Source: Formosa sp. Hel3_A1_48 (GTDB lineage Bacteria; Bacteroidota; Bacteroidia; Flavobacteriales; Flavobacteriaceae). Taken from it: a DNA stretch of 64,000 nucleotides. The notes beneath the pieces were generated by a model. That model was not told the DNA's origin and did no database searches. It saw only the letters and a program-made list of their open reading frames with translations. The position numbers and the translations under genes are program-made. The first letter of the stretch is position 1. Every line of letters starts with the position of its first letter. The stretch is taken from assembly GCF_001735715.1 (NCBI RefSeq), contig NZ_CP017259.1:1609501-1673500 (forward strand), written 5' to 3'. This document shows, in pieces, positions 1 to 64,000 of this stretch.

Positions 1-1457
1 ATGGAAGCATTATTGGTTAAAAACATGATCAATCGATCCATTCCTATTCCCATTCCAGATGTTGGTGGCATTCCATATTCAAGTGCTCGAAGGAAGTCTT
101 CGTCTATAAATTGAGTAGCTTCATCGTCCCCACGATCGGCAAGTTTAAGTTGCGCTTCAAAACGCTCCCTTTGATCTATAGGGTCATTTAATTCTGAATA
201 AGCATTTGCTATTTCTTTTCCGCAAACCATCAGCTCAAAGCGTTCTGTTAAGTCTGCGTTATTGCGGTGCTCTTTACACAAAGGGCTCATTTCTTTTGGA
301 TAATCTGTGATGTAGGTCGGTTGTATGTAATTACCCTCACATTTTTCACCAAAAATTTCATCAATAAGCTTCCCTTTACCCATACTTTTATCAACATCAA
401 TTCCCATTTCAATGGCAGCAGCTCTAAGTTCTTCTTCGGATTTTCCTGTGATATCAAATCCTGTAAATTCTTTGATAGCATCCGTCATAGTCACACGGGC
501 ATAAGGTGCTTTAAAGTCTATTTCATGACCTCCAAATGTGGCTATTGTAGTACCATTTACGGCAATGGCACAATGCTCCAAAAGTTGTTCACAAAACGCC
601 ATCATCCAGTTGTAGTCTTTGTAAGCAACGTAGATTTCCATGGCTGTAAACTCAGGGTTGTGTGTACGGTCCATTCCTTCATTTCTGAAGTTTTTCGAAA
701 ATTCATAAACGCCGTCAAATCCTCCAACAATAAGTCGCTTCAGGTAAAGTTCATTTGCAATACGCATGTACAAGGGAATATCTAAGCTGTTGTGGTGAGT
801 TACAAATGGCCGAGCGGCTGCTCCTCCTGCTATGGGCTGCAACACAGGTGTTTCAACTTCAAAATAGCCTGCTCCATTGAAAAATTCACGCATGGCATTG
901 AACAGCTTTGTACGCTTTACAAATACTTCTTTAACATGGGGGTTCACTGCTAGGTCTGCGTATCGTTGACGGTAGCGCATTTCAGGATCGTTGAATTCGT
1001 CATATTTATTGCCCTCAGCATCTGTTTTTGGTAGCGGTAGCGGTTTAAGAGCTTTGCTTAATAGTTTAAATTTTTTGACCAATATTGTTTTTTCACCGAC
1101 TTGGGTATTAAATAATTCGCCTTCGACCCCAATAAAGTCTCCTAAATCAAGAAGTTTTTTAAAAATTTCATTGTAGGCTGTTTTGTCTTCGTCTGGACAA
1201 ATTTCGTCGCGGTTAAAATAAACTTGAATGCGGCCTTCACTATCTTGAAGTTCACTAAATGCAGCTTTTCCTTGAACTTTTTTACGCATCAAACGACCAG
1301 CAACAACTACATTCAGGCCTTCTTTAAAATTCTTTTTTATGTTGTTTGTGGTGTGGGTAACTGGAAACAAATCTGCTGGGTAAGGGTTGATCCCTAAAGC
1401 GCGGAGTTTTGTGAGTTTCTCGCGACGTACAAGTTCTTGTTCTGAAAGCTGAGTCAT
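1..1457 (-). CDS. lysS: Lysine--tRNA ligase, class II (3' end cut by window edge)
   Basis: Charges tRNA-Lys with lysine in the cytoplasm. The frame opens at the ATG complementary to 1455-1457 and stays open to base 1, giving 485 residues that begin MTQLSEQELVRREKL. An N-terminal OB-fold anticodon-binding region (about 50-150) is followed by the class II catalytic domain, with motif 2 seen as FRNEGMDRTHNPEFT and motif 3 as GMGIGMDRLIMFL close to the window edge. Since motif 3 is present, only the C-terminal tail is missing; I recall flavobacterial LysS proteins as somewhat longer than the E. coli enzyme, so a few tens of residues are probably outside. A good -33/-7 promoter lies just upstream on the same strand. 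No in-frame stop or damage is visible in the part shown. Confidence 0.96.
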   Translation of the reverse strand, partial: MTQLSEQELVRREKLTKLRALGINPYPADLFPVTHTTNNIKKNFKEGLNVVVAGRLMRKKVQGKAAFSELQDSEGRIQVYFNRDEICPDEDKTAYNEIFKKLLDLGDFIGVEGELFNTQVGEKTILVKKFKLLSKALKPLPLPKTDAEGNKYDEFNDPEMRYRQRYADLAVNPHVKEVFVKRTKLFNAMREFFNGAGYFEVETPVLQPIAGGAAARPFVTHHNSLDIPLYMRIANELYLKRLIVGGFDGVYEFSKNFRNEGMDRTHNPEFTAMEIYVAYKDYNWMMAFCEQLLEHCAIAVNGTTIATFGGHEIDFKAPYARVTMTDAIKEFTGFDITGKSEEELRAAAIEMGIDVDKSMGKGKLIDEIFGEKCEGNYIQPTYITDYPKEMSPLCKEHRNNADLTERFELMVCGKEIANAYSELNDPIDQRERFEAQLKLADRGDDEATQFIDEDFLRALEYGMPPTSGMGIGMDRLIMFLTNNAS

Positions 1458-1479
1458 AATATGGTTATGATTTAAGTCA

Positions 1480-1509
1480 CAAAGATAATGACTCTGAATT
1501 GGATTCCAA
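1480..1509 (-). promoter_or_regulatory. Bacteroidota-type promoter of lysS
   Basis: On the minus strand a TTG (1509-1507) is followed after 19 bases by TATCTTTG (1487-1480). This matches the TTTG/TAnnTTTG consensus of the Bacteroidota primary sigma factor. It predicts a start near 1475 and a leader of about 18 bases before the lysS ATG. Confidence 0.6.
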
Positions 1510-1593
1510 TAAGGGAAACAAAATTTAAGTGTATTGTAACGATTTTGATTAATTTTGTACTAACGTATCAAATCAATAACTTTATTTAATAAC

Positions 1594-1752
1594 ATGAGTG
1601 TTTGGCGTGTGCTTCTTTCCATTTTTTTTCCACCCTTAGCTGTAGTAGATAAGGGTTGTGGTTCTTTTCTTATTGTATTCATACTTACGCTTTGTGGATG
1701 GGTACCTGGGGTCATAGCAGCGTTGGTTATTTTGAATAACCCTAATACTTAA
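1594..1752 (+). CDS. YqaE/Pmp3-family small membrane protein
   Basis: A 52-residue protein starting MSVWRVLLSIFFPPLAVVDK and ending NNPNT. It has the Pmp3/UPF0057 pattern: a first hydrophobic helix with an FFPPLAV motif, a short polar turn with a conserved Gly-Cys (KGCG), and a second helix containing CGWVPGVIAAL. Family members are small two-helix inner-membrane proteins linked, mainly in yeast and plants, to membrane potential and salt tolerance; the bacterial role is not established. It lies between lysS (divergent) and lipB (18 bases downstream, same strand). A TAATTTTG box sits at 1550-1557, but I see no well-spaced TTG partner. The identification rests on overall pattern and length. Confidence 0.85.
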   Translation: MSVWRVLLSIFFPPLAVVDKGCGSFLIVFILTLCGWVPGVIAALVILNNPNT

Positions 1753-1757
1753 TCCTG

Positions 1758-1765
1758 TATATTTG
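1758..1765 (+). promoter_or_regulatory. -7 box abutting the lipB start codon
   Basis: TATATTTG ends four bases before the lipB ATG at 1770, which would place transcription initiation at or next to the A of the start codon. The best -33 candidate is TTTG at 1731-1734, 23 bases upstream and slightly too far. If used, lipB would have a leaderless or near-leaderless mRNA; otherwise it is co-transcribed with the YqaE gene. Confidence 0.4.
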
Positions 1766-1769
1766 CCCC

Positions 1770-2468
1770 ATGAATAAATCAATTTGTGTTCAAGATTTAG
1801 GCCTTAAAGATTATAAAACAACCTGGGATTTTCAGGAAGAGTTGTTTAAAAACACGGTCGATTGTAAAATAAAAAATAGACGACAGGGTGCAGGTTTGCC
1901 TACGCCAAATCATTTTTTATTTGTGAGTCATCCCCATGTATATACTCTAGGTAAAAGCGGTGATTTTTCTAATTTATTGTTAAACGAGGACCAACTCACT
2001 CAAAAAGGAGCAACTTTTTACAAAATTAACAGAGGAGGTGATATTACATACCACGGCCCTGGACAACTGGTCGGGTATCCAATTTTGGACCTAGAGAATT
2101 TTTTTACTGATATTCACAAATACCTTAGATTGTTGGAGGAGACAATTATTTTGACACTTGCTGAATATGGTATAAAAGCAACGCGAAGTGATGGCGAGAC
2201 TGGCGTTTGGCTTGATGTAGGTACTCCTTTTGCGCGCAAAATTTGTGCTATGGGTGTTCGAGCAAGCCGTTGGGTTACTATGCATGGATTTGCTCTAAAT
2301 GTAAATACGGATTTAGGCTATTTTGATAATATTATTCCATGTGGAATTCGCGGTAAGGCAGTCACTTCACTTCGTGTAGAGTTGAATCTTGACCGTGTGG
2401 ACGAAAATCAAGTAAAAGAAAAATTATTGAAACATTTCCTCGCGCTTTTTGAAGCTGATCTAGCTTAG
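1770..2468 (+). CDS. lipB: Octanoyl-[acyl-carrier-protein]:protein N-octanoyltransferase
   Basis: Moves the octanoyl group from acyl-carrier protein to the lipoyl lysine of 2-oxo-acid dehydrogenase E2 subunits and the glycine-cleavage H protein, the first step of endogenous lipoate synthesis. The 232-residue product carries RGGDITYHGPGQ (88-99), the catalytic lysine in the FARKICAMG segment (K157) and the catalytic cysteine in IIPCGI (C191), with MHGFALNVNTDL between them. The start is fixed by good N-terminal alignment to LipB (VQDLGLKDY). Its 3' end overlaps the convergent lipoprotein gene by 4 bases. One likely substrate, a lipoylated E2, is encoded at 26941-28272. Confidence 0.96.
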   Translation: MNKSICVQDLGLKDYKTTWDFQEELFKNTVDCKIKNRRQGAGLPTPNHFLFVSHPHVYTLGKSGDFSNLLLNEDQLTQKGATFYKINRGGDITYHGPGQLVGYPILDLENFFTDIHKYLRLLEETIILTLAEYGIKATRSDGETGVWLDVGTPFARKICAMGVRASRWVTMHGFALNVNTDLGYFDNIIPCGIRGKAVTSLRVELNLDRVDENQVKEKLLKHFLALFEADLA

Positions 2469-4774
2469 TAAAGTTGGTACATAATAAGTTCTGATGCACC
2501 GCTTTGGCATATAAACTCTAAAGAACTATTGCGGTCTGCATTGGAAAGGTCAATTTGGGAAAAACCATAAACAGGGAACCCGGAAAATAGAACTCCATTG
2601 CTGTCATATAAGCTAACTTTTTGCAGCTGTTGGTCTGTCAAAGCAATATATATTTTATCATTTACGTAAAACAGTTGTGGAGGCAAATAACTTCCGTAAT
2701 CTAATGTTATTTTCGTACTTTTTATTTGTAAATAATTTGCCCATTGTGCGGCCAGAGTCCTGCTGGATGTGGTGATTTCTGTTAAAGGATCAAATCCTAA
2801 ACTTTGCTTACTTACACGCCCTTTTGTATCTACCTGTACAAGAGCTCCATCTGAATCTAATGTTGTAAATTTATTATTATAAAAATATATTTTTTGACCT
2901 GAAAATTTAATAGTTTCTTTTACATTAATTCTCTTTTTTCCTCTGCGGTTCAAAATCGATAATTTATCACCAGCTGTAAAAACAATATAATCTTTACTGT
3001 TGTATCGAATGTGTTGCGGTTGCGAGTTTACTGGTTTTTTCGATTGATGAGAAAATCCTTTAACTCGTTTTCCTTTTCCGTCATACATCAACAAGGATTT
3101 ATCTTGAGTAACTAATAAGCGGTAATTTTTATTTTTATCGTAATCAAATACAGCAACAGCTTGTGTGATTCTATCTTTGAAGCTTAATGGGAAGCCTTCT
3201 ACATTACGTCCCAATCGATCCAAAACATATACTTTTTTAGCTGTAGAAAACACCATTTGTAAACGTCCATTTTTGAATATATCAACTTGTTTTATTTGCC
3301 CTAGAATTGGACCAGGTAACTTTTTTTTCCATCGAACTACCCCTTTATTTGATATTAAATACAAATGGTTTTCTATGTCTTGAACAACGATATCTTTTTG
3401 TTTTGTTTGGTGATTTTTCACAAACTGAGCTGTCCCTAAAATTGGGGCTTCAAGTGTCAAACTAAACACTTCTCTTACCGAGTTTTGTTTTGTTGCAGGG
3501 CGAAAATTCACAATTTCGGCATTAAGGTGCACAACTTCATCGTCTTTAATGATTTGAACAACTGAGTTTTTGTACGCATTTAGATCCTTTTCAGAAAAAT
3601 TGGTGTCTAAAAGTTCGTTAAGTGTAGTTGCTAAGTCTTTGGTGTCTAGGGTTTTTTGAAATGAAGCCTCATCACTTAATGTTTCAATTGTATTTTGAAA
3701 AGCTTTGCTGCTGTTCAGGCTGTTTTTGTTGGTGTAATCTGAAATTACATCTTCAAGAATTTTTTCTTGATCTGAGAACACCAAATAGTGATCAAGAATT
3801 GTATATCTAGTACTAGCTAACTTAGGTAATAATTTCCCAAAAGAATTTTTAAAAATAGAGTCGTTATTAAATTTAAAGATCGGGACAGATCGAAATATTT
3901 TAGCTTTTTCTTGAAAACCCAAAAGGAGTTCCCGGCTGGCGCTTATATCTATTGAGTGCAGAGCAATGGCAATGCCTTTTGAAGTTTCCATACTTCCAAT
4001 TTCTTGTGTAGTGCCAAATAAGCTCTTCGAAAATTCGGAAGCTATAGCAGTACTGTCAATAGCTTGTATATTTTTCGAAAATTGTTCAAAATCAGTGTAT
4101 ACTAACGACTTGAAGTTTTCAACATCATTTGGAATGACTTTTGCTAGTTGTTGGGCTTCTGGTGAAATTTGATGGAATAATCTAGCCCAATCATTGATTT
4201 TGTCTGTGTAAATTCCACTGATACTCAATTGCTCAGGAGTGGCGTTTACATCAAGCAAAACCTGTTCAAAAAGAGAAAATTTATTTTGCTTTTTTTTGGA
4301 AGGCCCAAAATAAATATTAAACGTGGCGTTTTTGTCTGTTGTAGCTGAAAGTGTACTGAATGGATGGTTTGAATACTCTTCTTTTACTTTGCTTGGTGGG
4401 TTAGAAGATAATATCCATATACTGTCTAAGGTCTGATTTAAATTTAAAAGGGATTTATTAGCAATGTGTTTTTTTTCTGTTATAAATGTGTAATTGGATT
4501 GTTCATTCTCTTTGTTTTTGCAAATCAGCAAAGGACCAGAAATATTTAAGCTATCAATAGGGCCGAGGTGATCTTCAAGCATTGACTGTAATTTTGTCTT
4601 TGAGAGTATGGGATTGTTTTTTAAAGCGCTTTTGAACACATCCATGGAATTGATGCGCAAAACCATTTGCGCGTTATTGGGGATATAGTGTTCGGGTACC
4701 AAACTGCGATTAGATGTTTTTTGACAGCCGTATGTTAGGATTATGATTGCAAATAAGGAAAATGTTTTTTTCAT
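2465..4774 (-). CDS. Large lipoprotein, DUF3352-like N-terminal half plus C-terminal beta-propeller
   Basis: 769 residues of unknown function. A lipoprotein signal is visible (hydrophobic FAIIILTYG followed by Cys17), so it is probably anchored in an envelope membrane. Residues about 25-430 resemble the DUF3352 style of envelope proteins (IPNNAQMVLRIN near the start, many alpha/beta segments). From about 450 to the end there are repeated strands with turns such as YLISNKGVVRWKK, VYVLDRLGRNVEGFP, LLMYDGKGKRVKGF and LSILNRRGKK, as expected for a PQQ/WD-like beta-propeller. It lies 35 bases downstream of rnhB on the same strand. A TATCTTTG box (minus strand, 4806-4799) may give it a promoter of its own. 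The domain names are pattern judgements, not search results. Confidence 0.6.
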   Translation of the reverse strand: MKKTFSLFAIIILTYGCQKTSNRSLVPEHYIPNNAQMVLRINSMDVFKSALKNNPILSKTKLQSMLEDHLGPIDSLNISGPLLICKNKENEQSNYTFITEKKHIANKSLLNLNQTLDSIWILSSNPPSKVKEEYSNHPFSTLSATTDKNATFNIYFGPSKKKQNKFSLFEQVLLDVNATPEQLSISGIYTDKINDWARLFHQISPEAQQLAKVIPNDVENFKSLVYTDFEQFSKNIQAIDSTAIASEFSKSLFGTTQEIGSMETSKGIAIALHSIDISASRELLLGFQEKAKIFRSVPIFKFNNDSIFKNSFGKLLPKLASTRYTILDHYLVFSDQEKILEDVISDYTNKNSLNSSKAFQNTIETLSDEASFQKTLDTKDLATTLNELLDTNFSEKDLNAYKNSVVQIIKDDEVVHLNAEIVNFRPATKQNSVREVFSLTLEAPILGTAQFVKNHQTKQKDIVVQDIENHLYLISNKGVVRWKKKLPGPILGQIKQVDIFKNGRLQMVFSTAKKVYVLDRLGRNVEGFPLSFKDRITQAVAVFDYDKNKNYRLLVTQDKSLLMYDGKGKRVKGFSHQSKKPVNSQPQHIRYNSKDYIVFTAGDKLSILNRRGKKRINVKETIKFSGQKIYFYNNKFTTLDSDGALVQVDTKGRVSKQSLGFDPLTEITTSSRTLAAQWANYLQIKSTKITLDYGSYLPPQLFYVNDKIYIALTDQQLQKVSLYDSNGVLFSGFPVYGFSQIDLSNADRNSSLEFICQSGASELIMYQLY

Positions 4775-4809
4775 AAATTTAAGTCGGTCAACCTATAGCA
4801 AAGATAAAA

Positions 4810-5406
4810 TTAAAAATCAAGACTTAACTGGTCGGGAAGTAGTTTAAAAGACATTCTGTGGTATTTTGTTGGGCCATATTTTTTGATGGCCTCTCGATGC
4901 TCATTAGTGGGATAGCCTTTATTTTTTTGCCAATTATACATTGGAAATTCCTCATGAATTTCAGTCATATAATCATCGCGGTAGGTTTTAGCCAATACAG
5001 AAGCTGCTGCGATGTTGAGGTACTTTGCATCTCCCTTAATTACGGTTTCGTGTGGTACGGAATTGTATGCTTTAAAACGGTTTCCGTCAACAGCTATAAA
5101 GCTCACTTTTTTTAACTGATCTATAGATTTGTGCATGGCCAATATCGAGGCGTTAAGGATATTGATTTTATCAATTTCGGAAGGGTAAACATAGGCAACA
5201 GCATAACTTATGGCTTCTTTTTCAATGATCGGCCGTAGCTTGTACCGTTGGGCATGAGAAAGTTGTTTAGAGTCGTTAAGTAGGTCGTTTTTAAAATGTT
5301 TAGGAAGAATAACTGCTGCAGCTGCCACAGGTCCGGCCAAACAGCCTCGTCCAGCCTCATCAGTACCACATTCGAATTTTTTATTGGAAACACTGTGTTT
5401 GAGCAT
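4810..5406 (-). CDS. rnhB: Ribonuclease HII
   Basis: Cleaves the RNA strand of RNA-DNA hybrids and removes ribonucleotides misincorporated into DNA. The 198-residue product starts [14 protein letters not shown] and has the type 2 RNase H signature [14 protein letters not shown], with the first two acidic metal ligands D16 and E17, a second aspartate in FIAVDGNRF, and the [13 protein letters not shown] segment. The length matches the bacterial family (about 190-215). A TATATTTA box on the minus strand at 5433-5426 could be its promoter. The large lipoprotein gene follows closely, so the two may share a transcript. Confidence 0.96.
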
Positions 5407-5519
5407 TAAGCTTAAATTTTAGATGTAAATATAAATTACTTTTTTTGAATCCAACCAAATCCATCAAAATCCCCAATAATTTCCTACTTTTGATGTTGTA
5501 ATTTTGATCCACACCATTT

Positions 5520-7487
5520 ATGTACAGATACATTGCTGTATTTTTATTAGTTCTTTCTTCTAATCAGATTTTTGGTCAAACTAAACGTTTACAAAAGGCG
5601 CCCAATTCTGGCGAAATGCGCAAAATGGACCTCAAAAGAGGTGAATTTGACACCATTTCTGGTGGAGCATCAAAAAAAGTAGCCAAAAACACAAAAGCGA
5701 AAATTGAAGATTATAAAATTATAACTCGAAAGCACGATACTGTACATGTAGATACTACATTGAACATAAAAAAAGAATACAAGTTCAATTACCTTAGAAA
5801 AGATTACTTCGACTTATTGCCGTTTAATAACATGGGGCAAACCTACAACACGCTCAGCAGAAACATGTCTGGTCAAAACTTATCACCGGGCTTTGCTGCG
5901 CAAGCCAAACACTTCAATTACATGGATGTTAATGCAATTCGTTACTACCACGTACCTACACCTCTCACCGAACTCATGTTTAAGTCCAATTTTGAACAAG
6001 GACAATTGTTAGATGCTTTTTTCACAGTTAATACCTCTAAAGAGTTTAATTTTTCAATCGCTTACAAAGGAATGCGTTCTTTAGGGAAATACCAGCATAT
6101 ACTCTCGAGTACTGGCAATTTTAGGTTTACAAGCAGTTATCAAAGCAAAAATAAACGTTATCGTGCTCGTGCGCACATGGTTACCCAAGATATTTTAAAT
6201 CAAGAGAATGGAGGTTTATCGGATGAAGATTTATTAGAGTTTGAAAATGGGAATGAAGAGTTTATTGACCGCTCTTTGTTTGATCCTCTTTTTGAAAATG
6301 CTGAGAACAATTTAGAGGGTCGACGCTTTTACTTAGATCAGGTCTATCAACTTAAATCCAATGACTCTTTGGGCTACAATGGGATAAACATTGGAAGCAC
6401 CATATATATAGAAGACAAATACTATCAATTTAAACAAGACAAGAAGGTTGATTTTTTTGGAGATGCCTTTGTATCCTCAAAGCTCACGGATAAAAACACC
6501 TTTGAGCATTTTTACACAGCCCTAAATGTTGATTATACTAATAAGACAATAGGCAGACTATCAGCCCAATTGGGCTATAATTCATTTAATTATGGCTATA
6601 ATGCATTGGTTATTTTAGATGGACAAACTATTAGCAATCGCTTGAAAGAGTCTACTCTGTCATTTGAAGGGGGCTACGACAAACAATTGGGCCCTGTACT
6701 TTTAAAAGCCGATTTGGGGATTAATGTAGCGGGTGATTTGGATGGTAATTATTTAAATGCACAAGCAGACTATCAGATCAACTCGGACCTACAGCTCATG
6801 GCAAAACTCAACATGAACTCCTCTGCCGCCAACTATAACTACCGTCTACATCAAAGCGATTATTTGAATTACAACTGGCAAAATAATTTTAAAAACCAAC
6901 AAACGCAACAACTCGCTTTTGAACTCACCTCGTACAAATACGGAACTCTATCGGCCGATTACTCTACCATCTCTAACTTCTTGTTTTTTGAAAACAAAGA
7001 AAGTCAGGGAGTAAAGCCTTACCAGTACGATGGGACAATTAATTACGCCCGTGTCAAATATGAGAAGGAATTTAAGTTTGGGAATTTTGCATTGAACAAT
7101 ACATTGCTCTACCAGCAAGTGTTTGAAGGAGATCAGGTTTTTAATGTGCCACAAATCAACACCCGAAATACATTTTACTACAGCAATACATTTTTTGATA
7201 AAGCGCTTTTTTTGCAAACAGGAATTAACTTCCATTATTTTACGGCCTATAACATGAATGCCTATGACCCCATACTAGCCGAATTTTACATTCAGAATCA
7301 AAAAAGTTTAGGAGATTTTCCGCGCTTAGACTTTTTTATTAATGCCAAAATACAACAAACGCGTTTGTTTTTAAAGGCCGAACATTTCAATTCTGCCATG
7401 ACAGGCTACAATTTCTACTCTGCGCCTAACTATCCATACCGCGATTTTATTGTTCGCTTTGGTCTTGTTTGGAACTTCTTTTTGTAA
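5520..7487 (+). CDS. Putative outer-membrane porin (Porin_10-like)
   Basis: 655 residues. A Sec signal peptide (hydrophobic run to about residue 19, ending IFGQ) is followed by a long region rich in alternating polar and aromatic residues with many Tyr/Phe/Asn, and the protein ends in LVWNFFL, a C-terminal aromatic typical of beta-barrels inserted by BamA. Composition, length and motifs such as GQNLSPGFAAQAKHFNYMD and the YYHVPTPLTELMFKS segment fit the Bacteroidota 'putative porin' family (PF14121). The substrate is not predictable. A TAATTTTG box at 5499-5506 would give a leader of about 10 bases, but no convincing -33 element is present. It stands alone between rnhB and the rRNA operon. 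Confidence 0.8.
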   Translation: MYRYIAVFLLVLSSNQIFGQTKRLQKAPNSGEMRKMDLKRGEFDTISGGASKKVAKNTKAKIEDYKIITRKHDTVHVDTTLNIKKEYKFNYLRKDYFDLLPFNNMGQTYNTLSRNMSGQNLSPGFAAQAKHFNYMDVNAIRYYHVPTPLTELMFKSNFEQGQLLDAFFTVNTSKEFNFSIAYKGMRSLGKYQHILSSTGNFRFTSSYQSKNKRYRARAHMVTQDILNQENGGLSDEDLLEFENGNEEFIDRSLFDPLFENAENNLEGRRFYLDQVYQLKSNDSLGYNGINIGSTIYIEDKYYQFKQDKKVDFFGDAFVSSKLTDKNTFEHFYTALNVDYTNKTIGRLSAQLGYNSFNYGYNALVILDGQTISNRLKESTLSFEGGYDKQLGPVLLKADLGINVAGDLDGNYLNAQADYQINSDLQLMAKLNMNSSAANYNYRLHQSDYLNYNWQNNFKNQQTQQLAFELTSYKYGTLSADYSTISNFLFFENKESQGVKPYQYDGTINYARVKYEKEFKFGNFALNNTLLYQQVFEGDQVFNVPQINTRNTFYYSNTFFDKALFLQTGINFHYFTAYNMNAYDPILAEFYIQNQKSLGDFPRLDFFINAKIQQTRLFLKAEHFNSAMTGYNFYSAPNYPYRDFIVRFGLVWNFFL

Positions 7488-7545
7488 TTTCTACAGATTA
7501 AAAAGTACTTCCTTTAATTTTTTTTCAAAATTAATTTAAAAACTA

Positions 7546-7576
7546 TTGTGTGTACGGAAAAAGGGTTTTATATTTG
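7546..7576 (+). promoter_or_regulatory. rRNA operon promoter (-33/-7)
   Basis: TTG (7546-7548, within TTGTG) and TATATTTG (7569-7576) are 20 bases apart, a near-ideal Bacteroidota promoter. It precedes a leader of about 180 bases before 16S. I see no second promoter copy and no obvious upstream A-tract beyond the generally AT-rich sequence. Confidence 0.8.
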
Positions 7577-7620
7577 CACCCGCTTTGCGTCTGAGTGCGC
7601 AAAGTTTTGATTTTAAGACA

Positions 7621-7638
7621 CGTTCATTAAACATATTG
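7621..7638 (+). promoter_or_regulatory. boxA-like element in the 16S leader
   Basis: CGTTCATTAAACATATTG resembles the bacterial boxA (TGCTCTTTAACA) and is nearly repeated at 9628-9644 in the spacer after tRNA-Ala. Position in the leader of an rRNA operon suggests a binding site for NusB/NusE-type antitermination; nusB itself is encoded at 46768-47706. Confidence 0.45.
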
Positions 7639-7763
7639 ATTGACAGCGTAGGGATTGATTGGAAACGATTGATCTCGACAGAGAATAGACCATTTTGAGT
7701 ACTGAAAAATTAAATTTCCTTTAGTTGTTATATAGAACAAGCTTGAGATATAGCTTAACAAAT

Positions 7764-9288
<1,525 letters not shown>

Positions 9289-9383
9289 TCTAGAGAAAGA
9301 CGACTAGAGGTAAATTAAGTAAGGAAAAGAGTGCGTTTATTCTCACAGCTGTTAATTAAAAAAGATACCAAGTAAAAAAGTAG

Positions 9384-9457
9384 AGTCTCATAGCTCAGCT
9401 GGTTAGAGCGCTACACTGATAATGTAGAGGTCGGCAGTTCGAGTCTGCCTGAGACTA
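9384..9457 (+). tRNA. tRNA-Ile (GAT)
   Basis: 74-base cloverleaf: acceptor AGTCTCA/TGAGACT fully paired, D arm GCTC...GAGC, anticodon stem CTACA/TGTAG with loop CTGATAA (anticodon GAT at 9418-9420), T arm GGCAG/CTGCC around TTCGAGT, and discriminator A. CCA is not encoded, so it must be added enzymatically. Its place in the 16S-23S spacer is the standard one. Confidence 0.97.
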
Positions 9458-9508
9458 CTAATTTTTTTTGAATTGGAAATTCTAGAAGTTGAGGATGTAG
9501 TTAAGAGT

Positions 9509-9543
9509 CACTAACTACTAACTACTATGTACTAACTACTAGT
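9509..9543 (+). repeat. ACTAACTACT short tandem repeat in the tRNA-Ile/tRNA-Ala spacer
   Basis: The spacer between the two tRNA genes contains overlapping copies of ACTAACTACT (clear copies at 9510-9519 and 9531-9540, with partial copies between and after). It is not part of either tRNA cloverleaf. It may be slippage-prone spacer sequence, and would vary between rRNA operon copies if so. Confidence 0.6.
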
Positions 9544-9547
9544 ATAT

Positions 9548-9621
9548 GGGGAATTAGCTCAGCTGGCTAGAGCGCCTGCCTTGCACGCAGGAGGTCATCG
9601 GTTCGACTCCGATATTCTCCA
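9548..9621 (+). tRNA. tRNA-Ala (TGC)
   Basis: 74-base cloverleaf: acceptor GGGGAAT/ATTCTCC with one G-T pair, D arm GCTC...GAGC, anticodon stem CCTGC/GCAGG with loop CTTGCAC (anticodon TGC at 9582-9584), T arm ATCGG/CCGAT around TTCGACT, and discriminator A. CCA is not encoded. It is the second tRNA of the rRNA spacer. Confidence 0.97.
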
Positions 9622-9627
9622 CAAAAA

Positions 9628-9644
9628 CGTTCATTGACATATTG
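9628..9644 (+). promoter_or_regulatory. boxA-like element before 23S
   Basis: CGTTCATTGACATATTG closely repeats the element at 7621-7638 in the 16S leader. One copy ahead of each large rRNA gene is the arrangement expected for NusB-dependent antitermination signals. It could instead belong to the rRNA processing stem. Confidence 0.45.
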
Positions 9645-9807
9645 AAAAAAGATACATGAAATTAGATAGAAATATTTAATAAAAGTAATAATTATTGTAA
9701 CGAGCAATAATAAGGTATCATGATATTATATTTAGGGGTTAATTTATTAGCTTTTAAGGATTTTATTGTGGTGCTTAATAGTAACTCATTAAAAAGACAA
9801 AAAGTAC

Positions 9808-12625
<2,818 letters not shown>

Positions 12626-12757
12626 GTACGGCTGTTTTTTTTAATGAAGTACACCATTACTTTTACCATGTATATTTTTTTCAATATGTTAACTTATTGT
12701 TCAGCACAATTTGCTGAAATACCTTGGATAGCCCAAAGCGCTAGACAAGAAATAACC

Positions 12758-12866
12758 CTAAGGTGGTTATTGCAATGGGGCTCACCTCTTACCATCCCGA
12801 ACAGAGCAGTTAAGCCCATTAGCGCCGATGGTACTACACTTGTGGAAGAGTAGGTCACCGCCTTTT
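12758..12866 (+). rRNA. rrf: 5S ribosomal RNA
   Basis: About 105-109 bases. The terminal helix pairs AAGGTGGT (from 12760) with the ACCGCCTT end (to 12864). Internal landmarks are CTCACCTCTTACCATCCCGAA, seen in two parts around the loop, and GCGCCGATGGTACTACA. The 132 bases between 23S and 5S contain nothing I recognise. Exact ends are uncertain by a few bases. Confidence 0.9.
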
Positions 12867-12873
12867 TTAATTA

Positions 12874-12903
12874 AACCCTCACAGCAATGTGGGGGTTTTT
12901 TTT
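12874..12903 (+). terminator. Rho-independent terminator of the rRNA operon
   Basis: A 10-bp stem AACCCTCACA / TGTGGGGGTT with a GCAA loop, followed by at least eight T. It lies eight bases after 5S. The reverse strand has only a weak T tail, so it mainly serves the rRNA operon. Confidence 0.9.
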
Positions 12904-12944
12904 ATGCATAAAACTAACCATGTGTTTTACTTCACCTGGGTGGG

Positions 12945-14531
12945 CTAAAACTCAGAAGTCAAATGAAATTTGATGGAAGGGTATTTTTGTTCGGTCATTT
13001 GTAATGAAAATTTTGAATCGGCCAAAAAGACTAATTGTCCTTGTTTGTCCTTGGCCAAAAAGCGTTGTTTGACGCGTTTAAATTCTTTAAATTCTTCATT
13101 CTTTTCGTCTTGGGGTTCTACCCAAGCGGCTTTGTGGACATTCAAATTCTCATAACTACATTTGGCGCCGTATTCGTGCTCCAGTCGGTATTGAATTACT
13201 TCGTACTGAAGTGCGCCTACCGTCCCAATTACTTTTCTGCCATTGAGATCTAGCGTAAACAATTGAGCGACACCCTCATCCATGAGTTGGTCAATCCCTT
13301 TGTAAAGCTGTTTTGATTTTAATGGATCTGCATTGTTGATATATCTGAAATGTTCTGGAGAAAAACTTGGAACGCCTTTGTAATTTAAAATCTCACCTTC
13401 GGTTAGAGTATCACCGATTTTAAAATTTCCTGTATCGTGAAGTCCAACAATATCACCAGGGTATGAGGTGTCTACAATTTCTTTTTTTTCGGCAAAAAAG
13501 GCGTTTGGACTAGAAAATTTTAAATTCTTATTATGGCGTACATGTAAGTAGGCTGTATTTCTTTTAAAGGTTCCCGATACAATCTTAATAAAAGCAAGTC
13601 TGTCGCGGTGTTTTGGGTCCATATTAGCATGAATCTTAAAAACAAAACCAGAAAATTTATCCTCATCTGGGGCCACAATTCGCTCTTCACTCGCTTTTGG
13701 ACGAGGAGTGGGTGCTATGGATACAAAGCAATCCAATAATTCTTTGACGCCAAAATTATTTAGCGCAGAACCAAAAAATACCGGTTGCAGTTCACCATTT
13801 AAGTAGCTATCTTGATCAAAACCGGGGTAGATACCTTCAACAAGTTCAATTTCTTCACGGAGTGTTACAGCCGCCTTTTCGCCCACAAGTGAATTGAGCG
13901 TACTGTCCGATAAATCTGAAATTTCCACTGTATCATCAATGTTTTTTTTACTGTCGCCTGTAAACAGATTTATGTTGCGTTCCCATAGATTGTATATGCC
14001 TTGAAAATCATATCCCATGCCAATTGGAAAGCTCAGTGGTGTAACTTTTAATGCTAATTTTTGTTCTACCTCGTCCAAAAGATCAAAAGCGTCTTTTCCT
14101 TCACGGTCCATTTTATTGATGAATACGATGATAGGTATATTGCGCATCCGGCAGACTTGAACTAGTTTTTCTGTTTGTTCCTCAACTCCTTTGGCTACGT
14201 CAATAACGACAATTACGCTATCAACAGCAGTTAGTGTACGGAAGGTGTCTTCTGCAAAATCCTTGTGCCCAGGAGTGTCTAAAATATTGATTTTGATGTC
14301 TTTGTATTCGAATGCTAAAACTGAAGTCGCAACAGAAATTCCACGTTGGCGTTCAATTTCCATAAAGTCACTAGTGGCTCCCTTTTTAATTTTATTGCTT
14401 TTAACAGCTCCAGCCTCTTGTATAGCTCCTCCAAAAAGAAGTAATTTTTCTGTAAGTGTTGTTTTTCCGGCATCGGGGTGAGATACAATTCCAAAGGTGC
14501 GCCGCCGCTGTATTTCGCTTTTAAAAGACAT
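12945..14531 (-). CDS. prfC: Peptide chain release factor 3
   Basis: A translational GTPase that recycles RF1/RF2 from the ribosome after peptide release. The 528-residue product starts MSFKSEIQRRRTFGIVSHPD and carries the G1 motif HPDAGKTTLTEK, switch II DTPGHKDFAEDT and G4 NKMDRE, together with the RF3-type ERQRGISVATSV segment that distinguishes it from EF-G. Length equals the E. coli family norm (about 529). A single gene, convergent with the rRNA operon; the minus-strand promoter is about 16 bases before the start codon. No defects seen. Confidence 0.97.
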   Translation of the reverse strand: MSFKSEIQRRRTFGIVSHPDAGKTTLTEKLLLFGGAIQEAGAVKSNKIKKGATSDFMEIERQRGISVATSVLAFEYKDIKINILDTPGHKDFAEDTFRTLTAVDSVIVVIDVAKGVEEQTEKLVQVCRMRNIPIIVFINKMDREGKDAFDLLDEVEQKLALKVTPLSFPIGMGYDFQGIYNLWERNINLFTGDSKKNIDDTVEISDLSDSTLNSLVGEKAAVTLREEIELVEGIYPGFDQDSYLNGELQPVFFGSALNNFGVKELLDCFVSIAPTPRPKASEERIVAPDEDKFSGFVFKIHANMDPKHRDRLAFIKIVSGTFKRNTAYLHVRHNKNLKFSSPNAFFAEKKEIVDTSYPGDIVGLHDTGNFKIGDTLTEGEILNYKGVPSFSPEHFRYINNADPLKSKQLYKGIDQLMDEGVAQLFTLDLNGRKVIGTVGALQYEVIQYRLEHEYGAKCSYENLNVHKAAWVEPQDEKNEEFKEFKRVKQRFLAKDKQGQLVFLADSKFSLQMTEQKYPSIKFHLTSEF

Positions 14532-14546
14532 GAAAAATTATTTTGG

Positions 14547-14575
14547 CAAAGATACGATTATTCAATCAAGTACAA
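14547..14575 (-). promoter_or_regulatory. prfC promoter
   Basis: On the minus strand TTG (14575-14573) and TATCTTTG (14554-14547) are separated by 18 bases, slightly short but otherwise consistent with the Bacteroidota consensus. The predicted leader is about 11 bases. Confidence 0.5.
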
Positions 14576-14676
14576 TTGCCCTAGATTTGGTTTCTCACCG
14601 AAAAAAATAATATTTGCGATTTACATTTTGGGAATTAATTAATAAATTATAATAAATTAGTTAATAATTTAGCATC

Positions 14677-15201
14677 ATGGTTGAAGAACAAGTCATTCTG
14701 GTAAATGAGTATGATGAGCAAATTGGGTTGATGCCCAAAATGGAAGCGCATGAAAAGGCGGTTTTACATCGCGCTTTTTCTGTATTTGTGTTCAATACAA
14801 AAAATGAACTTATGTTGCAACAACGCGCTGCTCATAAATACCATTCCCCGTTGTTGTGGACCAATACCTGTTGCAGCCACCAACGCGATGGAGAATCCAA
14901 TATAGAAGCTGGCACAAGACGCCTCAAAGAGGAGATGGGATTTACCACCGACTTGAAAGAAACCACATCATTTATTTACAAAGCGCCTTTTGATAATGGA
15001 CTCACAGAACATGAACTCGATCACATAATGCTGGGGTACTACGAAAATGAACCCATTATAAATAAGCAAGAGGTTGAGGATTGGAAATGGATGCCGTTGG
15101 AGGATGTGAAACACGATATTAATGTGCACCCAGAGCAATATACAGCATGGTTCAAAATAATATTTGAAAAATTTTATAATTATATAAATACAAACGCATG
15201 A
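14677..15201 (+). CDS. idi: Isopentenyl-diphosphate delta-isomerase, type I
   Basis: Interconverts isopentenyl and dimethylallyl diphosphate for isoprenoid synthesis. The 174-residue Nudix-fold protein shows the type I pattern: LMLQQRAAHKYHSPLLWTN, the Cys-His metal/catalytic segment NTCCSHQRDGES, and the Nudix glutamates in RRLKEEMGF, with a later WKWMPLEDV. The stop overlaps the next gene's start (ATGA), so the two are translationally coupled. A dedicated isomerase is required if isoprenoids come from the mevalonate route, which I recall as usual in flavobacteria; no other genes of that route are in this window. Confidence 0.95.
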   Translation: MVEEQVILVNEYDEQIGLMPKMEAHEKAVLHRAFSVFVFNTKNELMLQQRAAHKYHSPLLWTNTCCSHQRDGESNIEAGTRRLKEEMGFTTDLKETTSFIYKAPFDNGLTEHELDHIMLGYYENEPIINKQEVEDWKWMPLEDVKHDINVHPEQYTAWFKIIFEKFYNYINTNA

Positions 15202-15608
15202 ACGTAACAGTTAGTCGCCGTGCCCATTTTAATGCGGCCCATAGATTGCACAGACCTGATTGGAGTACAGAAAAAAATGTTGCTATTTTTGGCAAATGCA
15301 ACAACCCTAATTTCCATGGGCATAACTATGAAATGGTGGTTAGTGTGACAGGCAAAATTGATCCTGAAACTGGCTATGTTGTTGATGTGAAAATTTTAAA
15401 AGACTTTATAAAATCAGAAGTAGAGGAGGCATTTGATCACAAAAATTTAAATCTTGACGTGCCAGAATTTAAAAATTTAAACCCTACAGCAGAAAATATA
15501 GTTGTCGTTATATACAACAAGTTAAAAGCCGTTTTGGAGCCGCATTTAGCCTTAGAAGTTACACTTTACGAAACGCCAAGAAATTTTGTATCTTATTCAG
15601 GTTCATAA
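15198..15608 (+). CDS. 6-pyruvoyl-tetrahydropterin synthase / QueD family protein
   Basis: 136 residues. Zinc ligands are H15 (AAHRLH), H40 and H42 (NFHGHNYEM), and the catalytic Cys is C34 in FGKCNNPN. A DHKNLNLDVP motif supplies the catalytic Asp-His pair, and the conserved Glu is in LYETPRNF. The FGKCNNPN..HGHNY and GKIDPETGYVVD segments look closer to animal PTPS (tetrahydrobiopterin pathway) than to E. coli QueD, whose Cys-to-His spacing is shorter. The reaction could therefore be 6-pyruvoyl-tetrahydropterin or 6-carboxy-tetrahydropterin formation (queuosine). No other queuosine or pterin genes are nearby. It is co-transcribed with idi with a 4-base overlap. Confidence 0.88.
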   Translation: MNVTVSRRAHFNAAHRLHRPDWSTEKNVAIFGKCNNPNFHGHNYEMVVSVTGKIDPETGYVVDVKILKDFIKSEVEEAFDHKNLNLDVPEFKNLNPTAENIVVVIYNKLKAVLEPHLALEVTLYETPRNFVSYSGS

Positions 15609-15742
15609 CATACGATCCCTAATATCTTCTGTAAAACATCCTCTTTGAAAACACATTTTTAAACTAAAGCTGCAAATGAGGTATAAATGCAGTTTTATAT
15701 TTAAAAATGATGTAATTTTGTACAAAATAAAAAAACACAATC

Positions 15743-16009
15743 ATGGCTAACGTTAGAAATTTAAAAAAGGATATCAATTATGTTTTAGGTGACATCATCG
15801 AAGCAGTTTATATTTGGGAATCTGCAAACCCAGAGAAGGATCGAAAAAAGAGTGAGGCCATAATCGATGAAGCCATTGCTACTTTTGATGAACTTATTGA
15901 AAAAGTCAATGCTCGTGATGTTGAAAACCACAAGACCCATTTCAAAGGAATCGCTTCAGAACTAGAGTCTAAGGGACGCGCTATGATTGAGAAGATTAAC
16001 GCCCTTTAG
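15743..16009 (+). CDS. Conserved small helical protein of unknown function
   Basis: 88 residues, very charged and predicted mostly helical (MANVRNLKKDINYVLGDIIE start, then heptad-like stretches such as IIDEAIATFDELIEKVNARD). It has no signal peptide or transmembrane segment, so it is probably cytosolic. I recall similar short proteins across Flavobacteriaceae but know no function. A TAATTTTG box at 15713-15720 lies 22 bases before the ATG. The stop codon directly abuts the stop codon of the convergent DUF4369-like gene, with zero bases between. Confidence 0.75.
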   Translation: MANVRNLKKDINYVLGDIIEAVYIWESANPEKDRKKSEAIIDEAIATFDELIEKVNARDVENHKTHFKGIASELESKGRAMIEKINAL

Positions 16010-16702
16010 TTAGTTCAGCTTTATTTTTTCTATATAATCCTTTAAAATCGCCCCGTACTTAGACGCTGCAATTTTTGGAGTTAAACTGTTGTATACTGTA
16101 TCTAAATACTTTGGATTGGCGTCATATACATCAGACAAAGCGATGTAGGGTGCAACTTCATTATCATTGTTACTAACCGCATAATTGATGCTGTATAGGT
16201 ATTGTCTTTTCAAGTTAACTTCCATTTCATTTTTCGTGGAGATAACATCTTGATTATTGCTTGTGCGTTGTGCATTTAAAGAAGCTTCGATTAATTCTAA
16301 TTGTTTGTTTTTAAATCGCGTTAGATTAGCGCGGTAGTCATTTAGAAGCTTTTGTTGTACGTTGCCCTCTATTTTAGCATCGTATACAAATCGTTTCAAG
16401 CTAGTATTTATCGTAGTATTGCCTTCGCTAGCAAAAAATTCAATTCGCTCGGCAGTCGGTTCGTTGGATAAACTTAAATAAAGCACTTCCGGCTCTAGAA
16501 GTTCACAACCCAAAATAAAGAATTCTGTACCTTTAATTGACAGAGAGTCTACAGTGATGTATGTGGTGTCTTTAAACTTTTGTAAATAAGCAGTTCCTTT
16601 TTGTAGTCCCTTTACAGTAGATGAAACAGTTGCGTTGTGTTTTGGTGCTGTGTTACAACCGACAAAGGTAGTTAGAAAAAGAAATTGAAAAATTCGGTTC
16701 AT
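16010..16702 (-). CDS. DUF4369-like lipoprotein
   Basis: 230 residues. Lipoprotein signal: FQFLFLTTFVG followed by Cys16. The mature N-terminal half has the DUF4369 style (VSSTVKGLQKGTAYLQKFKD, then VDSLSIKG and ILGCELLEPEVLYLSL), a beta-sandwich usually found ahead of thioredoxin domains in Bacteroidota lipoproteins. Here there is no CxxC and no thioredoxin domain; the C-terminal half is helical instead. The function is unknown and the location probably periplasmic. It lies 24 bases downstream of the DUF819 gene on the same strand and may share its transcript. Confidence 0.65.
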   Translation of the reverse strand: MNRIFQFLFLTTFVGCNTAPKHNATVSSTVKGLQKGTAYLQKFKDTTYITVDSLSIKGTEFFILGCELLEPEVLYLSLSNEPTAERIEFFASEGNTTINTSLKRFVYDAKIEGNVQQKLLNDYRANLTRFKNKQLELIEASLNAQRTSNNQDVISTKNEMEVNLKRQYLYSINYAVSNNDNEVAPYIALSDVYDANPKYLDTVYNSLTPKIAASKYGAILKDYIEKIKLN

Positions 16703-16726
16703 GCGTTTTTTTTTAAATTAATTATC

Positions 16727-18043
16727 TCAAGAAGTTGCTGCTGCTAAGGTCATAAGAATTGTACATCCAATTGCAGCTACTGTCCCTATGGCATAACCAA
16801 AAACAGCAAGTAATACTCCAACGGTTGCTAGAGAAGGGTGAAAAGCAGAGGCCACAATCGGAGCAGAGGCCGCTCCACCAACATTGGCTTGACTTCCTAC
16901 GGCTAGAAAAAAGTAAGGAGCCTTAATTAGTTTTGCAACAAGAATTAGCAATAGTGCATGAATACTCATCCACACTACACCAATAGCAATGAGTCCAGTG
17001 TTGTCGAAAATAAGTTTTAAATCCATTTTCATGCCAATAGTAGCCACTAAAATATAGATAAAAACACTACCAAATTTGCTTGCTCCAGCTCCTTCATAGT
17101 TTTTCGCTTTTGAAAATGAAAGGGCTATTGCTACAAGTGTCGAAATACTTATCATCCAGAAAAATGACGATCCTAAAAAGGTAAATATATTTCTAGCGGT
17201 AGTGGACTCTATTCCAGAAATATAGTTGTCAAATAAAGGGGCTAAGTACCCTGCACCAAAATGAGCAAAACTGACCGTCCCAAAGGCAATTCCAACCATA
17301 ATCATCAAGTCAGTTAAGCTTGGATTTCTTTTAACACTTTCAGTAAACGATGATACTCTCTCTTTTAGTTCTTCAATGGCTGTTGTATCTGCTTTTAGCC
17401 ATGAATTGATGCGTTTGCGTTTTCCAATACCAATAAGTAAAAGCGCCATCCAAATATTAGCGACTACAATATCTACAAATACCATTCCGCCGTACAGTTT
17501 AGGGTTATATCCGTAAATTTCCAACATAGCTGTTTGGTTTGCACCGCCACCTATCCAACTGCCTGCAAGTGTAGAAAGTCCACGCCAAACCGCATCTGCA
17601 CCAATACCACCTACGGTTTCTGGTGAGATCATAGCAATAAGTAAAATAGCAATGGGGCCTCCAATGACGATTCCAATAGTTCCAGTAAAAAACATAATGA
17701 GGGCTTTCCAGCCTAAATTGAATACAGCTTTCAAATCAATACTCAATGTCATCAGCACTAAGGCTGCTGGAAGCAAATAACGACTGGTAACATAGTATAA
17801 ATTACTACTTTCTTGTACTACAGCCCCAGTATAAGTAATGCGTTCCCAGTCTGGAGCAATCCATCCTAATGTTGTAAAAACTGCTGGCAGCATGTAAGCC
17901 ATAAAAAGCCCAGGAACTATTTTGTAAAATTTAAACCAAAAACCAGAAGTTTTGGACTCGGTATAAAAAACAAAAGCAATGGCTAGCATTAGTAAGCCAA
18001 AGACAATTGTATCGTTTGTTATTAGTGGTATGCTTTCGGTCAT
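16727..18043 (-). CDS. DUF819-family integral membrane protein
   Basis: 438 residues with about eleven hydrophobic segments spread through the whole length. Recognisable DUF819 (YjcL-like) features are the Gly-rich GSWIGGGANQTAMLEIYG segment, NVGGAASAPIVASAF near the C terminus and a final VFGYAIGTVAAIG helix. The family resembles secondary carriers of the sodium/anion type, but no substrate is established. No promoter with a good -33/-7 pair is visible in the 368 bases upstream, which instead hold two hairpins. The DUF4369-like lipoprotein follows on the same strand. Confidence 0.85.
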   Translation of the reverse strand: MTESIPLITNDTIVFGLLMLAIAFVFYTESKTSGFWFKFYKIVPGLFMAYMLPAVFTTLGWIAPDWERITYTGAVVQESSNLYYVTSRYLLPAALVLMTLSIDLKAVFNLGWKALIMFFTGTIGIVIGGPIAILLIAMISPETVGGIGADAVWRGLSTLAGSWIGGGANQTAMLEIYGYNPKLYGGMVFVDIVVANIWMALLLIGIGKRKRINSWLKADTTAIEELKERVSSFTESVKRNPSLTDLMIMVGIAFGTVSFAHFGAGYLAPLFDNYISGIESTTARNIFTFLGSSFFWMISISTLVAIALSFSKAKNYEGAGASKFGSVFIYILVATIGMKMDLKLIFDNTGLIAIGVVWMSIHALLLILVAKLIKAPYFFLAVGSQANVGGAASAPIVASAFHPSLATVGVLLAVFGYAIGTVAAIGCTILMTLAAATS

Positions 18044-18411
18044 TTTTTTAGAATTTTGCTGCTACCTGTATTGACAAATATAAACATAATGAGCAGTAAA
18101 TAGCCATTAAACTAAAGGCAAATAATGAATCATTGATTTTGGTATTATATAAAACAGTTAAGGGGATTTATTTTTTTGGCACGGAAGTTGATTAATAAAA
18201 AATATATTATTTAATTTTTTTGTTAGTAATATATTTTGGTTGGTTAGTGGTTAAAGCATCATTTTTTTAAATGGTGCTTTTTCCTTTTGTGAAAGTATTG
18301 TTAAAGACAGTATTTATTCGAATTAATCGTCATAATTTAGCCTCATAAAGTACGTATATTGAATACACTTTGGTTGGTTAGTAATAAAAGCACTGTTTAA
18401 CAGTGCTTTTT
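18044..18411. other. 368-base intergenic region with a duplicated motif-plus-hairpin
   Basis: Between the DUF819 gene (minus) and the hydrolase stop codon there is no credible gene in any frame. The sequence is AT-rich. Two elements stand out: TTTGGTTGGTTAGT at 18235-18248 and again, identical, at 18369-18382, each followed after 3-4 bases by a different strong hairpin with a plus-strand T tail. The two copies are 134 bases apart and their other flanks do not match. Confidence 0.85.
18235..18289 (+). repeat. GGTTGGTTAGT element copy 1 with terminator-like hairpin
   Basis: TTTGGTTGGTTAGT (18235-18248), then a 12-bp stem AAAGCATCATTT (18253-18264) / AAATGGTGCTTT (18269-18280) with a TTTT loop and a T-rich tail. 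It reads as the 3' end of a short plus-strand transcript, or a terminator. No plus-strand gene lies upstream that would need one: the nearest, at 15743-16009, is more than 2 kb away. Confidence 0.6.
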
Positions 18412-18413
18412 TT
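18369..18413 (+). repeat. GGTTGGTTAGT element copy 2 with terminator-like hairpin
   Basis: The same 14-base motif (18369-18382), then the nearly perfect palindrome AAAAGCACTGTT / AACAGTGCTTTT (18386-18410) followed by T residues. On the minus strand it can terminate the hydrolase gene, whose stop codon (18412-18414) sits in the T tract. On the plus strand the tail is stronger, as in copy 1. Confidence 0.6.
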
Positions 18414-19338
18414 AGTTTAATGAAATAACGAACGCCAATATGCTGTCCGTTACTTCTTCAGCTAAGTCTATTTCACTCTGATTATAAGATTTCATATTTT
18501 CCAAATCATCTCCTTCAATCTTTACCAAAATATGATTCATTTTTTTAACTACAACTAATTCTCCTTTGGTTGCTGCACTGTATAATAGTTCTGCCTCAGG
18601 TATTCCGACTTGAAGGTCTTTATCCCCATTGATGATAAGTGATCGAATACTTTGTTTTCTCATTTCTTCGACTGGGTCATATTGCATCCAATTTGCCATA
18701 AATGCTTGTACTTCTAAATTGAAAATAGATGACAGAGCAACAGGATAATCATTTGTTGTTTTTCCAGCTTTTAGGACGGCTATAACTCGTTTGCTTTCAT
18801 TTAAAAACATTGGCGCTGTTTTTGAAATTTGTTCTATTAAAATTTGGTCAATAGTTTTTCCAGCACCCGCTAGTGAGATAAAACCTGAAGTATTTTGATC
18901 CAACGCCAAAAGTCCTACTAAGCTTCCTTGACTGTGTCCAGCTATAACAATTGTTTTATAATTAGGCGCAAAATAATCAATCACAGATTTAGCATCAATA
19001 ACGAAATCATCAAAAGAAATATTTTTATCAATTGTATTAGTACGAATTTGTTTTACAATTCTCTTGTCGTAACGAAATGTAGAGATTCCGTTGTTTGATA
19101 GATTAACCGCTAATTTTTTCAACATGTCATTCTTCATAAAAGATTGATTTCCATCGCGGTCAGTAGGGCCTGATCCTCCAATGAAAATAATTAAGGGAGT
19201 TGACTCTGTATCGCTTGGAGTAAGTAAGGTTCCCTCAATGTGCTGGTTTATTACAATTTCTGTTTCTGTAAAAATTTGCGCTGTCACAAAATTTAATCCT
19301 AGCATGTAAAATAAAAATAATTTGCTGTAGTTTTTCAT
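18412..19338 (-). CDS. Secreted alpha/beta hydrolase
   Basis: 308 residues. Signal peptide (FLFYMLGLNFVTAQ) followed by an alpha/beta-hydrolase domain with an oxyanion-type FIGGSGPTDRDGN segment, the nucleophile elbow GHSQGS (Ser near 137), a late aspartate in IINGDKDLQVG and the catalytic histidine in MNHILVKIEGDD. The GGSGPTDRDGN motif is typical of the dienelactone-hydrolase-like / YbbA-type acyl esterases of Bacteroidota. The substrate is unknown and the location probably periplasmic. It lies 5 bases downstream of the AlkB-like gene, so the two form a likely two-gene operon ending at the palindrome 18386-18410. Confidence 0.85.
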   Translation of the reverse strand: MKNYSKLFLFYMLGLNFVTAQIFTETEIVINQHIEGTLLTPSDTESTPLIIFIGGSGPTDRDGNQSFMKNDMLKKLAVNLSNNGISTFRYDKRIVKQIRTNTIDKNISFDDFVIDAKSVIDYFAPNYKTIVIAGHSQGSLVGLLALDQNTSGFISLAGAGKTIDQILIEQISKTAPMFLNESKRVIAVLKAGKTTNDYPVALSSIFNLEVQAFMANWMQYDPVEEMRKQSIRSLIINGDKDLQVGIPEAELLYSAATKGELVVVKKMNHILVKIEGDDLENMKSYNQSEIDLAEEVTDSILAFVISLN

Positions 19339-19343
19339 GATAA

Positions 19344-19943
19344 TTATTTAATGATTCGAAAAGTCAAATTAATGCGTTCTTTGCTATTTTTTTTTGTTTT
19401 TGGAATTTGATGTAGCCAATGATGTTGAGTGCTTCCGCTCATAACCAACAGGCTTCCATGTGCTAAGTTCAACTTTAATTTTTGAGATTTATCCGTACGG
19501 TGTTTCATGTGAAACATACGTTCTCCACCTAAACTCACCGATGCAATAACAGGGTTTTTTCCTAATTCTTTTTCATTATCAGCATGCCATCCGTTGCTGT
19601 CTTGTCCGTCGCGGTATAAATTGAGTAAACAAGATGTAAATGAAAGTTTTAGCCGATTTTCAATTTTAGATTTTAGTTCTAATAAATGTGCAGTAAATGG
19701 GCTAGGATACATTTTGATATTTGAATAACTATAGGGGTTTTTGTTATTGGCATAAAGCGCGGTTAACCGCGGTTGATTATAAACTTTTCCAAAGACTTTA
19801 ATCTGGTCTTGCTGCCAATTGGTCTCTTGACGCAATACACTAAAATATCTAGACGCTTCTTGTTTTGATAAGAACAACGGATCGTAAGATAATTCAGCAT
19901 CTTTCAACGCAAGAGGTTCATTATTTTGATCTTGAAAAAGCAT
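19344..19943 (-). CDS. AlkB-like 2-oxoglutarate/Fe(II)-dependent dioxygenase
   Basis: 199 residues. The double-stranded beta-helix carries the iron ligands HxD in NGWHADNE and the distal His in TQHHWLHQIP, and the 2-oxoglutarate-binding Arg in RINLTFR, plus LSLGGERMFHMKH-like core strands (read as SVSLGGERMF). These are AlkB/ALKBH2-type features, so oxidative demethylation repair of alkylated DNA is the likely reaction. It has a nucleic-acid-binding N-terminal lid with QPRLTALYANNKNPYSYS. The hydrolase gene follows 5 bases on. The htpG terminator separates it from htpG upstream. Confidence 0.9.
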   Translation of the reverse strand: MLFQDQNNEPLALKDAELSYDPLFLSKQEASRYFSVLRQETNWQQDQIKVFGKVYNQPRLTALYANNKNPYSYSNIKMYPSPFTAHLLELKSKIENRLKLSFTSCLLNLYRDGQDSNGWHADNEKELGKNPVIASVSLGGERMFHMKHRTDKSQKLKLNLAHGSLLVMSGSTQHHWLHQIPKTKKNSKERINLTFRIIK

Positions 19944-20069
19944 TATTTTGATTTTTTCTAAGCTATTGTAAATTGATTTATAAAAAAATACAGACCTGCG
20001 AGTTTTGGTTGTTGATGTTTAGTGAAATTAACTCTTTTTTTTGAATTGCATTAGTTTACTTTTATCAAT

Positions 20070-20100
20070 AAAAAAAGGCGATTCATGAAAATCGCCTTCT
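20070..20100 (-). terminator. htpG terminator
   Basis: Stem AAGGCGAT (20075-20082) / ATCGCCTT (20091-20098) with a TCATGAAA loop. On the minus strand the hairpin is followed by seven T, 20 bases after the htpG stop codon. Confidence 0.85.
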
Positions 20101-20118
20101 TTTAATGGTAGATTAAAC

Positions 20119-22032
20119 TTATTTAATCATATCGTAACTTCTTTTAATGAAGTTAGTTAACGCCTCTCCCTTAAGAAGTCCTTGTGAGAGTTGAGCTAAA
20201 TCTAAGCTCTGATTAATTAAACGTTCACGTTTTTTTGCAGTTTTTGTATTAAGAATTTCATTGACTAAGTCAGCGTTGGTATTCACTACAAGGTTATACA
20301 TTTCTGGCATATTACCCATGCCAAACATTCCTGCACTGCCCCCAGTTTGCTGCATTTCTTTCATACGGCGCATGAATTCTGGTTGTGTGATTATAAATGG
20401 CGCAGCATTGCTGTCCATAGCTTCTAATTGAACAATGAATTTTTCTGAAGAAATAACAGCTTTAAGTTGTTCATCTAGTTTTGTTTTTTCTTCATCGCTA
20501 AGTTTAGAAATTGTGTGTTCTTCTTTCTGAATCAATTTATCTACATGGTCTGAATCAACTCGAACAAATGAAATCTTTTCTTTACTGCCCTCCAATTTTT
20601 GAATCAAATGTGATACAATTGGTGAATCTAATAACAGAACTTCATATTCTTTTGCTTTGGCTGCTTCTATATAGCTGTGTTGTTCTTCAGCGTTAGATGC
20701 ATACAATATGACTAGTTTATCATCTTTGTCTGTTTGTTTTGCTTTAATTTTGTTGTACAGCTCTTCATAGGTATAATATGTTCCGTCAACAGTAGGGTAC
20801 AATGCAAATGCTTCTGATTTTTCGAAGAACTTTTCTTCAGAAAGCATGCCGTACTCAATTACGATTTTAATATCGTTCCATTTAGCCTCAAAATCTTCCC
20901 TATTATTATTAAATAAGGATTTTAATTTATCAGCGACTTTTTTTGTTATGTAGGAAGATATTTTTTTAACAGCACCATCAGCTTGAAGGTACGAACGCGA
21001 CACATTCAAGGGAATGTCTGGCGAGTCAATAACTCCACGTAGCATTGTCAAGAATTCAGGAACTATCCCTTCCACATTGTCAGTAACGAAAACTTGATTT
21101 TGATACAGTTGAATGCGGTCTTTCTGGATATTCATGTCATTTGACATCTTTGGGAAATATAATATTCCTGTCAAATTGAAGGGGTAGTCAACATTCAAGT
21201 GAATGTTGAAAAGCGGCTCTTCAAACTGCATCGGATACAGCTCACGATAAAAACCTTTATAATCTTCGTCTTTTAGATCAGATGGTGTTTTGGTCCATGC
21301 TGGGCTTGGATTATTGATGATGTTGTCAACTGTAATCTGACGGTGTGGCTCGGTAATCTCTTTGCCGTCTTTGTCAGTTGTTGTTTTTGGTTTATGTTCT
21401 GGATCATTTATTTCTTTTGTGCCAAATTTGATAGGTATAGGCATAAACTTGTTGTACTTGTTTAACAACTCAGTAATCCTTTTTTCTTCTAAAAATTCTG
21501 TCGAGTCTTCTGCGATGTGCAGAATAATTTCGGTACCACGCTCTTTTTTATCTGATTTTTCTAAGCTATACTCCGGGCTTCCGTCGCATAACCAGTGAGC
21601 TGCCGGTTCGTTTTTGTACGATTTAGTAATAATTTCTACTTTTTCAGCGACCATGAATGCAGAGTAAAAACCAAGACCAAAATGTCCAATAATACCAGCA
21701 TCTTCAACTTTGTCTTTGTATTTGTCTAAAAACTCTTCTGCACCTGAAAAAGCGACCTCATTGATGTATTTTTGAACCTCGTCTGCTGTCATTCCAATTC
21801 CTTGATCAATCAAGTGAAGTTTTTTGCCCTCTTTGTCAATTTTAACTTCAATTTTTGGGGTGCCATATTCTACTTTTGCCTCTCCAATATTGGTTAAGTG
21901 CTTTAGTTTTAACGTGGCGTCTGTTGCATTACTGATCAATTCGCGTAAAAAGATTTCGTGATCACTATACAGAAATTTTTTAATTAGCGGAAAAATATTA
22001 TCAACGGATACATTTATTGTTCCTTTACTCAT
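20119..22032 (-). CDS. htpG: Molecular chaperone HtpG (bacterial Hsp90)
   Basis: ATP-dependent cytosolic chaperone. I start it at the ATG complementary to 22030-22032 (MSKGTINVSVDNIFPLI), 637 residues; the frame is open 72 bases further upstream but that extension is unlike the family. GHKL ATPase motifs are present: ELISNATDAT (the Glu and Asn of the Bergerat fold), IGMTADEV, and GHFGLGFYSAFMV. The middle-domain arginine is in PLNVSRSYLQ. A Gly/Met-rich stretch (GGSAGMFGMGNMP) interrupts the C-terminal domain, as I would expect for Bacteroidota. It is divergent from fabH; 125 bases lie between the two ATGs. A strong terminator follows. Confidence 0.97.
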   Translation of the reverse strand: MSKGTINVSVDNIFPLIKKFLYSDHEIFLRELISNATDATLKLKHLTNIGEAKVEYGTPKIEVKIDKEGKKLHLIDQGIGMTADEVQKYINEVAFSGAEEFLDKYKDKVEDAGIIGHFGLGFYSAFMVAEKVEIITKSYKNEPAAHWLCDGSPEYSLEKSDKKERGTEIILHIAEDSTEFLEEKRITELLNKYNKFMPIPIKFGTKEINDPEHKPKTTTDKDGKEITEPHRQITVDNIINNPSPAWTKTPSDLKDEDYKGFYRELYPMQFEEPLFNIHLNVDYPFNLTGILYFPKMSNDMNIQKDRIQLYQNQVFVTDNVEGIVPEFLTMLRGVIDSPDIPLNVSRSYLQADGAVKKISSYITKKVADKLKSLFNNNREDFEAKWNDIKIVIEYGMLSEEKFFEKSEAFALYPTVDGTYYTYEELYNKIKAKQTDKDDKLVILYASNAEEQHSYIEAAKAKEYEVLLLDSPIVSHLIQKLEGSKEKISFVRVDSDHVDKLIQKEEHTISKLSDEEKTKLDEQLKAVISSEKFIVQLEAMDSNAAPFIITQPEFMRRMKEMQQTGGSAGMFGMGNMPEMYNLVVNTNADLVNEILNTKTAKKRERLINQSLDLAQLSQGLLKGEALTNFIKRSYDMIK

Positions 22033-22157
22033 GGTATTTTTTGTTTTTGAATTAATAGTGTTAAAATTATGACAAAAAGGATACCATTCTGTATAATGTG
22101 ACAAACTGGCATTATATAAAGTTTATATTTGTAGAGCAATCACAACAAAACATCTGT

Positions 22158-23168
22158 ATGTACAATTCAAAAATATTAGGAATGGGTCATTACGTTCCAG
22201 AAAACGTTGTAACGAATGACGACTTGTCACAGCTTATGGATACAAATGATCAGTGGATTCAAGAGCGGACAGGTATTAGACAGCGTAGATGGGCTGTCAA
22301 GGGCGATGGAGACACTACTTTTAGTATGGGTTTGAAGGCTGCTAAAAATGCAATTCGAAACTCCGGAATCGATAAACAGGATATTGATTTTATTGTATTC
22401 GCTACACTCAGCCCAGACTACTACTTCCCGGGTCCCGGTGTTCAAGTTCAAGAAGCCCTTGAAATTGATACTGTTGGTGCTTTGGATGTCCGTAATCAAT
22501 GTTCAGGTTTTGTCTATGGAATTTCTGTTGCAGATCAATTTATTAAAACAGGCATGTACAAAAATATTTTGGTCATCGGCAGCGAATTACAATCCCGTGG
22601 TATTGATGTATCTACCAGGGGAAGAAGTATTTCTGTTATTTTTGGTGATGGTGCTGGTGCTGCCGTTCTTACACGAGAGGAGGATACCACCAAAGGAATT
22701 TTATCGTCTCACTTGCATTCTGAAGGTAAGCATGCCCTAGAACTTGCTGCAGAAGCACCGGGAATGGGGAAGCGTTGGGTGACAGAAATTATTGCTGATA
22801 ATGACCCTGAAGATATGAGCTACAGGCCTTATATGAATGGCCAATTTGTTTTCAAAAACGCTATAAGAAGATTTAGTGAAGTTATCAATGAAGGTCTTGA
22901 AGTTAATAAACTCAATGTTTCGGATATCAGTATGTTAATTCCTCATCAAGCTAATTTGCGTATTTCCCAATACATTCAAAAAAAGTTTCAACTTTCAGAT
23001 GAACAGGTATTTAATAATATTCAAAATTATGGAAATACTACAGCTGCATCCATTCCTATTGCGCTGAGTGAAGCTTGTGAACAAGGGAAAATTAAATCTG
23101 GAGACACAGTTGTACTGGCTGCTTTTGGTAGTGGTTTTACGTGGGGTAGTGTGATAATTAAATGGTAG
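22158..23168 (+). CDS. 3-oxoacyl-[acyl-carrier-protein] synthase III-like ketosynthase
   Basis: 336 residues from the ATG at 22158 (MYNSKILGMGHYVPENVVTN). An upstream in-frame ATG at 22098 is rejected because a TATATTTG box (22124-22131) lies inside that extension and FabH proteins begin at the chosen site. The catalytic triad is C115 (RNQCSGFVYG), H263 (IPHQANLRI) and N293 (NYGNTTAAS). FabH condenses acetyl-CoA or another acyl-CoA with malonyl-ACP to start fatty-acid synthesis. Bacteroidota often carry several FabH paralogues and this one is not in a fab cluster, so the acyl primer and even the pathway are uncertain. It overlaps the next gene by 7 bases. Confidence 0.88.
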   Translation: MYNSKILGMGHYVPENVVTNDDLSQLMDTNDQWIQERTGIRQRRWAVKGDGDTTFSMGLKAAKNAIRNSGIDKQDIDFIVFATLSPDYYFPGPGVQVQEALEIDTVGALDVRNQCSGFVYGISVADQFIKTGMYKNILVIGSELQSRGIDVSTRGRSISVIFGDGAGAAVLTREEDTTKGILSSHLHSEGKHALELAAEAPGMGKRWVTEIIADNDPEDMSYRPYMNGQFVFKNAIRRFSEVINEGLEVNKLNVSDISMLIPHQANLRISQYIQKKFQLSDEQVFNNIQNYGNTTAASIPIALSEACEQGKIKSGDTVVLAAFGSGFTWGSVIIKW

Positions 23169-23536
23169 ATTCCTACGAAACCTTAGTTTTTGGTGCTTCG
23201 CCCAATCCCGATCGATATGCCTACAAAGCTATTTTGATGCTTAGAAAGTTTGGTGTACCAGTTAAGGCTTTTGGCTTAAAGCAGGGTACTGTTGCTCAGG
23301 TAAAAATTGACACGAATTTGAAACCCTATAAAAATATTCACACAGTTACTCTTTATCTAAATCCAAAACGACAGTCCGTATACATCGATTATATTTTGAA
23401 TCTTAATCCAAAGCGGGTAATTTTTAATCCAGGAACAGAAAACCCAGCTTTTTTTAAAGTTTTAGATCAGCACAATATTTCATATGAAATGTCTTGCACT
23501 TTGGTTTTATTGTCTACGAATCAATACCAATCCTAG
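23162..23536 (+). CDS. CoA-binding (YccU-like) protein
   Basis: 124 residues with a Rossmann-like CoA_binding_2 fold: [18 protein letters not shown] at the N terminus (phosphate-binding loop), then [11 protein letters not shown], and the [13 protein letters not shown] segment. Relatives are small cytosolic proteins that bind CoA or a nucleotide; the physiological role is not known. It is translationally coupled to the FabH-like gene (ATGGTAG overlap), so a role in acyl-CoA metabolism is a reasonable inference. Its 3' end overlaps the convergent symporter gene by 30 bases. Confidence 0.82.
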
Positions 23537-24964
23537 AAATGTAAGAAGCCCATTGATGGGGAGTAGTTCATAACCAATAACATAGCCACCGATTTGTTCT
23601 GCTGGAATTTGTCCTAAGCTATAAGAAATAGAAACAGACAATAACGCTACTAGCCAAACCCATTTATCTTTGATCTTATAATTTGTAAAAATTCCAAATG
23701 CAAAAAGACCAAGTAAAGGACCATAGGTATATGTGGCAGCCGTGAGAAGACTATTTATGACATTGGAATCTAGGATATGTTTAAAAGCTATAATAACAAA
23801 AATCAAAAGTACACTCATTCCTATGTGAGTTTGTTTTCGAATGCGTTTTTTGTCAGTATCTGAATGTTTGTTGAGGTCTAAAATATCGACACAAAAAGAA
23901 GTTGTAAGCGATGTGAGAGCACTATCGGCACTGCTGTAAGCCGCTGCGATAAGTCCTAAAATAAAAACTGAAGCTAAAGTCATTCCTAATCCAGTATTAA
24001 GTGCAATTTCAGGAAAAAGTAAATCGGTCTTAGGATCTCCATCCATCAGAGGTAATGCAATGTCAAACCGCTCTGCATAAATGAATAACAAAGCTCCCAA
24101 AAGTAAAAACAAGAATGTTACTAGTGTTAGTACAATACTAAACCAGAGCATATTTTTTTGTGCATCTCTTAGCGATTTACAGGTCAGGTTTTTCTGCATC
24201 ATATCTTGATCTAATCCTGTCATACAAATGGTGATAAACATGCCTCCAAAAAACGACTTTAAGAAATGATCTCTTGTCAAAATAGAGTTTGTTCTAAAGA
24301 TTGAGCTGTATTGATTCAATTCTTCAGAAACTAAAAATTCTGAAAAACTCCACCCTAACTCATTTGTGATAAAATAAATAGAAAGTACCACAGCACAAAC
24401 CATAAAAAGTGTTTGTAGTGTGTCGGTCCAAACAATGGTTTTGATGCCCCCTTTGTTAGTGTAAATCCAGATGAGTAGTATTGATAAAATGACCGTGACT
24501 TCAAAAGGAATATTCCATTGTTCAAAGACAAATTGTTGCAATACAATTGCCATAAGATACATTCGAAAAGCAGCCCCTAAAACCCTAGAAATAAAAAAGA
24601 AAAACGCACCAGTTTTGTGGCTAATACGGCCAAATCGCTGTTGTAGGTATTCGTAAATTGAAGTTAGATTTAATTTGTAATAAATAGGCAACAGCATAAA
24701 AGCAACCACAACATAGCCCGCAACATATCCCAAGCACACTTGAAAATAGCTAAACTCTGAACTTTGAACCCAACCTGGGACAGAAATAAATGTCACACCA
24801 GATAGAGAGGCACCTATCATGCCGAACGCTACCAAATACCAAGGAGATTGCTTACCGGCTTTAAAAAAATCTGTATTACTGTCATTTTTTCCTGTTAATC
24901 GTGCAATTACGACTAGAAACACAAAATAAACAAAAGTGATCAGTAGAATGTGTTGTCCTTTCAA
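23507..24964 (-). CDS. Sodium:solute symporter family transporter
   Basis: 485 residues with about thirteen hydrophobic helices. SSS-family features are the conserved [20 protein letters not shown] region in helices 1-2 (with the GASLSGVTF motif), and [19 protein letters not shown], which carries the second sodium site serines. The start is a TTG codon (complement of 24962-24964, MKGQHILL); no ATG gives a plausible N terminus. The substrate (sugar, sialic acid, proline and so on) cannot be read from sequence alone. There are no same-strand neighbours within 1 kb. Confidence 0.9.
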
Positions 24965-25126
24965 CTTAATAAATTTATATTTGTGGTACTCAAATACACC
25001 ACAAGACTTGGTAAATTTATAATTTTATAAAATAACCTAAAGCTAAATTACAGGATATTTTACTCCTTTTCCTTTAACCCACACTAATATGGTATTTGGA
25101 CCGTTCTATAAAGTATAATATAAAAT

Positions 25127-25744
25127 ATGGAATTTTCATCGAAGTTGTTGCAGAATGCTGTTAATGAAGTAGCGCAATTACCTGGTATAGGTCGTCGTAC
25201 CGCACTTCGGCTTGTACTGCATTTATTACGTCAACCAGAGCACCAGACGAGTCAGCTCACTAATGCACTAAACGTGATGAGATCGTCTATAAATTTTTGC
25301 GCACAATGCCATAATATTTCAGACAACCTACTTTGTGAGATTTGTGCAAATCCCACTAGGAATCAACAAACCATCTGTGTAGTAGAAGACATAAGAGATG
25401 TTTTGGCTATTGAAAGTACAGGGAGTTTTAGAGGAATTTATCATGTTTTGGGAGGTAAAATTTCTCCAATGGATGGAATAGGACCATCAGACTTGAATAT
25501 TCAAAGCTTGGTTGATAAAGTTCAAACAGGAAAAGTAAATGAATTGATTTTTGCTTTGAGTTCTACAATGGAGGGTGATACCACAAACTTTTATATATAC
25601 AAACAGATTCAAGGAGCTAATATTACCCTGTCTACAATTGCTAGAGGTATTTCAGTTGGTGATGAATTAGAATATGCAGATGAAGTTACGCTGGGCCGTA
25701 GCATAACCAATAGAGTGCCATTTGAATCCTCAATAAAACCTTAA
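25127..25744 (+). CDS. recR: Recombination mediator protein RecR
   Basis: With RecO and RecF loads RecA onto single-stranded gaps during recombinational repair. The 205-residue product shows the helix-hairpin-helix ([13 protein letters not shown]), a four-cysteine zinc finger ([16 protein letters not shown]), and a Toprim domain ([17 protein letters not shown], then [15 protein letters not shown]). Length is as expected (about 200). The glycosyltransferase gene starts 4 bases after the stop, so it may be on the same transcript. No good promoter pair is visible upstream. Confidence 0.97.
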
Positions 25745-25748
25745 CCAT

Positions 25749-26870
25749 TTGAAATTATCAGTTGTCATTCTTAATTATAATGTACGCTACTTTCTGGAGC
25801 TCTGCTTAAGAAGTGTCCAAGCTTCGTTAGATGGAATCAATTCTGAAATTATTGTGATAGATAATGACTCGACTGATGAGAGTTGTACAATGGTTAAAAA
25901 CAAATTTCCAAATGTACGTCTAATTGAAAATAAACAAAATGTAGGCTTTTCAAAAGCTAACAACCAGGCTGTTCTGCAGGCTAAAGGAGAGTATGTTTGT
26001 ATTTTAAATCCTGATGTAGTTCTGACTGAAAACACATTGAAGAATTTACTCAATTTTTCAGAATCCAAATCCAATGTTGGGTTAGTTGGTTGCAGGCTTA
26101 TTGATGGCTCTGGTTTATTTTTGCCAGAAAGCAAAAGAAATTTTCCTAAAATCTCTATTTCCATACAGAAATTTATTGGAATTGGAACAAAATATTATGC
26201 CAATCAAATCGCGGAGTTAGATTCCAAGCCTGTAGATGTAATTCCTGGAGCATTGATGTTTTTAAGACGATCATTGTACAATGAGTTGTGTGGCTTTGAT
26301 GAGGATTTTTTCATGTACGGAGAAGATATAGACTTGTCTTACAGAGTGCAAAAGCTTGGTTATTTGAATTATTATCTTGGGAACACAACAGTGATCCATT
26401 TTAAAGGGGAAAGTACGGCTAAAAGTAAAATACAGTCTCAGCGTTTTTACAATGCAATGAGGTTATTTTACAAAAAACATTTCAATACCAATATTTTCAC
26501 GAGTGCTCTAATCTCAATTACAGCTACTTTAGCACCTTATTTTTCAAATCCAAAGCAGCCTAAAAAGCGTATTCCAAAAAAAGTTGCATTTATAAAACCT
26601 TTTTCAAATCAGAAATGGCTAAATATCAAAGAATCTATCGCCATAAGTGCTGATTACGCCTTGTCGCCAACCTCTCATTACGATATTATTTTTGACACTG
26701 AATGTGTTAGTTTTGAATATGTTATAAGTCAAATCGATTCAAGCGAAAATAAATTCATATCTTACAAAATACGTCCAATCAAAACAAACTATTTTGTTGG
26801 TAGCGATTCCTCAAAACAGCGTGGTGAGGTGATTCATTTCGACGAATTTGAAAGTGTCATCTACTTTTAA
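25749..26870 (+). CDS. Family 2 glycosyltransferase
   Basis: 373 residues, TTG start (MKLSVVILNYNVRYF, which matches GT2 N termini exactly). GT-A motifs: IIVIDNDSTD, the NVGFSKANNQA segment, LNPDV in the DxD position, and the acceptor region GFDEDFFMYGEDIDLSYR. Relatives are rhamnosyl- or galactofuranosyl-type transferases in polysaccharide or glycolipid assembly. A hydrophobic stretch around residues 245-260 may be a membrane-association helix. The last 110 residues are not GT2-like and I do not recognise them. It sits in no glycan cluster; it follows recR by 4 bases. Confidence 0.85.
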   Translation: MKLSVVILNYNVRYFLELCLRSVQASLDGINSEIIVIDNDSTDESCTMVKNKFPNVRLIENKQNVGFSKANNQAVLQAKGEYVCILNPDVVLTENTLKNLLNFSESKSNVGLVGCRLIDGSGLFLPESKRNFPKISISIQKFIGIGTKYYANQIAELDSKPVDVIPGALMFLRRSLYNELCGFDEDFFMYGEDIDLSYRVQKLGYLNYYLGNTTVIHFKGESTAKSKIQSQRFYNAMRLFYKKHFNTNIFTSALISITATLAPYFSNPKQPKKRIPKKVAFIKPFSNQKWLNIKESIAISADYALSPTSHYDIIFDTECVSFEYVISQIDSSENKFISYKIRPIKTNYFVGSDSSKQRGEVIHFDEFESVIYF

Positions 26871-26876
26871 AAACAA

Positions 26877-26907
26877 TTGATTTTCTCGCTAATTTTCGTT
26901 AATTTTG
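26877..26907 (+). promoter_or_regulatory. Promoter of the E2 gene
   Basis: TTG (26877-26879) and TAATTTTG (26900-26907) with a 20-base gap, which is ideal. The start would fall near 26912, giving a leader of about 29 bases. This probably drives the four tightly packed genes 26941-30906. Confidence 0.7.
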
Positions 26908-26940
26908 CACCACAAATGAAGACCCAAACAAACAATTATT

Positions 26941-28272
26941 ATGGCAAAATTTGAACTTAAATTACCCAAAATGGGCGAGAGTGTTGCTGAAGCTACTCTA
27001 AATACTTGGCTCAAAGAAATTGGGGACTATATTGAAGTTGATGAAGCTGTTGTTGAAATATCCACTGATAAAGTGGATAGTGATGTTCCAAGTGAAGTTA
27101 GTGGGATTCTTCTTGAGAAGAAGTTTGAGGTTGATGAGGTCGTCGAAGTCGGTCAAACGATAGCAATTATAGAAACAGAAGGTAAACATCAGCCCCAAAC
27201 CGCACAACATGAGGCTGAGAATTCTCATACACAAAACGATGAGGAAGAAATACAAGACAGCGCGTCAAGTGATGATATTTCGGAGGTTCAAGATACTGTT
27301 GCTGCTGCAAAGACCCTTGCGTCACCTTTAAGTTCAAATGATACAAGATTTTATTCTCCTCTAGTCAAAAATATTGCAAAGAAAGAAGGTATTACACAAA
27401 CGGAGTTGGACCAAATCCCGGGCAGTGGCAAAGGAGGTAGAGTAACCAAAAATGATATGATTAATTATCTAGATCATCGCACTAAAGCCGATACTCCTAG
27501 TGCTAGTTCTATACCCACAAACCCCTCCATATCAGCTCCAGTGGCTTCAACTGCTTCTAGTGGTGCAGATGAAATTATAGAAATGACACGCATGGGCAAA
27601 CTCATTTCTAAACACATGACAAACTCTGTGCAAACTTCAGCACATGTTCAGTCATTTATTGAAGTTGACGTCACTAAAGTTTGGAATTGGCGTGAGAAAA
27701 TCAAACTAAAGTTTCATGAAAATTTTGGTGAAAAAATTACATTTACCCCTATTTTTATGGAAGCTGTGGCCAAAGCGCTTACAATTCACCCCATGCTTAA
27801 TATTTCTGTCGATGGAGATCGTATTATAAAACACAAATCTATCAATCTTGGTATGGCTACCGCGCTAGCAGATGGTAATCTTATTGTTCCAGTAATTAAA
27901 AATGCCGATCAGTTGAACTTAATGGGTATGACCAAAAGAGTCAATGACTTGGCGTTTCGAGCACGAAACAACCAATTAAGTCCAGATGACATACAAGACG
28001 GCACATATACTGTTACTAATGTTGGTGGTTTTGGAAGTATCATGGGTACACCTATTATCAATCAGCCTCAAGTAGGTATTTTAGCTTTAGGTGCCATAAG
28101 AAAAGCACCAGCCGTTATCGAAACTAATGAAGGCGATTTTATTGGCATACGTAAAAAAATGTTTTTATCCCATTCATACGATCACAGAGTTGTTAATGGA
28201 GCCCTCGGTGGGCTATTTCTTAAAACAGTTAAAGAATTGTTGGAGTCTTGGGACGAAAACAGACAAGTTTAG
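26941..28272 (+). CDS. 2-oxo-acid dehydrogenase E2 (dihydrolipoamide acyltransferase)
   Basis: 443 residues in the order lipoyl domain (2-77, lipoyl lysine K44 in EISTDKVDSDV), an acidic/Ser-Thr linker, a peripheral subunit-binding domain (about 138-178, YSPLVKNIAKKEGI and GRVTKNDM), a second Ala/Ser/Pro linker and the catalytic acyltransferase domain (about 212-443). It is the core subunit of a branched-chain or other 2-oxo-acid dehydrogenase. The catalytic histidine is H415 in SYDHRVVNG, where position 419 is Asn (AAT) instead of the usual Asp of HxxxDG. No E1 or E3 gene is adjacent, so the complex identity is open. Downstream, the next gene starts 3 bases after the stop. Confidence 0.92.
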   Translation: MAKFELKLPKMGESVAEATLNTWLKEIGDYIEVDEAVVEISTDKVDSDVPSEVSGILLEKKFEVDEVVEVGQTIAIIETEGKHQPQTAQHEAENSHTQNDEEEIQDSASSDDISEVQDTVAAAKTLASPLSSNDTRFYSPLVKNIAKKEGITQTELDQIPGSGKGGRVTKNDMINYLDHRTKADTPSASSIPTNPSISAPVASTASSGADEIIEMTRMGKLISKHMTNSVQTSAHVQSFIEVDVTKVWNWREKIKLKFHENFGEKITFTPIFMEAVAKALTIHPMLNISVDGDRIIKHKSINLGMATALADGNLIVPVIKNADQLNLMGMTKRVNDLAFRARNNQLSPDDIQDGTYTVTNVGGFGSIMGTPIINQPQVGILALGAIRKAPAVIETNEGDFIGIRKKMFLSHSYDHRVVNGALGGLFLKTVKELLESWDENRQV

Positions 28273-28275
28273 CAT

Positions 28276-29052
28276 ATGCAATTGAATCTTAAAAAACCTA
28301 TTTGTTTCTTTGATTTAGAAACTACAGGAATCAGTATTACTTCCGATAGAATTGTTGAAATTTCAATTTTGAAAGTCTTCCCAGATGGAAAAGAAGAAAA
28401 GAAAACATGGTTGGTTAATCCTGAGATGCCAATTCCCCCTCAGGCTACAGCAGTACATGGTATAACCAACGAAAAAGTAGGTGACGCCCCCACATTTAAA
28501 ATGCTTGCTAAAGAGATTTATTCTTGGATTAAAGATGCTGATTTAGGAGGTTTTAATTCCAACCGTTTTGACATTCCAATTCTTGCCGAAGAAATGCTTC
28601 GCGCTGAAGTTGATTTCGATATGAAAAATACACAATCAGTAGATGTTCAAACAATTTTTCATAAAATGGAACAACGCACCCTCACAGCAGCCTACAAGTT
28701 TTATTGTGGTAAAGATCTACAAAATGCCCACAGCGCTGAGGCCGATACTATTGCAACGTATGAAGTGCTCAAAGCTCAATTGGATCGGTATGAAGATTTA
28801 GAAAACGATACTTCATATCTAGCACAATTCAGTACGCGTCAAAAGTTTGCCGATTTTGCAGGTTTCATAAAGTTCGATAAAGCAGGTGATGAATGTTTTG
28901 CATTTGGAAAACACAAAGGTCAAAAAGTGACTGAGATTTTAAATAAGGAGCCCGGATATTTTGGTTGGCTACTCAATGCAGACTTTCCATTATATACTAA
29001 AAAGGTTTTGACCGCCATTAAACTGCGGGCTTTTAATCAGAAACTGTCTTAG
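28276..29052 (+). CDS. DnaQ-like 3'-5' exonuclease with ExoX-type C-terminal domain
   Basis: 258 residues. The DEDDh exonuclease domain (about 8-175) shows FFDLETTGI (D13, E15), AVHGIT, GFNSNRFDIPIL and the final H-x-AEADT motif in NAHSAEADTIATYEV. A C-terminal segment (FGKHKGQKVTEI and PGYFGWLL) matches the short ExoX-like C-terminal domain. It probably trims or proofreads DNA ends, although RNase T-like activity cannot be excluded. Its ATG is 3 bases after the E2 stop, and its own stop directly abuts the next ATG, so it is within an operon whose members are functionally unrelated. Confidence 0.88.
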   Translation: MQLNLKKPICFFDLETTGISITSDRIVEISILKVFPDGKEEKKTWLVNPEMPIPPQATAVHGITNEKVGDAPTFKMLAKEIYSWIKDADLGGFNSNRFDIPILAEEMLRAEVDFDMKNTQSVDVQTIFHKMEQRTLTAAYKFYCGKDLQNAHSAEADTIATYEVLKAQLDRYEDLENDTSYLAQFSTRQKFADFAGFIKFDKAGDECFAFGKHKGQKVTEILNKEPGYFGWLLNADFPLYTKKVLTAIKLRAFNQKLS

Positions 29053-29664
29053 ATGAAACTGATTTGTATTGGTCGAAATTACATCAATCATATTAACGAG
29101 CTTAAAAATGAAAAGCCAAGTGATCCTGTCGTGTTTATCAAACCCGATACCGCTATTCTTTTAAAAAAACAACCTTTTTTCATCCCCGATTACTCCAAAA
29201 ACATACAACACGAAGTAGAAGTTATTGTGAAAATAAATAGGGTTGGAAAGTATATAGAAACTAAGTTTGCCCACAAGTATTACGATCATATTGGTTTGGG
29301 TATTGATTTTACCGCAAGGGATCTTCAGCAAAAACTTAAGGCCAGTGGTTTGCCTTGGGAAAAAGCTAAGGCTTTTGATGGATCTGCAGTCGTCGGGAAA
29401 TGGGCACCAAAATCCACATTCGAAAGCCTTGAAAATCTTTCATTTAGTCTTAAAAAAAATGACGTGGTAGTTCAATCTGGAAACACACAACAGATGCTTT
29501 GGGGTATTGATGCGGTTATTGCTTATGTCTCACAGTTTTTTACCCTCAAAATCGGAGATATTATTTTTACAGGTACACCAGCTGGTGTTGGTCAAGTGCA
29601 AGCTGGCGACATCCTTAAAGGATACATTGAAAATGAAGAGTTTTTCAATATTAAAGTCAAGTAA
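29053..29664 (+). CDS. Fumarylacetoacetate-hydrolase-family protein
   Basis: 203 residues, single FAH domain. Metal-binding acidic residues are in QHEVEVIVKINRVGK (two Glu) and GIDFTARDLQ (Asp), followed by LPWEKAKAFDGSAVVG and the C-terminal IIFTGTPAGVGQVQAGD. Members hydrolyse or decarboxylate beta-diketo acids (fumarylpyruvate, acylpyruvate, oxaloacetate), and the small bacterial type is often an acylpyruvase or oxaloacetate decarboxylase. Substrate not assignable here. Zero-base spacing on both sides (stop next to ATG) places it firmly in the operon. Confidence 0.9.
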   Translation: MKLICIGRNYINHINELKNEKPSDPVVFIKPDTAILLKKQPFFIPDYSKNIQHEVEVIVKINRVGKYIETKFAHKYYDHIGLGIDFTARDLQQKLKASGLPWEKAKAFDGSAVVGKWAPKSTFESLENLSFSLKKNDVVVQSGNTQQMLWGIDAVIAYVSQFFTLKIGDIIFTGTPAGVGQVQAGDILKGYIENEEFFNIKVK

Positions 29665-30906
29665 ATGAAAGCAGAGATCATTACTATTGGAGATGAAATT
29701 TTAATTGGTCAAATAATTGATACAAATTCGGCCTATATTTCAAAAGAGCTTAATAAAATTGGTATTTCTGTTTTCCAAATCACTTCAGTTCAAGATGATA
29801 AAGCACACATTCTAAAAGCACTGAAAAAGGCAGAACATCAAGTAGATTTGGTCGTTATCACAGGTGGTCTAGGACCAACTAAAGATGACATCACCAAAAC
29901 TACTTTGGCCCAATACTTTAACGATACCTTGGTGCGTAATGAAGAGGTTGTTGCACACATAAAACATATTTGGAAAACCCATATAAAACAACCTTTGCTT
30001 CAGGTTAATTTAGACCAAGCGCTGGTGCCCTCAAAAGCCAAGGTTTTAATGAACCAATCGGGTTCTGCGCCAGGGATGTGGATGCAGAACGCTCAAACTA
30101 TATTTATCTCACTTCCTGGTGTTCCTTTTGAGATGAAAGCATTGATGCAAAATGAAGTTCTGCCAAAGCTGTCAGCGCAATTCAACCTTCCATTCATATT
30201 ACACAAAACCTTGCTCACTTATGGACTTGGGGAGAGTGTTATTGCCGATCGAATATCTGACTGGGAGGACAATTTGCCTAAAACAGTAAAATTAGCATAT
30301 TTGCCAAATTTAGGCCGTGTTCGTTTGCGTTTATCTTCAAAGGGATATGATAAAAATGTAGTAATGGATACTATAAACACTCAAATAGAATCGTTACTTC
30401 CTCAAATCAGTGATGTTTTTGTGGGCTTTGAAGATGACTCCTCCATCGAGCAAATCATTGGAAAACAACTTGTGAATCTAGATTCAACCTTGGCAGTTGC
30501 TGAGAGCTGTACAGGCGGACGTATTGGTGCTCAGTTTACAGCAAATCCTGGTGCATCAAACTATTTTAAAGGCGGGCTGATTGCTTACGATACCAAAATA
30601 AAAATTCAGCTTTTGGAAGTAGACGAAGGGCTTATTAAAAAACACTCTGTTGTAAGTACTGAAGTCGCTAAAGCCATGGCTTTAGGTATTCAGAAGCTAT
30701 GCGGTTCAGACTATGCATTGGCTACCACAGGAAATGCTGGACCGGAAAAAGGAGATTCAGATGCCGAGGTGGGTACAGTTTGTATTGCAATTGCTACCCC
30801 AAAATCAGTATATGCTAAGCAGTTTACATTTGGAAAACAACGCGAACGCATCACTACAAAAGCAGTACACATGGCACTTACTTTACTGCAAAAAGAAATT
30901 TTTTAA
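29665..30906 (+). CDS. cinA: CinA-family protein (competence/damage-inducible; NMN deamidase-related)
   Basis: 413 residues in two domains. The N-terminal MoCF/MPT-binding-like domain (1-170) starts MKAEIITIGDEILIGQIIDTN and includes VVITGGLGPTKDD; in this family it can hydrolyse ADP-ribose. The C-terminal CinA domain (about 255-413) contains TLAVAESCTGGRIGAQFTANPG and the ATTGNAGPEKGD segment, which acts as nicotinamide-mononucleotide amidohydrolase in characterised members. It probably salvages pyridine nucleotides. It is the last gene of the 26941-30906 operon; the rpmB promoter lies just after it. Confidence 0.92.
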   Translation: MKAEIITIGDEILIGQIIDTNSAYISKELNKIGISVFQITSVQDDKAHILKALKKAEHQVDLVVITGGLGPTKDDITKTTLAQYFNDTLVRNEEVVAHIKHIWKTHIKQPLLQVNLDQALVPSKAKVLMNQSGSAPGMWMQNAQTIFISLPGVPFEMKALMQNEVLPKLSAQFNLPFILHKTLLTYGLGESVIADRISDWEDNLPKTVKLAYLPNLGRVRLRLSSKGYDKNVVMDTINTQIESLLPQISDVFVGFEDDSSIEQIIGKQLVNLDSTLAVAESCTGGRIGAQFTANPGASNYFKGGLIAYDTKIKIQLLEVDEGLIKKHSVVSTEVAKAMALGIQKLCGSDYALATTGNAGPEKGDSDAEVGTVCIAIATPKSVYAKQFTFGKQRERITTKAVHMALTLLQKEIF

Positions 30907-30923
30907 AATTGACTTCATAAAAT

Positions 30924-30953
30924 TTGTGAACTTGCAAAGAATTCGTATTTTTG
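30924..30953 (+). promoter_or_regulatory. Promoter of the rpmB-rpmG-DUF4295 operon
   Basis: TTG (30924-30926) and TATTTTTG (30946-30953) with a 19-base gap. Predicted start near 30958, giving a leader of about 36 bases. Confidence 0.7.
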
Positions 30954-30993
30954 CACCTCGTTTTGAAACAACAAAACTAATAAATTAAAGATC

Positions 30994-31230
30994 ATGTCAA
31001 AAGTTTGTGAACTTACAGGGAAAAAAGCAATGGTAGGAAACAACGTTTCCTTCTCTTTGAACAGAACAAAACGCAAATTCAATGCAAATTTGATGAAAAA
31101 GCGTTTTTATCTTCCTGAAGAGGATAAGTGGATCACACTAAAAGTTTCTACCTCTGCATTAAAAACTATCAATAAGATTGGTATTACTGCAGCCATCAAA
31201 GAAGCAAAATCTAAAGGGTTTTTAAAATAA
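30994..31230 (+). CDS. rpmB: Large ribosomal subunit protein bL28
   Basis: 78 residues beginning [20 protein letters not shown] with the L28 core [20 protein letters not shown]. Component of the 50S subunit near the E site. There is a single Cys at the N terminus and no CxxC zinc pair, so it is the zinc-free form. First gene of a three-gene operon with bL33 (21 bases later) and the DUF4295 protein. Confidence 0.97.
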
Positions 31231-31251
31231 ACACAGCTAACCTAAAGCATT

Positions 31252-31434
31252 ATGGCAAAAAAAGGAAATAGAGTTCAAGTAATTTTGGAGTGTACTGAGC
31301 ACAAGGCTTCAGGTCAGCCAGGAACTTCTCGATACATCACAACTAAGAACAAGAAAAACACACCAGACCGCATGGAGATTAAGAAATTTAATCCTATTCT
31401 TAAGCGTATGACTGTGCATAAAGAAATTAAATAA
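31252..31434 (+). CDS. rpmG: Large ribosomal subunit protein bL33
   Basis: 60 residues ([20 protein letters not shown], then [22 protein letters not shown]). It has one Cys only and lacks the four-cysteine zinc ribbon, so it is the Zn-independent type. It follows rpmB by 21 bases and precedes the DUF4295 gene by 42 bases, a gene order I recall as conserved in Bacteroidota. Confidence 0.97.
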
Positions 31435-31476
31435 TTTTAAGGGCATTAGAATAAAGCACCGAGTAATACTTGAATT

Positions 31477-31629
31477 ATGGCAAAGAAATCAGTAGCATCG
31501 TTACAAACAGGGTCAAAACGTTTGACAAAAGCAATCAAAATGGTAAAATCTCCCAAGACTGGAGCTTATATTTTTGTTGAATCAATAATGTCTCCTGAAA
31601 AAGTTAGTGACTTTTTAAATAAGAAGTAA
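31477..31629 (+). CDS. DUF4295 protein, probable Bacteroidota-specific ribosomal protein
   Basis: 50 residues, MAKKSVASLQTGSKRLTKAI at the start and ending VSDFLNKK; strongly basic at its N terminus. It is the short DUF4295 family, always found after bL28 and bL33 as far as I recall. A previously unknown 50S protein (named bL38) was reported in the Flavobacterium johnsoniae ribosome structure; I believe, from memory and not checked, that it corresponds to this family. The operon context itself strongly suggests a ribosomal role. A rho-independent terminator follows. Confidence 0.88.
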   Translation: MAKKSVASLQTGSKRLTKAIKMVKSPKTGAYIFVESIMSPEKVSDFLNKK

Positions 31630-31651
31630 ACATTAACATATATAATTTTCT

Positions 31652-31690
31652 AAAGCTGCTTTTCTACAAAGCAGCTTTTTATTTTTTTAG
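31652..31690 (+). terminator. Terminator of the rpmB operon
   Basis: Stem AAGCTGCTTT (31653-31662) / AAAGCAGCTT (31668-31677) with a TCTAC loop, then TTT and a further run of seven T. Confidence 0.88.
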
Positions 31691-31731
31691 TACCTTGCAA
31701 ATGGTCTAAATGCGATTAAATAATACGAATC

Positions 31732-32685
31732 ATGAGTTTTTTTAAAAAGATATTTTCATCAGAAAAAAAGGCAACCCTTGACAAAGGTTTAGAGAAATCT
31801 AAATCTAGTTTTTTTAATAAATTAGGAAAAGCAGTTGCAGGAAAATCTAAAGTCGATGATGGTGTCTTAGATAACCTAGAAGAAGTTTTAGTAACTAGTG
31901 ATGTAGGAGTCAATACAACTTTAAAAATAATAGATCGAATTGAAGCTCGTGTTTCTAAAGATAAATATCTTGGTACAGAAGAGTTAAACCTTATTTTAAG
32001 AGAAGAAATTGCAGCCTTACTTTCAGAAACCAATTCTGGAGATGCTAAAGAATTTTCAGTTGAAAATACAGAAAAACCTCATGTCATTATGGTGGTCGGA
32101 GTCAATGGTGCAGGCAAAACAACTACTATTGGTAAATTGGCATATCAGTTCAAAAAACAGGGCATGGAAGTAGTTTTGGGTGCGGCTGATACATTTCGAG
32201 CTGCTGCCATTGATCAATTGCAAGTTTGGGCTGATCGTGTAGACATACCAATCGTAAAACAAAATATGGGCAGCGATCCTGCTTCGGTTGCTTTTGATAC
32301 CCTTCAAAGTGCTGTTAGCGGCAATGCTGATGTTGTGATCATTGATACTGCTGGCCGTTTACATAATAAAGTCAATCTGATGAATGAGTTAACTAAGATT
32401 AAACGAGTCATGCAAAAAGTAGTGCCAAATGCACCGCATGAAATCTTATTGGTTTTGGACGGATCAACTGGGCAAAATGCTTTTGAACAGGCCAAGCAAT
32501 TTACTGCAGCAACAGAAGTCAATGCCTTAGCAGTCACAAAATTAGATGGCACCGCTAAAGGCGGCGTTGTAATAGGAATTAGCGATCAGTTTCAAGTGCC
32601 CGTTAAGTACATCGGTGTTGGTGAGGGCATAGATGATCTTCAAGTCTTTAATAAATTTGAATTTGTAGACTCTTTTTTTAATTAA
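31732..32685 (+). CDS. ftsY: Signal recognition particle receptor FtsY
   Basis: SRP receptor GTPase that docks ribosome-nascent-chain complexes at the membrane. 317 residues: a short basic N-terminal region, the N domain (about 20-110), then the G domain with VGVNGAGKTTTIGKLAYQF (P loop), ADTFRAAAIDQL, DTAGRLHNKVNLM and TKLDGTAKGG. The long acidic A domain of E. coli FtsY is absent, as in most Bacteroidota. The amidase gene begins one base after its stop codon. Confidence 0.97.
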   Translation: MSFFKKIFSSEKKATLDKGLEKSKSSFFNKLGKAVAGKSKVDDGVLDNLEEVLVTSDVGVNTTLKIIDRIEARVSKDKYLGTEELNLILREEIAALLSETNSGDAKEFSVENTEKPHVIMVVGVNGAGKTTTIGKLAYQFKKQGMEVVLGAADTFRAAAIDQLQVWADRVDIPIVKQNMGSDPASVAFDTLQSAVSGNADVVIIDTAGRLHNKVNLMNELTKIKRVMQKVVPNAPHEILLVLDGSTGQNAFEQAKQFTAATEVNALAVTKLDGTAKGGVVIGISDQFQVPVKYIGVGEGIDDLQVFNKFEFVDSFFN

Positions 32686-32686
32686 T

Positions 32687-34306
32687 ATGAATATGAAAAA
32701 AGGGGCGTTATTTTTATTGTTTTTTATTTTTTTTGGCTGTAAAAATCAGACTCATGACCCAGATGATAGCTTAAGTGATATTTCTGAAAAATCATTTCGA
32801 TCGTTTAAGGTAGAAGATTCTAATTATATAGATTTAAAGCAGTTTTGGGCACCATTTCAAGATGAACTTTCTATTTTCTCATCTGATCGTTATGAAACCT
32901 TAAAGCCTCTTGTAATGAACCAAGATATTCCAACACTACAGAAGTTTATTAAACAAGGGAAACTCAGATATGAAGAATTAACTTTATTCTATTTGTATCG
33001 TATCAAATCTTTTGATAGGATGAATGAAAAATCACTAAATTCTGTGATTTCTTTGAACCCCAACATTATTAAGGATGCCAAAGAAAAAGACCTTAATAGA
33101 CCTGAAAATCTTTCAAATTTTTCAATTTATGGGATGCCAATTCTTTTGAAAGATAATATCAATACCTATGATATGGTTACTACCGCTGGTGCTGTAGCCT
33201 TGTTGAAGAACCACACCGATGATGCCTTTGTTTCAAAGCAGCTTAAGGCATCAGGGGCACTGATTTTAGGAAAAGCTAATCTTAGTGAATGGGCTTATTT
33301 CTTTTGTGGAGACTGCCCAAGTGGTTACAGTACAGTGGGTGGACAAACGTTTAACCCTTATGGCCGCAAAACACTAGATACTGGCGGCTCAAGTTCTGGA
33401 AGTGCTGTAGCTGTTGCAGCTAATTTTTGTGCTGCAGCCGTTGGAAGTGAAACATCAGGATCTATACTTTCGCCTGCCAGTCAAAATGCAGGTGTAGGAC
33501 TTAAACCAACCATTGGAGCGATCAGCCGAACTGGTATAGTTCCTATCTCTAGTACGTTAGATACTGCGGGTCCAATTACAAAATATGTGATTGATAATGT
33601 ATTGATTTTTAATGGAATGATAGGAAAAGACAGAGATGACTTTAAATCCAAAACAGTTGCAGCAATTGACATTAACGTACTGCAACAATCTAACTTTCAG
33701 GGTAAGCGTTTTGGTGCGATTCAATCGCTATTGAAAGATTCACTTTACACAGCTGCGGTAAACCTTTTGAAGCGCAATGGTGCTAAAGTGATCACCATAA
33801 CCCCTGAAGATGTTGATCTTCCTGATTTTTTGAGACTTTTGAATTTGGATATGAAAGTCGATTTACCAACTTATTTTAAATGGCATGCCAATACAAACTT
33901 ACCGTATGATGGTGTTCAGTCAATCATTGATTTTAATGCCTTAGATTCACTAAAAAGAGCTCCTTATGGCCAAAAATTGTTTATAGGTATTGTTGCTGAT
34001 GATGCAACAAACAAAGAATTAGAATCCATCAAATCAATACTAAAAACCAATGGCCGCGCTTATTTCGATTCAGTAATGAAATTTCATCAATTGGATGCAG
34101 TTCTTTCCATAAATAATTACCACGCTGGTTATGCTGCTGTAGCAGAATATCCAGCACTCACTGTGCCAATGGGCCTCTCAGATGAGGGAGCTCCAAAAGG
34201 ATTCACTTTTATCGCAAAACCACATCAGGAACCAGAACTTTATGCATGGGGTTATCAATTTGAAAAAGCTTTTGAAAAACGACCTACACCCAATAATTAC
34301 AACTAA
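32687..34306 (+). CDS. Amidase-signature lipoprotein
   Basis: 539 residues (ATG 32687; a second ATG two codons on is equally possible). Lipoprotein signal FLLFFIFFG then Cys; the mature protein begins CKNQTHDPDDSL, an acidic stretch a few residues after the Cys that could favour surface display. The amidase-signature domain shows the catalytic Lys in GMPILLKDNIN, the Gly/Ser-rich core LDTGGSSSGSAVAVAAN and SETSGSILSPAS (nucleophile Ser region). Similar proteins hydrolyse aryl or peptide amides; the substrate is unknown. Being outside the cytoplasm, it is not a GatA. It may be co-transcribed with ftsY (1-base gap) and with rimO 9 bases downstream. Confidence 0.88.
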   Translation: MNMKKGALFLLFFIFFGCKNQTHDPDDSLSDISEKSFRSFKVEDSNYIDLKQFWAPFQDELSIFSSDRYETLKPLVMNQDIPTLQKFIKQGKLRYEELTLFYLYRIKSFDRMNEKSLNSVISLNPNIIKDAKEKDLNRPENLSNFSIYGMPILLKDNINTYDMVTTAGAVALLKNHTDDAFVSKQLKASGALILGKANLSEWAYFFCGDCPSGYSTVGGQTFNPYGRKTLDTGGSSSGSAVAVAANFCAAAVGSETSGSILSPASQNAGVGLKPTIGAISRTGIVPISSTLDTAGPITKYVIDNVLIFNGMIGKDRDDFKSKTVAAIDINVLQQSNFQGKRFGAIQSLLKDSLYTAAVNLLKRNGAKVITITPEDVDLPDFLRLLNLDMKVDLPTYFKWHANTNLPYDGVQSIIDFNALDSLKRAPYGQKLFIGIVADDATNKELESIKSILKTNGRAYFDSVMKFHQLDAVLSINNYHAGYAAVAEYPALTVPMGLSDEGAPKGFTFIAKPHQEPELYAWGYQFEKAFEKRPTPNNYN

Positions 34307-34315
34307 AAACTTTTA

Positions 34316-35617
34316 ATGAGAACAAAATCACGTAAAACCAACAAAATCAATGTCGTTACTCTTGGCTGTAGCAAAAATGTGTATGATAGCGAAGTACTTA
34401 TGGGTCAACTTAAAGCCAATGGCAAAGCAGTCGCCCACGAGGAGGATGGTAATATTGTAGTGATTAATACATGTGGATTTATTGATAATGCCAAGGAAGA
34501 AAGTGTAAATACCATTTTGGATTTTGTTCAGAAGAAAGACGCCGGTGAAGTTGATAAAGTCTTTGTTACTGGTTGTTTAAGTGAGCGGTATAAACCTGAT
34601 TTAGTCAAGGAAATTCCAGATGTTGATCAATATTTCGGCACTACAGAATTGCCTCAACTCCTAAAAGCATTGGGCGCTGATTATAAGCACGAACTTATAG
34701 GTGAGCGGCTCACAACGACACCCAAGAATTATGCTTATCTAAAAATTGCTGAGGGCTGTGACCGTCCTTGTAGTTTTTGTGCTATTCCTTTGATGCGCGG
34801 TAAACACCGCTCAACGCCTATTGAGGATTTAGTTGTTGAAGCTAAAAAACTGGCTGCTGATGGCGTTAAAGAGCTCATTCTTATTGCACAAGATTTAACG
34901 TACTACGGCTTAGATTTATATAAAAAACGAAATCTTGCAGAACTGCTTAAAGCTTTGGTTGAGGTTGAAGGTATTGAATGGATCCGATTGCACTATGCCT
35001 TTCCAACTGGCTTTCCGATAGACGTCTTGGATGTCATGAAAAACGAGTCAAAAATATGCAATTATTTAGATATTCCATTGCAACATATTTCAGATAACAT
35101 CCTGAAAAGTATGCGCCGAGGTACAACACAGGCAAAAACCACAAAATTGCTACACCAATTTCGTGAAGCAGTACCCAATATGGCCATTCGAACAACTCTG
35201 ATAGTTGGTTACCCTGGAGAAACTGAAGAAGATTTTCAAATTCTTAAACAATGGGTAGAATCCATGCGTTTCGAGCGCTTGGGCTGTTTCACCTATTCCC
35301 ATGAAGAAAACACCCATGCCTATAATTTGGTTGATGATGTACCCCAAAATGTAAAACAAGCACGTGCCAATGAAATTATGGAGCTGCAGTCTCAAATTTC
35401 TTGGGAGTTGAATCAAGCCAAAATAGGCCAATCCTTACGTGTGGTAATTGACCGTAAAGAAGGCCAATATTTTGTAGGCCGTACTGAGTTTGATTCCCCA
35501 GATGTAGACAACGAAGTTTTGATTGATGCTTCTAAAGTATATCTTAAAACTGGAGAATTTGCTACAGTAACCATCAACGAAGCTGCGGATTTTGATTTGT
35601 ATGCTACAGTTGAGTAG
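34316..35617 (+). CDS. rimO: Ribosomal protein uS12 (Asp) methylthiotransferase
   Basis: Radical-SAM enzyme that methylthiolates an aspartate of ribosomal protein S12. 433 residues: UPF0004 N-terminal domain with three cluster cysteines (TLGCSKNVYDSE, INTCGFID, VTGCLSERY), the radical SAM CX3CX2C motif in EGCDRPCSFCAIPLMRG, and a C-terminal TRAM domain (from about 365). IRLHYAFPTGFP and the LDIPLQHISD segment support RimO over the related MiaB. Complete, no damage. Confidence 0.96.
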   Translation: MRTKSRKTNKINVVTLGCSKNVYDSEVLMGQLKANGKAVAHEEDGNIVVINTCGFIDNAKEESVNTILDFVQKKDAGEVDKVFVTGCLSERYKPDLVKEIPDVDQYFGTTELPQLLKALGADYKHELIGERLTTTPKNYAYLKIAEGCDRPCSFCAIPLMRGKHRSTPIEDLVVEAKKLAADGVKELILIAQDLTYYGLDLYKKRNLAELLKALVEVEGIEWIRLHYAFPTGFPIDVLDVMKNESKICNYLDIPLQHISDNILKSMRRGTTQAKTTKLLHQFREAVPNMAIRTTLIVGYPGETEEDFQILKQWVESMRFERLGCFTYSHEENTHAYNLVDDVPQNVKQARANEIMELQSQISWELNQAKIGQSLRVVIDRKEGQYFVGRTEFDSPDVDNEVLIDASKVYLKTGEFATVTINEAADFDLYATVE

Positions 35618-35641
35618 TTTTTTCAATAAAATTTATTGAAG

Positions 35642-35649
35642 TATCTTTG
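35642..35649 (+). promoter_or_regulatory. -7 box that decides the bshC start
   Basis: TATCTTTG lies downstream of the in-frame upstream ATG and 17 bases before the ATG at 35666. This supports the later start codon for bshC. No well-placed TTG is present upstream, so promoter strength is uncertain. Confidence 0.4.
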
Positions 35650-35665
35650 TGAACTACAAAACAGA

Positions 35666-37267
35666 ATGGCCACTCAACAAATTCCATATGCACAAACCCA
35701 AACGCTTTCAGAACTTGTTCAACAAGTTTTGAAAGGCCATCCGGACGTTGCTTCTTTCCACGGTCTACCCGCAACACTTGAAAATTTTCCGACTCAGATG
35801 AGTGTCAAATCGAAACATTTTTCTGATGAAAAACGTCAAATTTTGGTTGAAAGCTTAGACCGACAATACAAACACCTTAGTCCTAATGTATTTACGAAAT
35901 CACAAATAAATGCCCTAAAGCAAGCCTCAACTTTTACGGTGACTACGGGTCATCAATTGAACCTAATGGGTGGGCCCCTGTATTTTTTGTACAAAATTAT
36001 ATCGGTCATCAATTTGGCTAAAGTTTTGAAAGAAAAATATCCAAAACACACTTTTGTGCCTGTATTTTGGATGGCTACAGAAGACCACGATTTTGAAGAG
36101 ATCAATCATTTTTATTTTAGAGAACACCGTTTTGAATGGCAACATCAATCTCAAGGTCCAGTGGGGCGCTTATCTATTGCAGAGCTTAAAAATTTTTTCG
36201 GTCAATTTTCTACTCATTTGGGGGCTGATGAGAATTCAAAAGCGGTGATTGAAATCTTTCAAAAAGCGTACATAAAACAAAACAATTTGGCCGATGCTAC
36301 CAGATGTTTGGTGCATCAGTTGTTTGGCAAGGATGGACTTGTTGTTGTTGATGGCGATGACGCACAACTCAAGCGCTTATTTTTGCCATGCTTGAAGAAT
36401 GAACTTGAAGAAAAGTTAGTTTTTGATGAAGTTTCAAAAACTAATAAATTACTAAAAGATGTGGATTCAAATTTCAAAATTCAAGTCAACCCAAGGGCTT
36501 TAAATTTATTTTACATCACTAATAATTTGAGAGAACGCATTGAAGTAGATAACGGTATTTTTCGAGTTTTGAATACAACTTTGAGTTGGGATTTGGATGG
36601 GATTTTAAAAGAACTCGAAACTTACCCTGAACGTTTTTCACCCAATGTTTTAATGCGTCCGCTCTATCAAGAAACAATTTTACCAAACTTGTGTTATGTT
36701 GGCGGAGGTGGCGAACTTTCGTATTGGCTACAACTCAAATCTTGTTTTGAGCGATTTGAAGTTACTTTTCCTTTACTGATGCACCGTAGTTCTGTGCTTT
36801 TGATTTCAGAAAAGCAACACCAAAATCTAGAGAAATTAAATTTAACTGTAGCAGATTTATTTTTGTCATCAGATGATTTAACCAAAAAAATAACACTGAA
36901 ACAAACTCAACATCCTGTTGATTTTTCAGAGCAAAAGAATCATCTTAAGAAACAATTCGAACAGCTTTACGCATTGGCAAAGCAAACCGATGGTTCTTTT
37001 TTAGGAGCAGTTGCAGCGCAGGAGAAAAAGCAACTTAAAGGACTCTCAAATTTGGAAAAACGCTTACTGAAAGCTGAAAAAAGAAAGCATAATAGACATA
37101 TAGACAAAGCACTTTTGCTACAGTCTTCATTTTTTCCAAATGGAAATTTACAAGAACGTGTGTTGAACTTTTCTGCTTTTTATGCGATATATGGACATAA
37201 TTTTATTCAAAAATTAAAAACAGAGCTGAATCCTTTTCAACAAGAGTTTACTGTAATTTCTTTATAA
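35666..37267 (+). CDS. bshC: Bacillithiol biosynthesis cysteine-adding enzyme BshC
   Basis: Adds cysteine to glucosamine-malate in the last step of bacillithiol synthesis. I choose the ATG at 35666 (MATQQIPYAQTQTLSEL, 533 residues); the frame is open from 35636, but that start would precede the -7 box. Family features: TVTTGHQLNLMGGPLYFLYKI (nucleotide-binding-like), VFWMATEDHDFEEI, and the NLCYVGGGGELSYWLQL segment, with a coiled-coil C-terminal region (about 440-500). It indicates that the organism uses bacillithiol. bshA and bshB are not in this window. Confidence 0.95.
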   Translation: MATQQIPYAQTQTLSELVQQVLKGHPDVASFHGLPATLENFPTQMSVKSKHFSDEKRQILVESLDRQYKHLSPNVFTKSQINALKQASTFTVTTGHQLNLMGGPLYFLYKIISVINLAKVLKEKYPKHTFVPVFWMATEDHDFEEINHFYFREHRFEWQHQSQGPVGRLSIAELKNFFGQFSTHLGADENSKAVIEIFQKAYIKQNNLADATRCLVHQLFGKDGLVVVDGDDAQLKRLFLPCLKNELEEKLVFDEVSKTNKLLKDVDSNFKIQVNPRALNLFYITNNLRERIEVDNGIFRVLNTTLSWDLDGILKELETYPERFSPNVLMRPLYQETILPNLCYVGGGGELSYWLQLKSCFERFEVTFPLLMHRSSVLLISEKQHQNLEKLNLTVADLFLSSDDLTKKITLKQTQHPVDFSEQKNHLKKQFEQLYALAKQTDGSFLGAVAAQEKKQLKGLSNLEKRLLKAEKRKHNRHIDKALLLQSSFFPNGNLQERVLNFSAFYAIYGHNFIQKLKTELNPFQQEFTVISL

Positions 37268-37307
37268 GTTTTTACAAAAAATTTATTCACAATTTAGAGA
37301 TATATAG

Positions 37308-37315
37308 TACTTTTG
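37308..37315 (+). promoter_or_regulatory. -7 box next to the guaA start codon
   Basis: TACTTTTG ends four bases before the ATG at 37319, so initiation would fall on or beside the start codon. No clear -33 TTG is seen 19-21 bases upstream. Confidence 0.4.
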
Positions 37316-37318
37316 GGC

Positions 37319-38854
37319 ATGCAACACGATAAGGTATTAATTCTCGATTTTGGATCTCAATATACACAACTCATTGCACGCCGTGTAAGAGAGTTGAACA
37401 TTTACTGTGAAATCCATCCCTACAACAAAATTCCAACCTCAATAGAGGCCTACAAAGCAGTCGTGCTTTCAGGCAGTCCACAGTCTGTACGTGGCGATGA
37501 TGCGCTACACCCCGATTTGTCGAAAATCCGTGCAAAAAAACCGCTTTTAGCGGTCTGCTATGGAGCACAGTATTTGGCTCATTTTTCAGGAGGTAATGTA
37601 GCACCATCAAATACACGTGAATATGGCCGTGCAAATTTATCTTTTGTTCATGACAACGATCCTTTTTTTATGGGCATATCTATAGGCAGTCAAGTTTGGA
37701 TGAGTCATAGTGATACCATCAAAACATTACCTACTAATGGTGTATTGTTGGCCAGCACTCATGATGTAGAGCATGCAGCTTATAAAATAGAGGGTGAAAC
37801 GACATACGCCATACAATTCCATCCAGAAGTATATCATTCTACCGATGGAAAGCAATTGCTGCAAAACTTTTTAGTGGATATAGCAGGTCTAGAACAAGAC
37901 TGGACACCTGATTCTTTTGTGGATGAGACTGTAGCTGATCTGAAAGTTAAATTACAAAAAGACAAAGTTGTTTTAGGGCTTTCTGGTGGTGTAGATTCAA
38001 CTGTTGCAGCTATTTTATTGAACAAAGCAATAGGAGATAATCTGTATTGTATTTTTGTTAATAATGGATTACTGCGCAAAAATGAGTTCAGTAGCGTTCT
38101 CAAACAATACGAAGGAATGGGGCTGAATGTTAAAGGGGTTGATGCCTCGGCTCGTTTTTTAGATGCTTTGGCAGGAGTAGATGATCCAGAACTGAAACGC
38201 AAAGCCATTGGTAGAGTATTTATTGAAGTTTTTGATGACGAGGCCCATTTGATCAAAGATGTTAAATGGTTGGCTCAAGGCACAATTTACCCAGATGTTA
38301 TTGAAAGTGTTTCAGCAACTGGGGGACCTAGTGCAACCATAAAAAGTCACCACAATGTCGGGGGCTTACCTGATTTCATGAAACTTAAAGTCGTAGAGCC
38401 GCTGAAAGCTTTATTTAAAGACGAGGTGCGTCGTGTTGGCGCTTCAATGGGAATAGATGCTCAATTGTTGGGACGTCATCCCTTTCCTGGACCTGGCTTA
38501 GCAATTCGGATTTTGGGCGATATTACCGCTGAAAAAGTCCGTATTTTGCAGGATGTTGATGCGATTTTCATCAATGGTTTACGCGAATGGGGGCTGTATG
38601 ATAAAGTTTGGCAAGCAGGCGCAATGTTATTGCCTGTAAACAGTGTTGGTGTGATGGGTGATGAGCGGACCTATGAAAAATGTGTTGCTTTGCGAGCCGT
38701 TGAAAGCACTGATGGGATGACTGCAGATTGGGTTAATTTACCTTATGAGTTTTTACAAAAAACTTCCAATGATATCATCAACAAAGTAAAAGGAGTTAAT
38801 AGAGTAGTATACGATATCAGCTCTAAGCCTCCAGCAACTATTGAATGGGAATAA
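37319..38854 (+). CDS. guaA: GMP synthase (glutamine-hydrolysing)
   Basis: Converts XMP to GMP with glutamine as ammonia donor. I use the ATG at 37319 ([20 protein letters not shown], 511 residues) and reject an in-frame TTG two codons earlier. The class I glutaminase domain has nucleophile C80 (LAVCYGAQ) and the His-Glu pair in QFHPEVYHS. The ATP-pyrophosphatase domain has [10 protein letters not shown], and the dimerisation domain contains the [16 protein letters not shown] motif; the protein ends [11 protein letters not shown] as expected. A LysM protein gene follows after 51 bases. Confidence 0.97.
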
Positions 38855-38905
38855 GATTTGGATATTTTACAGTTACGCTGTAGTTTTATACATATTCTGT
38901 ACTAA

Positions 38906-40867
38906 ATGAATAACATGAAAAGATTTTTTTTAAGTGCTGTTTTGTTTTTTTGTGTCGCATCATTGACAGCTCAAGTCTTGCGTACGCATACCATTGACGC
39001 CAAGGATACTTTAGAAACAATTGCTCAGCGTTATGGAGTTTTACCAGAAGATATTTCGGCACTCAACCCAGGCATTGACGATATTCTTTCTGTAGGAAAA
39101 ATCCTTGTCATTCCAAACCCAATTGAAAAAAAGACAAAAGAGACTAAAGAAATTCAAGAGTTGGTTTCTTATAAAGTCCACCGCGTTAAGCGCAAAGAAA
39201 CCCTCTATAGAATTGCAGAGAAATATAAGACCTCGGTTGAGGACATTAAAAAACATAATCAACGCCTCTACAGTTCACCTCTTCAATTTAAAGATAAAAT
39301 TTACATTCCCAAATACAAAACAAAAACTATCGCTGTAGTTCCAAAAGCAGTTCGTCGTTATACTGTTTTGCCGAAAGAGGGGAAGTGGCGTGTGGCTTAT
39401 AAATTTGGCATTTCAGTACAAGAATTAGAAGCCCTAAATCCTAATTTAAATTCTGTTCTACAAGCCGGACAAAAGCTTTATGTACCTAATATAGATGCCG
39501 ATCAAGAACAAGAAGTTTCAGATGATCGTTATGGATTTTATAAAGTTCTTCCTAAGGAAGGGTTTTACAGGCTATTTAAAAAATTAGGTGTTCGTCAAGA
39601 AGTTTTAGAGGAACTTAATCCTGTATTACTCGAGACGGGATTAAAAGTTGGAATGGTCTTGAAAGTGCCAAATTCTAATCTTGCATCTATCGATTTAGAG
39701 GCTAGAGAAGAAACGCGTTTGGCTGACCAATTGAAGTTTCTACGCCCAAAAAAAATAGCCTTGATTCTTCCCTTTAAGGCAAAGTCAATTGATTTTGACT
39801 CTACTCAACTGGCTAAGCAACAAATCCAGCGTGATGGATACATACGCATTTCAACCGAATTTTACGCAGGTGTAGAAATGGCTTTAGATTCTGCCAAACG
39901 TTTGGGTATTTCCACTGATTTAGATGTATTCGATTCAGAAGCAGACCTTCTAGCTACAAACTCCCTTTTGCGCAACAATGATTTCTCTCAATACGATTTT
40001 GTTTTAGGACCACTGACTGCTCTGAACAGCAACAGTATCGCTGAAGCCCTTCAGTCAAAGAATATTCCTGTTGTTTCTCCTTTTGTTAAATTTGAGAGGT
40101 GCACACCAAACCTTATTCAAACCATTCCCAATGATAATTGGATGGCAGATAAGTTATTACGCTATGCTGAAACCGACAGTATACCACACCAAACCCTTAT
40201 TATCTCAGATTCAAAATCTTTAGCTCGTGCTCAAAAGATTCGCACTTTTTTTCCTGACGCACTACTTCTGAACTCTCAACGAAATGAAGAAGGGCAGGAG
40301 CAATATTACATTCAATTTGAAATTGTAAAAAACGCTTTAGAGGCAGGCAGGACTGTAGTGTTTTTAGAAACAAATAATGAAGGTTTTGCATCTAATGTAA
40401 CAAGTATGCTTAACGGTTTGAATGGAGTGACTATGCAAAAAGACGAAACAGACGGAGACAAAGAGGAGGAAGAATATGAAATTGAACGCGAACTTATACT
40501 AATGACGACTAACCGCAACAAAGCTTTTATGGGAGCAAATATTTCAAATACAGATTTGTCTGGTCTGAATTTCCAATTTCCATCAGTTCAATTCTATAAT
40601 GAGGAGTTGTCGGGTTTTGAAAAAGTATACAATGCGCGTTTTGGCATCTATCCTACACGCTACGCCACCCGTGGTTTTGATCTAACTTTAGATTTGCTTT
40701 TGCGCTTAGCGGCTTATGATTCTATTTATGAACAATTGACGACTATTGAGACAAAATACTTAGAAAATAAGTTTAGGTATGTAGAATCCCAAAATGGGGG
40801 TTATGTGAATCAATCGGCTTATATTCTTAAATATGAGAATTTGCATGTCGTTAAAGTACAAGACTGA
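38906..40867 (+). CDS. LysM (x4) protein with periplasmic-binding-protein-like domain
   Basis: 653 residues. Signal peptide to about residue 22 (LFFCVASLTAQ). Four LysM modules can be seen at about 27-70 (THTIDAKDTLETIAQRYGV), 89-136 (YKVHRVKRKETLYRIAEKY), 152-195 (YTVLPKEGKWRVAYKFGIS) and 210-255 (GFYKVLPKEGFYRLFKKLG). From about 278 to the end it looks like a type I periplasmic-binding-protein fold (KIALILPFKAKS, EFYAGVEMALDSAKRLGI, FVLGPLTALNS, IPVVSPFVK). It likely binds peptidoglycan in the periplasm while the second domain binds a ligand or protein. The order resembles LpoA-like cell-wall-synthase regulators only in principle. No transport genes are nearby. Confidence 0.82.
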   Translation: MNNMKRFFLSAVLFFCVASLTAQVLRTHTIDAKDTLETIAQRYGVLPEDISALNPGIDDILSVGKILVIPNPIEKKTKETKEIQELVSYKVHRVKRKETLYRIAEKYKTSVEDIKKHNQRLYSSPLQFKDKIYIPKYKTKTIAVVPKAVRRYTVLPKEGKWRVAYKFGISVQELEALNPNLNSVLQAGQKLYVPNIDADQEQEVSDDRYGFYKVLPKEGFYRLFKKLGVRQEVLEELNPVLLETGLKVGMVLKVPNSNLASIDLEAREETRLADQLKFLRPKKIALILPFKAKSIDFDSTQLAKQQIQRDGYIRISTEFYAGVEMALDSAKRLGISTDLDVFDSEADLLATNSLLRNNDFSQYDFVLGPLTALNSNSIAEALQSKNIPVVSPFVKFERCTPNLIQTIPNDNWMADKLLRYAETDSIPHQTLIISDSKSLARAQKIRTFFPDALLLNSQRNEEGQEQYYIQFEIVKNALEAGRTVVFLETNNEGFASNVTSMLNGLNGVTMQKDETDGDKEEEEYEIERELILMTTNRNKAFMGANISNTDLSGLNFQFPSVQFYNEELSGFEKVYNARFGIYPTRYATRGFDLTLDLLLRLAAYDSIYEQLTTIETKYLENKFRYVESQNGGYVNQSAYILKYENLHVVKVQD

Positions 40868-40868
40868 T

Positions 40869-41423
40869 TTATTTCCATTTTATGTTGCATCCAATACTTG
40901 GTTTTTGAAGACGGTTATTAACTTTGTTTTCGATCAAACAATTCATTGCGTGTTTCAGGTCTTGCCCATCATTAACAATACCGTTTCCTGGTCTTGAATC
41001 GTCCATTTGGCCTCGATAGACAAGACTTCTGTCTTTGTCAAACAAAAAGAAATCTGGTGTGCAAGCAGCGTCATAAGCTTTTGCTACATTTTGAGTTTCG
41101 TCGTATAAATAAGGGAATGCGTAGTTCAATTTGTTGGCGTGCACCTTCATCAGATCGGGGCCGTCTTGTGGGTAATGCTCTACATCATTACTTGAAATTG
41201 CAATAAAATTAATTCCCTTTTTTTGATAATCATTTGCCAATTTGACCAAAGTTGCGTTTATGTGGATTACAAAAGGGCAGTGGTTGCATATAAAAGCGAC
41301 TAAGGTTCCAGTATCCCCTTCTAGTTGATTTAAAGATTTCAATTTATCAGAAACAGTATCTAGTATATTAAAATCTGGTGCTTTAGTGCCTAAGGGAAGC
41401 ATATTTGAAGGTGTTCTAGCCAT
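40869..41423 (-). CDS. Thioredoxin-fold (AhpC/TSA-like) protein
   Basis: 184 residues with a thioredoxin fold of the AhpC/TSA/ResA type: NMLPLGTKAPDFNILD at the start, LVAFICNHCPFVIHI with a CxxC pair (CNHC), ISSNDVEHYPQDGP, and ACTPDFFLFDKDRSLVYRGQ containing the cis-Pro segment. No signal peptide is visible, so it is probably cytosolic. It may act as a thiol peroxidase-like or disulfide reductase; the substrate is unknown. It converges on the LysM gene with one base between stop codons and is divergent from the CsaA-like gene. Confidence 0.87.
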   Translation of the reverse strand: MARTPSNMLPLGTKAPDFNILDTVSDKLKSLNQLEGDTGTLVAFICNHCPFVIHINATLVKLANDYQKKGINFIAISSNDVEHYPQDGPDLMKVHANKLNYAFPYLYDETQNVAKAYDAACTPDFFLFDKDRSLVYRGQMDDSRPGNGIVNDGQDLKHAMNCLIENKVNNRLQKPSIGCNIKWK

Positions 41424-41441
41424 TTTTTTATTATTTAATGA

Positions 41442-41462
41442 TATCTTTACACTGTAAAGTTA
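41442..41462. promoter_or_regulatory. Overlapping divergent promoter region with CTTTACA-C-TGTAAAG inverted repeat
   Basis: The palindrome 41445-41459 (7-bp arms, one centre base) contains a TATCTTTA box on the plus strand (41442-41449) and a TAACTTTA box on the minus strand (41462-41455), one facing each gene. The two starts would be only a few bases apart, for genes at 41470 (plus) and 41423 (minus). It could be a symmetrical promoter pair or an operator. Confidence 0.4.
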
Positions 41463-41469
41463 CACATTA

Positions 41470-41802
41470 ATGGAAGAAGTTTTATTTGAAGATTTTCAGA
41501 AATTAGATTTGCGCGTTGGAACTATTATTGCTGTAAACGATTTTCCAAAAGCCAACAAGCCAGCCTATCAACTCACAATTGACTTTGGTGCATTGGGGAT
41601 TAAGAAATCTTCAGCACAAATCACAGCACTTTATTCTAAAGAGGATTTGTTGAACAAACAAATAGTGGCCAATGTAAATTTTGAAGAAAAGCAAATTGCA
41701 AATTTTAAAAGCCAGTGTTTAGTGCTTGCTGCGGCGAAAAACACTGATGTGGTTCTGCTTTGTCCTGAGCAAAAGATTCCTAACGGTACATCGATCCAAT
41801 AA
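41470..41802 (+). CDS. CsaA-like tRNA-binding OB-fold protein
   Basis: 110 residues, one tRNA-binding OB-fold of the CsaA/Trbp111/MetG C-terminal type: DFQKLDLRVGTIIAVNDFPKA, LTIDFGALGIKKSSAQIT, VANVNFEEKQIANFKSQ and the C-terminal CPEQKIPNGTSIQ. Characterised members bind tRNA or act as export-related chaperones (CsaA); the role here is inferred only from the fold. It is convergent with the M14 carboxypeptidase gene, with only two bases between stop codons. Confidence 0.88.
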   Translation: MEEVLFEDFQKLDLRVGTIIAVNDFPKANKPAYQLTIDFGALGIKKSSAQITALYSKEDLLNKQIVANVNFEEKQIANFKSQCLVLAAAKNTDVVLLCPEQKIPNGTSIQ

Positions 41803-41804
41803 GC

Positions 41805-44309
41805 TTAATATTCATCCCTAAAAAACAAAGCGTTTAGCAGCAATTTATTGGTACCGTACCAAAATGCTCTGAAGTTTGTGTTATCAGTAAACCCTACAAT
41901 TTTCCCTAGTCCATGCCGTACAACCTTAAACGGAACAGTGTTTTTTATTAGCTCTAAGTTTTCTTTAGAGCAATAGCCGCTCAAAAGTGGATTCTGTGTA
42001 TATTGAATGGGATTGTTGTAGCTGTTTTTATCAGCTTTTATAAAAATTGTCGTATTGCGGAATAATGCTAAATTGTCATTTTCGTAACCAAAATTAATGG
42101 GGTGCGAACGGTCTATTTTAGCTTCAAAGATCGCTCCTCCAAGACCTTGAGCTCCTTTAAATTTAGAACGGTTTTCAAAATTTATATCTTTAGCTTCTAA
42201 AGTTGTTGATATTAATTCCATTGGAAAAATATTATTTTTTTTCAACCACTTTAGCGCATTTTGATAAGCTATGAGTGTTCCGCCGTCTTCCACCCATTTT
42301 TTGAGCTTATTAGCAGCTTTGCTGTCTAGGCCATAAGTATTTGGTAGAATGATACAATTGTAACGGTTCAAACGGCTTTGATTTAGACGAGAAACATTAA
42401 GTTTCGTTGTTTGTATAGCGTAGCGGGTATCCATCAAGTGCCAAATCTCTCCGGCATCGTACGCATCTATGCCAGGTCCAACAATCAGTGCAATATTAGG
42501 TTTTGTCAATGTTCTAAAATTATTACTACCCAAATCTGGTCCACTTGTTACACCTGTGGGAAGGCCGTACACCACAAGATGACTTTCCTTTGCAGCCTTT
42601 TCTAATATCTTATGAATTTTTTCTGATGAATGGGCTTGATTTTGAACTGGAACAAGAATGCTGCCATAATCAAAACTTTTGGATCTGGAGCTAAATGGTT
42701 GCAACGCCATTTTCACCCGAACATTTTTTTGGAATAGTATATTTAGCGCTTTTGGACTGTAGTAATCACTCCAGGGCATGATGTAAGCATAGTCACTTTT
42801 TTGACTTACTTGCCCTTGGGGTAATTCAGGTAACATGCTTTGGTCTGCATACTTCATTTTTCCTTTGTCTGTGAAGTTAAGATCAAAAGCCAAAGGAAGG
42901 GTCCATGCTGAGATATCATAAAATAAGCTATCCCTAAAGGTCGTACGACGCTCAAACATGGCCTTGAGCAGACGGCTATTTTTTTGTTTTTTTGGCACTA
43001 GGTAAGCGCTGGCCTTTGGATATACTTTCCCACCTAACGAAATATCATTCTTTAAAGCCCTAATCTCGATTTGATGGCGCTCTAAAATTTCTGCTAAATG
43101 AAAAGCTTTTGCCGGGTCATTTGGTGCGCCAAAAATATATGCTTCTTGGTCTAATGCTTTTGCTTCTTTACGAGCATTGTTGAAAAAGTCATATTGATAT
43201 TGAAGTAATTTTTCACGCATGTTTAACGCTGCTTTTAGGGTGGATAGCCCAGCAGTTAATTGATTTTTAATGGTGAAAGGAAATGTGAGCAGACCATTGT
43301 CACTTTCCTGAATATGTCCGCGCGAGCTTGCTTGTTCAAATAATATACCGATACTGCCATTAATATCAGGAAAAGTGGATCCCTTACCGTAATAAAAATC
43401 GTCATAATTTTCCTCAGAATAATACAACGAACCAATATCATCGAATGCAGCTGCGTGGTACGTCCCAATTTCCTTTGTAAGCTGTTGGTTTAGTTCAGGC
43501 GTCAACGGGTGAGTTCTTGAGGGAATTCCAGGTTGGAAGAAAAAACTAGAATTAGTCCCCATCTCGTGATGATCGGTTAGAATATTTGGCATCCACCTAT
43601 GAAATGTATTGATACGTGCTCTTGATTCTGGGAGTTGTACCGGCAACCAATCTCGATTCATGTCAAACCAGTAATGGTTTGTACGACCGCCTGGCCAATC
43701 TTCATGGTATTCACGATCGTTAGGATCAGGATTCAAGTTAATGTTTTTGTTTGTGTTCGCCCAATGTGCAAAGCGTTGGAGTCCATCTGGGTTGAGTGCA
43801 GGGTCAAATAAAATGACAGTATTTTTTAATAATGTCTTTACTTCCAGAGACTCTGAGGCAGCCAAATGATAGGCAAGGAGCAGCGCAGCATTTGAGCCAC
43901 TGGCTTCATTACCATGAATGGAAAATCCTTGATAAACTACTACAGGTCTATCAGCAGTACCCATGAAGTCGTTTCCTTCTGTGGCTTGTACGTGTGCCGT
44001 TCTAATTTTTTCCAGCTTTTTGAGATTATTTGGATCACTAATGGTGAGTAAAATCAATGGCCTTCCTTCAAATGTCACCCCTCGGTTTTCTAATTTAATC
44101 CGATCGGATTCTGACGCTAGTGTTTGAAAGTACTGCAGTAGTTTATCGTGCGTGATGTGCCACTCTCCAACTTGATGGCCAATTACTGATTCAGGAGTTG
44201 AGATCTCAGAATTGTAATCAGTACTGTTTGGCAGATAGTAATCGAGCTGCGGAGCTTGCTGTGCACAAATAAAAAGAGGAATCCATAATAAGAATAGTTG
44301 TAATTTCAT
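41805..44309 (-). CDS. Secreted M14-family zinc carboxypeptidase
   Basis: 834 residues. Signal peptide (LFLLWIPLFICAQ), then an M14 domain with zinc ligands in GFSIHGNEASGSNAALLLAYHL (His and Glu), a later substrate-binding NMNRDWLPVQLPESRA, and NILTDHHEMGTNSSFFFQP supplying the distal His. The C-terminal half (about 400-834) is an extended accessory region with a glutamine-amidotransferase-like fold (NCIILPNTYGLD, KKWVEDGGTLIAYQ), as I recall for large Bacteroidota M14 proteins. Probable role: extracellular or periplasmic peptide degradation. A promoter is not clear; the terminator at 44333-44363 separates it from DUF3276. Confidence 0.87.
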   Translation of the reverse strand: MKLQLFLLWIPLFICAQQAPQLDYYLPNSTDYNSEISTPESVIGHQVGEWHITHDKLLQYFQTLASESDRIKLENRGVTFEGRPLILLTISDPNNLKKLEKIRTAHVQATEGNDFMGTADRPVVVYQGFSIHGNEASGSNAALLLAYHLAASESLEVKTLLKNTVILFDPALNPDGLQRFAHWANTNKNINLNPDPNDREYHEDWPGGRTNHYWFDMNRDWLPVQLPESRARINTFHRWMPNILTDHHEMGTNSSFFFQPGIPSRTHPLTPELNQQLTKEIGTYHAAAFDDIGSLYYSEENYDDFYYGKGSTFPDINGSIGILFEQASSRGHIQESDNGLLTFPFTIKNQLTAGLSTLKAALNMREKLLQYQYDFFNNARKEAKALDQEAYIFGAPNDPAKAFHLAEILERHQIEIRALKNDISLGGKVYPKASAYLVPKKQKNSRLLKAMFERRTTFRDSLFYDISAWTLPLAFDLNFTDKGKMKYADQSMLPELPQGQVSQKSDYAYIMPWSDYYSPKALNILFQKNVRVKMALQPFSSRSKSFDYGSILVPVQNQAHSSEKIHKILEKAAKESHLVVYGLPTGVTSGPDLGSNNFRTLTKPNIALIVGPGIDAYDAGEIWHLMDTRYAIQTTKLNVSRLNQSRLNRYNCIILPNTYGLDSKAANKLKKWVEDGGTLIAYQNALKWLKKNNIFPMELISTTLEAKDINFENRSKFKGAQGLGGAIFEAKIDRSHPINFGYENDNLALFRNTTIFIKADKNSYNNPIQYTQNPLLSGYCSKENLELIKNTVPFKVVRHGLGKIVGFTDNTNFRAFWYGTNKLLLNALFFRDEY

Positions 44310-44332
44310 GCTGTAAAATTTACATAAATATA

Positions 44333-44363
44333 TAAAAAAACCGCCATGAGCATTGGCGGTTTA
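44333..44363 (-). terminator. Terminator of the DUF3276 gene
   Basis: Stem AACCGCCA (44339-44346) / TGGCGGTT (44354-44361) with loop TGAGCAT. On the minus strand it is followed by seven T. Confidence 0.85.
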
Positions 44364-44385
44364 TCATATTGTATGAAATTAAAGT

Positions 44386-44745
44386 CTATATATCTTCAAA
44401 TTTTAAATCGGTAAACTCACTATCAGAAGTTTTGGTTTCATCGTCTTTCTCTGTCTCTGTAGCTGAACTACTGGGGTTGTAATCACTAATTATAGCCTCT
44501 CCTTTTTCACCGATGATGAAGTTTGTCGTTTCTTCAAGAATCGATTTAAATTCATTAAAATCTTCTTTGTAGAGATAAATTTTGTGTTTTTTGAAATGAA
44601 ATGACCCATCCTCATTAGTGAATTTTTTACTTTCAGTAATGGTTAGGTAGTAATCTCCTGCCTTTGTGGATTTAACATCAAAAAAATAGGTTCTTCTCCC
44701 CGCACGAAGCGCTTTAGAAAATATGTCTTGTTCTCGATCATTCAT
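44386..44745 (-). CDS. DUF3276 / PUR-family DNA/RNA-binding protein
   Basis: 119 residues. The folded core (about 5-80) reads FSKALRAGRRTYFFDVKSTKAGDY and LTITESKK...FHFKKHKIYLYKEDF, the single PUR repeat found in Bacteroidota and spirochaete Pur-alpha-like proteins that bind single-stranded nucleic acid. The remaining residues form an acidic, low-complexity tail (SSSATETEKDDETKTSDSE). It lies 103 bases downstream of the ABC transporter gene on the same strand and ends at a strong terminator. Confidence 0.9.
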   Translation of the reverse strand: MNDREQDIFSKALRAGRRTYFFDVKSTKAGDYYLTITESKKFTNEDGSFHFKKHKIYLYKEDFNEFKSILEETTNFIIGEKGEAIISDYNPSSSATETEKDDETKTSDSEFTDLKFEDI

Positions 44746-44848
44746 AATTGGAGTATTTACACCATTAAACTTAAACCAAAAATCTAAAAAATATATGAAG
44801 TCGCCAACTTTTTTAAACTATTATTTGAAGAATTTTAATTCTATGAAA

Positions 44849-46603
44849 TTAGCTCAAGGCGTCTTGAAGTTGCTGCTCATAAAGCGCTTTGTAGTACCCG
44901 TCTTGGCTAATAAGCTGATTATGTGAGCCTTCTTGTAAAATTTCACCTTCATCCAACACTATAATATGGTCAGCATTTTTGGCAGAAGATATTCGGTGGC
45001 TCACAATAATGGTAGTTCTATTTTTTGTAATTTTTTCAAGATTCTTCAAAATTTGCTCTTCTGTCTCGGTGTCAACTGCTGATAGGCAATCGTCCAAAAG
45101 TAAGATTTGAGGAGATTTGATAAACGCCCTGGCTATTGAGACTCTTTGCTTTTGTCCCCCTGAGAGTGTAATCCCTCGTTCTCCTAAAACAGTGTCATAT
45201 CCTTTGGAAAAATTTATAATATTTTCATGTACCACTGCATTTTTGGCTGCATCGATTACCTCTTGATTAGAAGCATTATTTTTTCCAAACTTGATGTTAT
45301 TATTTAGAGTGTCAGAGAATAAAAAAGGATCTTGGGGGACATAGCCGATGCTGCTGCGTAAGCTATGAAGATTAATGTCTTTAATAGGAATATCATCAAT
45401 CTTTATTTGCCCACTATTGGCGTTGTACATTCTTCCGATGAGTTCTAAGACAGTGGTTTTGCCGCAACCAGTTTTACCAATGATTGCCAGTGTTTTTCCT
45501 TGATCTACTGTAAAACTAATCCCTTTTAAAGCTGTTATGTTGGTGTCTTGATAGGTGAAGTAAACCTCCTGAAAAGATATTTTGCCCTTGATATCGTTTG
45601 TGTTTTTTTGTGTATTGTAAACACTAGGTATTTGTTTTAAAAACGCATTTATACGTTTTTGAGAGGCCTCGGCTTGTTGAACTAGGGAGGTAACCCATCC
45701 TACAGAAGCTACGGGCCAGGTGAGCATGTTGACATAAATAATGAATTCAGCGATTGTCCCCAATTCTTTTATTTCTCCATTTATATATTGTTGTCCACCA
45801 ATATAAATAACCAATAAATTACTTGTACCAATCAATAAAAGCATCAAAGGAAAAAAGAAAGCTTGAGTTTTTGTTAAATTCAGTTTTTTTTGGCGTTGAT
45901 CGTTCGAAAGCTCTGCAAAATTTTGTTCAGTTTCGGTTTCTAAGGCATATGCTTTAGTTACGGATATACCACTAAAAATTTCCTGTGTTGTTGAGGTTAG
46001 TACAGATAGTTGCTCTTGTACAATGGTGCTTCTAGTATGTATGTACTTGCTTAAAAAATAGATCGAAAAAGAAAGAATCGGTAAGGGTATGACGGTGTAA
46101 AGAGTGAGTGTAGGGGCTTTGCTGTACATGTATATTAGTGCCACTACAAATAATGTAATCATATTGATGGTATACATAAGAGCCGGCCCTACATACATTC
46201 TTACTTTGCCAACATCTTCCGAAATTCGATTTATTAGGTCACCAGTTCTGTTTTGTTTGTAAAAGGGAAGGCACAAGCGCTGATAGTGTTCGTAAATTTC
46301 GTTTTTCAAATCAAATTCAATGTACCGAGATACATTGATTAGGGTCTGTCGCATTAGAAAAGTAAATACACCTGTGGCTATTGCTGCGCCCAAAATAAAG
46401 AGAATTTTGAGGCCAATAGCTTTTTTAAAGACTTGTTCTTCTATTGGATTTGATAATTGATTGGCTACAAGAGTAATTACGTCCCCAATAAGACGAGGTG
46501 TAAATAATGAAAATATCTTTGCACAAGCCACAATAAGGATTCCAAGTACAACTCTGTACTTGTATTTGATAAAATATTTATTAAGGTATTGTAATTCTTT
46601 CAT
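44849..46603 (-). CDS. ABC exporter, fused permease and ATPase (MdlA/YheI-like)
   Basis: 584 residues from the ATG complementary to 46601-46603 (MKELQYLNKYFIKYKYRV). An upstream in-frame TTG is rejected because the -7 box sits on it. About six transmembrane helices precede an ATPase domain (from about 335) with GKTGCGKTT (Walker A), a Q-loop (IGYVPQDPFLFSD), LSGGQKQRVSIARAF, and Walker B LLLDDCLSAVD. D505 stands where the catalytic Glu normally follows Walker B, and the CLSAVD form is typical of degenerate subunits of heterodimeric exporters. No partner gene is adjacent. Substrate unknown (drug or lipid). Confidence 0.92.
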   Translation of the reverse strand: MKELQYLNKYFIKYKYRVVLGILIVACAKIFSLFTPRLIGDVITLVANQLSNPIEEQVFKKAIGLKILFILGAAIATGVFTFLMRQTLINVSRYIEFDLKNEIYEHYQRLCLPFYKQNRTGDLINRISEDVGKVRMYVGPALMYTINMITLFVVALIYMYSKAPTLTLYTVIPLPILSFSIYFLSKYIHTRSTIVQEQLSVLTSTTQEIFSGISVTKAYALETETEQNFAELSNDQRQKKLNLTKTQAFFFPLMLLLIGTSNLLVIYIGGQQYINGEIKELGTIAEFIIYVNMLTWPVASVGWVTSLVQQAEASQKRINAFLKQIPSVYNTQKNTNDIKGKISFQEVYFTYQDTNITALKGISFTVDQGKTLAIIGKTGCGKTTVLELIGRMYNANSGQIKIDDIPIKDINLHSLRSSIGYVPQDPFLFSDTLNNNIKFGKNNASNQEVIDAAKNAVVHENIINFSKGYDTVLGERGITLSGGQKQRVSIARAFIKSPQILLLDDCLSAVDTETEEQILKNLEKITKNRTTIIVSHRISSAKNADHIIVLDEGEILQEGSHNQLISQDGYYKALYEQQLQDALS

Positions 46604-46617
46604 AATGGAATACAACG

Positions 46618-46625
46618 CAAAGATA
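46618..46625 (-). promoter_or_regulatory. -7 box that decides the ABC exporter start
   Basis: TATCTTTG on the minus strand, predicting a start near 46614, about 11 bases before the ATG at 46603. No clear -33 TTG, so medium-low confidence. Confidence 0.4.
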
Positions 46626-46767
46626 CTTTTTAGATTTTAGAAGATATATCATAAAAAAACTAATTTTCAATTTTTTAAGAACAAAATAACATTATTTTTG
46701 CAAGGCAAGAATCAAAATATTGCGCTGTAATTAATTTAATTTTATAGAAGTCTAAGTTCTTTATATT

Positions 46768-47706
46768 ATGCTAAACCGAAGACATATTCGTGCAAAAGTG
46801 ATGCAAATTCTCTATGCGCAAACAAGTAATAATTCTGAAGAAACTCTTAATTCTGAGTTGCAGCAAAATTTTGAGAATATGTATAGCTTGCACTTACTCT
46901 TTTTATCACTTCTATTAAAACTTCGCCAACGTGCCGAGGACCGTCAAGAAAAGGCCAAACAAAAATTTCGACCGACACAAGAGGATGCCCATCCAAATAT
47001 AAGATTTATTGAAAATGCATTATTGGTTCATTTGACTGAAAGTGAGTCTTTAGCATCCAAGCTGAAACTTTACAAAATGGACTGTTGGGAACACGATGGT
47101 GAATATGTAGAGTTGATTTTTCAGAAAATGATACAAAGTAAGTTGTATCAATCTTACATGAATTCTACAAAAAATACGTTCAACAAAGACAAGTTATTTA
47201 TTGTTGATTTATTCAAAGAAATTATTGCGCCAAATGAAAAATTATATGATTATCTAGAAGATAAAAACTTGACTTGGATCGATGATTTACCAGTCGTGAA
47301 TACCGCTTTAGTTAAGCTTTTTAATAAACTAAAAGAAAACTCAGGAGATTCTTATTTTACGCCGCTTCTTTTCAAAGATAAAGATGATGAAGCTTTCGGC
47401 ACATTGTTGCTGAGCAAAACAATTGCGAATAAATCTATTTTAAATGAGGAAGTTATAGGAAACACAAAAAATTGGGATAAGGACCGAATAGCTTCAATTG
47501 ATTTTGTATTGCTTCAAATGGCTATCTGTGAGCTTAAGGAGTTTCCGAGTATTCCGACGAAGGTTACCATCAACGAGTATATTGAATTAGCTAAAGACTA
47601 TTCTACCCCAAAGAGTAATGTTTTTATTAATGGAGTTTTAGATAAAATTGTCCGAGACTACAGCGAGAAAAAAACCTTGAATAAGAAAGGACGTGGATTA
47701 ATGTAA
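46768..47706 (+). CDS. nusB: Transcription antitermination factor NusB (long form)
   Basis: With NusE (S10) binds boxA of rRNA leaders and prevents premature termination. 312 residues, more than twice the E. coli length (139). The start MLNRRHIRAKVMQILYAQTS and the last 110 residues (WDKDRIASIDFVLLQMAICELKEFPSIP, TINEYIELAKDYSTPKSNVFINGVLD) match NusB; the middle is a helical insertion that I recall as usual in Bacteroidota. A TATTTTTG box lies at 46693-46700. DUF1573 and yajC follow on the same strand, 58 and 21 bases apart. The window also holds two boxA-like elements. Confidence 0.93.
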   Translation: MLNRRHIRAKVMQILYAQTSNNSEETLNSELQQNFENMYSLHLLFLSLLLKLRQRAEDRQEKAKQKFRPTQEDAHPNIRFIENALLVHLTESESLASKLKLYKMDCWEHDGEYVELIFQKMIQSKLYQSYMNSTKNTFNKDKLFIVDLFKEIIAPNEKLYDYLEDKNLTWIDDLPVVNTALVKLFNKLKENSGDSYFTPLLFKDKDDEAFGTLLLSKTIANKSILNEEVIGNTKNWDKDRIASIDFVLLQMAICELKEFPSIPTKVTINEYIELAKDYSTPKSNVFINGVLDKIVRDYSEKKTLNKKGRGLM

Positions 47707-47764
47707 TTTTTACTAAATTTATGCCACAAAAAAAACAATTAACTTTTAATCAATTTATAAACCC

Positions 47765-48241
47765 ATGAAAAAACTGTTTTTATTATTTACATCTTTAGCT
47801 CTAGTTTCTTTTACTTCTTGTAAGGAAAATGCATCGGAAAAAATAAATCAAGAAAATGTTACCAAAGCGGCCGAACGCGATGCGCAAACTATTGTTTATC
47901 CTTCAGTTACTTTTGATAAGGTAGCGCATGATTTTGGTGAAATTCAAAACGGAACACCTGTTGAGACTGTGTTTACTTATACAAATTCTGGTCAATCTCC
48001 ACTTGTTGTTACTGATATTAAAAGTACTTGTGGATGTACTGTGCCTCAGGGGTGGAGTAGAGAGCCACTAGCTCCGGGCGCTTCTTCTCAGTTTACAGTA
48101 AAGTTCAATGGTAAAGGAGCAAACAAGGTGTCTAAAACTATTACTCTTACAACAAATACTGAAAGTGGTAGAGAGCAAGTCCGTATTTCAGCTTTTATTG
48201 TACCTGATCCAAACGCAGCTCCAGTAGTCAAAACTCAATAA
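47765..48241 (+). CDS. DUF1573 lipoprotein
   Basis: 158 residues. Lipoprotein signal LFLLFTSLALVSFTS followed by Cys19 (SCKENASEK). The mature part is an immunoglobulin-like DUF1573 domain: VAHDFGEIQNGTPVETVFTY, NSGQSPLVVTDIKSTCGCTVP (with the conserved CGC), and FTVKFNGKGANK. The family is common in Bacteroidota envelopes, but its function is unknown. It sits between nusB and yajC, so it may be co-expressed with the export machinery. Confidence 0.9.
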   Translation: MKKLFLLFTSLALVSFTSCKENASEKINQENVTKAAERDAQTIVYPSVTFDKVAHDFGEIQNGTPVETVFTYTNSGQSPLVVTDIKSTCGCTVPQGWSREPLAPGASSQFTVKFNGKGANKVSKTITLTTNTESGREQVRISAFIVPDPNAAPVVKTQ

Positions 48242-48262
48242 CCAAATTAAAGAAAAACACTT

Positions 48263-48550
48263 ATGGAAGGTCTAGGTAATTTTGCACCCTTTTTATTAAT
48301 GCTTGTGATTGTGTATTTCTTTATGATTGCACCCCAAATGAGGCGGGCCAAAAAAGAAAAACAATTTGCAGCAGCACTAAAAAAAGGCGACCGTGTTATC
48401 ACAAAATCAGGAATGTATGGAAAAGTAGCTGAACTCAACGACAAAGATGCCTCTTGTGTAATTGAAACACTAGCAGGTAAAATCAAGTTTGAGCGTTCTG
48501 CCATTTCTATGGAGCTATCACAGAAGTTAAATTCTTCTAAGAAAAAATAA
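48263..48550 (+). CDS. yajC: Preprotein translocase subunit YajC
   Basis: Small inner-membrane partner of SecDF in the SecYEG translocon. 95 residues (MEGLGNFAPFLLMLVIVYFF) with one N-terminal transmembrane helix, the signature APQMRRAKKEKQFAAALKKGDRVITKSGMYG-like segment (seen as PQMRRAKKEKQF and GDRVITKSGMYGKV), and a lysine-rich tail. It ends the nusB-DUF1573-yajC group before a bidirectional terminator; secDF is not here. Confidence 0.95.
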   Translation: MEGLGNFAPFLLMLVIVYFFMIAPQMRRAKKEKQFAAALKKGDRVITKSGMYGKVAELNDKDASCVIETLAGKIKFERSAISMELSQKLNSSKKK

Positions 48551-48566
48551 CTTCGCTATTGATTTA

Positions 48567-48598
48567 GAAAAAAAGCTGCCAATTGGCAGCTTTTTTTA
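48567..48598. terminator. Bidirectional terminator between yajC and pepT
   Basis: AAAAGCTGCCAA/TTGGCAGCTTTT is a perfect 24-base palindrome (48571-48594) with A-rich and T-rich flanks, so it can terminate both converging genes. The pepT stop codon (complement of 48596-48598) lies in its T tract. Confidence 0.9.
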
Positions 48599-49837
48599 TG
48601 CGTATTTTAACTGGGTTAACTCTGCAATTTTACAAATCACTTTTGTGGCACTCAGAATACTTTCCAAAGGTACATATTCGTAACGTCCATGGAAGTTGTG
48701 GCCTCCTGCAAAAATGTTTGGGCAAGGCAATCCCATGTAACTCAATTGAGAACCATCGGTTCCACCACGGATGGGTTTTATGAGCGGTTCTATTCCCAAG
48801 GATCTCATGGCTTGTTCGGCAATTTCAACACTGTGCATTACAGGTAAAACTTTTTCCTTCATGTTGAAATATTGGTCTTTGATTTCAACTTCAAAAGTGG
48901 CTTTGTCGTACTTTCTATCAAATGCTTCAACAAGTTGTTTTACGGTCGTTTTTCGAGCTTCAAAAAGTGTATAATCATGATCGCGTATGATATACTTTAA
49001 AATCGTTTTTTCTACTTTACCTTCCATATGGTGCAGGTGGTAAAATCCCTCGTATCCTTCAGTTTCTTCTGGTGTTTCGTTTTTAGGTAAACTGTCTATG
49101 AATTTTTGAGCGTAGTACATAGAGTTAACCATTTTTCCTTTCGCATAGCCAGGGTGTACTATTTTACCATGAATACGAACTTCGGCACTAGCAGCATTAA
49201 AATTTTCGTATTCGAGTTCACCAATTTGACTGCCGTCCATGGTATAAGCCCATTGTGCGCCAAACTTATTGACGTCAAATTTATGAGCACCTCTACCAAT
49301 TTCTTCATCTGGAGTAAACCCGACCTTTATGGAGCCATGTTTTATTTCGGGGTGTTGTACAAGATACTCCATAGCACTTACGATCTCACAGACCCCTGCC
49401 TTATCATCGGCGCCTAATAAGCTTGTTCCATCTGTAGTAATCAGTGTTTGTCCTTTATAGAGTAATAAATCTTCGAAATAATCAGGCGATAAAATGATGT
49501 TTTGCTCAGCGTTTAAAACAATAGCCTTTCCGTCATAATTTTCAATGACTTGGGGAGACACTTTTGCTGCGGTAAAATCTGGTGAAGTGTCAAAATGTGA
49601 AATAAATCCAATAGCAGGAACATCGTGGGCTACATTTGAAGGCAATGTGCCCATAACATAGGCATGCTCATCTATTGAAACATCAACTAACCCTATTCTT
49701 TTTAGTTCTTCTGCAAGTAGTCTGGCTAATGTCCATTGCTTTTCTGTGCTTGGAGTTGTTGTAGAATTTGGGTCACTTTCAGTATCTATTTTTACGTAAC
49801 TTAGAAAGCGGTTAAGAATTTTTTTTCTATCTAACAT
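48596..49837 (-). CDS. pepT: Peptidase T (tripeptide aminopeptidase)
   Basis: Cytosolic M20 dinuclear zinc enzyme that removes the N-terminal residue from tripeptides. 413 residues; metal and catalytic motifs are SHFDTSPDF (first zinc His and catalytic Asp), LLGADDKAGV (bridging Asp), DEEIGRGAHKFD (catalytic Glu pair), and the C-terminal GGTDGSQLSYMGLPCPNIFAGGHNFHG with the last His. A lid domain (about 210-320) is intact. The family usually has about 410 residues. Confidence 0.96.
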   Translation of the reverse strand: MLDRKKILNRFLSYVKIDTESDPNSTTTPSTEKQWTLARLLAEELKRIGLVDVSIDEHAYVMGTLPSNVAHDVPAIGFISHFDTSPDFTAAKVSPQVIENYDGKAIVLNAEQNIILSPDYFEDLLLYKGQTLITTDGTSLLGADDKAGVCEIVSAMEYLVQHPEIKHGSIKVGFTPDEEIGRGAHKFDVNKFGAQWAYTMDGSQIGELEYENFNAASAEVRIHGKIVHPGYAKGKMVNSMYYAQKFIDSLPKNETPEETEGYEGFYHLHHMEGKVEKTILKYIIRDHDYTLFEARKTTVKQLVEAFDRKYDKATFEVEIKDQYFNMKEKVLPVMHSVEIAEQAMRSLGIEPLIKPIRGGTDGSQLSYMGLPCPNIFAGGHNFHGRYEYVPLESILSATKVICKIAELTQLKYA

Positions 49838-49958
49838 TGGTCATAGGATTTATTCAAAAATAATTAACCTAAACATACAAGACAAATCTTAAGCTTCTTT
49901 TGTTTTGAGTCTTTTTTGTGTTCTTAAATTAATGTATTTTTGCAATCAAACCGTTGAC

Positions 49959-51002
49959 ATGTACAAGGCAGTTATTCGTTCTCTTCTTTTCAAATTTGAC
50001 CCTGAAACGGTACATTATTTCACCTTTGATTTTATTAAATTAATCTCTAAAGTTCCATTCGTTCCTAATTTACTACGCGGCATGTTCAAGGTAAAGCACT
50101 CTGATTTACAACGTGAGTTATTTGGCCTCAAGTTTGAAAACCCTGTTGGTCTTGCGGCTGGATTTGATAAAAATGCCGTCCTGTACAATGAGTTAGCCAA
50201 TTTTGGATTTGGATTTATAGAAATTGGAACAGTTACGCCAAAAGCCCAAGATGGCAACCCCAAGAAGCGGCTCTTTAGACTCAAAGAGGACAATGGTCTT
50301 ATCAATAGAATGGGCTTTAATAACGCAGGATTGGAGGCTGTAATCAAACAACTTAAAAGGAATAAAAAACAACTTATAATCGGCGGAAATATTGGGAAAA
50401 ACACAGCAACTTCCCCAGATCAATACACGGAGGATTACGCAACTTGCTTCAAGGCATTGCATCCTTATGTAGATTATTTTGTGCTTAACGTCAGTTGTCC
50501 AAATGTAGGAAGTCATGCTAAACTCAATGATAAAGAATACCTAGAAGAGCTTATTGCAGAAATGAAGCGCATCAATAGAACCTTCGAGCTTCAAAAACCT
50601 ATATTACTTAAAATTGCTCCAGATCTAAATACCAATCAACTCGATGAAATTATAGAACTGATTGTGCAAACAAACATCGCAGGTGTGATAGCCTCTAACA
50701 CATCCATTTCACGTTCCGAACTGAAGACTTCCAAGGAAGCTTTAGCAGCTATTGGCAATGGAGGCTTGAGCGGTAAACCGCTTAAATCCAAGAGCACAGA
50801 GGTAATTAGATATTTGTCTAAACAAAGCAACAAGGCGTTTCCAATAATTGGCGTTGGTGGAATTCATTCGGCTGAGGATGCTCTTGAGAAAATCGATGCT
50901 GGTGCGGATTTACTTCAAATCTACACTGGATTTGTTTATGAGGGCCCTGCACTTATCAAGCGCATTAATAGAGCGCTGCTCAAACGAACAAAATCAGTCT
51001 AA
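49959..51002 (+). CDS. pyrD: Dihydroorotate dehydrogenase (quinone), class 2
   Basis: Oxidises dihydroorotate to orotate in pyrimidine synthesis, feeding electrons to quinone at the membrane. I start it at the ATG at 49959 ([16 protein letters not shown], 347 residues); the upstream ATG at 49905 is rejected because a TATTTTTG box (49935-49942) lies inside it and class 2 PyrD proteins begin with this amphipathic helix. FMN/catalytic motifs: [37 protein letters not shown] (class 2 catalytic Ser region), and [13 protein letters not shown]. The LysE-type gene begins 2 bases after its stop. Confidence 0.96.
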
Positions 51003-51004
51003 TT

Positions 51005-51625
51005 TTGAACTTCGAGATTCTACTATCCTTTGTAATTGCTACAGCAACTTTAGCATTTTCACCTGGCCCAGATAATATTTTTGTACTCATCCAAAGTGCG
51101 GCTTATGGGAAAAAGTCTGGGATGGCAGTAGTTTGTGGTTTAATGTCTGGTTGTCTAATTCACACCACTTTGGTGGCTTTTGGGTTGTCTGCATTTATTC
51201 AGGCTAATGACGAAATATACCTAATACTGAAAGTTTTTGGTGCTGCTTATATGCTCTTTTTGGCGTTTAAAGTTTATAAATCAAAACAAAGTTTGAGTGC
51301 TTTATCCACTGTAGCTTCATCAAAAGATTTTATTCAATTATTTAAACAAGGATTTATAATGAATGTACTGAACCCAAAGGTCTCTATTTTCTTTTTAGCT
51401 TTTTTTCCTGCTTTTATTTTTAGTGATTCTGTTCCCCTTTTTAAACAGTTTTATGGCTTAGGATTTTTGTTTATCATTACTTCGTTCATTGTGTTTTCTT
51501 CTTTTGTGTTCTTGTCTGGTTTTTTCTCCAAATTAGTTTTTAATTCTCCAAAAAGAATAAAACTTTTGAACCGTTTGCAGTCAGGATTTTTTGTAGGAAT
51601 TGCATTGGTGATTTTAAAGGGATAG
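51005..51625 (+). CDS. LysE-family amino-acid exporter
   Basis: 206 residues with about six hydrophobic helices. It starts at TTG (MNFEILLSFVIATATLAFSPGP), 2 bases after the pyrD stop; no ATG fits the family's N terminus. The LysE/RhtB signature is the SPGPDNIFVLIQSAAYGKKSG loop after helix 1, and NVLNPKVSIFFLAFFPAF follows in the later half. It probably exports an amino acid or related metabolite; the specific substrate is not visible. It likely shares the pyrD transcript. Confidence 0.88.
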   Translation: MNFEILLSFVIATATLAFSPGPDNIFVLIQSAAYGKKSGMAVVCGLMSGCLIHTTLVAFGLSAFIQANDEIYLILKVFGAAYMLFLAFKVYKSKQSLSALSTVASSKDFIQLFKQGFIMNVLNPKVSIFFLAFFPAFIFSDSVPLFKQFYGLGFLFIITSFIVFSSFVFLSGFFSKLVFNSPKRIKLLNRLQSGFFVGIALVILKG

Positions 51626-51642
51626 ACAATTCCTCCGATTTT

Positions 51643-52620
51643 TTATTTGTACAATTTCAATAACTCGTTCTGTTCTTTGATGGCATTTATAAATTCTTCT
51701 TTCATTTTTTCAACGAGTTTTTTTACTGAAGGATTGTCTTGAATTGTGGTTACGCCCTGTCCAGCCGACCAAATGGTACTCCATGCTTTTGCTTCTTTTT
51801 CCATCGCATTGAGTTCGTTTCCAAAGTCAATTTTTTTGGTTCCGGATAGCATTTCTTCTGTAATGCCCATAGCTTCGAGACTTGGGCGAAGGAAGTTTGC
51901 AGAAACCCCAGAAATCGCTGCGGTATACACAATATCACTTGCACCAGAATTGATGATCATATTTCTATACTCTTCAGGTGCCTTGCTTTCTTTTGTATTG
52001 ATAAATCGTGTGCCCATATAAGCTAAATCTGCACCCATTTGCAAGGCTGAAGCAACATCTCTTCCATTGGAAATACAGCCTGAAAGCAGTATGGTCTTTT
52101 TGAAAAACTTTTTTATTTCAGCAACAAATGGCATTGGGTTTAATGTACCTGCGTGGCCACCAGCTCCTGCGGAAACCAAGATCAAGCCGTCTACGCCTGC
52201 TTCAGCTGCTTTTTCTGCATGTCGTTTTTTTATGACATCATGATAAACAAGACCTCCATAACTATGAACAGCTCCTACAAGTTGAGGTACTGCACCCAAT
52301 GAGGTAATGATTAAAGGGACTTTATGTTTGATGCAAACAGCCAAATCCGCTTGAACTCTTGGATTAGTCTGGTGAACAATAAGATTTACACCAAAAGGAG
52401 CAGGGGTTTGTCCTGTTTCTTTCTCAAAATGATCGAGTGCAGTTTTGATTTCAATAACCCATTCTTCAAACCCTTCTGTCGTTCGTTGATTAAGAGCTGG
52501 GAAGGTCCCAACAACACCGTTTTTACAGCATTCTATGACTAATTTAGGGCCAGATATCAAAAACATAGGGGCTGCTATAACTGGTATGTTAAGAGAATTT
52601 TGGAATTTTGGTTTGCTCAT
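51643..52620 (-). CDS. Nitronate-monooxygenase-like FMN protein
   Basis: 325 residues, TIM-barrel FMN enzyme of the 2-nitropropane-dioxygenase family: NIPVIAAPMFLISGPKLV at the N terminus, VDGLILVSAGAGGHAGTLNP (with the conserved GAGGHAG FMN loop), and GADLAYMGTRFINTKES. Members oxidise nitronates or act as enoyl-ACP reductase FabK-like enzymes. The HAG/GTRF pattern suits nitronate monooxygenase, but in Bacteroidota the true substrate is mostly unassigned. It is convergent with the LysE gene. Confidence 0.88.
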   Translation of the reverse strand: MSKPKFQNSLNIPVIAAPMFLISGPKLVIECCKNGVVGTFPALNQRTTEGFEEWVIEIKTALDHFEKETGQTPAPFGVNLIVHQTNPRVQADLAVCIKHKVPLIITSLGAVPQLVGAVHSYGGLVYHDVIKKRHAEKAAEAGVDGLILVSAGAGGHAGTLNPMPFVAEIKKFFKKTILLSGCISNGRDVASALQMGADLAYMGTRFINTKESKAPEEYRNMIINSGASDIVYTAAISGVSANFLRPSLEAMGITEEMLSGTKKIDFGNELNAMEKEAKAWSTIWSAGQGVTTIQDNPSVKKLVEKMKEEFINAIKEQNELLKLYK

Positions 52621-52877
52621 TTTTTTTGTTTTAAATATAATAATTAAAAAAACTACTGTTTGTGATTTTATGATAAATTTGATGTTATTCCTTAGATTCT
52701 ATTTTATTCTTGTTGTGTAGATTCTTTTTTCAGCATCATGAATATTTAAAAAACCCTATACTTTATTGAATATTTGCTAATTATAGTAAGTATGATTGCT
52801 AAATCAGCAATTTGTTTTATCTGTTATGCTTTAAGAAGATAGCTTTATTATCTTTACACCCAATTTAATAGATTCTC

Positions 52878-55454
52878 ATGGCAGTTCAACCTAAATTAGA
52901 GCGTTTCAAGAAAAATGTGTTATCAAAATTTCAGATATACAATAGTATATTCATGACACTTCCTTTTGACCAAATCACAAAGACAGGGGTCTTGCTTCCT
53001 TTGTTTCACGAAACTTGTGAAAAAGGTTATGCTGCTGGCGATAACCCTAGCGCTATTGTCGAGACGTTTTTTCAAAAGTATCAAGCACGACGTACTAAGA
53101 AAAGCCAAATCAAATTATTGTTTCGTTTTATTCAGTACATTGAGCGTCAGGTAGTTTTATTTGATGCCATTGAAGATGCTGCTTTTCCGGTCATCAATAA
53201 CATGGATGGGATTGGGACTTTACGCAGTTTGAAAGAGAAAGCATTTTCAGAAAATAAAATAGAAGAGCTAAAAGCGTACCTGGATGAGTTTAAGGTCCGT
53301 ATTGTTCTGACGGCACACCCCACTCAATTTTACCCTGGCTCAGTTTTAGGAATCATCACAGATCTAACCGAGGCGATTAAGGATAACGACTTGAGTCGAA
53401 TCAATAATTTACTTGCTCAACTAGGTAAAACCCCATTCTTTAAGCATAAGAAACCTACACCTTATGATGAAGCTGTAAACCTTATATGGTATTTAGAAAA
53501 CGTATTTTACGATTCTTTTGGATCTATTTTTGATTACATACAGCAAAATATTTACGACCACAAAATCATAAAAAATGAAATTATAAATATTGGGTTTTGG
53601 CCAGGCGGAGACCGTGATGGAAACCCATTTGTCCTTCCGGACACCACTTTGAAAGTCGCTGGGTTACTTCAAAAATCAATATTGAAAAATTACGCCAAGG
53701 ATTTAAAAAAACTTCGCAGAAAACTCACCTTTCGTGGGGTAGAAGACTCACTAAATGATTTGATAGCAAATGCATACAGTGCAATTGACAAGCCTGGAGC
53801 ATTTGACCTAGAAGCTTTTCTTAGCGAATTGAAAGAAGTTAGAAAAATTGTTAAGCGCGATCATCATTCTTTGTATTTAAGTGAAATTACGAGCTTGATC
53901 AATAAAATTCAACTTTTTGGACACCATTTTGCAACTTTGGATATACGCCAAGACAGTAGAATTCACCACAGCGTATTTTCAAAAATTGTTGAAAAATCTA
54001 AAGAAGCTAATAACAAAATCTTTCCAGAAAACTACAATGAGTTGTCTGAGGATCAACAAATTAATGTTCTCTCTGAACTAGATGCTGTACTTGATACTTC
54101 TATTTTTGAAGATGAATTAGTCAAAAACACACTTCAAACCATCAAGGTAGTCAAGGAGATTCAAAATACAAACGGAGAAAAAGGCGCACACCGCTATATC
54201 ATTAGTAACAATCAAACTGCCTTGAATGTGATGCAATTGTATGCCATGCTAAAACTGGTAGCATTTAACGATCGACTTTCAATCGACATAGTTCCGTTGT
54301 TTGAAACGGTTACAGATTTGGAGAATGCACCTAAAGTGATGGAGCAATTGTATACCAACAAAGCATACAAAGCGCACTTAAGATCTCGTGGGCAAAAGCA
54401 AACCATAATGTTAGGGTTTTCTGATGGGACTAAAGACGGCGGGTATTTTATGGCTAATTGGGCAATATTCAAGGCTAAAGAGGCATTGACACAAATATCA
54501 AAGCAATACAATATTGATGTTGTCTTTTTTGACGGGCGAGGTGGCCCTCCAGCCCGAGGCGGCGGAAAAACGCATCAGTTTTATGCTTCTCTTGGCCCAA
54601 CTATTGAGGACAAAGAAGTTCAGCTTACGATTCAAGGGCAAACTATAAGCTCTAATTTTGGAACTCCAGATTCCTCAAAATATAATTTAGAACAATTGAT
54701 AAGCTCTGGGCTATCCAATAGTTTAGGTTCGGAAAACAAAGGCTTTTCCGATGAAGACCGTGCAACTATGGATGAGTTAGCAACCTTGAGCTATAAAGCT
54801 TATCAAGACTTCAAAGGGCATCCCAAGTTTATTCCATATCTAGAGCGTATCAGTACATTAAAATACTATGCCAAAGCCAACATTGGGAGTCGCCCCTCAA
54901 AGCGATCAAAATCAGACCGCTTGATTTTTTCTGATCTAAGAGCAATACCTTTTGTAGGCTCTTGGAGTCAGTTGAAGCAAAATGTTCCAGGATTTTTTGG
55001 GGTTGGAACTGCTATTCGTTCTTTTGAAGATCGAGGAGAGCTGGAAAAGGTCATTGCTTTGTACAACAACTCTAGTTTCTTTAAAACCCTTCTTGAGAAC
55101 AGTATGATGTCTCTGAGTAAATCGTTTTTTGCACTTACAAAATATATGGCCGAAGATGAAGAGTTTGGTCCATTTTGGAATATAATTTACAGTGAGTATG
55201 AGTTAAGCTTACGCTTGTTGTTAAAAGTTACTGGCTGCAAAGAGTTAATGGAAAATGAACCAAGTGGAAAAGCTTCAATAGAGGTTCGTGAGTCTATTGT
55301 GCTGCCCTTAGTAACGATACAGCAATATGCGCTAAGAAAGATTCAGCAGCTACAAAAACAAAAAACCATCGATAAGGAGCAAATTGAGGTGTTTGAAAAG
55401 ATTGTGACGCGTACGCTGTATGGCATCATCAATGCGAGTAGAAACTCTGCCTAA
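52878..55454 (+). CDS. ppc: Phosphoenolpyruvate carboxylase, divergent Bacteroidota type
   Basis: Fixes bicarbonate onto PEP to give oxaloacetate (anaplerosis). 858 residues, close to the usual 880. Conserved motifs are VLTAHPTQFYPG (H147; E. coli has TAHPTE), GFWPGGDRDGNPFVL, IMLGFSDGTKDGGYF, FFDGRGGPPARGGGKTH (D552 where E. coli has His), NIGSRPSKRSKSDRL and LRAIPFVGSW, and a C-terminal INASRNSA in place of the usual RNTG. The LRVTEQGE segment of E. coli appears as VQLTIQGQ. The fold and key arginines are intact, so it is probably active, but kinetics may differ. A TATCTTTA box lies at 52849-52856. A rho-independent terminator follows. Confidence 0.93.
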   Translation: MAVQPKLERFKKNVLSKFQIYNSIFMTLPFDQITKTGVLLPLFHETCEKGYAAGDNPSAIVETFFQKYQARRTKKSQIKLLFRFIQYIERQVVLFDAIEDAAFPVINNMDGIGTLRSLKEKAFSENKIEELKAYLDEFKVRIVLTAHPTQFYPGSVLGIITDLTEAIKDNDLSRINNLLAQLGKTPFFKHKKPTPYDEAVNLIWYLENVFYDSFGSIFDYIQQNIYDHKIIKNEIINIGFWPGGDRDGNPFVLPDTTLKVAGLLQKSILKNYAKDLKKLRRKLTFRGVEDSLNDLIANAYSAIDKPGAFDLEAFLSELKEVRKIVKRDHHSLYLSEITSLINKIQLFGHHFATLDIRQDSRIHHSVFSKIVEKSKEANNKIFPENYNELSEDQQINVLSELDAVLDTSIFEDELVKNTLQTIKVVKEIQNTNGEKGAHRYIISNNQTALNVMQLYAMLKLVAFNDRLSIDIVPLFETVTDLENAPKVMEQLYTNKAYKAHLRSRGQKQTIMLGFSDGTKDGGYFMANWAIFKAKEALTQISKQYNIDVVFFDGRGGPPARGGGKTHQFYASLGPTIEDKEVQLTIQGQTISSNFGTPDSSKYNLEQLISSGLSNSLGSENKGFSDEDRATMDELATLSYKAYQDFKGHPKFIPYLERISTLKYYAKANIGSRPSKRSKSDRLIFSDLRAIPFVGSWSQLKQNVPGFFGVGTAIRSFEDRGELEKVIALYNNSSFFKTLLENSMMSLSKSFFALTKYMAEDEEFGPFWNIIYSEYELSLRLLLKVTGCKELMENEPSGKASIEVRESIVLPLVTIQQYALRKIQQLQKQKTIDKEQIEVFEKIVTRTLYGIINASRNSA

Positions 55455-55462
55455 CAAAACAT

Positions 55463-55494
55463 AACCCTAAAGCATTTTGCTTTAGGGTTTTTTC
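55463..55494 (+). terminator. ppc terminator
   Basis: Stem AACCCTAAAGCA (55463-55474) / TGCTTTAGGGTT (55478-55489) with a TTT loop and trailing T residues. Confidence 0.9.
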
Positions 55495-55598
55495 TTTCTG
55501 AATAAGTCTTCAATAAGAATCAAATTGGTATTTATCAAAACCTACTATGGGTATATTGTGTATGACCTCATTTACTTTGGTGTATACAGTACGCAACG

Positions 55599-55636
55599 AA
55601 AAAAGCCCCTAAGTACGAATACCTAAGGACTTTTTA
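55599..55636 (-). terminator. Terminator of the BBP2-type porin gene
   Basis: On the minus strand a 15-bp imperfect stem (AAAAGTCCTTAGGTA with TACTTAGGGGCTTTT, several G-T pairs) and an ATTCG-type loop, followed by T residues, about 30 bases after the stop codon. Confidence 0.75.
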
Positions 55637-55665
55637 ATCACAAACAAAAAAATGTTTTTAATGTC

Positions 55666-56658
55666 TTAGAAGCTGTAGATCGCGGCAACAGTGAAAACTG
55701 TAGCATCTTTTTCTGATGGCAATCCTTCGATAGCATAATCATCAGAGCTGTCAAATCTTAATTCAGAAATCAGTGTAAAATTATCGTCCAACTTTGTGTT
55801 AGCAGTTAGCGTTATTGCAGTTACATCTGTGTCTCCATCAGCTTCACTTAGTGTAGTGAAAAATTCTGGTCTAACTCCTAATGCAAACTTATCAGAAAAA
55901 GAATTTTCTAAATAAAGTGCAAGACCTTGGTAACCTGATTCGCTATCGTCAGAATACGCATAGGCAGCGTTAACTCCAACATAAAATGAATCAGTTAAAT
56001 CAAATCCACCAGTGTAATCTAAAAATAAGTTATCGGATGTTGAACTTTCATCAACTGTTCCGTAGATAAAGTTTAGGTATTGACCTTTGTATCCAATTTG
56101 AGCTCCAAACTGTGTGTCTCCTGTACTACTAGCATCATCACTTGTAATTGCATGTCCGTTAGTTACAGCAAATAATAATGATAAATCTTCAGAAACTGCG
56201 TAGTCTAATTTAACACCAGTGTGCGAAAACGGTCCAGCATTAAATAAATAAGATACAGAGTAGTTAAAGTTAGAAGCAGGTGAGATAACTTCGTAACCAA
56301 GGAAAGTGTTGAACTGACCTGCAGTAATAGTTACAGACTCACTCAAGTTGTAATAAGCGTATAACTGGTTAATCGCACCAGCCATGTTAGCGTCATCAGC
56401 TCTTGGACCAAAAGCGATATCAGCTACAACTCCAGACTTTGCGCCGTCATAAGAAAATACGGTGTTTGCCATACCTAATCCAAATCCGTTAGCATTATCA
56501 GGGTTAGCAATAAGTACTCCAGGTGCTCCAGCCCCGTCAACGGAATTTACTGTGCCATAAACATCAACAGATCCTGAAATAGAAAGTTTTGGTGCTTCGT
56601 CCTGTGCGGAAATTGCAAAAGTGCATGCAATCGTTAATAATGTAAAAATCTTTTTCAT
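55666..56658 (-). CDS. Outer-membrane beta-barrel porin (BBP2/OmpL-like)
   Basis: 330 residues. Signal peptide (IFTLLTIACTFAISAQ), then a short linker and repeated amphipathic strands rich in Gly/Tyr/Asp, ending FTVAAIYSF with a terminal Phe expected for BamA insertion. Features such as LSISGSVDVYGTVNS, GAINQLYAYYNLSESVTITAGQFNTFLGYEVISPASNFNYS and the YKGQYLNFIYGTVDES stretch (given in part) fit the putative beta-barrel porin-2 family (PF07642). It is divergent from gltBD, and in related genomes I recall such porins near ammonium or glutamate genes. A good -33/-7 pair precedes it. Confidence 0.85.
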   Translation of the reverse strand: MKKIFTLLTIACTFAISAQDEAPKLSISGSVDVYGTVNSVDGAGAPGVLIANPDNANGFGLGMANTVFSYDGAKSGVVADIAFGPRADDANMAGAINQLYAYYNLSESVTITAGQFNTFLGYEVISPASNFNYSVSYLFNAGPFSHTGVKLDYAVSEDLSLLFAVTNGHAITSDDASSTGDTQFGAQIGYKGQYLNFIYGTVDESSTSDNLFLDYTGGFDLTDSFYVGVNAAYAYSDDSESGYQGLALYLENSFSDKFALGVRPEFFTTLSEADGDTDVTAITLTANTKLDDNFTLISELRFDSSDDYAIEGLPSEKDATVFTVAAIYSF

Positions 56659-56695
56659 AATAAATTAATTAATTAGTTTTTAGTGATTAATGGCC

Positions 56696-56727
56696 CAAAC
56701 ATAGCTTATAAAATCAATAACCCCCAA
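56696..56727 (-). promoter_or_regulatory. Promoter of the BBP2-type porin
   Basis: On the minus strand TTTG-like TTTTGG (TTG at 56727-56725) and TATGTTTG (56703-56696) with a 21-base gap. Predicted leader about 34 bases. Confidence 0.6.
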
Positions 56728-57102
56728 AAAAATAAGGTATATAAATAAATTTTTATGTACTTAATAAAAATAACCCCTAAAAATTTAGGGGTTTAATAAT
56801 AATATTTTGAAATATTGTGAAATATACATTGTTGTTTTGGGTATAAATTTGATTTTTTCAATTTTATAAGTGGATTTAAGTTTATTTAATTGGTCTTTTA
56901 TTTTAAAATGTCCATGCTTAAATTTCTTAAAAAAAAAGTGTTGATAATTCAACAAAAACCAAGGGGTCTTTATACTTAAAACACATTTTAAAGCGCCTAA
57001 ATTATCAAAATCATAATAATGCACAGGCCATTATTGTTGGTGCTATTATTGTCCTTATATTACATCACTATTTTGATTAAAATCATATTTTAAAATAAGC
57101 TT
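56728..57102. other. AT-rich region upstream of gltB
   Basis: About 375 bases (444 counting the porin leader) with no gene I can support. A small minus-strand frame exists at 56785-57024, but it is unusually rich in Lys, Phe and Ile and resembles nothing. A weak palindrome AACCCCTAA/TTAGGGGTT lies at 56772-56793. No clear -33/-7 promoter for gltB is visible. Confidence 0.7.
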
Positions 57103-60100
57103 ATGTTGAAAAAACAAGGGATGTATTTGCCAGAATTCGAGCACGATAATTGTGGTGCTGGATTTATTTGTAGCCTTGAAGGTAACAAGTCAAATGATAT
57201 TATTCACAAGGCACTTCAGATTTTAGAGCGCCTAGAACACAGGGGGGCTGTTAGTTCGGATGGTAAGACGGGTGATGGCGCTGGAATTCTTACGGATATT
57301 CCACATGAACTGTTCGTTAAAGATTGCGCTTTTGATTTGCCTGAATTTGGTCAATATGCAGCTGGTAATGTCTTCCTGCCAAAAAAAGAGAATCAAAGAA
57401 ATTATTGTATTTCCGTTTTTGAAAAATACATCAAGGAACAAGGACTTAAGATATTGGGGTGGAGAACTGTTCCTGTTGATGATTCGGTTCTGGGGTCCAT
57501 AGCCCAACAAACGGAGCCTATGGTCAAGCAAATTTTCATTAACAAAAGCGATGTGGAGCAAAAGGACTTTGAGTTTAGATTAAAACTCTTTATCGCGCGC
57601 AAGAAAGCCGAACACGAAATATATAATTCCAAACTATCTGAAAGCAACTTTTTTTACCTCCCGAGTCTTTCAACCAAAATCATTATATACAAAGGCTTAC
57701 TTATCCCTGAAGACATCAAGCTTTATTACAAAGATTTAGAAAATCCTTTATTTGTTACCCGCCTGGCATTAGTGCATCAGCGTTTTTCCACCAATACATT
57801 TCCAACTTGGGATTTAGCACAACCATTCAGATATATGTGTCACAACGGAGAAATCAACACCCTGCGCGGAAATGTATCCCGAATGCTATCACGTGAAGCT
57901 TTATTGGCGAGCAATTGGTTTGGTGAAGATATTAAATCTATTCTCCCCATTATTTTACCCAAAAAATCTGATTCTGCCTCAATGGACATGGCTGTAGAGC
58001 TGCTTTTAATGACAGGGCGTTCTTTGCCTGAAGTTATGATGATGCTCATCCCTGAAGCTTGGGAGAAAAATGATGAAATGTCTGAGACAAAAAAAGCATT
58101 TTACGAATACAATTCTTGTTTGATGGAGCCTTGGGATGGTCCTGCTTCAATTCCATTTACAGATGGAAACTTTATTGGCGCTGTTTTGGATCGAAATGGC
58201 CTAAGACCTTCACGCTATTCAGTGACAAAGGACGGATACGTTATCATGTCCTCTGAAATTGGCGTCATCGAATTGGAACCAGAAAATGTTGCTCAGCATG
58301 GTCGTTTGGAGCCTGGGAAAATGTTCCTAGTCGACATGAATGAAGGACGTATTGTGAACGACGAAGAAATCAAGGAAGATATTGCTTCAAGAAATCCTTA
58401 CAGAAAATGGTTGGACGACGAGCTGGTATACCTTAAAGAAATTCCTTACAATGACTGTCCAGTGTTTCTTAATCAAGAACCTCTAAACAAAAGGAAAGTA
58501 CTTTTTGGATACACTCAAGAAGATATCAACACAGTGATTCTTCCGATGGCCAACCAGGCAAAGGAACCGATCGGTTCAATGGGGAGCGATACGCCATTGG
58601 CATTATTGTCTGAGCGCCCACAACTTATATATAATTACTTCAAACAATTGTTTGCTCAAGTAACCAATCCGCCCTTGGATGGAATTCGCGAGGAGCTAAT
58701 TACGGATATTAGTTTAACGCTAGGGAGCGACCATAATATTTTTGAAATTAATGAAACCCATTGCAAAAAGCTTAAAATCCAAAATCCTGTAATATCAAAA
58801 CAGGATCTAGACAAAATCAAGAGTTACGATCATCCTAACTTCAAGATTACATCAGTTCCAATTTTATACGACATTAGCAAGGGGCACAACGGCTTAGAAG
58901 ATGCCTTAGACGCGCTTTTAGAAACGGCTTCAACGCATGTTGATCAAGGAACTAATATCTTGATTTTGTCCGATCGTAATGTAACTAAAGATCAAGCCCC
59001 TATTCCTGCTCTTTTAGCCTGCTCGTTTATCAATAGCGGATTGCAAAAATTGGGTAAACGTTCCAAGATCAGTATCATTATAGAATCTGCTGAACCTAGA
59101 GAAGTTCATCACTTTGCTTTATTGTTTGGCTACGGTGCAAGTGCCATTAATCCGTATATGGTAAACGAAATTATCGAGGACGAAGTTTTGGCTATCGATC
59201 CAAAGGCAGATACAGAAAAGGCAATTGCCAATTACAACAAAGCAGTAGGCAAGGGGATTCTTAAAGTGATGAATAAAATTGGTATTTCTACACTCAATTC
59301 ATACCGTGGATCACAGTTGTTTGAATGTATTGGGATCAACACTCAAGTTGTTGAAAAATACTTTCCAAATACAGCCACTCGAATTCAGGGTGTTGATTTA
59401 CATCAACTGGAAAAAGAAATTTCAAAGCGCTATGCTTCGGCCTACACTAAAAAATCAATTGATGCGGCTCTTGACTTAGAAATGGGTGGTCAGTACCGGT
59501 GGAGAAGAAATGGAGAACATCACCTCTTTAATCCTCTCTCCATTGCCAAGCTTCAAGATTCTGTGCGTACCAATAAGCCTCAGAAGTATAAAGAGTACGC
59601 AGAAATGATCAACAACCAATCCAAACAATTGATGACTATCCGTGGATTGTTTGAGTTCACCAATTACGATCCCATCCCGCTTGAAGAGGTTGAACCTTGG
59701 ACCAATATTGTAAAACGCTTTAAAACAGGAGCGATGTCCTATGGCTCAATCAGTAAAGAGGCTCATGAAAATCTAGCCATTGCCATGAACAGAATTGGTG
59801 GAAAAAGTAATTCTGGAGAGGGCGGAGAAGATCAAGAACGCTTTTATAAAAATGCTAATGGAGATTGGAAAAACAGTGCCATAAAGCAAGTCGCTTCCGG
59901 TCGATTTGGGGTTACATCCAATTATTTATCTAATGCACAGGAAATTCAAATTAAAATGGCTCAAGGGGCAAAACCCGGCGAAGGGGGACAATTGCCAGGG
60001 CCCAAAGTTAATCCAGATATTGCCAAAACACGAAATTCTACACCCTATGTAGGGCTTATTTCGCCACCACCACACCATGATATTTATTCAATTGAAGATT

Positions 60101-61602
60101 TATCGCAGTTGATCTATGATTTAAAATCAGCCAACCGTCAAGCACGTATCAACGTGAAGTTGGTTTCTGAAGTTGGTGTGGGCACTGTTGCTGCAGGGGT
60201 AGCCAAAGCCAAAGCGGATGTGGTTTTGATTTCTGGATACGATGGAGGAACTGGGGCATCGCCTTTGACTTCCTTAAAACACGCAGGTCTTCCATGGGAA
60301 TTGGGGCTTGCTGAAGCACAACAGACTTTAGTGATGAATGACTTAAGAAGTAGAATTGTTGTAGAATGTGACGGACAGTTGAAAACTGGTCGTGATGTAG
60401 CTGTTGCCTGTTTATTAGGTGCTGAAGAATTTGGATTTGCAACCGCACCTTTAGTTGCATCCGGATGTGTAATGATGCGTGCCTGCCACCTCAATACATG
60501 CCCTGTAGGCATAGCTACTCAAAACCCTGAATTGCGTAAAAAATTCAAAGGTAAACCGGAACATGTGGTGAATTTTATGTATTTCATCGCACAAGAATTA
60601 CGTGAAATTATGGCTAAACTGGGCTTTAGAACAGTTGATGAAATGGTTGGGAAAGTTGAAAAACTAGACCGCAATTCTGCTATTGAACACTACAAATCAA
60701 GAGGAATAGATTTGAGTCCTATCCTTCACAAAGTTGAGGTCGCTGATGATGTTGATATCCTGAATACGGAACAACAAGATCATCAATTGGAGCGTGCCTT
60801 GGATTTTGAAATTATCGACAAAGCACATCCCGCTTTGTTCCGCAAAGAACCTACAGTTCTAGATTTGAAAATCAATAATGAAAACAGAGCAGTAGGCGCT
60901 ATTTTAAGTAATGAAATATCCAAAATATATGGTGCTCAAGGTTTGCCCGATAACACCCTTAAAATAAATTTTAAAGGGTCTGCAGGACAAAGTTTTGGTG
61001 CTTTTGCAACTAAAGGGCTCACACTCAATGTAATAGGTAATACTAACGATTATTTGGGGAAAGGATTATCTGGTGCAAAAATAACGGTTCGTATTCCAGA
61101 TGAGTCCACCATCATCCCTGAGGATAACATCATTATCGGAAATGTAGCTCTGTACGGTGCTACTTCTGGAGCGGTTTACATCAACGGAAAAGCGGGTGAG
61201 CGCTTTTGTGTTCGAAATTCTGGGGCAACGGCTGTTGTTGAAGGAATAGGAGACCACGGATGTGAATACATGACTGGTGGGGTTGCTGTTATTTTAGGTG
61301 CTGTGGGGCGTAACTTTGGCGCTGGCATGAGTGGAGGTGTTGCTTATGTTTACGACCCAAAGAAAACATTTGTAAATAAATGCAATAAGGAAGGGCTTAA
61401 TTTGGACCCACTTAGCGATGAGGCTCATGTTTTGGAATTAAAATCGCTCATCGAAAATCACTACAACAATACTTTAAGTCCATTGGCACAGCGCATTTTG
61501 GAACAATGGGAGACCTCAGTACAACAGTTTGTGCGTGTCCTTCCTGAAGAATACAGACAAGCATTAATAAGATTAGAAGAAGAAAACCTCGTAAAAAAAT
61601 AA
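57103..61602 (+). CDS. gltB: Glutamate synthase, large (alpha) subunit
   Basis: Transfers the amide of glutamine to 2-oxoglutarate. 1499 residues in the usual order: class II glutaminase (the mature N-terminal nucleophile is C17 in HDNCGAGF, preceded by a 16-residue propeptide), a central domain, the FMN-binding synthase domain (from about 800, with the Gly-rich NSGEGGEDQERF loop), the 3Fe-4S motif CVMMRACHLNTCPVG, and the C-terminal GXGXG beta-helix (from about 1270). Length matches the family. gltD follows 4 bases later; together they form the NADPH-dependent enzyme. A porin gene is divergent upstream. Confidence 0.97.
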   Translation: MLKKQGMYLPEFEHDNCGAGFICSLEGNKSNDIIHKALQILERLEHRGAVSSDGKTGDGAGILTDIPHELFVKDCAFDLPEFGQYAAGNVFLPKKENQRNYCISVFEKYIKEQGLKILGWRTVPVDDSVLGSIAQQTEPMVKQIFINKSDVEQKDFEFRLKLFIARKKAEHEIYNSKLSESNFFYLPSLSTKIIIYKGLLIPEDIKLYYKDLENPLFVTRLALVHQRFSTNTFPTWDLAQPFRYMCHNGEINTLRGNVSRMLSREALLASNWFGEDIKSILPIILPKKSDSASMDMAVELLLMTGRSLPEVMMMLIPEAWEKNDEMSETKKAFYEYNSCLMEPWDGPASIPFTDGNFIGAVLDRNGLRPSRYSVTKDGYVIMSSEIGVIELEPENVAQHGRLEPGKMFLVDMNEGRIVNDEEIKEDIASRNPYRKWLDDELVYLKEIPYNDCPVFLNQEPLNKRKVLFGYTQEDINTVILPMANQAKEPIGSMGSDTPLALLSERPQLIYNYFKQLFAQVTNPPLDGIREELITDISLTLGSDHNIFEINETHCKKLKIQNPVISKQDLDKIKSYDHPNFKITSVPILYDISKGHNGLEDALDALLETASTHVDQGTNILILSDRNVTKDQAPIPALLACSFINSGLQKLGKRSKISIIIESAEPREVHHFALLFGYGASAINPYMVNEIIEDEVLAIDPKADTEKAIANYNKAVGKGILKVMNKIGISTLNSYRGSQLFECIGINTQVVEKYFPNTATRIQGVDLHQLEKEISKRYASAYTKKSIDAALDLEMGGQYRWRRNGEHHLFNPLSIAKLQDSVRTNKPQKYKEYAEMINNQSKQLMTIRGLFEFTNYDPIPLEEVEPWTNIVKRFKTGAMSYGSISKEAHENLAIAMNRIGGKSNSGEGGEDQERFYKNANGDWKNSAIKQVASGRFGVTSNYLSNAQEIQIKMAQGAKPGEGGQLPGPKVNPDIAKTRNSTPYVGLISPPPHHDIYSIEDLSQLIYDLKSANRQARINVKLVSEVGVGTVAAGVAKAKADVVLISGYDGGTGASPLTSLKHAGLPWELGLAEAQQTLVMNDLRSRIVVECDGQLKTGRDVAVACLLGAEEFGFATAPLVASGCVMMRACHLNTCPVGIATQNPELRKKFKGKPEHVVNFMYFIAQELREIMAKLGFRTVDEMVGKVEKLDRNSAIEHYKSRGIDLSPILHKVEVADDVDILNTEQQDHQLERALDFEIIDKAHPALFRKEPTVLDLKINNENRAVGAILSNEISKIYGAQGLPDNTLKINFKGSAGQSFGAFATKGLTLNVIGNTNDYLGKGLSGAKITVRIPDESTIIPEDNIIIGNVALYGATSGAVYINGKAGERFCVRNSGATAVVEGIGDHGCEYMTGGVAVILGAVGRNFGAGMSGGVAYVYDPKKTFVNKCNKEGLNLDPLSDEAHVLELKSLIENHYNNTLSPLAQRILEQWETSVQQFVRVLPEEYRQALIRLEEENLVKK

Positions 61603-61606
61603 TACT

Positions 61607-63073
61607 ATGGGAAAGACCACAGGTTTTATGGAATACAAACGTGTAGACGAATCATACGATGCCGTAGATAAGCGTTTGAAACATTACAAAGAATTCACTA
61701 TACCAGTCAAAGAAAAAGAACTCAAAAATCAAGGGGCAAGATGTATGGATTGTGGAATTCCATTTTGTCATAGTGGTTGTCCACTGGGCAATCTCATCCC
61801 TGATTTCAACGATAATGTCTATCGCGGAAATTGGGAAAAAGCGGCAAAAATACTTCATTCTACAAATAACTTTCCAGAGTTTACCGGCCGTTTGTGTCCA
61901 GCTCCTTGTGAACAGGCTTGTGTTTTAGGCATCAACGAAGATCCGGTGAGTATTGAAAATATTGAGAAAAATATTGTCGAAACTGCTTTTAACAAAGGTT
62001 GGATTAAAGCGCAAGTTCCTGCCATCAGAACAGAAAAAACTATCGCTATTGTTGGTTCTGGTCCATCTGGGCTGGCAGCTGCTCAACAGTTGAATCGCGC
62101 AGGTCATCTTGTTACTGTATTCGAGCGCGATGCTAAAGTTGGTGGATTATTGCGCTATGGTATTCCAGATTTTAAACTCGAAAAATCTGTTATTGACCGA
62201 AGAATTGATGTTTTGGAAGAAGAAGGAATCGTTTTTAAACCTAATACCAATGTGGGTGTTGATGTAACTGTTGAAGAATTGAAAACTAATTTTGATGCGG
62301 TTCTTCTTTGTGGCGGCGCTACTGCTCGACGTGTCTTGCCAGTAGATGGAGTAGACTTAAAGGGTGTTTATCAAGCCATGGACTTTTTAAAACTCAACAA
62401 TGAATATGTTGATGGACTCAAATCATTTGATGATATTGTCTCTGCTAAAGGTAAAAATGTAATTGTTATTGGTGGTGGTGATACTGGTTCAGATTGTATT
62501 GGAACCTCTAACCGACACGGTGCGCAGTCCGTAACAAATTTCGAAATCCTTGACAAACCAACTGAAGGTCGCCCTGCACACCAACCCTGGCCATTTTGGC
62601 CCATGAAAATGAAAACGAGCTCTTCTCACCAAGAAGGAGTAGAGCGCCACTGGAGCGTCTCTACAAAAAAGTTTATTGGGGATAAGAATGGTCAACTCAC
62701 AGCTTTAGTTACTTGCGAAGTTGAATGGATTTTTAAGGAAGGTGAGCGTCCACAATTGAAAGAGATTCCTGGTACAGAAAAGACATGGCCATGTGATATG
62801 GTTTTATTAGCTCTCGGATTTACGGGGCCTGGTTCACAGCTCGTAGATCAATTGGGTGTAGAAACTGATTTTAGAACAAATGTAAAAGCTACAACTAAAG
62901 ACTACAGGACGAGTACGCCGGGTGTGTTTGCTGCTGGAGACATTCGAAGAGGGCAGTCGCTTATTGTTTGGGCTATATCAGAAGGTCGTCAAGCAGCCCA
63001 CCATATAGACGCGTTTTTGATGGGTTCATCAGATTTACCGCTCAAAGATGATAATGATTTACCGCGGATTTAG
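61607..63073 (+). CDS. gltD: Glutamate synthase, small (beta) subunit
   Basis: Passes electrons from NADPH through FAD and iron-sulfur centres to GltB. 488 residues. Cysteine-rich N-terminal domain (RCMDCGIPFCHSGCP and CPAPCEQACVLG) for 4Fe-4S clusters, FAD-binding IAIVGSGPSGLAAAQQL, an RYGIPDFKLEK segment, NADPH-binding VIVIGGGDTGSDCIGTS, and the terminal TPGVFAAGDIRRGQSLIVWAI. The start is fixed by the family N terminus (MGKTTGFMEYKRVDE) and 4-base spacing. No terminator is visible before the next gene. Confidence 0.96.
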   Translation: MGKTTGFMEYKRVDESYDAVDKRLKHYKEFTIPVKEKELKNQGARCMDCGIPFCHSGCPLGNLIPDFNDNVYRGNWEKAAKILHSTNNFPEFTGRLCPAPCEQACVLGINEDPVSIENIEKNIVETAFNKGWIKAQVPAIRTEKTIAIVGSGPSGLAAAQQLNRAGHLVTVFERDAKVGGLLRYGIPDFKLEKSVIDRRIDVLEEEGIVFKPNTNVGVDVTVEELKTNFDAVLLCGGATARRVLPVDGVDLKGVYQAMDFLKLNNEYVDGLKSFDDIVSAKGKNVIVIGGGDTGSDCIGTSNRHGAQSVTNFEILDKPTEGRPAHQPWPFWPMKMKTSSSHQEGVERHWSVSTKKFIGDKNGQLTALVTCEVEWIFKEGERPQLKEIPGTEKTWPCDMVLLALGFTGPGSQLVDQLGVETDFRTNVKATTKDYRTSTPGVFAAGDIRRGQSLIVWAISEGRQAAHHIDAFLMGSSDLPLKDDNDLPRI

Positions 63074-63210
63074 TTTTCCCTATTTTGATGTACAAAAACA
63101 ACTAAACCTTGAATGCTTTATAAAGTCTAAGATATATTGTATTTTCACCACGATTTATAGCCAAAAATATTGACTGTTCTAAATCTAAATTTATATACAA
63201 GTTCTACATT

Positions 63211-64000
63211 ATGAGAAAAATCTATCTTTTAGCTGCATTATTATTAATTCTTGGTTGTCGCGATGAAGAGGTTGGTGCGGAGCTGCCAACAAACGAGGTC
63301 TCCTATGCGGTGACTGAGATTAGTTTTAAGCCTGAATTGAATGCATCTGTTTCGGATGAAATTGTTTTGGATTACGACGGCATGCAAACGTTTACGGCAG
63401 CTATTCCTTATGAGGTCAGTATCGAGAATTTGATCGCAAGTATAACACTTTCGTCAGATGGTGGATTTATTCAATTAGATGGTTCAGCATTTCAAAATGA
63501 GGTAACTGCACATAATTTCGGAAAAGAAGTTGAGCTTGAAGTTTTTAATTCTGATCAATCTAATTCTTGGAACTATACAATTCGTTTAACTTATTTCACG
63601 GGGCTTCCAATCCTCAATATCAATACTGATAATATTCCTGTAGACTCTAGAGATATGTATGTCAACGGTACATTAAACTTGTTTGGCGGATTGAATTATG
63701 ACGATATCGACAACTCAGCGATTCAAATTAGAGGTCGTGGAAATTCCACCTGGTTTCTTCACCCCAAGAAACCTTTTCAGATTAAATTTGAAAGCAAAAC
63801 AAATATTCTGGGTATGCCCGAGGATAGAAAATGGGTTTTACTTGCAGAATATTCCGACAAAACGATGTTGCGCAATAAACTCACCTATGAAATGGGTGCG
63901 ATGAGTAGCTTGGATTATACACCCACAGGGGAATACATTGAATTATTTTTAAACAATACTCATCAAGGGACATACCTTTTGGCACAAAAAGCAGAAGAAA
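63211..64000 (+). CDS. CotH-kinase-family lipoprotein (3' end outside window)
   Basis: The first 263 residues. Lipoprotein signal IYLLAALLLILG then Cys15; the mature start CRDEEVGAE has acidic residues right after Cys, like the lipoprotein export signal that sends Bacteroidota lipoproteins to the cell surface. After an Ig-like or beta-rich stretch (about 35-150) comes the start of a CotH domain: IQIRGRGNSTW, KKPFQIKFE, GMPEDRKWVLLAEYSDKTMLRNKL. CotH proteins are atypical protein kinases in spore coats and fungal surfaces; in Bacteroidota the target is unknown. The frame runs off the window with no stop. Confidence 0.88.
   Translation, partial: MRKIYLLAALLLILGCRDEEVGAELPTNEVSYAVTEISFKPELNASVSDEIVLDYDGMQTFTAAIPYEVSIENLIASITLSSDGGFIQLDGSAFQNEVTAHNFGKEVELEVFNSDQSNSWNYTIRLTYFTGLPILNINTDNIPVDSRDMYVNGTLNLFGGLNYDDIDNSAIQIRGRGNSTWFLHPKKPFQIKFESKTNILGMPEDRKWVLLAEYSDKTMLRNKLTYEMGAMSSLDYTPTGEYIELFLNNTHQGTYLLAQKAEE

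Follow-up and report, generated by a model that had tools for sequence, protein, structure and literature searches.

LysM modules hold peptidoglycan, and in E. coli the LysM proteins NlpD and ActS activate amidases, with a degenerate LytM/M23 domain as their second domain. LivJ-type binding proteins are partnered by permeases of the family PF02653. The wall-synthesis regulators of E. coli are LpoA and LpoB, which are confined to gamma-proteobacteria in the available sections of PMC3060616. According to the same sections, LpoA (LppC, PF04348) is an outer-membrane activator of PBP1A in gamma-proteobacteria, the ODD region of this partner is likewise limited to that group, and in vivo each PBP needs its own Lpo protein (PMC3060616).

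A gene with another combination of domains was identified in a window of 64,000 nucleotides from Formosa sp. Hel3_A1_48 (contig NZ_CP017259.1, positions 1,609,501 to 1,673,500), and coordinates are those of this window unless the contig is named. The gene (38906..40867, +) encodes 653 amino acids plus stop, its ORF begins with ATG, and homologues match it along the full length. A second in-frame ATG at 38915 is an equally possible start, because relatives often begin at that position. Residues 1-23 (38906..38974, +) read by eye, from the sequence and the alignment, as a signal peptide of SPase I type ending in LTAQ, in line with the secretion claimed by the original prediction, and the protein would be exported to the periplasm.

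Four LysM modules had been predicted, and four could be recognised. Pfam LysM (PF01476, E 4.1e-31) placed three of them over the cut-off of 20.9 bits, at residues 27-71 (38984..39118, +; contig 1648487-1648615), 91-136 (39176..39313, +; contig 1648679-1648810) and 151-195 (39356..39490, +; contig 1648859-1648987), and all three were present in the AlphaFold model. The divergent fourth module, residues 211-256 (39536..39673, +), was absent from the Pfam matches over the cut-off; it showed the beta-alpha-alpha-beta order in the full-length model and, over residues 212-255, matched the solved LysM 5yz6 weakly in phmmer (E 0.0069). The NCBIfam matches were all below the cut-off (15 of 15) and inside residues 17-258. 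A linker follows at residues 257-269 (39674..39712, +), which includes a low-confidence model segment (mature residues 237-245, that is residues 260-268), and the full-length model (pLDDT 86.3, pTM 0.60) has low confidence at the link between the LysM part and the binding fold.

The C-terminal domain, residues 270-653 (39713..40864, +), clearly has a type I periplasmic-binding-protein fold in the AlphaFold model (mean pLDDT 93.8, pTM 0.88). LivJ and LpoA, the two folds with which a comparison had been proposed, both matched it, LpoA in Foldseek. Rank 1 in Foldseek was 4gnr, a LivJ (E 1.5e-13), and LpoA chains ranked 20th, 24th and 26th (E 3.0e-11 to 4.6e-11), the first of them being 5vbg (E 3.0e-11, TMq 0.57). 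In VIA, which gave a second look and was not a search, the best structural match was LivJ 2liv (Z 25.1, rmsd 4.0) with 318 of the 384 residues aligned, so the predicted fold is not one unrelated to type I binding proteins. The Z score of 1usg was 25.0, superopen LivJ 1z15 and apo 1usg were within the first three, sequence identity to LivJ/LBP was 10-14% in the best rows, and no LpoA was among the 50 rows of the list. Thus AlphaFold, Foldseek and VIA uphold the binding-protein-like domain of the original prediction.

Pfam Peripla_BP_6 gave 17.3 bits on the window protein, below its cut-off of 31.7. Among 77 aligned domain sequences (E<=0.1), ANF_receptor was found in 74 and Peripla_BP_6 in 71, and among 50 diverse members (E<=0.01) Pfam LysM was found in 41 and Peripla_BP_6 in 37.

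That no transporter is nearby held for importers, but an ABC protein of exporter type (ABC_membrane and ABC_tran by Pfam; 44849-46615, -) lies 4 kb downstream, closer than any other ABC protein that was detected. The PF02653 permease had no match in the Formosa genome (one contig, completeness 99.8), and it was matched in two of 24 sampled genomes bearing the protein and in none of the other 22, Formosa included; the control gave matches in 12 of 14 well-known genomes. The positions aligned to the LivJ anchors Ser79 and Thr102 are A372 and K395 in the window protein. Ser or Thr was found at these positions in 18/77 and 19/77 sequences, so they are variable, in a comparison of only two LivJ positions made by sequence alignment through 4gnr and not on model coordinates. 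Because PF02653 is missing in 22 of the 24 genomes and the two LivJ anchors are not conserved, a role as the binding protein of an importer is very unlikely; an intact pocket with a partner importer encoded elsewhere, which would have contradicted the original prediction, was not what was found. The sequences of the family point to envelope regulation rather than nutrient import.

The gene upstream is guaA, encoding GMP synthase (37313..38854, +; Pfam GATase and GMP_synt_C), and 51 bp separate its stop from the start of the LysM/binding-fold gene. Since this gap is short, gave no terminator-like site when scanned and belongs to a conserved adjacency, the two genes are perhaps co-transcribed. 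Promoter-like sites (9) were fewer than in shuffles (mean 13.4), and terminator-like sites (4) were about equal to shuffles (3.0, sd 1.8). Downstream of the LysM/binding-fold gene, a thioredoxin-like gene was observed on the opposite strand. The window also encodes an M14 zinc carboxypeptidase-like protein with a signal-like start (41805-44309, -), whose homologue adjoins bshC in many related loci.

The protein is not peculiar to the Formosa genome and belongs to a widespread Bacteroidia family. With the window protein as query, 60 of 60 genomes of the taxonomic family matched (weakest best E 1.7e-14), and with a relative as query, 386 of 398 genomes of one genus matched at E<=1e-50 (330 of 333 among the good genomes). 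The domain profile built from the 77 sequences matched 119 of 146 order genomes at E<=1e-5. A more diverse domain profile (A4) reached 258 of 296 genomes of the class Bacteroidia at E<=1e-5 and left 38 without match. The full-length profile (A1), which was too strict for the divergent domain, found 65 of 296 phylum genomes at E<=1e-20; A4 was used on the class, not on the phylum. In principle A4 might also pick up other type I binding proteins, the detailed scan having covered 50 diverse proteins, and at the inspected loci this is unlikely because of the guaA linkage.

This linkage is conserved, and the neighbourhood survey which had been proposed returned it, with PBP adjacency in one of 129 loci. 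In 78 of 80 loci of the taxonomic family, guaA preceded the gene on the same strand at a distance below 400 bp; of the two exceptions, L091 was cut by a contig end and L047 had a short ORF (465 aa) with guaA 599 bp upstream. Of the order and class loci picked by hand, 33 of 49 showed the same arrangement, and these came from about thirty families (50 loci were fetched, and L181 gave no ORF that matched). For the loci L218-L247 the count was 25 of 30. The other 16 of the 49 had no close guaA, including four endosymbiont-like loci in which the gene follows a sucB-like gene. Neighbourhood ORFs were started at the first ATG, and the frequent overlap with guaA is possibly an artefact of an ATG in the last codons of guaA ('MGI' starts). 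Downstream genes varied by lineage, with OsmC-like, pyrG and yidC in many Flavobacteriaceae loci and hemF in 12 class-level loci, as named by reading the sequences. In one class-level locus an MltG-like endolytic transglycosylase, also named by reading, then follows the gene (L241:8113-9180, +). Both the class-wide spread and the guaA linkage are new relative to the original prediction. The family is apparently little studied; among the titles and abstracts listed in searches of open-access literature there was no study of this LysM/binding-fold architecture and no paper assigning a function. An unnamed LysM protein was altered in the outer-membrane fraction of lolA1/lolB1 mutants, according to the accessible part of PMC11885536.

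The anchor of the family varies. LysM count ranged from 0 to 4 among 46 loci from 45 families, and a lipobox was present in 4 of 7 LysM-less members versus 1 of 39 with LysM (Fisher p 0.001, ignoring relatedness). Envelope tethering looks important, because 4 of these 7 members carry a lipobox instead of LysM. The tree gave three LysM-state changes, two of which the starred branches require, so the exchange of anchors goes back to two to three losses. Three of the seven LysM-less members (L242, L246 and the endosymbiont-like copy) were without lipobox, and several LysM-bearing relatives, L185 among them, start with lipobox-like signals.

Reduced genomes showed which part of the protein is kept. 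The endosymbiont-like set comprised at least 22 genomes of ~0.6 Mb from one genus of the same order, presumably Blattabacterium. Seven of 22 had an intact domain without LysM, two had copies with internal stops, and 13 were without match at E<=0.001; the intact copies carried neither LysM nor lipobox. The decayed copies L181 (G460) and L182 (G426), with several internal stops, occupied the same place as intact ones, a loss in progress. The constant part of the family is the binding fold, not the anchor, and the binding domain can outlive LysM, yet it is being lost in these genomes. With the gene absent or broken in 15 of the 22, and with no match in 38 of 296 class genomes, the protein is on these counts dispensable in places. 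PF00912 was kept in 22 of 22 though 15 had no intact binding-fold copy, which argues against a strict need of the class A PBP for the protein there. A search for M23 gave no match in any of the 22 genomes, seven of which keep the domain, and an M23 peptidase as universal partner is unlikely there; the Formosa genome has seven M23 matches, in six frames.

The preferred explanation, which we hold to be about equally likely to be right or wrong in a form broad enough to include a PBP1A-specific one, is a regulator or adaptor of the cell wall that is tethered to the envelope, takes no part in transport and has an LpoA-like layout. After export to the periplasm, the LysM modules would hold the protein on peptidoglycan, where it would present a type I binding-protein fold which no longer serves an importer. 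By analogy with LpoA or NlpD/ActS in E. coli, this fold would most likely act as an adaptor or allosteric regulator of a cell-wall or envelope machine; the regulatory role of the protein and a wall enzyme as its partner are what we infer. The reading draws on the LysM modules together with a high-confidence fold that has LpoA among its Foldseek matches, on the missing PF02653 and variable LivJ anchors, on conservation across the class along with guaA, and on the exchange of LysM for lipobox. It has to bear that guaA linkage points to no wall enzyme, that a fold match cannot tell an adaptor from a ligand sensor, that the anchor exchange comes down to a few LysM losses with exceptions in both directions, that the gene is missing or broken in many reduced and some other class genomes, and that the strict full-length profile covers only a minority of phylum genomes.

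A class A PBP is the most specific partner candidate. The Formosa genome has one PF00912 match, a PBP1A at L280:1047-3386, in which 191 residues lie between Transgly (ending at 245) and Transpeptidase (starting at 437); the same segment has 181 residues in the PBP1A of G361 and 184 in that of an endosymbiont-like genome (G373). A Pfam scan of these three proteins (G000, which is Formosa, G361 and G373) revealed Transgly and Transpeptidase only and no known docking domain. Residues 246-436 of the Formosa PBP1A, without Pfam match, are a possible docking region. In G361 (1.9-Mb genome; L187:4565-8172) the LysM/binding-fold gene begins 47 bp behind the sole PF00912 gene, a point for a wall-enzyme partner in general and for PBP1A in particular. 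Against this, when phmmer was run on the ORFs called at 129 loci (49 and 80) to find an adjacent PBP, G361 was the only case, and a conserved PBP neighbour was rejected. Co-occurrence with PF00912 was uninformative and lends no support, since 54 of 54 genomes matched, with and without the protein.

The most specific form of the preferred explanation is a Bacteroidia counterpart of LpoA, which would dock on the class A PBP1A, perhaps between transglycosylase and transpeptidase, and stimulate it. The LpoA matches in Foldseek, the single PF00912 match, the inter-domain segments of the three PBP1A, the gene pair of G361 and the members with lipobox are in its favour. The Pfam content of the three PBP1A, the single adjacency and the persistence of PF00912 in endosymbiont-like genomes, 13 of them without the protein and two with broken copies, count against it, and we regard it as unlikely. 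The window protein is in any case, by profile, not LpoA: the LppC (PF04348) profile matched none of 12 genomes at E<=0.001, where the E. coli control did match, and within the family it found 2 of 77 domain sequences (best E 0.039) and 2 of 50 proteins (best E 0.0026), so that LppC membership was ruled out. The signal of the window protein is also of SPase I type by eye and not an LpoA-like lipoprotein signal, some relatives having a lipobox. The original prediction of a function like that of LpoA-type activators therefore survives in part. The shared fold, the lipobox of some relatives and the one PBP-adjacent gene speak for it; the LppC result, the Pfam scan of three PBP1A in which no known docking domain was detected and the PBPs that persist without the protein do not, and LpoA-like working is possible.

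A second explanation is a wall-tethered sensor, in which the fold would still have a small ligand, such as a muropeptide or another metabolite of the envelope, and would signal to a membrane partner. The fold is closest to LivJ/LBP, with 1z15 and 1usg in the first three, and GABA-B receptors and AmiC, which are sensors, were also among the structural matches in Foldseek and VIA. Across the class, Asp343 was found in all 50 members and Asn635 in 49, with a gap in the remaining one, and the 77 near sequences keep both residues without exception; Pro392 was present in all 50 class-wide members but in only 56 of the 77 near sequences. The two LivJ anchor positions tested were not conserved, though, and the neighbours that were read included no conspicuous receptor-like gene, guaA alone recurring upstream in most loci. 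A sensor of this kind is judged fairly unlikely.

Less probable still, and in our view quite unlikely, is a passive tether or spacer which stabilises the envelope and has no regulatory output. The number of LysM modules varies while most members keep some anchor, which is in its favour; the constancy of the binding fold rather than the anchor, and the intact endosymbiont-like copies with neither LysM nor lipobox, are at odds with it. A mutant of Flavobacterium johnsoniae, whose deletion probably maps here, is viable but impaired in attachment and biofilm formation and would suit a tether (accessible part of PMC10936215). In that part, deletion of the LysM protein gene Fjoh_2379 left planktonic growth in pure culture unchanged, reduced initial attachment to sand, biofilm and zorbs, and gave a smaller population in a three-species community; no mechanism is assigned there, and the complementing fragment is 2,416 bp (PMC10936215).

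The genome G846 is very probably F. johnsoniae, and its SprA matched 6h3i over all 1636 residues submitted, being identical in the part of the alignment shown. The gene sprA, which is Fjoh_1653 in the accessible part of PMC10936215, was placed at 1.918 Mb in G846 by match. By extrapolation from sprA, tag 2379 is expected near 2.76 Mb. If the gene count of the species is used, it would be near 2.87 Mb. At 2.848-2.852 Mb of G846, guaA is followed by a tandem of a 634-aa LysM protein and the 698-aa LysM/binding-fold orthologue, the only LysM genes between 2.27 and 3.92 Mb among the matches listed. Fjoh_2379 is probably one of these two genes, because position and fragment size fit, and both fit either gene. 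If it is the orthologue, the protein would be non-essential there and would matter for the cell surface. In the Flavobacterium-type loci L268:7835-9736 (+) and L186:8601-10505 (-), a second LysM protein (634-635 aa) with a coiled middle by eye lies between guaA and the orthologue; for that of L268, Pfam gave four LysM and no other domain kind, and the C-terminus is SPOR-like by eye.

The weakest explanation, a substrate-binding protein of a branched-chain-amino-acid-type ABC importer encoded elsewhere, can draw on the LivJ-like fold in Foldseek and VIA and on the PF02653 permease of two protein-bearing genomes, and is largely refuted and extremely improbable with this permease missing from its own genome and most sampled ones, although the control found it, and with both anchor positions unconserved. 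A very small share of the probability is kept for explanations not foreseen.

Returning to the regulator or adaptor, its boldest version is speculative and rather unlikely as a whole. It would make the protein a class-wide regulator of peptidoglycan synthesis and an independent counterpart of LpoA, with the fold fixed on the wall by LysM, or on a membrane by a lipid where LysM was lost, and touching the inter-catalytic segment of PBP1A; it would be expressed with guaA, and its level would perhaps follow nucleotide supply and growth rate. The presence of the domain in most class genomes, beside guaA in about thirty families and as the fold only in some endosymbiont-like genomes, makes the protein a candidate, open to experiment, for a function in the envelope. 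Should it act as regulator of a wall enzyme, Bacteroidia would gain a clade-specific handle on wall growth.

Among known systems, LivJ/LBP (Peripla_BP_6, from branched-chain amino acid importers) is the closest in fold, as seen with 2liv and 1usg; it differs in the low sequence identity, the unconserved ligand anchors, the absence of PF02653 from the genome and the fusion to LysM found here. NlpD and ActS share a LysM anchor joined to a non-enzymatic periplasmic domain, whereas their second domain is a degenerate LytM/M23 in place of a binding-protein fold, and M23 was undetected in the 22 endosymbiont-like genomes, seven of them with the domain. LpoA resembles the family as an envelope protein that has no importer and yet shows a type I binding-protein fold, and some family members have the lipobox as well. 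It has its own N-terminal domain where LysM modules are found here, and the LppC result, the Pfam scan of PBP1A without a known docking domain and the persistence of class A PBPs without the protein set the two apart.
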